Shown here: positions 1 through 34,693 of the stretch, piece by piece | Layout: each line of letters opens with the position of its first letter | Numbering within the stretch: position 1 is the first letter of the stretch | Origin: Paludibacteraceae bacterium | GTDB taxonomy: Bacteria > Bacteroidota > Bacteroidia > Bacteroidales > Paludibacteraceae | DNA: 34,693 nucleotides | Assembly: GCA_017446455.1 (NCBI GenBank) | Contig: JAFSQV010000017.1 | Location: 1 to 34,693, forward strand | Direction: 5' to 3' | The notes under the pieces: generated by a model | What the model was told of the DNA's origin: nothing | Database searches by the model: none | What the model saw: the letters and a program-made list of their open reading frames with translations, nothing else | Program-made: the position numbers and the translations under genes

Positions 1-46
1 GTTCCTATCATTCAAAGGTATTTTTTATATATTTTTCTTTTATATC

Positions 47-78
47 AAAAAAAAAGAGCCTCTCCGAAGAGAGACTCC
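47..78 (-). terminator. Rho-independent terminator of the small-gene cluster
   Basis: On the minus strand a GAG-U-CUCUC stem closes on a UUCG tetraloop (stem at 56-77) and runs straight into nine U residues (47-55). It lies about 20 bases past the stop codon at 99, so it should end the transcript of the 131-residue gene. This is a textbook intrinsic terminator shape. Confidence 0.85.
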
Positions 79-98
79 CTTGCCATGCCTTACGGCTC

Positions 99-494
99 TT
101 ACGCTCCTGCGAGAGCAGCGTCGTAGGCATCGCCGCAAACCTTCCAGAGGTACGCCTTCATGGTTTTCTTGCCACCGGCGGTGTCCTTCTGTGCGAGGAA
201 GTCGGCGATGTCCGTCGCCTGCTGCATCAGGTCCTTGCTGCGCGCTTTGACAGCTGCTGCTACCGAAGCGAAGCGAGCACGAGCTGCGAGCTCCTTCGCC
301 TGCGGCACCGTCGAGCGCTCATAACGATCTGACGCGAAGGAGTAGATGCGCTGGCAGTCGGGGTTCGTACTTGCCGCCGTACGGTGGGTGGCTACGAGGT
401 AGTTACCGTGGTTGTGCCCGTTCAACTTTTTCGGGCGTTTGAGTGCACCGGAGATGGTCTCAATTCCGGCCGCACCAATTTTGACTTTTGCCAT
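99..494 (-). CDS. Conserved-looking hypothetical protein, 131 aa, basic N-terminus
   Basis: I do not recognise a named family. The protein is basic and Ala-rich. The N-terminal third has Gly, His and Asn (HNHGNYLVATHRTA, about residues 26-39) and a QRIYSFASDRYERS segment follows. The C-terminal half looks helical (AKELAARARFASVAAAVKARSKDL). There is no signal peptide or membrane segment. ATG at 494 is the only good start. It is the last gene before a strong terminator and has no clear TAnnTTTG promoter of its own, so it is probably co-transcribed with the lipoprotein gene that starts at 832. Such small genes are common in phage-like or mobile regions of Bacteroidota, but the function is unknown. 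Confidence 0.75.
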   Translation of the reverse strand: MAKVKIGAAGIETISGALKRPKKLNGHNHGNYLVATHRTAASTNPDCQRIYSFASDRYERSTVPQAKELAARARFASVAAAVKARSKDLMQQATDIADFLAQKDTAGGKKTMKAYLWKVCGDAYDAALAGA

Positions 495-577
495 TGTAGT
501 TAAGGTTTAAAAGGTTAATAATGTTAATTGTTTTTTCTAGCGAAGTATGTACTCTCTCGGGGGCATGTTTTGTCGTA

Positions 578-615
578 GGGGTACGGCAAAACTCGTAGGC
601 AGGGGCCGGTACCCC
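578..615. other. Inverted repeat between two small genes
   Basis: GGGGTAC-GGC and GCC-G-GTACCCC form a hairpin with a one-base bulge and an apical loop of about 17 bases. It lies between the stop of the lipoprotein gene (638) and the start of the next gene (494). No U-run follows, so it is more likely an mRNA processing or stability element than an intrinsic terminator. Confidence 0.4.
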
Positions 616-637
616 GAAGAGTAGCATACTGAGCGCT

Positions 638-832
638 TTACTTTTTTGTAGCGTCATACGACTCGGTAGTCTTGGTCTGAATCATTACGCTTGTGTCGCC
701 GCGCTGATAGAATTCCGACTTGTTCGTGATGGTACGAACGACGTTGCAGGACGTGAGTCCCATGGCGGCTCCAAGGGCAGTGAGTGCTGCGATCAGCACC
801 GAGATGACGATTTTGATGATTTTACGTTTCAT
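638..832 (-). CDS. Tiny lipoprotein resembling Bacteroidales smalltalk proteins
   Basis: A 64-residue protein made of a positively charged start (MKRKIIK), a hydrophobic helix (residues 8-24), a lipobox ending at Cys29 (LTSC) and a short polar tail (about 35 residues). Such a protein should be exported and lipid-anchored. The combination of a short hydrophobic segment, Gly and a Cys near residue 29 is reminiscent of the very small smalltalk proteins of Bacteroidales, usually found in phage-like or mobile gene clusters. I assign this by general appearance only. A -7 box (TACCTTTG on the minus strand) lies at 859-866, 27 bases before the start codon. Confidence 0.7.
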   Translation of the reverse strand: MKRKIIKIVISVLIAALTALGAAMGLTSCNVVRTITNKSEFYQRGDTSVMIQTKTTESYDATKK

Positions 833-858
833 AGTTTTGTACTTTTTGAAATCCGGTG

Positions 859-866
859 CAAAGGTA
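859..866 (-). promoter_or_regulatory. Bacteroidota -7 promoter box for the lipoprotein gene
   Basis: On the minus strand the sequence reads TACCTTTG followed by CACC, an exact TAnnTTTG box 27 bases upstream of the ATG at 832. No TTTG or TTG -33 box is seen at the usual 19-20 base spacing, so initiation may be weak or need an activator. Confidence 0.6.
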
Positions 867-909
867 CTGCTTTTTTCGCTAACTCGGTGGACATTTTGTC
901 CACTCGTGG

Positions 910-1071
910 CTATGGAGGCGCTTTTTTATGCAAAATCTTGCGTATATACTCGTCGCTCATGGCGAATTTCTCGCCCAGAACGATGTAAATCTGCAGGAGC
1001 GGCATCGTACCGGCCAGCCGGTTAAACTCCTCGCGGATGAGTCGGTGTCTTTGGATCGTCGTCGGTCTCAT
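910..1071 (-). CDS. Small HTH-like protein, 53 aa
   Basis: I chose ATG at 1071 (MRPTTIQRHRLIREEF) because it overlaps the stop codon of the preceding small gene by four bases (ATGA) and has a GGTGGAG purine stretch just upstream. A longer open frame extends further 5' but contains a low-complexity stretch produced by reading the neighbour out of frame. The protein is basic and helical. The segment LLQIYIVLGEKFAMSDEYIRKILHKK looks like a helix-turn-helix with a recognition helix near residues 37-49. This fits a small DNA-binding regulator or terminase-like accessory protein. No family is recognised with confidence. Confidence 0.65.
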   Translation of the reverse strand: MRPTTIQRHRLIREEFNRLAGTMPLLQIYIVLGEKFAMSDEYIRKILHKKAPP

Positions 1072-1220
1072 AAGCTCCACCCTTTCTTTGCTTTTGCAGT
1101 CATAAAACACACGTACTCGCCTTTGCTGTTTTTGCGACGGGTTAATACTATTCCTATCTTGGCTGCTTGACGATGGGCTTCCGTCCATTGTTCGTTTTCT
1201 TTGTCTCTTTTCTTTTTCAT
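1068..1220 (-). CDS. Small basic protein, 50 aa, coupled to the HTH-like gene
   Basis: A 50-codon open frame, below usual gene-finder cutoffs, starts at ATG 1220 (MKKKRDKENEQWTEAHRQAA) and ends at TGA 1068. That stop shares four bases with the next start (ATGA), the usual sign of translational coupling. The protein is strongly basic with an amphipathic first half, then a beta-like stretch (RRKNSKGEYVCFM). I recognise no family. The overlap and the codon-like reading are the reasons for calling it. The 11-base repeat array at 1257-1311 lies immediately upstream, where its promoter should be. Confidence 0.55.
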   Translation of the reverse strand: MKKKRDKENEQWTEAHRQAAKIGIVLTRRKNSKGEYVCFMTAKAKKGWSL

Positions 1221-1256
1221 AACGGTCGTTTTTTCAGTGTTTTACAATGATGTTCT

Positions 1257-1311
1257 CGGGGTTATCTCGGGGTTATCTCGAGGTCTTCTCGAGATCAATT
1301 CGAGAGTAACA
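1257..1311. repeat. Five 11-base direct repeats (CGGGGTTATCT family)
   Basis: Units start at 1257, 1268, 1279, 1290 and 1301. The first two are identical (CGGGGTTATCT) and the next three drift (CGAGGTCTTCT, CGAGATCAATT, CGAGAGTAACA). The 11-base period places each unit on nearly the same face of the helix. The array lies just upstream of the minus-strand gene starting at 1220, so it could be an operator. The same unit recurs at 33855-33887. Confidence 0.8.
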
Positions 1312-1399
1312 CCTGTTTGTTGTTTGTGCCATGGAGGATTGCCTTGACTTGGCAATCCGAACGGAAGGAGCCGCGGGGAGCGTTGCTCCGACCCAGACT

Positions 1400-1726
1400 C
1401 TATCCGGCTTTTATATACACCGTCCGCTGCTCTTCTGGGATGAATTTCCGTTGCCAGCCGACTTGCTCTTCAGTCGTCCCGAACTTTGCGTAATAGTCCG
1501 CATAGGAGAGCGTTTGTTGTGGCCTGACGCGGAAGTCTGCCAGAAAATAATAGGGGTTTCTTGAGCTGCGCTGCTTGCCGCTTTTCAGGAATTCGAGGAT
1601 GACTTGCTGCTGCTCGCCTTTCTTCTCCCATAACTCGCGGCATGCTCTGCGTCGGTTATTAAACTCCGGATCGGGATCAAAGAGATCCCAGAATAAATCA
1701 AAATTTTCCATAATGCTTGCTTGCAT
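1400..1726 (-). CDS. Hypothetical acidic protein, about 108 aa
   Basis: The open frame reaches back to a TTG at 1783, overlapping the upstream stop by 8 bases, but that extension encodes an almost pure Lys run (KKKKQKEKRKK). I prefer ATG 1726; ATG 1711 (MENFDLFWDLF) is also possible. The core has FWDLFDPDPEFNNRRRACRELW, then EKKGEQQQVILEFL and NPYYFLADFRVR, rich in aromatic residues and without a signal or membrane helix. This pattern suggests a small cytoplasmic protein that binds a partner, perhaps phage- or plasmid-related. I recognise no named family. It is probably translated together with the upstream coiled-coil gene ending at 1776. Confidence 0.65.
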   Translation of the reverse strand: MQASIMENFDLFWDLFDPDPEFNNRRRACRELWEKKGEQQQVILEFLKSGKQRSSRNPYYFLADFRVRPQQTLSYADYYAKFGTTEEQVGWQRKFIPEEQRTVYIKAG

Positions 1727-1775
1727 GCTTGCTAGCTTTTTTCTTTTTTCTTTTTGCTTCTTTTTCTTTTGTCTT

Positions 1776-2162
1776 TTACTCAACGACCTTGACCGTCAGT
1801 TTGATCTCATCGGGTTGTTTGTCCGGGTAGAGCTGTTTGAAGGTCTCGACGTAACCGGCCATGACCGCGGTGCGGGCTTTGACGCAGTTCTGTTCCGTGA
1901 CTTTCTCGCGGGCATTCTCGCGCCATTTGACCGCTTGGTCTTGCGGGTATTTGTGGTAGTCGGCGAAGTTAAAGATGTCGGTACGCTGGAGTTGGAAGGT
2001 GCCGACGTTGGGAACTTGGAACTCGCCGCGGTCGAGTCCTTGCTCGGCAAGGTAGGCAACGGCTTCTTGGGTGGCGGCGTCAATGATGGCGTCTATCTGA
2101 GCCTTGATGGCTTTCTCTTGGGTGCGCAGGGAGCGCAGAGTTTGTAAGTTTTCAGTTTGCAT
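1776..2162 (-). CDS. Hypothetical coiled-coil protein, 128 aa
   Basis: I chose ATG at 2162 (MQTENLQTLRSLRTQEKAIK), which follows an A+T-rich leader. The longer frame to 2210 adds an unlikely leader peptide. Residues 5-40 form a likely coiled coil (LRTQEKAIKAQIDAIIDAA). The middle GEFQVPNVGTFQLQRTDIFNFADYHKY looks like a small beta unit, and the C-terminus (YPDKQPDEIKLTVKVVE) is a terminal strand. No signal peptide is present. The arrangement is typical of small phage or mobile-element proteins in Bacteroidota, but no function can be assigned. Its stop overlaps the upstream extension of the next frame. Confidence 0.7.
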   Translation of the reverse strand: MQTENLQTLRSLRTQEKAIKAQIDAIIDAATQEAVAYLAEQGLDRGEFQVPNVGTFQLQRTDIFNFADYHKYPQDQAVKWRENAREKVTEQNCVKARTAVMAGYVETFKQLYPDKQPDEIKLTVKVVE

Positions 2163-2226
2163 AATAATTTTGGTTTTAAGCGGGCAATACCATCGCCCTG
2201 GAATTAACATAAGAAAGATTAATTTA

Positions 2227-2283
2227 ACTTGTTCCCTTTTGCTCCAAAAAAAAGAACAAGTCAGGTAAAAAAGGGAACAAGCT
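2227..2283. repeat. Overlapping inverted repeats between HNH and coiled-coil genes
   Basis: TTGTTCCCTTTT (2229-2240) is matched by AAAAGGGAACAA (2269-2280), and ACTTGTTC (2227-2234) is also matched by GAACAAGT (2254-2261). The left arm can thus pair with either right arm. It lies between the stop of the HNH gene (2282) and the next start (2162). On the minus-strand transcript both alternative arms are followed by U-runs, as in a terminator or attenuator. Confidence 0.6.
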
Positions 2284-3028
2284 ATGAGGGTTGGAAGTTG
2301 AGTTGGAGGTTATACTTTTTGTTTAGCACTAGAGCGGCGGCTTGGTCGGTGTAGTACAAGAGGATCTCGAGGTCTTCTTTATCGAGGTGATCGTAGCGGT
2401 GTGAGGAGATGTTCGCTTTTATATGCGCCATACGGTCGAAATAGCGGAGGAGGTACGAGCGCCGGATTTCGGGGGGATTAATACCCTTGTTACGGAGTTT
2501 CCTTAAGAAGCCGCCGTCGCGCTCATTGACCGCCATGGTGACACATCGGAGGTTGCGGAAGTCGTTGTCGGTGGTTACTCCGTTGATATGGTCGATGGTC
2601 ATGCCTGCGGGTATCTCCTTGTTGCGCCATGCGATATAGACAGCATGCGAGGCAAAGATTTGCAACTGTTTCCCCCACGCATGTCTGAATTGCAGATACC
2701 CCTCGGTCCTTTTCTTCTTGCAGGGCTTTAATTGTGAAAAATTCGGATTAACCACGACTTGACGACCATCGGGATAGACGCGCACACCGATGATGCCGCC
2801 CTGTCCGTTGTTGACATAGAACGAGACACCGGTCACGGGGCAGGTAGCGACATAGCGCACCTGAACGTTGTTAAAGAGGAATGACGAGCCGATCAGATCC
2901 GGCTTGCGGATGATTTCAAAACTGCGTTTTCGCAGGCCCTGAGCCCTTGCAGGAGCGTCGCTCCGGGGCGTTTTAGGGGTGGTCCAAAAAAACGACCCTT
3001 TTCTTGAAGCACGATTTTCATTTTTCAT
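2282..3028 (-). CDS. HNH endonuclease
   Basis: A 248-residue protein with a clear HNH nuclease core at about residues 126-164: His128 in the SHAVYIAW helix, then IDHINGV (Asp146-His147) and a Asn-rich NDFRNLRCVT end, the pattern of phage and intron HNH_3-type homing or packaging nucleases. Residues 55-75 carry a short beta unit with a Cys (YVATCPVTGVSFYV). The N-terminal 40 residues are basic and disordered-looking. The C-terminus is helical. It is the first gene of the minus-strand cluster and its promoter lies in the phased-repeat gap. It probably nicks or cuts DNA for a mobile element; the target is unknown. Confidence 0.8.
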   Translation of the reverse strand: MKNENRASRKGSFFWTTPKTPRSDAPARAQGLRKRSFEIIRKPDLIGSSFLFNNVQVRYVATCPVTGVSFYVNNGQGGIIGVRVYPDGRQVVVNPNFSQLKPCKKKRTEGYLQFRHAWGKQLQIFASHAVYIAWRNKEIPAGMTIDHINGVTTDNDFRNLRCVTMAVNERDGGFLRKLRNKGINPPEIRRSYLLRYFDRMAHIKANISSHRYDHLDKEDLEILLYYTDQAAALVLNKKYNLQLNFQPS

Positions 3029-3071
3029 AAAGCATCACCTCTCGGGGGAAAGTTAATCCCGATTGGCGGTG

Positions 3072-3079
3072 CAAAAGTA
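3072..3079 (-). promoter_or_regulatory. -7 promoter box for the HNH gene
   Basis: The minus strand reads TACTTTTG, an exact TAnnTTTG box, 43 bases upstream of the ATG at 3028. No TTTG lies 20 bases further up. Instead that position abuts the palindrome at 3102-3116 and the GTGC boxes, so a regulator probably acts here. Confidence 0.6.
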
Positions 3080-3090
3080 GAGGTTTATTT

Positions 3091-3157
3091 GTGCCTTTTA
3101 AAGCACATGATGTGCTGAACTTGTGCCGAAAATGTGCCCTTTGTGCCTAAGTTGTGC
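3091..3157. promoter_or_regulatory. Iteron-like array of GTGC boxes with a 15-base palindrome
   Basis: GTGC occurs at 3091, 3112, 3123, 3134, 3143 and 3154, mostly within TTGTGCC or TGTGCT, with spacings of 21, 11, 11, 9 and 11 bases. One inverted GCAC at 3103 pairs with the 3112 box to form AGCACAT-G-ATGTGCT (3102-3116). The near-helical spacing and the place between divergent genes suggest a cooperative protein-binding site controlling both. Confidence 0.7.
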
Positions 3158-3170
3158 TTTCACTCAAAAA

Positions 3171-3190
3171 TGCTCAAAAAAGGAGCAGGC
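3171..3190 (+). repeat. AAAAAAGGAGCA repeat, copy 1
   Basis: TGCTCAAAAAAGGAGCAGGC, which contains 5-base arms TGCTC and GAGCA around AAAAAAG. It lies 23 bases upstream of the winged-helix start. Other copies are at 3472, 3565, 3809 (reverse) and 3841 (reverse). Confidence 0.75.
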
Positions 3191-3212
3191 TGACATAGAA
3201 AAATCACTCTAT

Positions 3213-3494
3213 ATGAACACAAAAATCAAAACAACAGAACGTGTAGAACAAATCGTTCTTGCTATAGGCAGAGACACTATTTCACGCCGAGGAATCATTT
3301 CGGCCTTGCATTTACATCAAAAAGGTCGTCGTAATTTCTGCGACAACTACCTATACCCGGCTATGGACTTGGGGCTTGTTAGGATGAAATATCAAGATGT
3401 GCCGAGCATGCCGGAACAAGCCTATTTGCTAACAAAGAAAGGCCTGGATTTTCTTGAAGAATTGGAAGAGAAAGCAAAAAAGGAGCAGGTGTAA
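3213..3494 (+). CDS. Winged-helix DNA-binding protein, 93 aa
   Basis: I chose ATG at 3213 (MNTKIKTTERVEQIVLAIG); an in-frame ATG at 3123 would place coding sequence through the GTGC array, which is less likely. The fold is a single winged helix: VEQIVLAIGRDTISRRGIISAL (helices 1-2), the recognition helix in RRNFCDNYLYPAMDLGLV, and a wing ending in YLLTKKGLDFL. The wording NFCDNYLYPAMDLGLV strongly recalls the C-terminal helix-turn-helix found in Fic-family and RecG-like helicase proteins of Bacteroidota, here free-standing. It is read away from the HNH cluster and flanked by three AAAAAAGGAGCA repeats, so it may be the regulator of this locus, possibly of itself. Confidence 0.7.
   Translation: MNTKIKTTERVEQIVLAIGRDTISRRGIISALHLHQKGRRNFCDNYLYPAMDLGLVRMKYQDVPSMPEQAYLLTKKGLDFLEELEEKAKKEQV
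3472..3491 (+). repeat. AAAAAAGGAGCA repeat, copy 2
   Basis: AAGCAAAAAAGGAGCAGGTG overlaps the last codons (Lys-Lys-Glu-Gln-Val) and stop of the winged-helix gene. It matches copy 1 over CAAAAAAGGAGCAGG. Confidence 0.7.
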
Positions 3495-3518
3495 ATAGCA
3501 CCTACTGCATAAATAATA

Positions 3519-3542
3519 AATGCCATCCGTGTGGGTGGCATT
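3519..3542 (+). terminator. Hairpin terminator after the winged-helix gene
   Basis: AATGCCATCC pairs with GGGTGGCATT (one G-U wobble) around a GTGT loop, followed by the weak U-rich tract TTGTTGTGT. It lies 25 bases past the stop codon. Confidence 0.65.
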
Positions 3543-3564
3543 TGTTGTGTCAAACATTGTGCGC

Positions 3565-3585
3565 TGCTCAAAAAAGGAGCAGGCT
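3565..3585 (+). repeat. AAAAAAGGAGCA repeat, copy 3
   Basis: A full copy beginning TGCTCAAAAAAGGAGCAGGC, identical to copy 1 over 20 bases, but here in the gap between the winged-helix gene and the convergent 304-residue gene. Confidence 0.75.
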
Positions 3586-3609
3586 ATATTAGAGGAAAAG
3601 TGAGGATGA

Positions 3610-4524
3610 TTAGCGGTGGCGGTTCAGGTTGGCGCCCAAAGAGTGCTCATCCACTAACCAGCCAAACTCTTTCGTGAGATAAGAGCAATTTTGCTTAAGG
3701 GTGTGACCTTCCCAATACACCCGAAAATCATCGTCGTATTTCTTTCTCAACGCGATATACTCCCTCACCGCGTTATAGTCCCCCTCTCGTGGGATAGTTG
3801 GTATATAAGCTTGCTCCTTTTTTGAGTAACTCTCTGGCTTAGCCTGCTCCTTTTTTGGCTCATCGGCTGGAGTCGTTGTATAGATGATACTATTGGGATT
3901 GTCATGAATGTCGTTGTTGATGGTCATTTCGGCGATGTAGTTACCAGCCACGTTGATGACAGTTTGAGGTCGGGATTCTTTTTCCATAGTAGTGATATTG
4001 CGTTTGAGTTGTAGATTTTCTGAAATGAGGCGGGCTATTTCTTCCTGCTGTTCGGCGATTTGGTTGTGGGTGTCGAGGAGGAAGTCTTCTTCGGCGAAAT
4101 GCTTCTCCTCGGAGCAGAGGAATTGGTCGTAGAGGGTTACTCCATCGTAGAAGTCCTCGCAGCGGTCTTCGAGGAGCATATTACGGCACATGCGGGCACG
4201 GAAACCTTCGGTGCGTTTAAGCATAGCCACGAGGACGATGAGGGTGAGGAGCATGACCTTCTTGTCGTGTCCGACAGAGCCATAGGCAAGCACATCGTAC
4301 TCCGACTGATTGCCGGAGCAGGTGGTTTGAAAGACATACGCGAGGAGGAAGTGTGCGGCGTTCATCACGCGCACCACGGGAATCTCGACAGGCACATTAT
4401 GGGAATAGAAATGGCACTGCATAGCGTGCAACCCGTCGATGTACATCTCATCTTCGGGGAAATCATGGCACAGATCCCAAGTGGTCAGTCTGTCATGGTA
4501 ATATGGCTCGTGGTCTACGTGCAA
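3610..4524 (-). CDS. Hypothetical protein with central coiled coil, 304 aa
   Basis: I do not recognise a family with certainty. The N-terminal half is helical and aromatic- and His-rich (WDLCHDFPEDEMYIDGLHAMQCHFYSHN is its most distinctive stretch, spanning about residues 16-43). A hydrophobic stretch follows at 88-102 (KKVMLLTLIVLVAML). Residues about 153-178 form a coiled coil (HNQIAEQQEEIARLISENLQLK). A low-complexity linker carries PKKEQA and SKKEQA, each encoded by a copy of the AAAAAAGGAGCA repeat. The C-terminus (DYNAVREYIALRKKYDDDF...EFGWLVDEHSLGANLNRHR) is a compact conserved-looking end. The only in-frame start is TTG 4524, six bases after the upstream stop. It lies directly downstream of the methylase-nuclease gene and is probably co-transcribed. 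Confidence 0.75.
   Translation of the reverse strand: MHVDHEPYYHDRLTTWDLCHDFPEDEMYIDGLHAMQCHFYSHNVPVEIPVVRVMNAAHFLLAYVFQTTCSGNQSEYDVLAYGSVGHDKKVMLLTLIVLVAMLKRTEGFRARMCRNMLLEDRCEDFYDGVTLYDQFLCSEEKHFAEEDFLLDTHNQIAEQQEEIARLISENLQLKRNITTMEKESRPQTVINVAGNYIAEMTINNDIHDNPNSIIYTTTPADEPKKEQAKPESYSKKEQAYIPTIPREGDYNAVREYIALRKKYDDDFRVYWEGHTLKQNCSYLTKEFGWLVDEHSLGANLNRHR
3809..3826 (-). repeat. AAAAAAGGAGCA repeat, copy 4 (minus strand)
   Basis: On the minus strand TCAAAAAAGGAGCAAGCT, one base different from copies 1 and 3, here coding for Ser-Lys-Lys-Glu-Gln-Ala inside the 304-residue protein. Confidence 0.7.
3841..3860 (-). repeat. AAAAAAGGAGCA repeat, copy 5 (minus strand)
   Basis: On the minus strand AGCCAAAAAAGGAGCAGGCT, coding for Pro-Lys-Lys-Glu-Gln-Ala inside the 304-residue protein, 16 bases from copy 4. 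Confidence 0.7.
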
Positions 4525-4530
4525 AAAAAA

Positions 4531-7032
4531 TTACGTTGTAATAGTCCCTAATTCTGTACAAATCTGTTGAATTTGTTCAACAGCCTTCCATTTACTTTCC
4601 ATAACTCGTTTGATTTTTTCACTAATGTCCTTGATATTTTCCTTATCATTATCAATTGGCAGTAATAGTTCCTTCCAGCGATCAGCAATGTTCGGTAATG
4701 TAGTATCTATGAAAATCTTATTTGTTGCCTGTAATTGTGTTAGTTGATGCGAAAGTAAATATAATAAATAGTAGGGATTAATTCCATACTCATTATCTTC
4801 TTTTATCACACGTAAAATTAAGATTTCTCGTGTATACAAAGCATTAATATCAAAAGGAGAAATCATGGCAACACTACCTATACGATAACTACCACGTCTA
4901 ACATAGGCAATATCATTTACATGTAAATCCTTTTTATCGCCTTTAATTTTTGTATATATTTCAGTTGTTATTTTAGATGTGGGGTCTTTATATATCTCCC
5001 AGTTTACTACATCCTTAACTCGTATATAGGGAATTTCTCCTTTCCCCTTAAATTCGGCTGGCGGAGATCCATGACCATCAAAAAAGTCCACAATTTTTTC
5101 TTCTATAAGTTTTTGTAGAGGAACTAAATGCAGACCTTTAGACTCTGCAATTTGTTCTATTTCGACTAACTTGTTTTCCCAATAATAACGTGGTACTAAT
5201 ATGTCTTTTCCCCTGACTTCACTTGCATCAACAGAAAAACAATATTTGTTAAAACCCAAAGATGCCTCTTGCAATATATTTGGAATATCATCCCATAAAG
5301 CGGTTTTGTCTACTTTATTTGTTTGATAATTCCACCTATACATCTCTTTTCCTTGGTGGTCATGACCGATTTGCTCTGCAACTGCCATGTTAACAAACTC
5401 TTGCTGAGGACGATTTTTTTGTACTATAATAGCAAGACACTTTGCGTTATTATGTGGTCTAAATGTATTATGTGGTAAATCTATAACCCACATAACATTA
5501 TTATCTTGAAGCATGTATCTCAGGATATATCTCAGACTCGGCGCATGGAAAAAAGTTTCGGGAAGGATTATACCCATACGACCGCCTGACTTCAGTAACT
5601 TCAAGCATCTTTCAATGAATAATATCTGTATTAATTCTTCTTTCTTAAGTTTCGTCGTTTTAGTAAATATTCCTTGTTTGTTTTCCCAAGTATGTGCTAA
5701 ATCAAATTGTTTTAAAATATCCTCTCCGGTCACTTTGATATCCTTTCCAAAAGGAGGATTAGCCAAAAGCACATCAAATGTTCCCAACCGCACGTACTGC
5801 TGAGTCATTTCCTTCCATTTAGTTGGTAAGTCCAATGAATTTTCACAACATATACCTCCCTTTCCATCACCAAGAATGGCCATATATGCCTTTGTCACCT
5901 TACAAAGAAATTCGTCTTTTTCGACTCCTCGTATACATTTAATAGCAGATGAATTTTTTTCTTCAGCTAAGGCGAGTTCATTCCAGCCATAAGCGACAGC
6001 ATCTTTTTCAAGATGATCCCAAATATGCCTTAAACTTTCCACCAAAAAACCTCCAGTTCCGCAAGCTGGATCTATAACCAATTCATTAGGTTTGGGATCA
6101 ATCAATTCTACTAATAACTTAACGACATTTCTTGGGGTAAAGAATTGTCCCTCACCACCTTTTAAAGCTCCATCAATAAAAGTTTCAAAAGCATCAGCAA
6201 TAACGTCGCGTTGACTCTCTATAAGGCAGAAATTTTGCAATTCACCTATCACATAACGCAGACCTTTTGCATCTAATGTTATTTTGTCACTTATCTCTAT
6301 TACCTCACTATATTTTGTTTTAACGCTATCAAATAGACGATGGATTCTCTCTGTTATTATCTCATCGTTCTCGTCTATACCAACCCTGAATTTTACAACA
6401 TCATCAGCACGCGAAAACTTCTCATCATATATTTTGCAGAAAATAATATTGATAAGTTGTTGGGCTATTATCTCATCTCTATTAGTTCCTGTAGCATTTC
6501 CAACTAAAAAACCTCTAATAGACTTAAATACTGATTTTAAATTATGAGTAGGGGCTAAATCTTTCCTCTTTTTTGCGCCGATACTATCTAAACCTTCACC
6601 GAATTTCGGTATATTTGGTATTTCTTTGAATTCAACTCGTCCATCGGCTGTATTGAATTTCTGAATATAAAAACGCTCTTCACCATTAAACCATACTCCA
6701 AGTTGCGCTTTTGAAAGCGTCATATAATTTTCCAGTTGAGTTCGCCCATCACGACGATTTTTCTTTTTACATTCTACAATGATAAATATTGAATCATCTG
6801 TTTTTTCTGTATCGGAAAAAACGGCGATATCTACAGGGTACTCTTTGACCACATCCGACGGACGCACTTTCACGTGAAATTGCGGACGTGTTTGGATATA
6901 CTCTTTCGGGTATCCATAGTCTTCTGCCAAAACGCGCGCAAACACCTGCACTGCGTCTACTTCTTCAGGCGTAGCTTTTACTTGTTGACCGGAAATGTAG
7001 TCAATAATGTAGCCTTCTTTTAATTCTGTCAT
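4531..7032 (-). CDS. Fused nuclease, N6-adenine methylase and specificity protein
   Basis: An 833-residue protein with three parts. Residues 40-125 resemble the HsdR N-terminal PD-(D/E)xK domain: VDIAVF with Asp68, VECKKK with Glu87 and Lys89, then QLENY (Gln99, Tyr103), the QxxxY signature of that group. Residues 270-560 are an HsdM-type methylase: QFFTPR, the S-adenosylmethionine loop DPACGTGGF (319-327) and catalytic NPPF (423-426). From about 630 an HsdS-like recognition domain follows (IPYIRVKDV, then DTTLPNIADRWKELLLPI). Together these suggest an enzyme that recognises, methylates and may cut DNA in one chain, like type IIG or an HsdM-HsdS fusion; no separate HsdR or HsdS gene is in the window. 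The gene is strikingly A+T-rich compared with its neighbours, a sign of transfer. Cutting activity is inferred only. Confidence 0.85.
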   Translation of the reverse strand: MTELKEGYIIDYISGQQVKATPEEVDAVQVFARVLAEDYGYPKEYIQTRPQFHVKVRPSDVVKEYPVDIAVFSDTEKTDDSIFIIVECKKKNRRDGRTQLENYMTLSKAQLGVWFNGEERFYIQKFNTADGRVEFKEIPNIPKFGEGLDSIGAKKRKDLAPTHNLKSVFKSIRGFLVGNATGTNRDEIIAQQLINIIFCKIYDEKFSRADDVVKFRVGIDENDEIITERIHRLFDSVKTKYSEVIEISDKITLDAKGLRYVIGELQNFCLIESQRDVIADAFETFIDGALKGGEGQFFTPRNVVKLLVELIDPKPNELVIDPACGTGGFLVESLRHIWDHLEKDAVAYGWNELALAEEKNSSAIKCIRGVEKDEFLCKVTKAYMAILGDGKGGICCENSLDLPTKWKEMTQQYVRLGTFDVLLANPPFGKDIKVTGEDILKQFDLAHTWENKQGIFTKTTKLKKEELIQILFIERCLKLLKSGGRMGIILPETFFHAPSLRYILRYMLQDNNVMWVIDLPHNTFRPHNNAKCLAIIVQKNRPQQEFVNMAVAEQIGHDHQGKEMYRWNYQTNKVDKTALWDDIPNILQEASLGFNKYCFSVDASEVRGKDILVPRYYWENKLVEIEQIAESKGLHLVPLQKLIEEKIVDFFDGHGSPPAEFKGKGEIPYIRVKDVVNWEIYKDPTSKITTEIYTKIKGDKKDLHVNDIAYVRRGSYRIGSVAMISPFDINALYTREILILRVIKEDNEYGINPYYLLYLLSHQLTQLQATNKIFIDTTLPNIADRWKELLLPIDNDKENIKDISEKIKRVMESKWKAVEQIQQICTELGTITT

Positions 7033-7046
7033 ATGTGTTAGATTTA

Positions 7047-7409
7047 TTATTCAGGTAAACTATGATGCCAACAGCCGTTTTTGTGCAGGCAGTGGATGAG
7101 GTTCTTGGCGTCTTGCGAGCCAAGTTCAGCGGCATGAAGGAGCATGATGTCCGCCTCGTCGAGGGGGACGGTTGTGAGACCGAGGCTGTCGGGCAGGTCG
7201 CCCTGCCATTTCAGGTACGCAGCCGCGCCGGTGATGAACAGGCCGCGCGGGTCCTCGTCCTTATACGCGAGCGCCGCGTAATACGATAAGGAGTCGTGGT
7301 TGTAAAAGACCGCGGAGCTAACCTCTACCGGCTGCTCCTTTTTCGACGTGCACGCGCCCAAAACGAGCGTGCAGGTAATAGCCAAAAGTATAAAATTTAT
7401 ATGCTTCAT
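7047..7409 (-). CDS. Small lipoprotein with Sel1-like tail, 120 aa
   Basis: Start chosen at ATG 7409 because it gives a normal lipoprotein signal: MKHINFILLAITCTLVLGAC with the lipobox Cys at residue 20. The longer frame to 7502 would place coding sequence over the promoter. After the Cys comes a charged linker, then DSLSYYAALAYKDEDPRGLFITGAAAYL and DEADIMLLHAAELGSQDAKNLIHCL, which resemble a Sel1 or tetratricopeptide helical pair. It is probably an outer-membrane or periplasmic lipoprotein of unknown role. It is the first gene of the operon that continues 14 bases later with the methylase-nuclease gene, an odd pairing. Confidence 0.75.
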   Translation of the reverse strand: MKHINFILLAITCTLVLGACTSKKEQPVEVSSAVFYNHDSLSYYAALAYKDEDPRGLFITGAAAYLKWQGDLPDSLGLTTVPLDEADIMLLHAAELGSQDAKNLIHCLHKNGCWHHSLPE

Positions 7410-7471
7410 AAATGGTTCAAATCGTGCTTCAAGAAAAGGGTCGTTTTTTTGAAGCCACACCTTTGCGGGTG

Positions 7472-7502
7472 CAAAGGTACTGCTTTTTTCCCACATACGC
7501 AA
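7472..7502 (-). promoter_or_regulatory. Promoter of the lipoprotein and methylase operon
   Basis: On the minus strand TACCTTTG (7472-7479) follows a TTG (7500-7502) by 20 bases, matching the Bacteroidota -33/-7 pattern. The start codon at 7409 lies about 62 bases downstream. Confidence 0.7.
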
Positions 7503-7843
7503 GAAAAAACGAAAAAAGTTCGGGGGAGTAGCCCCGAAGGTAAGCAGCCACCGGAGGTAAGCACAAAAGGACGCCTGCCGCCAGCCTGCGCTACACCCGC
7601 ATTGAGACCGAGCGGGCGAGCGAGCAAAGCGAGACGCCAGGGCGAACTATGGCGCAGCAGGGGAAACGGGAGAGGGAGCGCCAACGAAGCGCGATAGGTG
7701 ATCACCGCCTACACCGCGAGTCCCCAACACTACAAGCAAAAAAAGCAAGCACCCGAGCGCATAATCGTACACGAAACAATAGAATAAATCTCTATTTTGC
7801 TAAAATTTAACGCTTTACCCTTGCATATTTGCAATTTTTGTAG
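7503..7843. other. Gene-free gap with a G+C-rich core
   Basis: No convincing gene is visible. About 7520-7725 is unusually G+C-rich for intergenic DNA in this genome. It carries CGGGG-GAGTAG-CCCCG (7521-7536), a 17-base-spaced direct repeat CCGAAGGTAAGCA and CCGGAGGTAAGCA (7534 and 7551), and the palindrome GGTGATCACC (7697-7706). A frame is open on the minus strand through much of it, but it is rich in Leu, Pro and Arg and overlaps a promoter, so I do not call it. This could be a structured RNA, a dispersed repeat or a relic at the border of the accessory region. Confidence 0.5.
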
Positions 7844-7851
7844 TACCTTTG
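7821..7851 (+). promoter_or_regulatory. Promoter of glyA
   Basis: TTG (7821-7823), 20 bases, then TACCTTTG (7844-7851). The start codon at 7879 is 27 bases downstream. Confidence 0.8.
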
Positions 7852-7878
7852 CAGCATCATTTGATAAATCATTTTACT

Positions 7879-9159
7879 ATGAATCGTGACACAGAGATTT
7901 TTGACGTCATCCGCCGGGAGCGGGAGCGTCAGACCAAAGGTATCGAACTGATCGCCAGTGAGAACTTCGTGAGTGACCAGGTGATGGAGGCAATGGGCAG
8001 CGTGCTGACCAACAAATACGCCGAGGGCTATCCCGGTCACCGCTACTACGGCGGGTGCGAGGTAGTGGACATCGCGGAGGATATCGCCCGCGACCGTCTC
8101 AAACGCCTCTATGACGCCGAGTACGTGAACGTACAGCCGCACAGCGGTGCGCAAGCGAACATGGCGGTATTCATGGCGTGCCTCAAAGCCGGCGACACCT
8201 TCATGGGCCTCAACCTCAGTCATGGCGGTCACCTCAGTCACGGTTCGGCCGTGAACTTCTCGGGCCTTATGTTCAACGCTATCGGCTACGACCTGGACGA
8301 AGCGACGGGCCGCGTGAACTACGACGACCTGGAGCTCAAAGCCCGCACGCATAAGCCGAAGCTGATCATCGCCGGCGCGAGTGCGTACAGCCGCGAATGG
8401 GACTACGCCCGTATCCGCCGCGTAGCCGATGAGATAGGCGCGATATTCATGGTCGACATGGCCCACCCTGCCGGACTGATCGCAGCCGGCCTACTGGACA
8501 ACCCGCTCAAGCACGCGCATATCGTCACCTCCACCACCCATAAGACCCTGCGCGGTCCGCGCGGCGGTATCATCCTCATGGGCAAGGACTTCGACAATCC
8601 TTGGGGCAAGACCACGCCGAAAGGCGAGATCAAGAAGATGAGTGCGCTGCTCGACTCCGCCGTCTTCCCGGGTACGCAGGGCGGTCCGCTCGAGCACGTG
8701 ATAGCCGCCAAAGCGGTGGCCTTCGGAGAAGCGCTGAGTCCGGAGTTCAAGACCTATCAGCAGCAAGTGAAACGCAATGCCGCCGTGATGGCACAGGCCT
8801 TCATCGACAAGGGCTATAAGGTGATCTCCGGCGGTACGGACAACCACTCGATGCTGATCGACCTGCGCACGAAATTCCCGGACCTGACGGGTAAGGTAGC
8901 GGAGCAAGCGCTCGTGAGCGCCGACATCACGACGAACAAGAACATGGTGCCGTTCGACAGCCGCTCGGCCTTCCAGACCTCCGGTCTGCGCTTCGGAACA
9001 CCGGCTATCACCACCCGCGGTCTGAAAGAAGACCGGATGCCGTGGATCGTAGACCTCATCGACCGCGTGCTACTCGCCCCGACCAGCGAAGCGGTCATCG
9101 CCGCGGTACGCGAAGAAGTGAACCGCGAGATGACGAAACATCCGCTGTTTGCATGGTAA
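7879..9159 (+). CDS. glyA: Serine hydroxymethyltransferase
   Basis: A 426-residue PLP enzyme that converts serine and tetrahydrofolate to glycine and 5,10-methylene-tetrahydrofolate, the main source of one-carbon units. Diagnostic motifs are ELIASENF (23-30), the [16 protein letters not shown] segment (46-61), [10 protein letters not shown] (85-94), the Asp-Met-Ala-His (DMAH) pocket and the PLP lysine in [13 protein letters not shown] (Lys222). I chose ATG 7879 because the promoter lies just upstream; an earlier in-frame ATG at 7849 falls within the promoter's -7 box. The gene stands alone, with a 7-base repeat array and a terminator directly after its stop. Confidence 0.97.
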
Positions 9160-9160
9160 G

Positions 9161-9251
9161 GTGTACGGTGTAAAGTGTACAGTGTAAGGTGTACGGTGTA
9201 AAGTGTACAGTGTAAAGTGTACGGTGTAAAGTGTAAAGTGTACAGTGTAAA
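9161..9251 (+). repeat. Thirteen tandem heptamers GTGTAVR
   Basis: Exactly 13 units of 7 bases (GTGTACG, GTGTAAA, GTGTACA, GTGTAAG) begin one base after the glyA stop and end four bases before the terminator stem. The same unit appears inside mtaB at 15403-15451. Confidence 0.9.
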
Positions 9252-9254
9252 AAT

Positions 9255-9279
9255 AATCCTCCGCGAATTGCGGAGGATT
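9255..9279. terminator. Bidirectional terminator between glyA and the AraC gene
   Basis: AATCCTCCGC pairs perfectly with GCGGAGGATT around a GAATT loop, with U-rich sequence on either side (TATTTT on plus, TTTTTACACTG on minus). It serves two convergent genes. Confidence 0.9.
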
Positions 9280-9283
9280 TATT

Positions 9284-10141
9284 TTAACTCTTACGTTCTT
9301 TACGGAACTTATTCGGCGTGAGGCCGGTGTGCTTCTTCGTATACTGGCAGAAGAAACTGGCGTTCGGGAACTCCATCTGCTCGGCGATCTTATGAATAGG
9401 CATCGTTGTGTCGCGCAGCAGGTGCTTGAGTTCGGCGATCGTCACGTCCGCAATCCATTCGCTGGCGGACTTACCGCTGCGCTCCTTGCATATCTCCGAC
9501 AGGTACTTGGGCGTGATACCGATCTGCTCGGCATACCATTGCACCTCGCGTTTGTGCGGGTGCTCGCGCAGGAGGTTGGTGAACGTATGGAAGGTATAAT
9601 CGCCGGAGTTAGCCGCCAGACGCGTCACGTTCAGATCATCCGTCGGGATCATATTATCCAAATAATGGAGGATCTCCAAGGTTGCGCCGCGCGCCATGAG
9701 TTTCAGGATCTGGCGACGATAGTCATCCAACGGCTCGCTCATCTGCAAAGTCAGCAGGTGGAAATAGGTCTCGCAGAACTCTTTCGACACCTCGTTGAGT
9801 TGGAACAACGGATGGGCCTTCAGGTACTCCTGTTTCTGCCACCAGAGCGGTTCCACGCGCATCAGTTCGTACATCAACTCCTCGAAGATCTTATTCGGGA
9901 TAGCAAGCTCCAGGAACTCGAAGTCCTCGGAGAACTCGTACGGACCCAGTTCGGTCGCACGGGGAATACGGACGAGCAACTCGTCCTGATTCACGCGCAG
10001 CATCTTGCCGTGAAAGAAAACATCGATGTACCCTTTCTTACAGTACACCATCGTCGTGGATGTCTCAGAAAGGGTCTCTCGGAACTGACGGAAACCTGCT
10101 ACCTCATCGGTCAAGAACAGGTATTCGTTGTGCAAAATCAT
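9284..10141 (-). CDS. AraC-family transcriptional regulator
   Basis: A 285-residue protein with an N-terminal cupin-like sensing region (about 1-150) and a C-terminal AraC double helix-turn-helix. In the last 90 residues, EVQWYAEQIGITPKYLSEICKERSGKSASEWI forms the first motif and MPIHKIAEQMEFPNASFFCQYTKKHTGLTPNKFRK the second, ending in the usual P-x-x-FR. The ligand is unknown. It is the only regulator gene in the core part of the window and is divergent from the DUF4837 lipoprotein gene, so it may control that gene or itself. The start at 10141 is supported by the promoter at 10175-10206. Confidence 0.93.
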   Translation of the reverse strand: MILHNEYLFLTDEVAGFRQFRETLSETSTTMVYCKKGYIDVFFHGKMLRVNQDELLVRIPRATELGPYEFSEDFEFLELAIPNKIFEELMYELMRVEPLWWQKQEYLKAHPLFQLNEVSKEFCETYFHLLTLQMSEPLDDYRRQILKLMARGATLEILHYLDNMIPTDDLNVTRLAANSGDYTFHTFTNLLREHPHKREVQWYAEQIGITPKYLSEICKERSGKSASEWIADVTIAELKHLLRDTTMPIHKIAEQMEFPNASFFCQYTKKHTGLTPNKFRKERKS

Positions 10142-10174
10142 AGTACTTTACGGTATTAATTATCAATTTTGGGG

Positions 10175-10206
10175 CAAAAGTACAACAAAAATCGCATATA
10201 TGCAAA
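10175..10206 (-). promoter_or_regulatory. Promoter of the AraC-family gene
   Basis: On the minus strand TTTG (10203-10206), 20 bases, then TACTTTTG (10175-10182). Both boxes match the Bacteroidota consensus. Confidence 0.8.
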
Positions 10207-10222
10207 TTTTTTAGCAACTTTT

Positions 10223-10253
10223 TTTGTTTTTTTGAGAAATATTTGTAACTTTG
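10223..10253 (+). promoter_or_regulatory. Promoter of the DUF4837 lipoprotein gene
   Basis: TTTG (10223-10226), 19 bases, then TAACTTTG (10246-10253), 21 bases before the ATG at 10275. Confidence 0.8.
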
Positions 10254-10274
10254 CACCCAAATTAGAACAAAGTC

Positions 10275-11306
10275 ATGAAAAAAGCTCTCTTTTATGCGTT
10301 CATCGCATTGGTATGCGTAGCGTGCGGCAAAAACGATCGTTTGCTCACTTCCGCTACGGGTTCTATCTACGAGTGTCTGGTGGTGGCTCCGTCGGGCGAA
10401 GTGTCGAAAGCGGTGAGTCAGACCATGGGGGCGGATATGTACGGCCTGCCGCAGATGGAGCCGGTGTTCTCCGTATCGGGTGTGGCTCCTTCGCAGTTCG
10501 ACGACTTCTTCAAGTCCACACGTAACATCCTGCTCATTGATATCAACGAGCATAAATACACCCAGGTCAAGGCCCAGCAGAGCCGCGACGTATGGTCCAA
10601 GCCGCAGGCGGTGATGCGCATCCAGGCGCCGAGTGCGGAAGCGTTTCTGGCTTTTTGGGCTACCCAGGGCGAAACGATCCGCGAGTGGTTCGTGCGCGAA
10701 GAGTTAGCGCGCCAGATCCGTTTCTATCGCGCGAGTACGAATAAGGAAGCGCGCGCGCACCTGAACAAGCGCGGGTATGACCTATGGGTGCCCGAGGACT
10801 TCATGCTGATCATGGATACGACGCTGATGCTCAACGGACAGGATATCCACGTGCTCTGGACCTGCAACAACAAAGGTCCGATGCGCAAGGACGTGCTCGT
10901 ATATGACTATCCGTATACGGCGCAGGAGCAGTTCTCCGGCGAGTCGATCATCGAGATGCGCAATGAGACAGAAGGCCGGATTATCACCGCGCAAGTGCCG
11001 GGCAGCCATATGGGCACGGAGTACAAGCACTTCCCGCCGGTAAGCCGTCAGGTAGCTGCGCTGCGCGACACGACGGGCGGCTTCTACGGTATCGAGACAC
11101 GGGGTCTATGGAAGATGCTGGACGGCGAAGCGATGGGCGGACCGTTCGTGAGCCTCACGCGTCTCGACCAAGTGAACGGACGCGTCGTCACCGCCGAAGC
11201 GTTCCTCTTCGCCGCCGGACAAAAGAAACGCAATGCGTTGCGGCAGATCGAAGCCATTCTCTATACGCTCGCTATGCCGAATGAAAGCCAGCGCTTTAGG
11301 CCGTAG
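10275..11306 (+). CDS. DUF4837 family lipoprotein
   Basis: A 343-residue exported protein with a lipobox (ALVCVACGK, Cys17). The remainder matches the DUF4837 family of Bacteroidota in length and layout: an early SIYECLVVAPSGEV strand, an RNILLIDI segment and a long C-terminal region with MRNETEGRI and TRGLWKM. Family members are surface or periplasmic proteins of unknown role. The gene runs convergently into pnuC and overlaps its 3' end by 46 bases. Confidence 0.88.
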   Translation: MKKALFYAFIALVCVACGKNDRLLTSATGSIYECLVVAPSGEVSKAVSQTMGADMYGLPQMEPVFSVSGVAPSQFDDFFKSTRNILLIDINEHKYTQVKAQQSRDVWSKPQAVMRIQAPSAEAFLAFWATQGETIREWFVREELARQIRFYRASTNKEARAHLNKRGYDLWVPEDFMLIMDTTLMLNGQDIHVLWTCNNKGPMRKDVLVYDYPYTAQEQFSGESIIEMRNETEGRIITAQVPGSHMGTEYKHFPPVSRQVAALRDTTGGFYGIETRGLWKMLDGEAMGGPFVSLTRLDQVNGRVVTAEAFLFAAGQKKRNALRQIEAILYTLAMPNESQRFRP

Positions 11307-11941
11307 AGGCAGTTCATGCACCAGAAGACATACTGCGCAGCCATGCAGTAGTCGCCGGCGCGCAGCCACAAAGCGACGCTGAGCACATCAATCGCCAACC
11401 AGATAAACCAGTGCTCCCGATAGACGAGAATCATCAGTACCTGTGCCACCAGCGCAGGTACTGTCGTATAGGCGTCTAAGTACGGCTGGGTATCATCCGT
11501 CCAAGTCGCCAACCCCCATCCTACCAAGGCCGACGCACATATTGTCGCCCCGATAATAGAAACCAATACCGCCGGCGTCAATGCCCGCGGCATGACGGTC
11601 TGCGTCTCGGCCTTCATGCGGCTGCGCCACGCGAAGATGCCGTACACCATCGTACCGAAATAGTAGGCATTGATGGCGATCGTGCCGTAGAAACGCTGCG
11701 TCCAGCACAGATAGGTGAACGTCAGTACCTGACCGAAACCGAAGGCATACGTCCATATATTGCCTTGCGCCGCGAGACATACGGAGCAGACACCGAGACA
11801 GCCTGAGATCAGGCTGATAGGGGTTAGGGGGTTAGAGGTTAGAGGGTTAGAGGGTAGAAAGTTTGTCACGCAGTAGGTGACCACTTGTACCAGCAGTCCG
11901 AAAGCGATGAAAGTCCAATCAAAAATTTTACTGCGCGTCAT
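11261..11941 (-). CDS. pnuC: PnuC-type nicotinamide riboside transporter
   Basis: A polytopic inner-membrane protein of about 226 residues whose helices match the PnuC vitamin-transport family (uptake of nicotinamide riboside for NAD, or of a related vitamin precursor). Support comes from the aromatic helices: YAFGFGQVLTFTYLCWTQRFYG, AYYFGTMVYGIFAWR and the C-terminal YREHWFIWLAIDVLSVALWL. In that last motif W and D line the substrate pore in the family. I chose ATG 11941 (MTRSKIFDW), which overlaps the upstream stop by 14 bases. Near residue 30 a 15-base tandem repeat adds SNPLTSNPLT to a loop after the first helix. Its substrate is not shown by the sequence. Confidence 0.88.
   Translation of the reverse strand: MTRSKIFDWTFIAFGLLVQVVTYCVTNFLPSNPLTSNPLTPISLISGCLGVCSVCLAAQGNIWTYAFGFGQVLTFTYLCWTQRFYGTIAINAYYFGTMVYGIFAWRSRMKAETQTVMPRALTPAVLVSIIGATICASALVGWGLATWTDDTQPYLDAYTTVPALVAQVLMILVYREHWFIWLAIDVLSVALWLRAGDYCMAAQYVFWCMNCLYGLKRWLSFGIASV
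11822..11857 (+). repeat. 15-base tandem array inside pnuC (GGTTAG units at 8+7)
   Basis: GGTTAG occurs at 11822, 11830, 11837 and 11845 with a partial at 11853, giving a 15-base period. It codes on the minus strand for the repeated pentapeptide Ser-Asn-Pro-Leu-Thr. Confidence 0.8.
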
Positions 11942-13622
11942 ACGTCCAGGTCTCCTCAAAGTCCCAATTGGACTTCGTCTGTATCTTCGTCGGGTTGGTA
12001 TAGACCTTCTCCGGCTGGCGTTTGTCGTCCCAACTACCTGTCGTCCACTTGCCGTCGCCGTTCGCGTCCTTATACATCCTCAGGAAATACGCATCGGGTT
12101 TGAGGAAGCGGAAGAGGGTGCCGTCGGGTTCGGCCGACTGCTCACGCAGCACTTTCTCTTGTCCGTTCAGCACCTGGATACGCATACTCGGGTCGAAGGG
12201 TTCAAGCTTCACACGGATGGTCGAGTAGTCCTCCGGGGTCTTGAGTTTGAGCGAATAAGTGCCGGCGATGTGCGTGATGCCGTACACGTCCGTCAACGCG
12301 GCGCTGTCGAGGCATAACTCGTATTTCTTGCCGGGCCCGAGGTTAGCGATGAACTGCAGGTGCAGCGGCAGCGTGTCGTGCGGCGCGATGGTGAAGGGCA
12401 CGACATAGACGTTCGTGTCTTTGTCCTTGCGCTCGTACAGGTGAATGGCCTCCTCGCGGATAAGCGCCAGCGGCGTGGCTGCCGTGAGGCGTAAGGTGTC
12501 GTATATCTCGAAGTTCTTCGACGCATTGGTCTTGATACCCAGACGTCTGTTGCGGCGGTTGCGCTCCAGTGCCTCTTGCGCCTTCGCCGAGAGCCGCGGT
12601 GCGCGCCAGCGGGCCAGAACCGTGTCAGTAGCCCACTCTAAATGGAACAAGCTATCCGTGCGGCGGTACTGAACCTCGAAATAGAGCGAGTCCGGACGGA
12701 TGGATGCGCTGTCCAGCAACCAGATCATCACCGTGTCGTGCTGTTTCGAGAAATAGGTGTTGTAGTTCAGACTGTCCGCGAGCGGCCGAATGACCGGCAG
12801 ACTGTCCGGACCGGTGGAGAAAGCGATGCTGATACGATGCTGCTCCTCGCGCGTGGTGCGCTGCAGATAGAGCCGTTGCTGCTGGGGTTGGAACAGGTAC
12901 AAGGTGTCGTAATGCGCCGGTAGACTGTCCTGCGCCGTCGTATCGGGCGGCGTCACCGTGATGGTCTGCGGTGCAAACGCGATCGTCTCACCCGGCGTGA
13001 GGCGGTTGTCGCGACTCACGTCATCCACGGCGTAGAGACGGTAGGTCCCCGCGTGCATGTTGCTGATGCGGTAGAAACCCGCCGAGTCCGTGCGCGCGAT
13101 GCGCAGGAAAGGATGCTTGGTGAAAGCCGTGTCGGAGAGGTCCTCGTGGATACCGACGATGATGCCTTTTTTCGGCTTGAGGTTCTCGGCGTCCAGCACG
13201 AAACCCGTCGTCTCCAAGGTGTCAATAGTCGGACCGGTCGAGAAACCGAAACTATAACCGTGGATGGGGTTTTTCTCCGTATAGTCGCATATCGCGTCGC
13301 CGAAGTCGAGGGTATAGGTGGTGCTGTCGCGCAGCGTGTCGGCAAACTGCACCAGCACGCGCTTACCGCGCGCCTTGACGTCGGGCGGGCGCTGCTGCGG
13401 AGGAGACATCAGCAGGTTCGCGCTGATGTTATCCAGTTGAATATACTCATTGAAAGTGATCTCGATACGCTTGCCCGTGAAGTTCACGGTGCCGTTCTCC
13501 GGCACCGACTTGACAGCCATAGGCGGGATAGAGTCTTTCGGTCCTCCCTGCGGTCCTACACCGCGGTTCGCACACCCCACCAGCACCAGGGCCGTCAGTA
13601 CTATCGACAGGCTCTTGCGCAT
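11928..13622 (-). CDS. Ig-like domain lipoprotein (Bacteroidota type)
   Basis: A 564-residue exported lipoprotein: lipobox Cys17 in MRKSLSIVLTALVLVGC, then GPQGGPKDSIPPM and a first Ig-like domain (Big_5 or SbsA type, about 33-135) with the typical ITFNEYIQLDNIS. A CarboxypepD-like unit follows (RTDSAGFYRISNMHAGTYRLYAVDD, about residues 185-210). The rest is beta-rich and the C-terminus has FRFLKPDAYFLRMYKDANGDGKWTTG. Homologues with this layout are common in Bacteroidota and sit in the cell envelope; their role is unclear. Its stop overlaps the pnuC start by 14 bases and pheS ends six bases before its ATG, so this is a tight operon. Confidence 0.88.
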   Translation of the reverse strand: MRKSLSIVLTALVLVGCANRGVGPQGGPKDSIPPMAVKSVPENGTVNFTGKRIEITFNEYIQLDNISANLLMSPPQQRPPDVKARGKRVLVQFADTLRDSTTYTLDFGDAICDYTEKNPIHGYSFGFSTGPTIDTLETTGFVLDAENLKPKKGIIVGIHEDLSDTAFTKHPFLRIARTDSAGFYRISNMHAGTYRLYAVDDVSRDNRLTPGETIAFAPQTITVTPPDTTAQDSLPAHYDTLYLFQPQQQRLYLQRTTREEQHRISIAFSTGPDSLPVIRPLADSLNYNTYFSKQHDTVMIWLLDSASIRPDSLYFEVQYRRTDSLFHLEWATDTVLARWRAPRLSAKAQEALERNRRNRRLGIKTNASKNFEIYDTLRLTAATPLALIREEAIHLYERKDKDTNVYVVPFTIAPHDTLPLHLQFIANLGPGKKYELCLDSAALTDVYGITHIAGTYSLKLKTPEDYSTIRVKLEPFDPSMRIQVLNGQEKVLREQSAEPDGTLFRFLKPDAYFLRMYKDANGDGKWTTGSWDDKRQPEKVYTNPTKIQTKSNWDFEETWTYDAQ

Positions 13623-13628
13623 GAAGTA

Positions 13629-14678
13629 TTAGCAACTCTCGAACTGACGAAGGAAGCGCACATCGTTCTCCGAGAACAGACGCAGGTCCTTCACGCGGTA
13701 CTTGAGGTTCGTGATACGCTCTACTCCCATACCGAACGCAAAACCGCTGTATTCCTTGCTGTCGATACCGCAGGCCTCCAGCACGTTCGGGTCCACCATA
13801 CCGCAACCCAGGATCTCCACCCAGCCGGTACCCTTGCAGAACGAGCAACCTACGCCGCCGCAGATATTACAACTGATGTCCATCTCGGCGCTCGGCTCCG
13901 TGAACGGGAAATAACTCGGGCGCAGACGGATCTTCGTCTCCGGACCGAACATCTCTTTACTGAAGTATAATAAGGCCTCGCGCAGATCGGCGAACGAAAC
14001 ATTCTTGTCGATATAGAGTCCTTCTACCTGGTGGAAGAAACAGTGCGCGCGGGCCGAGATAGCCTCGTTGCGGTACACGCGACCCGGGCAGAGCACGCGG
14101 ATCGGCGGCTTCTGGCTGGTCATGACGCGAGTCTGAACGGAACTCGTATGCGAGCGCAGCAGCACGTCGGTCGGTTTCTGCACGCCGGCTTCTTTCTCGA
14201 TGAAGAAGGTGTCCTGCATGTCGCGCGCCGGGTGCTCCGGGGCGAAGTTCAGCATGCCATAGACGTGCTTGTCGTCCTCGACCTCCGGTCCTTGCGCGAT
14301 GGTGAAGCCGATGCGGGAGAAGATATCTTCTATCTCTTCGCGCACCAAGGACAGCGGGTGACGCGTACCGAGCGCGATAGGATCCGGCGTGCGGGTGAGG
14401 TCAAGATGATTTACCATCTGATCATTTACCATTTGGTCATTTAACTGCTCGCGGAGCTCGTTGACGCGGGCCTCCGTCTCTTGACGCAACCGGTTGAGCA
14501 ACTGACCCAACTCACGCTTCTGATCATTCGGCACATTACGGAACTCATTAAACAGCGCCGTGATCTCGCCTTTCTTACTGAGGTACTTGATACGCAGCGC
14601 CTCCAACTCCTCGGCGTTATTCGCCTTCAACTCGCCCACCTGCGCAAGCAAAGATTGTATATTTTCCTTCAAAGCCAT
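13629..14678 (-). CDS. pheS: Phenylalanine-tRNA ligase alpha subunit
   Basis: A 349-residue class II aminoacyl-tRNA synthetase subunit that charges tRNA-Phe with PheT. It has an N-terminal coiled coil for tRNA binding (residues 1-90) and a catalytic domain with HPLSLVREEIEDIF, ARDMQDTFF, LLRSHTSSVQTR, FHQVEGLYID, PFTEPSAEMDI and the motif 3 end GMGVERI. A cysteine cluster CNICGGVGCSFCKG is typical of Bacteroidota PheS. Between the coiled coil and the catalytic domain a 15-base tandem repeat adds NDQMV twice. pheT is not adjacent. An A+T-rich 7-base repeat leader (14688-14715) and its own promoter precede the ATG. Confidence 0.97.
   Translation of the reverse strand: MALKENIQSLLAQVGELKANNAEELEALRIKYLSKKGEITALFNEFRNVPNDQKRELGQLLNRLRQETEARVNELREQLNDQMVNDQMVNHLDLTRTPDPIALGTRHPLSLVREEIEDIFSRIGFTIAQGPEVEDDKHVYGMLNFAPEHPARDMQDTFFIEKEAGVQKPTDVLLRSHTSSVQTRVMTSQKPPIRVLCPGRVYRNEAISARAHCFFHQVEGLYIDKNVSFADLREALLYFSKEMFGPETKIRLRPSYFPFTEPSAEMDISCNICGGVGCSFCKGTGWVEILGCGMVDPNVLEACGIDSKEYSGFAFGMGVERITNLKYRVKDLRLFSENDVRFLRQFESC
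14409..14443. repeat. 15-base tandem array inside pheS
   Basis: ATTTACC begins at 14409 and 14424, with ATTTA at 14439: a 15-base period coding on the minus strand for Asn-Asp-Gln-Met-Val twice, at the linker after the tRNA-binding coiled coil. Confidence 0.8.
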
Positions 14679-14687
14679 AAAATCAAT

Positions 14688-14715
14688 GATGATTGATGAT
14701 TGCTAATTGATGATT
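14688..14715 (+). repeat. Four tandem heptamers (GATGATT) in the pheS leader
   Basis: GATGATT, GATGATT, GCTAATT and GATGATT lie between the pheS promoter and its ATG. Units of the same form occur inside the HprK-like gene (16831-16872). Confidence 0.8.
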
Positions 14716-14732
14716 TTTTACAAAAATCGCTG

Positions 14733-14763
14733 CAAAATTACTACAAAAAAATGACATACGCAA
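14733..14763 (-). promoter_or_regulatory. Promoter of pheS
   Basis: On the minus strand TTG (14761-14763), 20 bases, then TAATTTTG (14733-14740), about 55 bases upstream of the ATG at 14678. The -33 box overlaps the mtaB terminator hairpin. Confidence 0.7.
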
Positions 14764-14776
14764 GCGTATGCCATTA
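14747..14776 (-). terminator. Terminator of mtaB
   Basis: On the minus strand ATGGCATACGC-TT-GCGTATGTCAT (one mismatch) is followed by a run of T residues, 30 bases past the mtaB stop. It separates mtaB from the pheS promoter. Confidence 0.75.
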
Positions 14777-14804
14777 TTTCTTGTGATTTTTTGCTCTGCA
14801 GGCC

Positions 14805-16118
14805 TTAAATCGTGACCTGCTCGAAGGTGTTGACGCGGGATTTGTCGTACGGACGGGAGAGTTTGATGTAGTTCTCGGTGAAGCCGAACATCAGGCCGTC
14901 TTTCTTCGCGGACTCCCAGAGCACGGTAGCCGTTTCGCCCTTATGCTCCGCATAAAACGCTTCGGTCTTACGCGCGGAGATAGCGTGCAGTTCTTTGCTC
15001 CGGCGCTCGCGCTCACGTTGCGGCACGACTTCCAGATCCATCTCGAGCATGCGCGTGTTGGCGCGCTCCGAATAGGTGAACACATGCAGTTGACTCACCG
15101 GCAGCGATTCGATGAACTCGACGTACTCGCGCCAGCACTCCGCCGTCTCGCCGCGCACACCGACCATGCAGTCCACGCCGATGAAGGCATTCGGCATGAC
15201 GGATTTGATATGCGCTACGCGCTCGGCGAACAGTTCGCGGGTATAACGGCGTCCCATAATCTTGAGCACCGTGTTACTGCCGCTCTGCAGCGGTATATGG
15301 AAGTGCGGCGCAAAATGGCGGCTGTTTGCCACCAGATCAATGATCTCATCGCTCAGCAGGTTCGGTTCGCAACTCGATATGCGGATGCGATAATCCGCAA
15401 TTGGTGTATGGTGTACGGTGTAAGGTGTATGGTGTACGGTGTAAGGTGTAAGGTTGTCCAGCGCCCGCAAGAGGTCAATAAAGGTCTCTCCGGTCGAGCG
15501 GCCGAAATCGCCTATGTTGACGCCGGAGAGGATGAGCTCTTTCGCGCCGCCTTCGATGGCTTCCTGCGCCTGCTTGACGAGCGACGCGATGGACGGATTG
15601 CGACTCTTGCCGCGCGCCAGAGGAATGGTGCAATAAGAGCAGAAATAGTTGCAACCGTCCTGCACCTTCAGAAAGCACCGCGTGCGGTCGTCTTTGCTGT
15701 AAGCAAAATGGAAGTCATCGACTTCCCGGATGGGAGAAATCGAGATATTGGAGATTGGAGATTGGAAATTGGAGATTTGGGATTCCAACCTCTCTACGAA
15801 CTCGTCGAGGTGGAATTTCTCTTCCTGGCCGAGGACATAGTCCACGCCTTCGATATGCGCGATCTCGCCCGGCTGCAGTTGGGCGTAGCAGCCCGTGACG
15901 ATGAGGATGGCATGGGGGTTCTGGCGCCGGATACGATGAATCATCTGGCGGTCCTTATGGTCCGCCGCGTCCGTCACGGAGCAGGTGTTGATGATGCAGA
16001 TATCCGCCTGCTCGCCGCGCTGGGCGCGCGTATGACCACGCGCAATGAGTGCCTTAGCCAAGGCACTGCTCTCCGCGAAATTGAGTTTGCAACCTAATGT
16101 GGTAAATGCGAATAACAT
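14805..16118 (-). CDS. mtaB: tRNA methylthiotransferase MtaB
   Basis: A radical-SAM methylthiotransferase that adds 2-methylthio to t6A37 of tRNAs. Residues 1-100 are the UPF0004 domain with cluster ligands Cys10, Cys46 (NTCSVTD) and Cys77. The radical-SAM cluster is CNYFCSYC (Cys156, Cys160, Cys163). ISSCEPNLL and HIPLQSGS follow, and a TRAM-like C-terminus. I chose ATG 16118 (MLFAFTTLGCKLNFAES); the longer frame adds an unlikely leader. The start overlaps the upstream kinase-like gene by 25 bases. Two heptamer arrays are built into the frame: residues about 113-128 (ISNFQSPISNIS) and 223-241 (TPYTVHHTPYTVHHTPIA), both where homologues have short loops. Confidence 0.95.
   Translation of the reverse strand: MLFAFTTLGCKLNFAESSALAKALIARGHTRAQRGEQADICIINTCSVTDAADHKDRQMIHRIRRQNPHAILIVTGCYAQLQPGEIAHIEGVDYVLGQEEKFHLDEFVERLESQISNFQSPISNISISPIREVDDFHFAYSKDDRTRCFLKVQDGCNYFCSYCTIPLARGKSRNPSIASLVKQAQEAIEGGAKELILSGVNIGDFGRSTGETFIDLLRALDNLTPYTVHHTPYTVHHTPIADYRIRISSCEPNLLSDEIIDLVANSRHFAPHFHIPLQSGSNTVLKIMGRRYTRELFAERVAHIKSVMPNAFIGVDCMVGVRGETAECWREYVEFIESLPVSQLHVFTYSERANTRMLEMDLEVVPQRERERRSKELHAISARKTEAFYAEHKGETATVLWESAKKDGLMFGFTENYIKLSRPYDKSRVNTFEQVTI
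15403..15451 (+). repeat. Seven tandem heptamers GGTGTAM inside mtaB
   Basis: Units GGTGTAT, GGTGTAC and GGTGTAA repeat seven times, the same unit as the array after glyA. Read on the minus strand in frame they give the heptapeptide repeat Tyr-Thr-Val-His-His-Thr-Pro. Confidence 0.9.
15744..15785 (+). repeat. Six heptamers GAGATTG inside mtaB
   Basis: GATATTG, GAGATTG, GAGATTG, GAAATTG, GAGATTT and GGGATTC in register, coding on the minus strand for a Ile-Ser-Asn-rich loop between the UPF0004 and radical-SAM domains. Confidence 0.85.
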
Positions 16119-16969
16119 ACTTCCGCCGCGTCGGTATTCGGTAAACAATCGAGGAAATAGACGGGTGTGGACTCCAGCAGCGTGGCGATGGTCTCATAGA
16201 GTTGGTCCATCATCTGCGGCAGGATCTTCAGTCCGCTCACCGACGAGAGGATATACGGATAGGCCTGCGTCGGCCGCAAGAGGCGAATGGCGTTCTCGGG
16301 CGCTTGCGCCAGTTGCACGAGCGCCATCACCTGCGCCTGGTCGTTCTTGTAACACGGCGTCTTTCCGCTCCAGGGTGAACCATATACCACTACTCTTCCG
16401 TCCTCATGCACCCGCACGATGGGATTATCGTCATTCAGCCGCTCGGCATCCGCGAACGCCTTCAGCCACTGCTCCGCATGCGTGCTCTTGCCTGTTCCGG
16501 ACTTGCCGAGGAACATATAGCCCTTGCCTTCGCGAACAATCACCGCCGAGTGGAAAAGCAAGGTACTATGCCCCGCCGTAGCAAAGGCATAAAGGAGCAT
16601 CAGCGTGTTGTCGATCGCAAAACGCGTCGGCTCGCCGTAGAAAACCGCCTGCTGCATGTTCGCATCGCAGCGGAACGCACCAACCACCTCGCCGTCCCTG
16701 CTCTGCGAGAAGCGGAACAACCACTCCTCTTCGCGACGGTACATCTCGATGCGCGGCATGTCGTCGTCCGAGCGGTCCGTATAGATATTCTCCCAGCCTT
16801 CAGAAGAAGGCAGGCCTTCTTCGCTAATGCGAAGATTGAAGATTGCAGATTGAAGATGGGAGATTGATGATTGTTCAATGGTGAAGGGCGCGTAGTTCGG
16901 ACACCACGCGAGGATGTCGCGCGTCGTGTCGATACCAAAAATATGTTCGGCTACGCGGAAATAAAGCAT
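16094..16969 (-). CDS. HprK-like P-loop kinase, function unknown
   Basis: A 291-residue protein with the HPr kinase or PEP-carboxykinase-like fold: LLFHSAVIV (His140), Walker A GKSGTGKST (155-163), then LNDDNPIVR and GSPWSGKT. These match the HprK-like catalytic region, but the N-terminal domain differs from true HprK, as in several Bacteroidota relatives, so the substrate is unknown. I chose ATG 16969, one base after the dnaA stop. Residues about 31-56 come from a heptamer array plus a perfect palindrome (16803-16822) and look inserted. It overlaps mtaB by 25 bases and follows dnaA directly, so the three form one operon. Confidence 0.8.
   Translation of the reverse strand: MLYFRVAEHIFGIDTTRDILAWCPNYAPFTIEQSSISHLQSAIFNLRISEEGLPSSEGWENIYTDRSDDDMPRIEMYRREEEWLFRFSQSRDGEVVGAFRCDANMQQAVFYGEPTRFAIDNTLMLLYAFATAGHSTLLFHSAVIVREGKGYMFLGKSGTGKSTHAEQWLKAFADAERLNDDNPIVRVHEDGRVVVYGSPWSGKTPCYKNDQAQVMALVQLAQAPENAIRLLRPTQAYPYILSSVSGLKILPQMMDQLYETIATLLESTPVYFLDCLPNTDAAEVCYSHLPH
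16803..16872 (+). repeat. Palindromes plus six heptamers inside the HprK-like gene
   Basis: GAAGAAGGC-AG-GCCTTCTTC (16803-16822) and TTCGC-TAAT-GCGAA (16820-16833) are followed by the heptamers GAAGATT, GAAGATT, GCAGATT, GAAGATG, GGAGATT and GATGATT (16831-16872). Confidence 0.85.
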
Positions 16970-16970
16970 A

Positions 16971-18335
16971 TTAATGATGCAGCGCGGACTGCAGTTGTGC
17001 GATATGCTGACGCAGTACCGGATCTTCCTCCAGCATCGCATTCACATACGAGACAGAGTGCAGGATCGTGGCGTGCGTGCGGTGTCCCAGGCGGAAACCG
17101 ATCTCGGTCAACGAACTCTGCGTGAGTTTTTTGCACAGGTAAGCCGTGACGTGACGCGCCTGACTGATCTCCTTCGAGCGGTTCGACGAGGTGATCGCTT
17201 TCTGCGAGACGTTATAGTGCTTCGAGACCTCTTCCAGCACGTCATCCACCGTTGTGCGGTGTGGATGAACGGCTACGATATGACTCACTACCTGCTCCGT
17301 CAACGCCAGGTCGATCTCCTGGTCCGTCAAGGTCGAGTGCGCCAAGAGGGACGCTAAGATACCCTCGAGGTCACGCACCGAGTCTTGTACACTCTGCGCA
17401 ATGAAATCTACGATCTCGTCACTCAGCGTGATACCGTCGCGACGCATCTTCGACAGCAAGATATCGCGGCGCAACTGGAAATCCGGACGCGAGATCTCGG
17501 CCGCCAGACCCCACTTGAAACGGGTCAACAGACGCTCCTCGATATCCTTTAACTCGATAGGAGGTCTATCGGAAGTGAGGATGAGTTGTTTGCGGCTCTG
17601 CTGCAGGTAGTTGAAGATGTGGAAGAATGTATCCTGGGTTCCCTTCAAGCCGGCGAAATACTGGATGTCATCTACGATGAGTACATCCACCGACTGATAG
17701 AAATTGAGGAAATCCGGGATACGATTGTCCTTCCGCGCATCTTGGTACTGCAGCTTGAACGTGTTCGCACTCACGTAGAGCACACGTGCTTGCGGGAACA
17801 GCGCCTGCACCTGGTGACCGATCGCACAAGCAAGATGGGTCTTACCTACTCCGCTGCCACCGTAGATGAACAGCGGGTTGAAAGCGGTATAACCCGGTTG
17901 CTTGGCGATGGCCAAACCAGCTGTGCGGGCTAACTTATTCGGTGCGCCGGCGACGAACGAGTCAAAGGTATAAAGCTCGTTTAACGAAGGCAGATCGCTA
18001 TTGCTCTGCGCCGGCTGCTGAATCGGACGTGCGTTGACGGGCAAACCGGCAGAAGGTAAGGTAGTACCCGCTCCGGAAGTGGAATCCACTAACACGCGGT
18101 ACTCCAGGCGCGTGCCTTGCCCGAACACACGTATGATCGCGGCCGATAATAAAGGAATGTAGTTCTCCTCGATGTACTCCGCCACGAATTGCGATTTGAC
18201 CTGCAACACCAACGTACCCTCCGCGTAGCGTAAGGGCACAATGGGAGCGAACCAAGTCTGGTACGCAGTCGACGTCAAGTTGTCAGCCAAAATGGTCTGG
18301 CACTGAGCCCATTGTTGTTGAATCGTAGGTGTCAT
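16971..18335 (-). CDS. dnaA: Chromosomal replication initiator DnaA
   Basis: The 454-residue initiator that binds DnaA boxes at oriC and, with ATP, opens the origin. It has the four usual domains: N-terminal helicase-loading region (1-80), a Gly/Pro/Gln linker (85-115), an AAA+ core with FIYGGSGVGKTHLA (Walker A at 159-166) and VDVLIVDDIQYF (Walker B), and a C-terminal box-binding domain with TVDDVLEEVSKHY and LGHRTHATILHSV. The start at 18335 is supported by its promoter 20-50 bases upstream. It is followed by the HprK-like gene and mtaB. Confidence 0.98.
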   Translation of the reverse strand: MTPTIQQQWAQCQTILADNLTSTAYQTWFAPIVPLRYAEGTLVLQVKSQFVAEYIEENYIPLLSAAIIRVFGQGTRLEYRVLVDSTSGAGTTLPSAGLPVNARPIQQPAQSNSDLPSLNELYTFDSFVAGAPNKLARTAGLAIAKQPGYTAFNPLFIYGGSGVGKTHLACAIGHQVQALFPQARVLYVSANTFKLQYQDARKDNRIPDFLNFYQSVDVLIVDDIQYFAGLKGTQDTFFHIFNYLQQSRKQLILTSDRPPIELKDIEERLLTRFKWGLAAEISRPDFQLRRDILLSKMRRDGITLSDEIVDFIAQSVQDSVRDLEGILASLLAHSTLTDQEIDLALTEQVVSHIVAVHPHRTTVDDVLEEVSKHYNVSQKAITSSNRSKEISQARHVTAYLCKKLTQSSLTEIGFRLGHRTHATILHSVSYVNAMLEEDPVLRQHIAQLQSALHH

Positions 18336-18354
18336 TTTTTGTCAAAAGCGAGTG

Positions 18355-18386
18355 CAAAGGTACTACATTTTTTTGAATTGACCAAA
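18355..18386 (-). promoter_or_regulatory. Promoter of dnaA
   Basis: On the minus strand TTTG (18383-18386), exactly 20 bases, then TACCTTTG (18355-18362), 19 bases upstream of the ATG at 18335. A textbook Bacteroidota promoter. Confidence 0.85.
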
Positions 18387-18660
18387 TTTTGCTTTTTCGA
18401 CCCAAATTGCGAAAACACGTAAGTTGCGCTTTTTCAAGCACTTAGGCGTAACATTCTGATTATCAGCAACTTAGCTATAGTTATTAACATGTAAGTTATT
18501 GATTTACAGCAAGTTGCATTTTTGCAAGAGGAAAATGCATTTTTTTGTTAAAAATTTACGCAACGCCGTATTTTTCAGGGCGTTGCGTAAAATTGCATTT
18601 TTTTGCTATTTAGAAAATCTACAAATAAGAAAATGTCTTATTTCTCGCGTGTGGAACGAG
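18387..18660. other. A+T-rich gap upstream of dnaA
   Basis: No gene is visible. It has several TAAGTTGC-like words on both strands (18420, 18469 reversed, 18491, 18512), three TTGCATTTTT or TGCATTTTTTTG words (near 18512, 18534, 18593) and a strong hairpin. No exact TTATNCACA DnaA box was found. It could hold dnaA control sites or part of an origin, but the sequence does not prove either. Confidence 0.5.
18543..18591 (-). terminator. Strong hairpin terminator after the MCE gene
   Basis: TTTACGCAACGCC (18555-18567) pairs perfectly with GGCGTTGCGTAAA (18579-18591) around an 11-base loop. On the minus strand it is followed by TTTTTAAC. It ends the amidase-MCE transcript. Confidence 0.8.
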
Positions 18661-19578
18661 TTATTTATCTTTTTTTCCGAATATCGAGAAGTGTACATAC
18701 CGCTTCGGATGCGCCTTCAAATCGGTGAGCAAACTGTCCGCCGAAATGACGGTAGCATCGATGTGGTTATAGAGCGATTTGTTGTAGATCAGCTGTCCGA
18801 TAGTGCTTTCCTGCGAGCGCACGTCGCTCACAAGGCCGTTGACGTTCTCCACCGTCTTATCCACGCGCGCTACGGTGGCCTTCAGGTCCGCCTGCTTGAT
18901 GTCCGCGATGATGACATTGAGGTTCGCGATCGCCGTGTCGGCATTGTTGACGATCGTCGGCACTTGGGTCTTCATCATGTGCTTGAGGTTCGCCGAGACG
19001 GACGTCAGGTCACCGGAGATACGGTCGACATTCTCCAGCGAGCGCTTGATATGCTCGCCTTCCACCTGCGTGCGTAACGCCGCTACGAGCGAATCGACTT
19101 CCTGCACCGCCTCATCCACGTGCGCCAAGAGCTCGCCTTGCAGGCTCTCTATCAGTCCCGGCACATAAGTCGTCGGCAGGAAAGAACCTTTAGCGATTGG
19201 AGATTGGTCATTGGTGATTGATGATTGGTCAGGGAACTGCAACTCTATGGCCATACCGCCGAGCATACCGTCCGCTATCAGCGCCATCTTCGTACCTTGC
19301 GGCAGGGCGATATCCTTGCGGATAGAGATATCAACGAGAAAGGCGCTGTCGCGGGTGAAGTCATAGTGCAGCCTATCCACCTGGCCCACCTTATGACCGC
19401 GGATATACACCGCTGCCTGTTCCTCCAAACCGTGCAGGTGACTGAACGTACCGTGGTAGCCGTTCGTAGGCGAGAAGATGTTCACGCCCTTGAGAAAGTT
19501 AAAACCAAAAAACAAAAGGAAAAGACACACGGTGGCCAAAATACCCACTTTTATCTCTCGTGCATACTTGATATTCAT
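18661..19578 (-). CDS. MCE-family lipid-transport protein (MlaD-like)
   Basis: A 305-residue protein with one N-terminal membrane helix (VGILATVCLFLLFFGFNFL, 11-29) and a periplasmic MCE domain (about 38-115) ending in GMLGGMAIEL. A long helical tail (150-270) carries weak coiled-coil repeats. MCE proteins bind and shuttle lipids between the inner and outer membranes. In Bacteroidota the ATPase and permease partners are usually elsewhere, and none is next to it here. Residues about 117-129 (DQSSITNDQSPIA) come from a heptamer array at 19195-19229. The start shares one base with the amidase stop (TAATG), so the two are translated together. Confidence 0.9.
   Translation of the reverse strand: MNIKYAREIKVGILATVCLFLLFFGFNFLKGVNIFSPTNGYHGTFSHLHGLEEQAAVYIRGHKVGQVDRLHYDFTRDSAFLVDISIRKDIALPQGTKMALIADGMLGGMAIELQFPDQSSITNDQSPIAKGSFLPTTYVPGLIESLQGELLAHVDEAVQEVDSLVAALRTQVEGEHIKRSLENVDRISGDLTSVSANLKHMMKTQVPTIVNNADTAIANLNVIIADIKQADLKATVARVDKTVENVNGLVSDVRSQESTIGQLIYNKSLYNHIDATVISADSLLTDLKAHPKRYVHFSIFGKKDK
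19195..19229 (+). repeat. Five heptamers GATTGGW inside the MCE gene
   Basis: GATTGGA, GATTGGT, CATTGGT, GATTGAT and GATTGGT in exact 7-base register, coding on the minus strand for a Ser, Asn, Asp and Gln-rich loop at the end of the MCE domain. Confidence 0.85.
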
Positions 19579-20684
19579 TATTCAATCCATTTAGTAATCC
19601 AACAATCCGGGAAGAGTTGTTTCAATTCTTGCTGCTTCGCCGCCACCTTCTCGCGGTCGGTGTCGATGATGGCGTAGTATTTATACCAGTCACCTACCTT
19701 CCTGCTCTCGCACGCTACGCCTTTTAACTGCGGATCGGACGCGTCCAGCGGCGCGCGCGAAGCGCTTACCTGCAGCGCGTAATAGGTCTGCGGAGAGGTC
19801 GGAGCCTCCTGAGTACTCGGAGTATTCGGAATATTCTGAGTATTCTGATTAATCAGCGTATCCGGCTTTGCCGGTTCCTCCTTAGGAGCCTTTGGCTCAT
19901 CATTAGAAACCTGTGGTTTCTCCACTTTCTTGACTTCCTGCCGGTGGGTATAAGCCGCGAAGGCGTTGACGAGGGCGGTGGCCATATTATCCATCGTCGA
20001 TTCGGCATTCAGGTATTTCTCCTCTTCGGCGTTGGATATGAAGCCCATCTCGAAGAGGATAGCCGGGCAGGCGGTCTTGAGCAGCACCCAGAACGAAGCC
20101 TGTTGTACACCGCGGTCGGAGCGGTTGAGGTGGCCGACGAAATGCTTCTGCACCTGCGTCGCGAACTGCAGCGACTGATCCATGAAGTTATTCTGCATCA
20201 ACTCGAACATGATATAGGAGTCGATGGAGTTGGGATCAAAACCCTGATAGGTGGTCTTGTAGTCCGACTCGAGTTTCATCACGGCGTTCTCGCGCATCGC
20301 TACGTCGAGGTTTTTCTCCGCTTTCTCTGTTCCGAGGATGAAGGTCTCCACGCCTTTGGAGTTCTTGTTCTCCGAGGCGTTTGTATGGATGGAGATAAAG
20401 AGGTCGGCATTGTTCTTGTTCGCGATGTCGGCGCGGGTCTGCAGCGGAATAAACACATCCGTCGAGCGGGTATAGACGATGTTCAGATCGGGGTACTGCT
20501 CCTTGAGCAGTCCGCCCACTTTGAGCACGAGCGACAGGTTCAGGTCTTTCTCTTGCGAGAACTTACCTACCGCACCCGGGTCTTTACCGCCGTGACCGGC
20601 ATCGAGCACCACCGTGTACCCTTTCGCCGCCATCATCGACAGCGTGCATAGAAGAGCTAATATGATCGTCAGCGTTTTGCGCAT
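19578..20684 (-). CDS. N-acetylmuramoyl-L-alanine amidase with SPOR-like tail
   Basis: A 368-residue exported zinc amidase that cleaves the stem peptide from peptidoglycan, usually in cell separation. Start chosen at ATG 20684 (MRKTLTIILALLCTLSMMAAKG, a signal peptide). The Amidase_3 domain spans about 23-240 with VVLDAGHGGKDPGA (zinc His31), the SIHTNAS strand and FEMGFISNAEE near its end. A proline-rich linker (about 245-305) is built from short tandem repeats. The last 75 residues (YYALQVSASRAPLD, then WYKYYAIIDT) look like a SPOR domain that would bind bare glycan at the septum. Promoter at 20713-20744. Confidence 0.94.
   Translation of the reverse strand: MRKTLTIILALLCTLSMMAAKGYTVVLDAGHGGKDPGAVGKFSQEKDLNLSLVLKVGGLLKEQYPDLNIVYTRSTDVFIPLQTRADIANKNNADLFISIHTNASENKNSKGVETFILGTEKAEKNLDVAMRENAVMKLESDYKTTYQGFDPNSIDSYIMFELMQNNFMDQSLQFATQVQKHFVGHLNRSDRGVQQASFWVLLKTACPAILFEMGFISNAEEEKYLNAESTMDNMATALVNAFAAYTHRQEVKKVEKPQVSNDEPKAPKEEPAKPDTLINQNTQNIPNTPSTQEAPTSPQTYYALQVSASRAPLDASDPQLKGVACESRKVGDWYKYYAIIDTDREKVAAKQQELKQLFPDCWITKWIE
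19814..19921 (-). repeat. Linker repeats in the amidase: 9-base array and 21-base palindrome units
   Basis: Four 9-base units (TACTCGGAG, TATTCGGAA, TATTCTGAG, TATTCTGAT) cover 19814-19849. Next to them are the palindromes CCGGC-AAA-GCCGG, CTCCT-A-AGGAG, GAGCC-AAA-GGCTC and GAAACC-ACA-GGTTTC (minus strand), with TAATGAT and TAAGGAG spacers exactly 21 bases apart (19899 and 19878). Confidence 0.85.
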
Positions 20685-20712
20685 AATGTTGCAAATTAAA
20701 CCAAACCGGCTG

Positions 20713-20744
20713 CAAAGGTACAAATTTTATGCCACATATGCAAA
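20713..20744 (-). promoter_or_regulatory. Promoter of the amidase-MCE operon
   Basis: On the minus strand TTTG (20741-20744), 20 bases, then TACCTTTG (20713-20720), 28 bases before the ATG at 20684. Confidence 0.8.
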
Positions 20745-20770
20745 CGGCAATCTTTTTTAGCAAGTAAAAT

Positions 20771-20784
20771 CTCGCTAAAGCGAG
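20771..20784. promoter_or_regulatory. 14-base palindrome between divergent promoters
   Basis: CTCGCT-AA-AGCGAG lies between the divergent amidase and rel promoters, 28 bases upstream of the rel -33 box. It could be an operator; this is only a guess from position and symmetry. Confidence 0.4.
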
Positions 20785-20812
20785 CTCTGACTGATTTTTT
20801 TTGCTAAAAATC

Positions 20813-20843
20813 TTGCACATTTCAAAAATTTGTTGTAATTTTG
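20813..20843 (+). promoter_or_regulatory. Promoter of the rel operon
   Basis: TTG (20813-20815), 20 bases, then TAATTTTG (20836-20843), 19 bases before the ATG at 20863. Confidence 0.75.
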
Positions 20844-20862
20844 CACGGTATTTTGGGTACGT

Positions 20863-23136
20863 ATGCAGAAAAGTGAGTTTACACAGGCCGAAGAGCAGAT
20901 GATTCAGCGCGAGTTTGAAGCGCTGTTGGACGACTATGCGCACACACCGCACCGCCAGAAGGTGGAGCTGATCACGCATGCGTTTAACTTTGCGCATCGC
21001 GCGCACTACGGTGTGCGTCGCCTGAGCGGAGAACCGTATATCTTGCACCCGATAGCCGTCGCGCGTATCTGCGTGAAAGAGATCGGTTTGGGAAGCACGA
21101 GTATCTGTTCGGCGCTGCTGCACGACGTAGTGGAAGACACAGACTATACGGTGGAGGACATCCGCGGTCTGTTCGGCGACAAGATCGCGCAGATAGTGGA
21201 CGGATTGACGAAGATCAGCGGCGGCGTGTTCGGCGACCAAGCGTCCGAACAGGCGGAGAACTTCCGCAAACTTCTTCTGACAATCAGCGATGACATCCGC
21301 GTGGTGCTGATCAAGATCGCCGACCGCTTGCATAACATGCGTACGCTCGGCGCGCAACCCAAAGACAAGCAGTATAAGATCGCCGGCGAGACGCAGTATA
21401 TCTACGCGCCGCTCGCCCACCGTCTGGGTCTGTTCCCCATCAAGACGGAGCTCGAGGACCTGAGCTTCAAATACGAGCACCCCGAGACCTGGCAGGAGAT
21501 ACACGATAAGTTAGAGACCATCAAGGAGCACCAGTTGGCAAGTTTCGAGCAGTTCGCTCAGCCTATCCGCGACCGGTTGACGAGTATGGGTTATCAATAC
21601 ACGCTCAAGGCCCGCATCAAGTCCGTCTACTCGATATGGAAGAAGATGATGAAGCAGCAGTGCGCCTTCGAGGACGTATATGACCTGCTGGCGGTTCGTA
21701 TCATCTTCACGCCGAACGAGTCAATGAGCGAGAAAGACCAGTGCTGGATGATCTACTCCGCCATCACGGAGATCTACCGTCCTCACCCGGAGCGTATCCG
21801 CGACTGGATCTCCACCCCGAAAGCCAACGGCTACGAGGCGCTTCACGTGACGGTGATGGGCAAAGACGGCCAATGGATAGAAGTGCAGATACGCACCGAC
21901 CGGATGAACGAGATAGCGGAACGCGGATATGCCGCGCACTGGAAATACAAGACCGGCGAGTCGGACGACAGCGAACTCGACAAGTGGCTGCGCGAGATCA
22001 AAGAGATACTCGCCCACCCCGAGAAAGACTCGATGGAGTTCCTGAGCACGTTCAAACTCAACCTCTTCGCGCAGGAAGTGTTTGTCTTCACGCCGAAGGG
22101 AGAGATCAAGACCATGCCGCTCGGTTCGACCGCCCTCGACTTCGCCTTTATGCTTCACTCCGAACTGGGCGAACACTGTATCGGCGCCAAAGTGAACCAT
22201 GCGCTCGTGCCGCTGTCCTACCGTCTCAAAGGCGGTGACCAGATAGAGATCCTCACCTCCAACAGCCAGCATCCGCAGAAAGAGTGGATGGACATGGTGA
22301 CGACCGCCAAAGCCCGCAACGGCTTGCAACAGTATTTCCACCGCGAAGAACGCCGGTATATCAAGCACGGCGAGCGGCTCGTGGAGGATGCCATCAAGAT
22401 GGATCCGGAGTTGAACGCGAACCACGACACGGCTTTGGCACGATTGTTGAACTACTACCAGATGACGCAGCCCTCCGAGTTGTACGCAGAGGTAGGTCAA
22501 GGCGCTATCCGGCTGGATAACATCCGAGAGATCGTCTATCCCAAGCGCGGGTGGAAATCGTATATACCCTTCCTCGGAAGGAATGATAAAACAAGCGCGG
22601 CTAAGCCGCTCAATGATACGCCTGCGGCGTCTAATGATAAAGAGCAGCCCGCGGAGAAGCCGAAGAAGAAAGTGCCGCATGCGGTGGTACTGACGGATGA
22701 TGAGTTAGGGAAGAAATTTGTGCTCAGCAACTGCTGCCATCCTATCCCGGGCGATGAAGTGCTGGGATACCTGGACGAGAAAGGACTGATGCACATCCAT
22801 AAGATCGACTGCCCGGAGGCGAACCTGTTGAAGACCAGTTACGGCAAGCGGATCTACTCCGCGACCTGGAACACCCACCGCGTGCAGTCCTTCGTCGAGA
22901 CGATCGAACTGAAGGGAATAGATAAGTTTGGTGTATTCATCCACGTGCTGCAAACCATCACGACGGATTTCCACATCAACATGCGGTCCATCAATGTGTC
23001 CAGCGAAGACGGTATCTTCAAAGGCACAATGGAAATCTATGTCTATGATCGCAAAGAGTTGGACGACCTCCTGAAGGCCCTCCGCAAGATCGAAGACATC
23101 AAAGAAGTGAAACGACTGACCGAATTAGGCAATTAA
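20863..23136 (+). CDS. Bifunctional (p)ppGpp synthetase/hydrolase (RelA/SpoT)
   Basis: A 757-residue stringent-response enzyme. An intact HD hydrolase domain (RRLSGEPYILHP; LLHDVVEDTDYT with His-Asp at 87-88; IADRLHNMRTL) and a synthetase domain (YSIWKKM; YDLLAVRIIF; VQIRTDRMNEIAERGYAAHWKYK) both keep the expected residues, so it should make and degrade (p)ppGpp. A TGS domain (EVFVFTPKGEIKTMPLGSTA), a Cys-containing region (NCCHPIPGDEVLGY) and an ACT domain follow. Between TGS and the Cys region, residues about 577-593 are two copies of a 21-base palindromic repeat. It heads the plus-strand run of genes. Confidence 0.96.
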   Translation: MQKSEFTQAEEQMIQREFEALLDDYAHTPHRQKVELITHAFNFAHRAHYGVRRLSGEPYILHPIAVARICVKEIGLGSTSICSALLHDVVEDTDYTVEDIRGLFGDKIAQIVDGLTKISGGVFGDQASEQAENFRKLLLTISDDIRVVLIKIADRLHNMRTLGAQPKDKQYKIAGETQYIYAPLAHRLGLFPIKTELEDLSFKYEHPETWQEIHDKLETIKEHQLASFEQFAQPIRDRLTSMGYQYTLKARIKSVYSIWKKMMKQQCAFEDVYDLLAVRIIFTPNESMSEKDQCWMIYSAITEIYRPHPERIRDWISTPKANGYEALHVTVMGKDGQWIEVQIRTDRMNEIAERGYAAHWKYKTGESDDSELDKWLREIKEILAHPEKDSMEFLSTFKLNLFAQEVFVFTPKGEIKTMPLGSTALDFAFMLHSELGEHCIGAKVNHALVPLSYRLKGGDQIEILTSNSQHPQKEWMDMVTTAKARNGLQQYFHREERRYIKHGERLVEDAIKMDPELNANHDTALARLLNYYQMTQPSELYAEVGQGAIRLDNIREIVYPKRGWKSYIPFLGRNDKTSAAKPLNDTPAASNDKEQPAEKPKKKVPHAVVLTDDELGKKFVLSNCCHPIPGDEVLGYLDEKGLMHIHKIDCPEANLLKTSYGKRIYSATWNTHRVQSFVETIELKGIDKFGVFIHVLQTITTDFHINMRSINVSSEDGIFKGTMEIYVYDRKELDDLLKALRKIEDIKEVKRLTELGN
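22597..22638 (+). repeat. Two 21-base palindrome units in rel
   Basis: GCGGCT-A-AGCCGC-T then CAATGAT, and ACGCC-TGC-GGCGT-C then TAATGAT. The spacers start at 22611 and 22632, exactly 21 bases apart. In frame they give Lys-Pro-Leu-Asn-Asp and Ala-Ala-Ser-Asn-Asp. Confidence 0.85.
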
Positions 23137-23161
23137 CGAACTAAAGTTTTAAGATAGTAAA

Positions 23162-24241
23162 ATGAAAAAGATTTTGAGTACTCTCTGCATGGCTCTCGTA
23201 GCAGTAGCCATGATGGCACAACAGCCTGTGATTACTTTTGAGAAGACCGAGCACGACTTCGGCAAGATCAACGAAGGTGACGGTCGCGTAAGTGTGGACT
23301 TTGAGTTTAAGAACGAAGGTATGGCGCCGCTCGTACTGAGCAATGTTCGCGCCAGTTGCGGTTGCACCACTCCGTCGTGGACCAAAGAGCCGGTAGAACC
23401 GGGGCAGAGCGGCAAGATCACCGTGACCTATAACCCCAACGGCCGTCCGGGACGCTTTCAGAAGACCGTGACCATCACGTCGAACGCTTCGGAACCTACC
23501 AAGAAAGTGTATATCAAAGGTGAGGTGATCCCGAAACAAGCCAAGCCGGTGAACAAATACACGCTGGCGGTTGGTGAACTGAACATGAAGACCAAAGTGC
23601 TGGACCTCGGCGTCATCAAGAAAGGCGAGAGCAAGACCGGCGAGTTGGAGTACACCAACCTCAAGAGCGCAGACCATAACGTAGACCTCGCGGTTAACCA
23701 AGCCGAGTCGCTCCTGGCTTACCAGGTTACGCTGCCGACCGTAAAACCGAACGAGATCGGTAAGTTCTTCTTCGCCGTTGACACCAAGAAGACCCGTCTC
23801 TACGGACCGGTTGAGGCACTTGCGTACGTAGTCATCGACGGCAAGAAAGAGATCAGCGAGGCCTTCCAGTTGACCATCAAAGCCGACATCGTAGAGGACT
23901 TCTCGAACCTGAGCGTAGAGACAAAGCAGAACGCACCGATCCTCGAGACCGCCGCAGAGTTCGACCTCGGCAAAGTGGCAGCCGGCAAGACGATCAAGTA
24001 CCTGCTCCCGATCAAGAACAGCGGTCTGAACCCGCTCGAGGTACGCCGCGTCTACAGCGCAGACATGAACATCCGCACCAAGGCACCGAAAGCCATCAAG
24101 TCGGGTAAGAAAGGCGCTGCGACCGTAGAGATCGACACCAAGGGCCTGCAAGCAGGTACGTACAGCCGCGAGCTGATCGTCATCAGCAACGACTATAGCA
24201 ACCCGAGAAAGAAAGTGACGATCAAGTGGACCGTTGAATGA
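23162..24241 (+). CDS. DUF1573 family secreted protein
   Basis: A 359-residue exported protein: signal peptide (MKKILSTLCMALVAVAMMAQ), then a DUF1573 domain with TFEKTEHDFGKINEGDGRVS, FKNEGMAPLVLSNVRASCGCT (the CGCT signature at residues about 67-70) and TVTYNPNGRPGRFQKTVTI. A second, similar beta-sandwich follows (KKGESKTGELEY, then VKPNEIGKFFFAVDT) and a third at the end (NSGLNPLEVRRVYSADMNIR). These are Ig-like beta repeats found throughout Bacteroidota; the function is unknown. It starts 25 bases after rel and its stop overlaps meaB by four bases. Confidence 0.9.
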   Translation: MKKILSTLCMALVAVAMMAQQPVITFEKTEHDFGKINEGDGRVSVDFEFKNEGMAPLVLSNVRASCGCTTPSWTKEPVEPGQSGKITVTYNPNGRPGRFQKTVTITSNASEPTKKVYIKGEVIPKQAKPVNKYTLAVGELNMKTKVLDLGVIKKGESKTGELEYTNLKSADHNVDLAVNQAESLLAYQVTLPTVKPNEIGKFFFAVDTKKTRLYGPVEALAYVVIDGKKEISEAFQLTIKADIVEDFSNLSVETKQNAPILETAAEFDLGKVAAGKTIKYLLPIKNSGLNPLEVRRVYSADMNIRTKAPKAIKSGKKGAATVEIDTKGLQAGTYSRELIVISNDYSNPRKKVTIKWTVE

Positions 24242-25329
24242 TGGAACATCCGGAAAATAGTGCTGAGTACAAAGGACTGACGGTAAACGCAGGCGTAGAG
24301 AACCTGCCGTCCGTCAACCCGTACGCGACCTTCCGACGCAAGAAGACCGTGCTGAGTCCCGAAGAATACTTCGAGGGCATCCGTCGTGGCGATATGACGG
24401 TGCTCAGTCAGGCGGTGACACTCGTGGAGAGCAACCTGCTGGCGGATCAGGAGGTGGCGCAGAAAGTGATTGAGCTCTGCCTACCCTACGCCGGCAACTC
24501 CATCCGCGTCGGAATCACGGGTGTGCCCGGCGCCGGTAAGTCCACCTTCATCGAAGCCCTGGGAAGCGAGCTGTGCGACGCGGGAAAGAAACTCGCCGTA
24601 CTGGCTATCGACCCTTCGTCCGAACGCAGCAAAGGCTCTATCCTCGGCGATAAGACGCGTATGAACGAACTGTCCGTCAAGTCGAACGCCTTCATCCGCC
24701 CCAGCCCGAGTGCCGGTTCGCTCGGCGGCGTGGCACGCAAGACGCGCGAGACAATCGTGCTCTGCGAAGCAGCGGGTTTCGACACCATCCTTCTGGAGAC
24801 CGTCGGTGTGGGCCAGTCGGAGACGGCGGCGCACTCGATGGTGGACTATTTCCTGCTGCTCCAAGTGACGGGCACCGGCGACGAACTGCAAGGTATCAAG
24901 CGCGGTATCATGGAGATGGCGGACGGCATCGTGATCAATAAATGCGACGGTAATAATATAGAACGTGCGCGCGCCGCGCGTGTGAGCTTCAAGAACGCCT
25001 TGATGCTCTTCCCGCCCCCCGCATCCGGCTGGACACCGGACGCTATATGCTGCTCGTCCATCGACCACAGCGGCGTGATGGAGGTATGGAAGAATATCGA
25101 AGACTATATCGCCTTCACCAAGCAGAACGGCTTCTTCGACGCCCACCGCACCGAACAGGCCAAATACTGGATGTACGAGACTATCAACCAGGCCCTGTTG
25201 GACGGATTCTATAAGAACGAGAAGATGGAGCACCAGATCGAAGTAGCAGAACGCCAGGTGCTCAATAACGAGATAAGCAGTTTTATCGCTGCACATAATT
25301 TATTAACTGCTTATGGCAGGAACAAGTAA
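24238..25329 (+). CDS. meaB: MeaB/ArgK-family G-protein chaperone
   Basis: A 363-residue SIMIBI-class GTPase that guards the loading of adenosylcobalamin into methylmalonyl-CoA mutase. GITGVPGAGKSTFIEALG (Walker A at 95-103), AVLAIDPSS, RPSPSAGSLGGVARKTRE, ETVGVGQSE and VINKCDGNN (in place of the usual NKxD) identify the family. The first of two adjacent ATG codons (24238) overlaps the DUF1573 stop by four bases (ATGA). The mutase subunits are not in this window, so the partner must be elsewhere. Its 3' end overlaps dnaB by 17 bases. Confidence 0.95.
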   Translation: MMEHPENSAEYKGLTVNAGVENLPSVNPYATFRRKKTVLSPEEYFEGIRRGDMTVLSQAVTLVESNLLADQEVAQKVIELCLPYAGNSIRVGITGVPGAGKSTFIEALGSELCDAGKKLAVLAIDPSSERSKGSILGDKTRMNELSVKSNAFIRPSPSAGSLGGVARKTRETIVLCEAAGFDTILLETVGVGQSETAAHSMVDYFLLLQVTGTGDELQGIKRGIMEMADGIVINKCDGNNIERARAARVSFKNALMLFPPPASGWTPDAICCSSIDHSGVMEVWKNIEDYIAFTKQNGFFDAHRTEQAKYWMYETINQALLDGFYKNEKMEHQIEVAERQVLNNEISSFIAAHNLLTAYGRNK

Positions 25330-26833
25330 AAATAGCAAACGTACCCCACAGACGACGATCATAAAGGTCGGCGCGAATGAGTTGGGCAAGTTGCCCCCTC
25401 AAGCCCCGGAACTCGAGGACTCGGTGCTCGGTGCGCTGATGATAGAGAAAGATGCGTACGGCACGGTAGCAGACCTGCTGCGTCCGGAGGTGTTCTATAA
25501 AGACCAGAACCGCATGATCTTTGAGGCTATCCGCGAGTTGGCCGCAAAAGACCAACCTATCGACGCGCTGTCGGTAGGCGAGAAACTGCGCAGTCTCGGC
25601 ACGCTGGAGAAAGCCGGCGGCGTGGTCTATATAGCCGAACTGACGCGCCGCGTCGCTTCGACGGCACACCTTCGTTACCACGCGCAGGTGATTGCGCAGA
25701 AAGCCACCGCCCGCGACCTCATTGCCATGGCGGCGCAGATAGAGGAGAAGGGCTTTGACGAGACGCAAGACGTAGAGGAGTTGATGCAGGAAGCGGAAGC
25801 CGGGATCTTCGAGATCAGCCAACGCAGCCAGAAACGCGACGTGACGCAGATAGACCCCGTCATCGAAGAGGCCTTCACGCGTATGGAGAAAGCCTCCAAG
25901 AACGACGGCTCGATATCCGGTATTCCTTCGGGCTTCCATGCACTGGATAAGATCACCTCAGGTTGGCAGACACCGGACCTGATCATCATCGCGGCTCGTC
26001 CTGCGATGGGTAAGACCGCCTTCGTGCTCTCGATGGCAAAGAACATGGCGGTGGACCGGAACATCCCCGTAGCCATCTTCTCGCTCGAGATGAGTAATGT
26101 CCAACTCGTGAACCGTCTGATCATGAACGTGTGCGAGCTGGAGGGCGACAAGATCAAGACCGGTAAGATGACCAAAGAGGATGCACGGCGACTGAACACG
26201 AAGATCAACATCATGAAGGGCAAACCGCTCTACTTGGACGACACCCCTTCGCTCTCGATCTTCGAACTGCGCTCCAAAGCCCGCAAACTGGTGCGCGAGC
26301 ACGGCGTGAAGATGATCATCATCGACTACCTGCAACTCATGAATGCCCAAGGTTCGTCCTTCGGCAGCCGTGAGCAAGAGGTAAGTATTATCTCGCGAAG
26401 CCTCAAGGCCCTCGCCAAAGAGTTGGACATCCCCATCATCGCGCTCTCGCAACTCAACCGTGGTGTCGAGGCGCGTCAAGGCGTAGAAGGCAAGACGCCG
26501 CAGCTGGCGGACCTTCGTGAGTCGGGTGCTATCGAGCAAGACGCCGACCTCGTATGTTTCATCCACCGTCCGGAGTATTACCACCTCTACAACGACGACA
26601 AGACGGGTAAGGACCTTCGCGGCCTGGCACAGATCATCGTCGCCAAGCACCGTAACGGTGCCACCGACAGTATATGGCTTCGGTTCCGCGGCAAGTACGC
26701 GAAGTTTCAGAACGAGGACGAGGCCATCGATGCCGACGAGATGAACAGCGGCGCGACCTTAGAACCGGAGACGGTTTCTATTCAGTCGAGCATGAACAGT
26801 TTAGGAGAAGATATCAGTCAATTTATGCTGTAA
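25313..26833 (+). CDS. dnaB: Replicative DNA helicase DnaB
   Basis: The 506-residue hexameric replicative helicase. The N-terminal domain (ELEDSVLGALMIEKDAYG, about 33-135) and a RecA-like C-terminal domain are joined by a linker near residue 170. Key motifs are IIAARPAMGKTAFVLS (Walker A 228-236), FSLEMSNVQLVNR (motif with Glu), MIIIDYLQLM (Walker B), SQLNRGVEAR and FRGKYAKFQNE. No intein is present. It overlaps meaB by 17 bases and is followed by asnS after a 39-base gap filled by a repeat. Confidence 0.97.
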   Translation: MAGTSKNSKRTPQTTIIKVGANELGKLPPQAPELEDSVLGALMIEKDAYGTVADLLRPEVFYKDQNRMIFEAIRELAAKDQPIDALSVGEKLRSLGTLEKAGGVVYIAELTRRVASTAHLRYHAQVIAQKATARDLIAMAAQIEEKGFDETQDVEELMQEAEAGIFEISQRSQKRDVTQIDPVIEEAFTRMEKASKNDGSISGIPSGFHALDKITSGWQTPDLIIIAARPAMGKTAFVLSMAKNMAVDRNIPVAIFSLEMSNVQLVNRLIMNVCELEGDKIKTGKMTKEDARRLNTKINIMKGKPLYLDDTPSLSIFELRSKARKLVREHGVKMIIIDYLQLMNAQGSSFGSREQEVSIISRSLKALAKELDIPIIALSQLNRGVEARQGVEGKTPQLADLRESGAIEQDADLVCFIHRPEYYHLYNDDKTGKDLRGLAQIIVAKHRNGATDSIWLRFRGKYAKFQNEDEAIDADEMNSGATLEPETVSIQSSMNSLGEDISQFML

Positions 26834-26839
26834 ATTGAC

Positions 26840-26867
26840 ATTTTAGATTTGAGATTTAAGATTTTAG
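26840..26867 (+). repeat. Four heptamers ATTTTAG between dnaB and asnS
   Basis: ATTTTAG, ATTTGAG, ATTTAAG and ATTTTAG in 7-base register fill nearly the whole gap from the dnaB stop to the asnS ATG at 26873. Confidence 0.85.
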
Positions 26868-26872
26868 ATTTT

Positions 26873-28270
26873 ATGCAAAGAACAGTTATCATAGATGCTT
26901 TGAAGCGAACGGATTTCGGGGCGATGATCAATGTGCGCGGATGGGTTCGCAGCCGTCGTGGCAACAAACAGGTATCGTTTATCGCCCTCAATGACGGTTC
27001 TACCATCAAGAACATCCAGATCGTCGTGGACCTCGAGAAGTTCGACGAGGAGCGTCTCAAACCCGTCACCACCGGTGCTTGTATTTCCGCTACCGGTGTG
27101 CTGGTAGAGAGTCAAGGAGCGGGTCAAGCCGTGGAGATACAACTGACGGACTTAGAAGTATACGGCACTGCCGATCCGGAGAAATATCCGCTGCAGAAGA
27201 AGGGTCTTAGTATGGAGTTCCTGCGCACCATCGCGCACCTCCGTCCCCGCACCAACACCTTCGGCGCCGTCTTCCGCATTCGTCACAACATGGCGATGGC
27301 GATTCACACCTATTTCCATGAGCACGGCTATTTCTATTTCCATACGCCGCTCATCACCGCCAGCGACTGCGAAGGTGCCGGCCAGATGTTCCAGGTAACA
27401 ACCAAGAACCTCTATAACCTCAAGAAAGACGAGAACGGACAAATCGACTATAGCGACGACTTCTTCGGAAAACAGACGGCTCTCACCGTCAGCGGACAAC
27501 TCGAAGGCGAACTCGGAGCCATGGCTTTGAGCAAGATATACACCTTCGGTCCTACTTTCCGCGCGGAGAACAGCAACACGCCGCGTCACCTTGCGGAGTT
27601 CTGGATGATAGAACCCGAAGTGGCGTTTATCCAGAAAGACGAACTGATGGACCTCGAGGAGGACTTCATCAAATACTGCGTTCGCTGGGCGCTTGACCAC
27701 TGCATGGATGACCTGGAGTTCCTCAACCAGTTTGTGGACAAAGGTCTCATCGAGCGTCTGAAATCGGTCGTTGACACCGAGTTTGTACGCCTTCCCTACA
27801 CCGAAGGTATCAACATCCTGCAGGAGGCCATCAAGAACGGCAAGAAATTCGAGTTCCCGTGCAACTGGGGCGATGACCTGAGTTCGGAGCACGAGCGCTT
27901 CCTCGTAGAGGAACACTTCAAGAAACCGGTCATCATGACCGACTACCCGAAAGACATCAAGGCCTTCTACATGAAGATCAATGAGGACGGCAAGACCGTA
28001 CAAGGCACCGACGTGCTCTTCCCGCAAATCGGCGAGATCATCGGCGGTAGTGTCCGTGAGGAGAATCTGGAATTACTGAACAACGAGATAGAGCGTCGTC
28101 ACATCCCGATGAAAGACATGTGGTGGTACCTCGACACCCGTCGTTTCGGAGCAGCACCTCACGCAGGCTTCGGACTCGGCTTCGAGCGCTTGATGCTCTT
28201 CGTGACAGGCATGCAGAACATACGCGACGTCATACCTTTCCCGCGTACGCCGAAAACAGCTGAATTCTAA
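26873..28270 (+). CDS. asnS: Asparagine-tRNA ligase
   Basis: A 465-residue class IIb synthetase that charges tRNA-Asn. It has an OB-fold ([20 protein letters not shown]), then [26 protein letters not shown], the [16 protein letters not shown] motif, [24 protein letters not shown] (motif 2) and the C-terminal [29 protein letters not shown] (motif 3). I chose ATG 26873 ([12 protein letters not shown]); an in-frame ATG at 26849 would translate the heptamer repeat as a leader. The asparagine pocket motif is as expected, so this is a true AsnS rather than AspS. Confidence 0.96.
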
Positions 28271-28312
28271 TTCACGACAATATTAACCATAAAAACACTA
28301 ACAAACAATCGT

Positions 28313-31300
28313 ATGAGAAAAGCATTGCTACTTTGCATGTTGTGTCTGGCGACAAGTATCGTTTGCGCACAAGAGCAACAGCAACAACCACCACAACTGC
28401 AGGTGGGAGACACCATTACGGTGAACAAAGATGCGACGCACTACCTGACGGGAGAGAAAATCTCCAAGTGGGTTTATCGCGTCTCACATCGTATCCGACA
28501 AATCGGATCGAAGCAATGGAAAGATGGCATCTTAATCCGCGGTATCAACTCATGGCTGGCACCGACATCCGTCACCAAAGTAGGCGAACAACGTCCGGTT
28601 GTAGCGGAACAACCCCAAGAGGAAGCACCCGTGGTAGCGGAACAACCCCAAGAGGAAGCACCCGTGGTAGCGGAGCAGCCCAAAGAGGAAGCACCCGTGG
28701 TAGCGGAGCAGCCTAAAGAGGAAGCACCCGCGGTAACGGAGCAGCCCAAAGAGGAAGCACCCGTGGTTGCTGAGCAGCCTAAAGAGGAATTGCCTGTACA
28801 AAAAGTGTATGTTCAGACATCACTCAAGGGACGCGTGATTGCCAACAACACCAACGAGCCGATTATTGGTGCCAAAGTAACGCTCGCTAACCAGAACATC
28901 TCGACCACAACGAATGTGGACGGTGAGTTTATTCTCAGTTACCTGGAGCCGACGGACGAAGAGGTGATCGTAGAAGCAGACGGCTATATTGCAGCGCTCG
29001 AGTTGGTCAACCTGCAAGAGAACCAAATCAATGAGATGGAGGACGTACTCATGGGTCCGGATGTGGTTGCGCTGGCTCATGATGAGATTCTGCTGAACCT
29101 GACGGAAGAGGAGATGACGGACGATGAAGGACGCTCGCAGGCCCAAGCATCCTCGTCTTCGGCTTCGACGGATGTGTTCAACGCCACCACCTCCTTTGCA
29201 TGGTCCACCGCACGCTACCGCAACCGTGGCTACCAATCGAACGTAGAGAACTACTACATCGAGGGTCTGAGCTTCAACTCGCAGGAACGCGGTAACTTCA
29301 ACTTCTCCGCTATGGGAGGTCTGAACGACGCCAGCCGTTACAAAGAGGTGCTCAACCCGATGGAGGCCACCAACTTCACCTTCGGAGGTATTGCCGGTTC
29401 GACCAACTACCTGATGGGTGCGAACCTGTATGCCGCCGGATGGAAAGTAGGTGTAGCCGGTACCAACCGAAACTACAAAGCCCGTGTGAATGCGACCTAT
29501 GCCAGTGGCGTGATGTCCAACGGATGGTCCGTCATCGCGCAGTTGGCTTATCGTTTCTCCCCGTACATCGACAACAAGGGTATCATCGGCGAAGGTATCA
29601 AGTACTACTCGCTCGGCTATTTCCTGTCGGTACAGAAGATGTGGGACAACGCTGCGCTGAAACTCATCACCTTTGGTGCTCCGACAGAGCGCGGCCAGAA
29701 CGCCGCTGTGACACAAGAGGTGTATGACCTCACCGGCTCGAACAACTACAACCCCTATTGGGGCTACCAGAACGGACAGGTTCGTAACTCGCGCATCGTG
29801 AAGTCGTACGACCCGACGTTCATCGCTTCTTTCGAGTACAAGATCGATGAGAACCAGCACCTCCATGCAGCTGCCGGCTACCACTATTCGCTCTACTCGA
29901 ACTCCGCGATCAACTTCTACAACGCACCGGATCCGCGTCCGGACTACTACCGCAACCTGCCGTCGTTCATGTGGGACGGACAGATCGCGAACCCGAACGC
30001 GAACGCCAAGCACACGGAGGATCAACTCTACGACGAGAACGGAAATCACTACCCTTGGGGTCTGTTTATTGGCGAAGACCTGAACGGTCATAACCTCGGT
30101 TCCGGTTTTATCGGTGACGACGGCAACCTCGTTGGTCCGTCTGTGGACAAAGACGCATACAACAGCCTCGTCAACCTGTGGAAGACGCGTGACAACAAGA
30201 CCACGCAGATCGATTGGGAGTCTATCTATGCTGCCAACTATGCGAACAACGCAAGCGATGCCGCACGCGACACCATCACGTCGGCTCGTTATATCCTGGA
30301 GCGCCGTCACAATGACATCCAAGAGGCTACCGCTTCGTTTACCTATTTCAACGATCAGTATGACCACTTGAAGATGACGCTCGGCTTGGAAGGTAAGTTC
30401 GCGCAAGGTATCCACTACAAGTCGATCGATGACCTGCTGGGCGGAAACCAATGGATAGACTTGGACGCATTCGCTGAGCGCGATATCAAAGAGTTGGCAA
30501 ACAACACCGGCTTCACGCAGGAAGATATTGCCCAACTCATACAGAATGACCTGTATCACCCCAACAAGCAAATTCATCAAGGAGAGCGCTTCGGATACGA
30601 CTACCGTATGAATATGGGGCATGCCAAAGCTTGGTTCCAGAACGAGTGGAACTTCAACGAGGTGGATCTTTACTACGCGCTGGCGGTAGACTACAACTCG
30701 ATGCAGCGTACGACGCGTATGTTCAACGGTCGTCAGGCGTACCTGGCTACCTTGGCATACCAACGTGGTACAATATGGAAATACCTGGGGCACGACACAC
30801 AGCAATACTTTGAAGTTCGTCCTATGTATTACGGCGACACTCACCACTTTGTGGATCCGTCGTTCAAGTTAGGCGCGACCTATAAGATCAACGGTCGTAA
30901 CCGTTTGAAACTGAATGCTCTCGCACAGACGCGTGCACCGTACGCTCGCGACGCGTATATCTCGCAGCGTGTGCACGATCGCGTTGTAGATAATATCTAT
31001 ACGCACGATGCGGCAAAGAACCTCGCGGACTTCTATGCCGCCAGTGAGCGCGTTGTATCGGCCGACCTCACCTATGAGTTCAACTACCCGATCGTACGCG
31101 GACGTGTCACCGGTTTCTACACCCGTTCATGGAACGGTACGGAACTGAACAGTTACTATGACGATGAGTCACGCACCTTCGTGAACCAAGCTATCACGGG
31201 TATCGGCAAACAGCATGTAGGCTGCGAAGCGGCGATTGCTGTCAAACTCGGCACCTACTTCACCCTCACCGGGGTGGCATCGATAGGCGACTACCGTTAT

Positions 31301-32050
31301 ACCAACGACGCTATGGCATTGACTTCGGCCGAGAACGGTATGCCGATGGCGCAAAGAGATATCACCAAAGAGCTCATCTACGAGGTGCGGGACAAAGTTC
31401 TCTTGAAAGGCTTACACCTCTCTACCGGTCCGCAAGCGAACGCCAGCTTGAAGCTCTCGTTCTTCCACCCGAAGATGTGGTTTGCTGATGTAACGGTTAG
31501 TTACCATGACTGGAACTACATGTCGGTTGCTCCGAGCCGCCGCATGCAAGGTCTGTTCACCGGTATACGTACCGACGGAACGCCGGTCAACGGTTATTTC
31601 GGAGACGCGTATGCAAACGCTATCCAGACCACGGACGACAAACAGATACGCTACACGATGGACGCGAATGGAGATGTGACGTACGAGAATGCAGTGCTGG
31701 ATGCCAACGGTGTGCCTGTACTCAAATATCCGTACAACCTTATGACGATGCAAGAGTCGCTGGCGGCTACCAACCCGCTCAACCGCTTCATCATCGATGC
31801 ATCGGTAGGTAAACTGATCTATCTGCCGAAACGTCAGTCTGTCTCGATTAACCTCAGTGTATCGAACTTGACGAACAACACGCATTTCAAAACAGGCGGT
31901 TACCAGCAGGCTCGTCTGCCACGCGGTGTGCTACAAAAAGAACCGGACTACCACAACTCCGTCATCACTGCCAACGCTTGGAAATACCCGTCTAAGTACT
32001 ACTACGCTTGGGGCGTGAACTTCTTCTTATCTGTAACCTATAAATTCTAA
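28313..32050 (+). CDS. TonB-dependent receptor with SH3-like domain and proline-rich repeats
   Basis: A 1245-residue outer-membrane receptor. After the signal peptide (residues 1-20) comes a short domain (31-90: VGDTITVNKDATHYLTGEKI, then ISKWVYRVSHRIRQIGSKQW) that recalls SH3-like cell-wall-binding repeats of amidases. Residues 96-161 are six 11-residue repeats VVAEQPKEEAP (33-base units at 28598-28795). A CarboxypepD-like domain follows (LKGRVIANNTNEPIIGAKVTLANQ), then a plug (NYYIEGLSFNSQERGNFNFS) and a barrel ending in the aromatic LSVTYKF. It should take up a large ligand using TonB. Its partner is the DUF5689 lipoprotein five bases downstream. Ligand unknown. Confidence 0.92.
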   Translation: MRKALLLCMLCLATSIVCAQEQQQQPPQLQVGDTITVNKDATHYLTGEKISKWVYRVSHRIRQIGSKQWKDGILIRGINSWLAPTSVTKVGEQRPVVAEQPQEEAPVVAEQPQEEAPVVAEQPKEEAPVVAEQPKEEAPAVTEQPKEEAPVVAEQPKEELPVQKVYVQTSLKGRVIANNTNEPIIGAKVTLANQNISTTTNVDGEFILSYLEPTDEEVIVEADGYIAALELVNLQENQINEMEDVLMGPDVVALAHDEILLNLTEEEMTDDEGRSQAQASSSSASTDVFNATTSFAWSTARYRNRGYQSNVENYYIEGLSFNSQERGNFNFSAMGGLNDASRYKEVLNPMEATNFTFGGIAGSTNYLMGANLYAAGWKVGVAGTNRNYKARVNATYASGVMSNGWSVIAQLAYRFSPYIDNKGIIGEGIKYYSLGYFLSVQKMWDNAALKLITFGAPTERGQNAAVTQEVYDLTGSNNYNPYWGYQNGQVRNSRIVKSYDPTFIASFEYKIDENQHLHAAAGYHYSLYSNSAINFYNAPDPRPDYYRNLPSFMWDGQIANPNANAKHTEDQLYDENGNHYPWGLFIGEDLNGHNLGSGFIGDDGNLVGPSVDKDAYNSLVNLWKTRDNKTTQIDWESIYAANYANNASDAARDTITSARYILERRHNDIQEATASFTYFNDQYDHLKMTLGLEGKFAQGIHYKSIDDLLGGNQWIDLDAFAERDIKELANNTGFTQEDIAQLIQNDLYHPNKQIHQGERFGYDYRMNMGHAKAWFQNEWNFNEVDLYYALAVDYNSMQRTTRMFNGRQAYLATLAYQRGTIWKYLGHDTQQYFEVRPMYYGDTHHFVDPSFKLGATYKINGRNRLKLNALAQTRAPYARDAYISQRVHDRVVDNIYTHDAAKNLADFYAASERVVSADLTYEFNYPIVRGRVTGFYTRSWNGTELNSYYDDESRTFVNQAITGIGKQHVGCEAAIAVKLGTYFTLTGVASIGDYRYTNDAMALTSAENGMPMAQRDITKELIYEVRDKVLLKGLHLSTGPQANASLKLSFFHPKMWFADVTVSYHDWNYMSVAPSRRMQGLFTGIRTDGTPVNGYFGDAYANAIQTTDDKQIRYTMDANGDVTYENAVLDANGVPVLKYPYNLMTMQESLAATNPLNRFIIDASVGKLIYLPKRQSVSINLSVSNLTNNTHFKTGGYQQARLPRGVLQKEPDYHNSVITANAWKYPSKYYYAWGVNFFLSVTYKF
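28598..28795 (+). repeat. Six 33-base repeats in the receptor gene
   Basis: Units code for VVAEQPQEEAP (twice), VVAEQPKEEAP (twice), AVTEQPKEEAP and VVAEQPKEELP, in perfect 33-base register. The repeat probably spans the periplasm as a stiff Pro/Glu arm. Confidence 0.95.
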
Positions 32051-32055
32051 GTAAT

Positions 32056-33372
32056 ATGAAGACAAGTAAATATATTTCGTACATTGTACTTAGTACCCTT
32101 GTCCTTTCCTTGGCTTCTTGTGAACCGAACGCCATTGAGCAGAACAACATCTTCATGCCGTCTGATACGACAGAGGCGGGAGAAGCAAATCTGCATCAAT
32201 GGCTGGACGAGAACAACCCCGAGGGATGGAAAATATTCACGTTGGATGATTTCGTGGATACCTTCATGACGGAGGAAGGTAACTTCCTGAGCGACACATG
32301 TCCGTATCGTACGCGTTCTACCAACGGGAACGGCATCTATCTCTTCTCGGTGGACACCCTTCCGACAAACGGTAGAGGTATTTATATCCGCGGTCGTGTC
32401 ACCACGGACGACTATGCCGGAAACTTCTACAAAGCGATGGTTATTCAGCAAATCGTGAACGGCGAACAACAGAACCTGCGTATCTCGGTCGATATCGGCT
32501 CGAGCGGCGGTTTGTTCCAACTCGGTCAAGAGATCATCATCCGTTGTAACGGCTTCGCTGTAGGACGTTATGCGAACCAACCGCAACTCTGTGTGCCTGC
32601 GTATAACGACAATGCGTACGCGAACAAAGCGAACGAGAAAGTGGGATGGGCACCGGGCCGTATCCAGGGTTCGAAATTCCGCCTAGCAACAAAGCTGATC
32701 GGCACTCCGGATCCTTCGCTGCTCCAATACGACGAGATTACACTCGATGAACTGTTCGACAAGATACCTCGCAAACCGGCTATGACCAAAGAGGACATGA
32801 AGAAAGTGCGTCATTTTGACGGTCGTCTCGTCCGCTTGCAAAAAGTGCACTTCTCCGGTGAATACTACACGCAGGACGGCGAATTAGTCAATTGTGTGTA
32901 CCAACATCCGGATTCGTCGGAATATGCCAACGTATTTGCTCCTACTACCCAAAACGTCGGCTACCCGCAGAGCCGTGTATTGTTCAACAAATCGAATAAT
33001 AAGGACAAAGCAATTTGCTGCTCTTGCTCCGAGTATGCGAAGTTCGCTTATTTCTTCATACCGGGCGCACAAGAAGATAGCGTCAAAGCAGTTACCAACT
33101 GTAAACGCTGGGAAGGAACCGTAGCCGGTATCGTAGGATGGTATGCGGACAATGCTGCATATATCCCGCCGAAGAGTGACCTCAAAGGATCTGAATGGTC
33201 TGTCACTCCGCGTGGTATTCCGGGCATTGGTATTCCTGATATCCAACTCAAGAGTAACTTCCCGATGCCGGGTATCCCTATTGGAACGGAATGGGTACCG
33301 CAGGAGTTCGACCCGGTATTCTACTTGGACTACTACTATCCTCAAAAGAACGATAGTGGTTCTGACGAGTAA
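32056..33372 (+). CDS. DUF5689 outer-membrane lipoprotein
   Basis: A 438-residue lipoprotein with a lipobox (VLSLASCEP, Cys22). The middle part matches the DUF5689 beta-barrel-like domain of Bacteroidota (YIRGRVTTDDYAGNFYKAMVIQQ, then LRISVDIGSSGGLFQLGQEIII and GFAVGRYANQPQL). It is five bases after the TonB-dependent receptor, and such pairs are common and probably work together in ligand capture at the surface. Its C-terminus (WVPQEFDPVFYLDYYYPQ) is likely the mature end. Substrate unknown. Confidence 0.9.
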   Translation: MKTSKYISYIVLSTLVLSLASCEPNAIEQNNIFMPSDTTEAGEANLHQWLDENNPEGWKIFTLDDFVDTFMTEEGNFLSDTCPYRTRSTNGNGIYLFSVDTLPTNGRGIYIRGRVTTDDYAGNFYKAMVIQQIVNGEQQNLRISVDIGSSGGLFQLGQEIIIRCNGFAVGRYANQPQLCVPAYNDNAYANKANEKVGWAPGRIQGSKFRLATKLIGTPDPSLLQYDEITLDELFDKIPRKPAMTKEDMKKVRHFDGRLVRLQKVHFSGEYYTQDGELVNCVYQHPDSSEYANVFAPTTQNVGYPQSRVLFNKSNNKDKAICCSCSEYAKFAYFFIPGAQEDSVKAVTNCKRWEGTVAGIVGWYADNAAYIPPKSDLKGSEWSVTPRGIPGIGIPDIQLKSNFPMPGIPIGTEWVPQEFDPVFYLDYYYPQKNDSGSDE

Positions 33373-33375
33373 GCC

Positions 33376-33852
33376 ATGAACTGGCTGGATGTCCTTATCC
33401 TTCTGCCGCTTCTTATAGGCCTCGTCAGAGGCTTGATGCGCGGGCTTATCTCCGAGATCATCGCCTTCGTGGTGGTGATTCTCGGAGTGCTCGGTTCGCG
33501 ATTTGCTGCGCCCTCCGTATCGATGTGTTTGCTGCAGTGGTTTCAATGGCCGGAAGGTGTGTGCGACATCGTGGCTTACGCGCTGATATTCTTAGCGATA
33601 GCCATCCTCCTTTCTATTGCCGCCAAACTGCTGACACGCCTCTTGAGAGCCATTCATTTGGGATGGGCCAATCGTCTCTTCGGAGGACTCTTCGGCGTAC
33701 TCAAATACGGCATCATTGTGCTCTTCGCCGTCTTTGTTATGGATAAGACCGACGAAGCCTTCCATTGGCAGGAGAACGAACCTGTTGTCAAGACATCCAT
33801 CCTCTACCCGCACGCCGTCAAAGTCGTAGGTTGGATAATAAGTCAGACCTAA
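33376..33852 (+). CDS. cvpA: CvpA family membrane protein
   Basis: A 158-residue inner-membrane protein with four predicted helices. The opening NWLDVLILLPLLIGLVRGLMRGLISEIIAF and the motif VCDIVAYALIFLAIAILLSIAAKLLTRLL match CvpA (colicin V production protein family). WANRLFGGLFGVLKYGIIVLFAVF follows. Its exact role is unclear; in other bacteria CvpA affects envelope integrity and purine-linked phenotypes. It begins three bases after the DUF5689 gene, so it is read in that operon. Confidence 0.88.
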   Translation: MNWLDVLILLPLLIGLVRGLMRGLISEIIAFVVVILGVLGSRFAAPSVSMCLLQWFQWPEGVCDIVAYALIFLAIAILLSIAAKLLTRLLRAIHLGWANRLFGGLFGVLKYGIIVLFAVFVMDKTDEAFHWQENEPVVKTSILYPHAVKVVGWIISQT

Positions 33853-33854
33853 AT

Positions 33855-33887
33855 AGGGGTTAAATAGGGGTTAAGTCGGGGTAATAT
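33855..33887 (+). repeat. Three 11-base repeats AGGGGTTAAAT between cvpA and folK
   Basis: AGGGGTTAAAT, AGGGGTTAAGT and CGGGGTAATAT in 11-base register, three bases after the cvpA stop. They belong to the same family as the array at 1257-1311. Confidence 0.85.
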
Positions 33888-33940
33888 CGTATCCTACCCA
33901 TCCTTATAATATACTATGTATATTATTCTGTGATTTTGAA

Positions 33941-34411
33941 ATGGTATATTTTTTATCCTTAGGAAGTAATCTCGGTGAACGCGAACAGACGCTTCGCCAT
34001 GCGATGCAACAGATCGAGCAGCAGATAGGACCTGTCCTACGTTGCTCTTCTTTTTATTATTCCGAGCCCTGGGGCTTTGATTCTCCCAATACCTTCTGTA
34101 ACCTCTGCTGCGCCGTAGAGACCACGATCTCACCTCTCGAAGTTCTGCATACCACGCAAGCTATTGAACGTGCCTTAGGACGTAAAGAAAAAAGTACCGC
34201 GGCAACACAGCACTCTCCTGCCCCGCACTATACGGACCGAACGATTGACATCGACCTCATACGTGTTTTCGACGAGCATGGACAGGAAGTCATGTGTCAA
34301 ATAGAAGATCCGGATACCCCGGCAAGTAAACCTTTACTCGTTCTTCCCCACCCGCTTTGGCAGCAACGAGACTTTGTAATGGTCCCCTTAGCGGAAATAA
34401 TGAAGATCTGA
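33941..34411 (+). CDS. folK: 2-amino-4-hydroxy-6-hydroxymethyldihydropteridine diphosphokinase
   Basis: A 156-residue HPPK that transfers pyrophosphate from ATP to the pterin in folate synthesis. The N-terminal SLGSNLGEREQTLRHA, the middle SEPWGFDSPNTFCNLCCAVET and the catalytic TDRTIDIDLIRV (metal-binding Asp pair) are intact. PHPLWQQRDFVMVPLAEI closes the protein. The loop after ALGRKEKS is somewhat longer than usual. It is a separate unit after cvpA, with a 11-base repeat array and an A+T-rich leader before its ATG. Confidence 0.95.
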   Translation: MVYFLSLGSNLGEREQTLRHAMQQIEQQIGPVLRCSSFYYSEPWGFDSPNTFCNLCCAVETTISPLEVLHTTQAIERALGRKEKSTAATQHSPAPHYTDRTIDIDLIRVFDEHGQEVMCQIEDPDTPASKPLLVLPHPLWQQRDFVMVPLAEIMKI

Positions 34412-34423
34412 ACAGTACCATCA

Positions 34424-34438
34424 CGGGACCATCTCCCG
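34424..34438 (+). terminator. Weak hairpin after folK
   Basis: CGGGA and TCCCG pair around a CCATC loop, 13 bases past the folK stop. The following AGAACCTTACTTTTAG is only moderately U-rich, so termination is probably inefficient. Confidence 0.4.
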
Positions 34439-34505
34439 AGAACCTTACTTTTAGAACACTTTATGAGGCCCTGAATTATATTTTTAAAAAAAAGTTGCAC
34501 GAAAA

Positions 34506-34537
34506 TTTGCACAATTCAAAAAAAAGCAGTACCTTTG
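34506..34537 (+). promoter_or_regulatory. Promoter of the tRNA-His gene
   Basis: TTTG (34506-34509), exactly 20 bases, then TACCTTTG (34530-34537), 30 bases before the tRNA start. This is a strong consensus promoter for a stable RNA. Confidence 0.85.
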
Positions 34538-34567
34538 CACCCGCTTTCGTAAAAACGAAGCATACAT

Positions 34568-34621
34568 GGTGGTCTTAGCTCAGTTGGCAGAGCATCGGAT
34601 TGTGGTTCCGAGTGTCGTGGG
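34568..34621 (+). tRNA. Partial tRNA-His (anticodon GTG), broken at the T-loop
   Basis: G-1 (34568), acceptor 5' strand GTGGTCT (34569-34575), D-stem GCTC/GAGC (78-81, 90-93), anticodon stem TCGGA/TCCGA with loop TTGTGGT (anticodon GTG at 34602-34604), variable GTGTC and the first T-stem strand GTGGG (34617-34621) are all normal for tRNA-His. The next bases should be the TTCGAAT loop, but the sequence reads GAGCTTAAGACAAA. No T-loop, second T-stem strand or acceptor 3' strand follows to the window end. Confidence 0.85.
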
Positions 34622-34641
34622 GAGCTTAAGACAAAAACTCT

Positions 34642-34674
34642 AATCCGTTGTAACTGAATAAGTTACGGCGGATT
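34642..34674 (+). other. Strong hairpin in the sequence after the broken tRNA
   Basis: AATCCGTTGTAAC pairs with GTTACGGCGGATT (13 bp including two G-U pairs) around a seven-base loop, followed by TTC. It may be a terminator or a binding site of an inserted element. Confidence 0.6.
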
Positions 34675-34693
34675 TTCGGTTAAAGTGTCCCGA

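Follow-up and report, generated by a model that had tools for sequence, protein, structure and literature searches.

Hairpin units in a Paludibacteraceae rel gene as a probable copy of a dispersed, protein-coding palindromic element

Results

Two hairpin units lie in the linker of a rel gene

The window analyzed here, a 34,693-nucleotide stretch of one Paludibacteraceae contig taken as a whole, contains a rel gene of the bifunctional RelA/SpoT type (20863..23136, + strand), identified from its ORF and from Pfam matches to HD_4, RelA_SpoT, TGS, RelA_AH_RIS, and ACT_4. Between positions 22582 and 22638, the + strand of this gene carries an AATGAT, nine bases, a first hairpin, the spacer TCAATGAT, a second hairpin, and the spacer CTAATGAT, in that order. 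In the sequence, hairpin 1 (22597..22609) is GCGGC-taa-GCCGC (GCGGCTAAGCCGC), and it is followed by a spacer (22610..22617) that codes for a first Asn-Asp; hairpin 2 (22618..22630) is ACGCC-tgc-GGCGT (ACGCCTGCGGCGT), and its spacer (22631..22638) codes for a second. Each 13-nt hairpin and its spacer form a unit of 21 nt, and the two units, which together occupy 22597-22638, are found at residues 574-592 of the Rel protein. Positions 22582..22618 (+ strand), coding for NDKTSAAKPLND, match the core element described by covariance model R1 (see below) with a score of 53 bits.

A sequence-only reading of this locus had reported that the units are spaced exactly 21 nt start to start and that they code for two Asn-Asp motifs. 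Both points hold, as both AATGATs are in the rel frame, and one more in-frame AATGAT lies upstream of both units, at 22582. The same reading gave the spacer as 7 bases, whereas the sequence has 8 nt, and it described two 13-base palindromes, of which the first is indeed a perfect 13-mer but the second has TGC between the arms of a 5-bp stem. It also placed the units in the linker between TGS and the Cys region; they fall inside the Pfam RelA_AH_RIS match (residues 478-652) and so do not directly follow TGS. An adjacent palindrome, CCTTCC-tc-GGAAGG (22568-22581), was considered as a third unit and rejected as chance because it is common to locus L247 but absent from the unit-carrying loci L248, L249, and L271.

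The RNA folding energy of the single Rel copy is ordinary (z = -0.02; 85 of 200 shuffles were as good), and for DNA the corresponding values are z = -1.46 and 19 of 200. This unexceptional folding is what would be expected if the palindromes had arisen by chance in a GC-rich Ala/Pro/Lys/Glu linker, an explanation that we consider extremely improbable in light of the searches and the offset and shuffle controls described below.

A looser copy lies in the neighboring amidase gene

The second host in the window is an N-acetylmuramoyl-L-alanine amidase gene (19578..20723, - strand; ORF and Pfam Amidase_3). The sequence of its linker (19862..19921, - strand) holds a looser copy, in which AGAAACC/GGTTTCT, GAGCC/GGCTC, and CCGGC/GCCGG hairpins surround one AATGAT. 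On the - strand, the hairpin AGAAACC-aca-GGTTTCT is at 19905-19921, the AATGAT at 19899-19904, and the hairpin GAGCC-aaa-GGCTC at 19886-19898. The proposal that the same unit occurs in both genes is thus correct as to kind, although the copies are not identical. Model R1 did not report the amidase copy, and it is missing in all three relatives recovered at that site (genomes G021, G002, and G022).

Other genes of the window, all on the - strand, also code for repeat-like peptides, namely NDQMVNDQMVN, TPYTVHHTPYTVHHTP with QISNFQSPISNISISPI, and SSITNDQSPIAKG (13629-14678, 14805-16148, and 18661-19578).

The units belong to a family dispersed in one genus

The source genome (G000; 1.84 Mb in 100 contigs, ∼80% complete) contains 20 matches to the spacer pattern AATGATN{11,19}AATGAT, compared with 1 match to the pattern read backward. 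When these 20 matches were sorted by eye, 5 had hairpins, 13 were AATGATGG-type microsatellites, and 2 were neither. Across 41 genomes of the genus, the 12-mer CGCTCAATGATG occurs 98 times compared with 4 times for its reverse, a difference that speaks against chance, and it is present in 29 of the 41. Many of these 98 matches were rejected as elements because they are ordinary coding sequence for LND or, on the opposite strand, for IIER.

The 27 units from which covariance model R1 was made, six of them short 28-nt forms, came largely via the 12-mer, so R1 matches carry the bias of that 12-mer. Each genome gave about 600-2100 first-look candidates, of which 57-150 were scored, so that the counts are minimum values and a missing match is soft evidence of absence. 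With E values up to 0.05, R1 found at least 9 copies in the source genome and at least 23 in G006, the richest relative; in G021, where part of the candidates was scored at the same threshold, it found no copy. At E up to 0.001, at least 17 of the 41 genomes of the genus contain a copy. Among the candidates scored, no match was obtained in 118 Bacteroidales genomes of other genera, the source genome alone having matched among 119 genomes across the order. Eight of the 9 R1 matches in the source genome sit in 6 genes, so the palindromes are not confined to the rel and amidase genes. These results, with the many unrelated hosts listed below, support the earlier proposal of a dispersed, frame-preserving repeat.

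Other short repeats were observed during this work. AATGATGG microsatellites are present at G000:C36:2655-2735, C58:6526-6563, and C58:11830-11891, and the one on C36 comes after a non-coding copy of the element. CCTAG-rich intergenic short repeats form small palindromes at L060:3070, L062:12050, L067:11383, and L068:5663-5690. A scan for six-base enrichment in 307,382 sampled bases, whose rates are biased as the sample was partly picked for contigs with matches, indicated several hairpin families and did not place AATGAT in its top 25.

Most copies are in frame and in sense orientation

Of 106 R1 rows, six from overlapping loci were removed by hand (L092, L095, L204, L211 twice, and L225), and the other 100 were merged by sequence context to 84 copies, several of which are orthologues and not independent. 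Seventy-five of the 84 follow the reading frame of a sense ORF with 150 codons or more; for three of these (GyrA, Ddl, and GHMP kinase), the assignment rests on Pfam because a longer antisense ORF overlaps or the model edge is off phase. The other 9 comprise 1 copy in a 110-codon sense ORF, 3 antisense in long ORFs (MurI-like, phosphatase-like, and GH9-like hosts, named from reading the sequence), 1 overlapping the front of an antisense ORF, and 4 that are non-coding or undetermined. At most 6 of the 84 lie outside long ORFs.

The hosts, which include Rel, MnmE, YceD, GyrA, Ddl, ValRS, and RdgB, have no evident common pathway. The source genome also has in-frame copies in a DUF5686 protein, whose three hairpins differ in their stems, in a YceD protein, in a membrane protein with no Pfam match, and in RibAB, where the R1 score is only 24.9 bits.

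In the consensus AATGATGAAATGAGCGCGGCnnAGCCGCTCAATGATG, both other sense frames meet a TGA. Two antisense frames can stay open, and as read from the sequence they code for more hydrophobic stretches. Selection for a stop-free hydrophilic insert would explain much of the sense bias, but it does not by itself explain the scarcity of copies between genes.

Stem pairing is retained while stem sequence varies

The constant parts of the element are (T/C)AATGAT and its phase; the stems vary between copies and are still paired. It is thus not the palindrome sequence that repeats, a point that goes beyond the sequence-only reading. Among the 27 model units, 96.3% of the cells at the five stem pairs are paired. 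Both-sided changes occur at all five pairs (17 such cells compared with 2.8 in shuffles), and pairing falls to 22-48% when the partner is slid by 1-3 columns.

Because these 27 units were partly chosen by eye, the 13-mers were picked again by their in-frame flanks alone, ignoring pairing. The 79 units obtained have 23 different left arms; counting G-T as a pair, all five pairs form in 64 of them and at least 4 of 5 in 77. At the twelve other offsets between -6 and +6, no unit shows full pairing and 4 of 5 pairs form in at most 7, and shuffled arms give a mean of 18.6 fully paired units (maximum 28). An alternative list differs in size because duplicates were removed differently; its 80 units include 65 that are fully paired, 13 with 4 of 5 pairs, and 2 with fewer. 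These controls contradict a chance origin, and family-wide stem pairing is stronger evidence for the repeat than are the spacer-pattern counts.

Changed stem columns were also compared between orthologous copies, in groups selected by hand. Over 42 sequence pairs, 21 changes are both-sided and paired, 4 are one-sided and paired, and 12 are broken; when distinct sequences are counted, the numbers are 10, 2, and 9. Broken stems occur, for example, in some gyrA copies. Part of the both-sided changes are replacements of a whole hairpin, as in the Rel of G004, which has GCTGC-tgc-GCAGC at the site of rel hairpin 2.

Pairing that is retained as sequence drifts, together with a sense bias of 75 to 3, is also what would be predicted if the hairpins acted in mRNA (in pausing, stability, or protein binding) and were kept for that function. 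This explanation appears improbable, as presence of the element varies among close relatives, its hosts have no evident pathway in common, and the folding energy of the Rel copy is ordinary.

Linker content differs between closely related genes

Homologues without the element were found for Ddl (G002 against G000), a DUF1015-like protein (G006 against G000), and others. For RdgB, the alignments displayed for two homologues of known structure have gaps where the elements lie. Copies common to several species at one site were found in the gyrA tail, an FAA-hydrolase protein, RdgB, and ValRS; since the element has been kept across species at some sites, not all copies turn over fast. Neither excision nor fresh insertion was observed between strains. 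In a separate observation on RdgB (L135, L201, L207, L213, and L238), three loops have repeat-like stretches whose kinds differ between species.

The Rel comparison drew on 59 loci from named records labeled Paludibacteraceae, Bacteroidales, or Bacteroidia, and on a tree of 62 rows that was built with the linker left out. Hosts named in the record titles are mostly ruminants, and RUG in the isolate codes presumably stands for rumen. The linker has two units in 6 rows, half of this arrangement in 1, and something else in 55, and the starred branches of the tree force at least 4 changes in the two-unit state. The residues are thus not conserved at this site. The sequence-only reading had named two results as refuting it, palindromes in these two genes only and conserved residues in homologues, and neither was obtained. 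On the comparison of relatives, the idea of a conserved Asn-Asp motif in Rel was set aside. Each unit does code for an in-frame Asn-Asp, and a single frame is used throughout, which is consistent with a functional motif under protein-level selection. Such a motif is nonetheless very unlikely, given its absence from 55 of 62 Rel rows, the same peptide in unrelated hosts, and stem pairing that protein selection does not require.

Among 13 Rel pairs selected by hand, the linkers differ in 8 and are the same in 5. L249, which has two units, and L251, which has GVKELKSEGVKE, are 96-97% identical in rel DNA around the linker, and the pairs L249/L251, L276/L278, and L252/L302 have different linkers with 95-97% identical DNA on both sides. 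From these unlike linkers in near-identical rel genes, we conclude that the Rel linker is a bay for several repeat families, the element being one among them. Other repeat-like stretches observed in the Rel linkers of L247-L304 are of the VQEVQG, GVKELKSEGVKE, EAKGEK, SAVS, and LPTKEGE types.

RAYT-like proteins are candidate movers

A profile for a possible mover was made from 12 divergent Y1/RAYT-like ORFs. The three of these that were scanned match the NCBIfam REP-associated tyrosine transposase family with E values of 1.1e-6 to 3e-11, under its cut-off. Most of the 12 have ∼200 residues beyond the Y1 part, for which the three scanned proteins gave no Pfam match. This extra C-terminal part was noted in L150, L152, L153, L155, L156, L161, L163, L165, and L166, and in L154, L158, L160, and L164.

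The profile has matches, some of them fragments, in 29 of the 41 genus genomes; those in the source genome are at C3:604-1878 and C36:728-1726. RAYT is present in 15 of 17 genomes with the element compared with 14 of 24 without it, and across the genus the correlation between element and RAYT counts is weak and not significant (Spearman 0.22, p = 0.16). G004 and G052 have elements and no RAYT found by the profile.

Several of the 22 RAYT-like genes viewed are flanked by hairpins, and two are without any. In G003, CGCTCAATGATGAGCG hairpins flank and enter the RAYT-like gene; TTCGCTCA-atga-TGAGCGAA is present five times upstream and also in frame, in mid-gene and in the last codons, where it codes for DSLNDERK. 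G022 has TTGTCCCA-atga-TGGGACAA. The G003 and G022 hairpins share a loop, CAATGATG, that equals the constant part of the coding element. The hairpins that flank the source genome's own RAYT-like genes differ from the element, one being CCATTAGC-CCCGAAT-tat-ATTCGGG.

A second family has hairpins with 7-bp stems, for example CCGGAAT-aga-ATTCCGG, and a trailing (G)CTAATGGAC(AAAGG). It flanks C36:728-1726 and lies elsewhere in the source genome, with positions at G000:C36 (L068:651, 1811, and 1861), L062:5704, 10694, and 10745, and L069:3952-4086. The RAYT-like gene at L177 (G000:C3) has three similar hairpins (CTCGGCA...TGCCGAG) in frame, and CTGTAG-hairpin units adjoin it.

Discussion

We consider it probable (about 75%) that the rel units represent a single instance of a protein-coding palindromic element that is dispersed and, as modeled, confined to one Paludibacteraceae genus. 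The element is a chain of short hairpins, mostly with a 5-6-bp stem and a 3-4-nt loop, with a constant (T/C)AATGA(T/G) between them. It occupies linkers and loops of unrelated housekeeping proteins without breaking their reading frame and adds a hydrophilic peptide such as ND(E/G)MSAxxPLND. The results above show its dispersion, its frame and sense bias, the pairing of its free stems, its absence from some homologues, and changing content at one site. By inference, selection would leave mainly the single sense frame that is both stop-free and hydrophilic, and the Rel copy would be a near-neutral filler of its linker.

How the element spreads is a more tentative matter. It is possible, though less likely than not, that spread relies on the hairpin in single-stranded DNA form, perhaps aided by RAYT-like HUH/Y1 proteins of the genus. 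A more speculative form of this idea, to which we give somewhat less credence, is a mobile element recognized by its fold and not its sequence, so that any 5-bp hairpin between AATGAT spacers would serve. Such an element would be copied as single-stranded DNA by the RAYT-like proteins with the extra C-terminal part and, being adapted to reading frames, would rewrite loops of essential enzymes at a pace above that of the remaining gene. About equally plausible as this last proposal is a process with no transposase, in which short repeats would appear at permissive sites and shift between them through recombination, slippage, and template switching at inverted repeats. Such a process would also correct the arms to perfect pairing. 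The weak link to RAYT, the whole-hairpin replacements among the both-sided stem changes, and the other repeats that relatives hold at the same sites (VQEVQG, GVKELKSEGVKE, and GERLKVKGER) are consistent with this explanation; against it stands the recurrence of a single consensus, constant in phase and spacer, in many unrelated genes and on no fewer than 4 Rel branches.

The element we propose resembles several known systems and departs from each. Rickettsia palindromic elements (RPEs) are found in frame inside unrelated conserved genes (PMC2229807, PMC2996958) and are 105-146 bp long (PMC2229807); protein-coding palindromes are also cited there for Wolbachia and Methanocaldococcus jannaschii (PMC2996958). 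Like an RPE, the element is a palindromic repeat in frame in several unrelated conserved genes (75 of 84 copies). Unlike an RPE with its long stem-loop, it consists of chained units of 28-37 nt, short of the RPE length range; its stem sequence is free, and few of its copies lie outside genes.

REP elements of the GTAG and CGTC superfamilies are described as 20-40-bp hairpins with RAYT transposases that are sometimes inside genes (PMC3733652, PMC6006769), most known REPs being intergenic (PMC3733652). The short hairpins of the element fit this size, but REPs come in many copies, and those of the element number at least 9 in the source genome and at least 23 in G006. Hairpin-flanked RAYT-like genes exist in the genus; the flanking hairpins are CGCTCAATGATGAGCG in G003 but different ones in the source genome. 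In contrast to REPs, its constant flank is (T/C)AATGAT and not a GTAG or CGTC tag, and it is mostly not intergenic (no more than 6 of the 84 copies are outside long ORFs).

Palindromic amphipathic repeat coding elements (PARCELs) are likewise palindromic repeats that code for protein (PMC2996958). PARCELs form tandem repeat domains of 25 residues, whereas the element adds 7-12 residues within housekeeping enzymes, and no PARCEL-type domain was among the Pfam matches of the 12 hosts scanned. Our best reading of these comparisons is that the element works like RPEs and intragenic REPs, filling permissive loops, yet it differs from RPEs in length and from REPs in tag and location. Among the literature matches listed, there was no report of protein-coding palindromes in Paludibacteraceae, and nothing was found on the Rickettsia palindromic element together with Bacteroidota; most subscription journals lay outside both searches, and an earlier report of the former is possible.

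The element sits in GyrA, ValRS, RdgB, MnmE, and Rel of a genus of gut bacteria. Its free stem sequence with retained pairing separates a constraint on DNA or RNA from a constraint on protein, and the unlike linkers of sister rel genes indicate that the content of this loop changes much faster than its gene. Linker residues of such inserts should accordingly not be taken for functional motifs.
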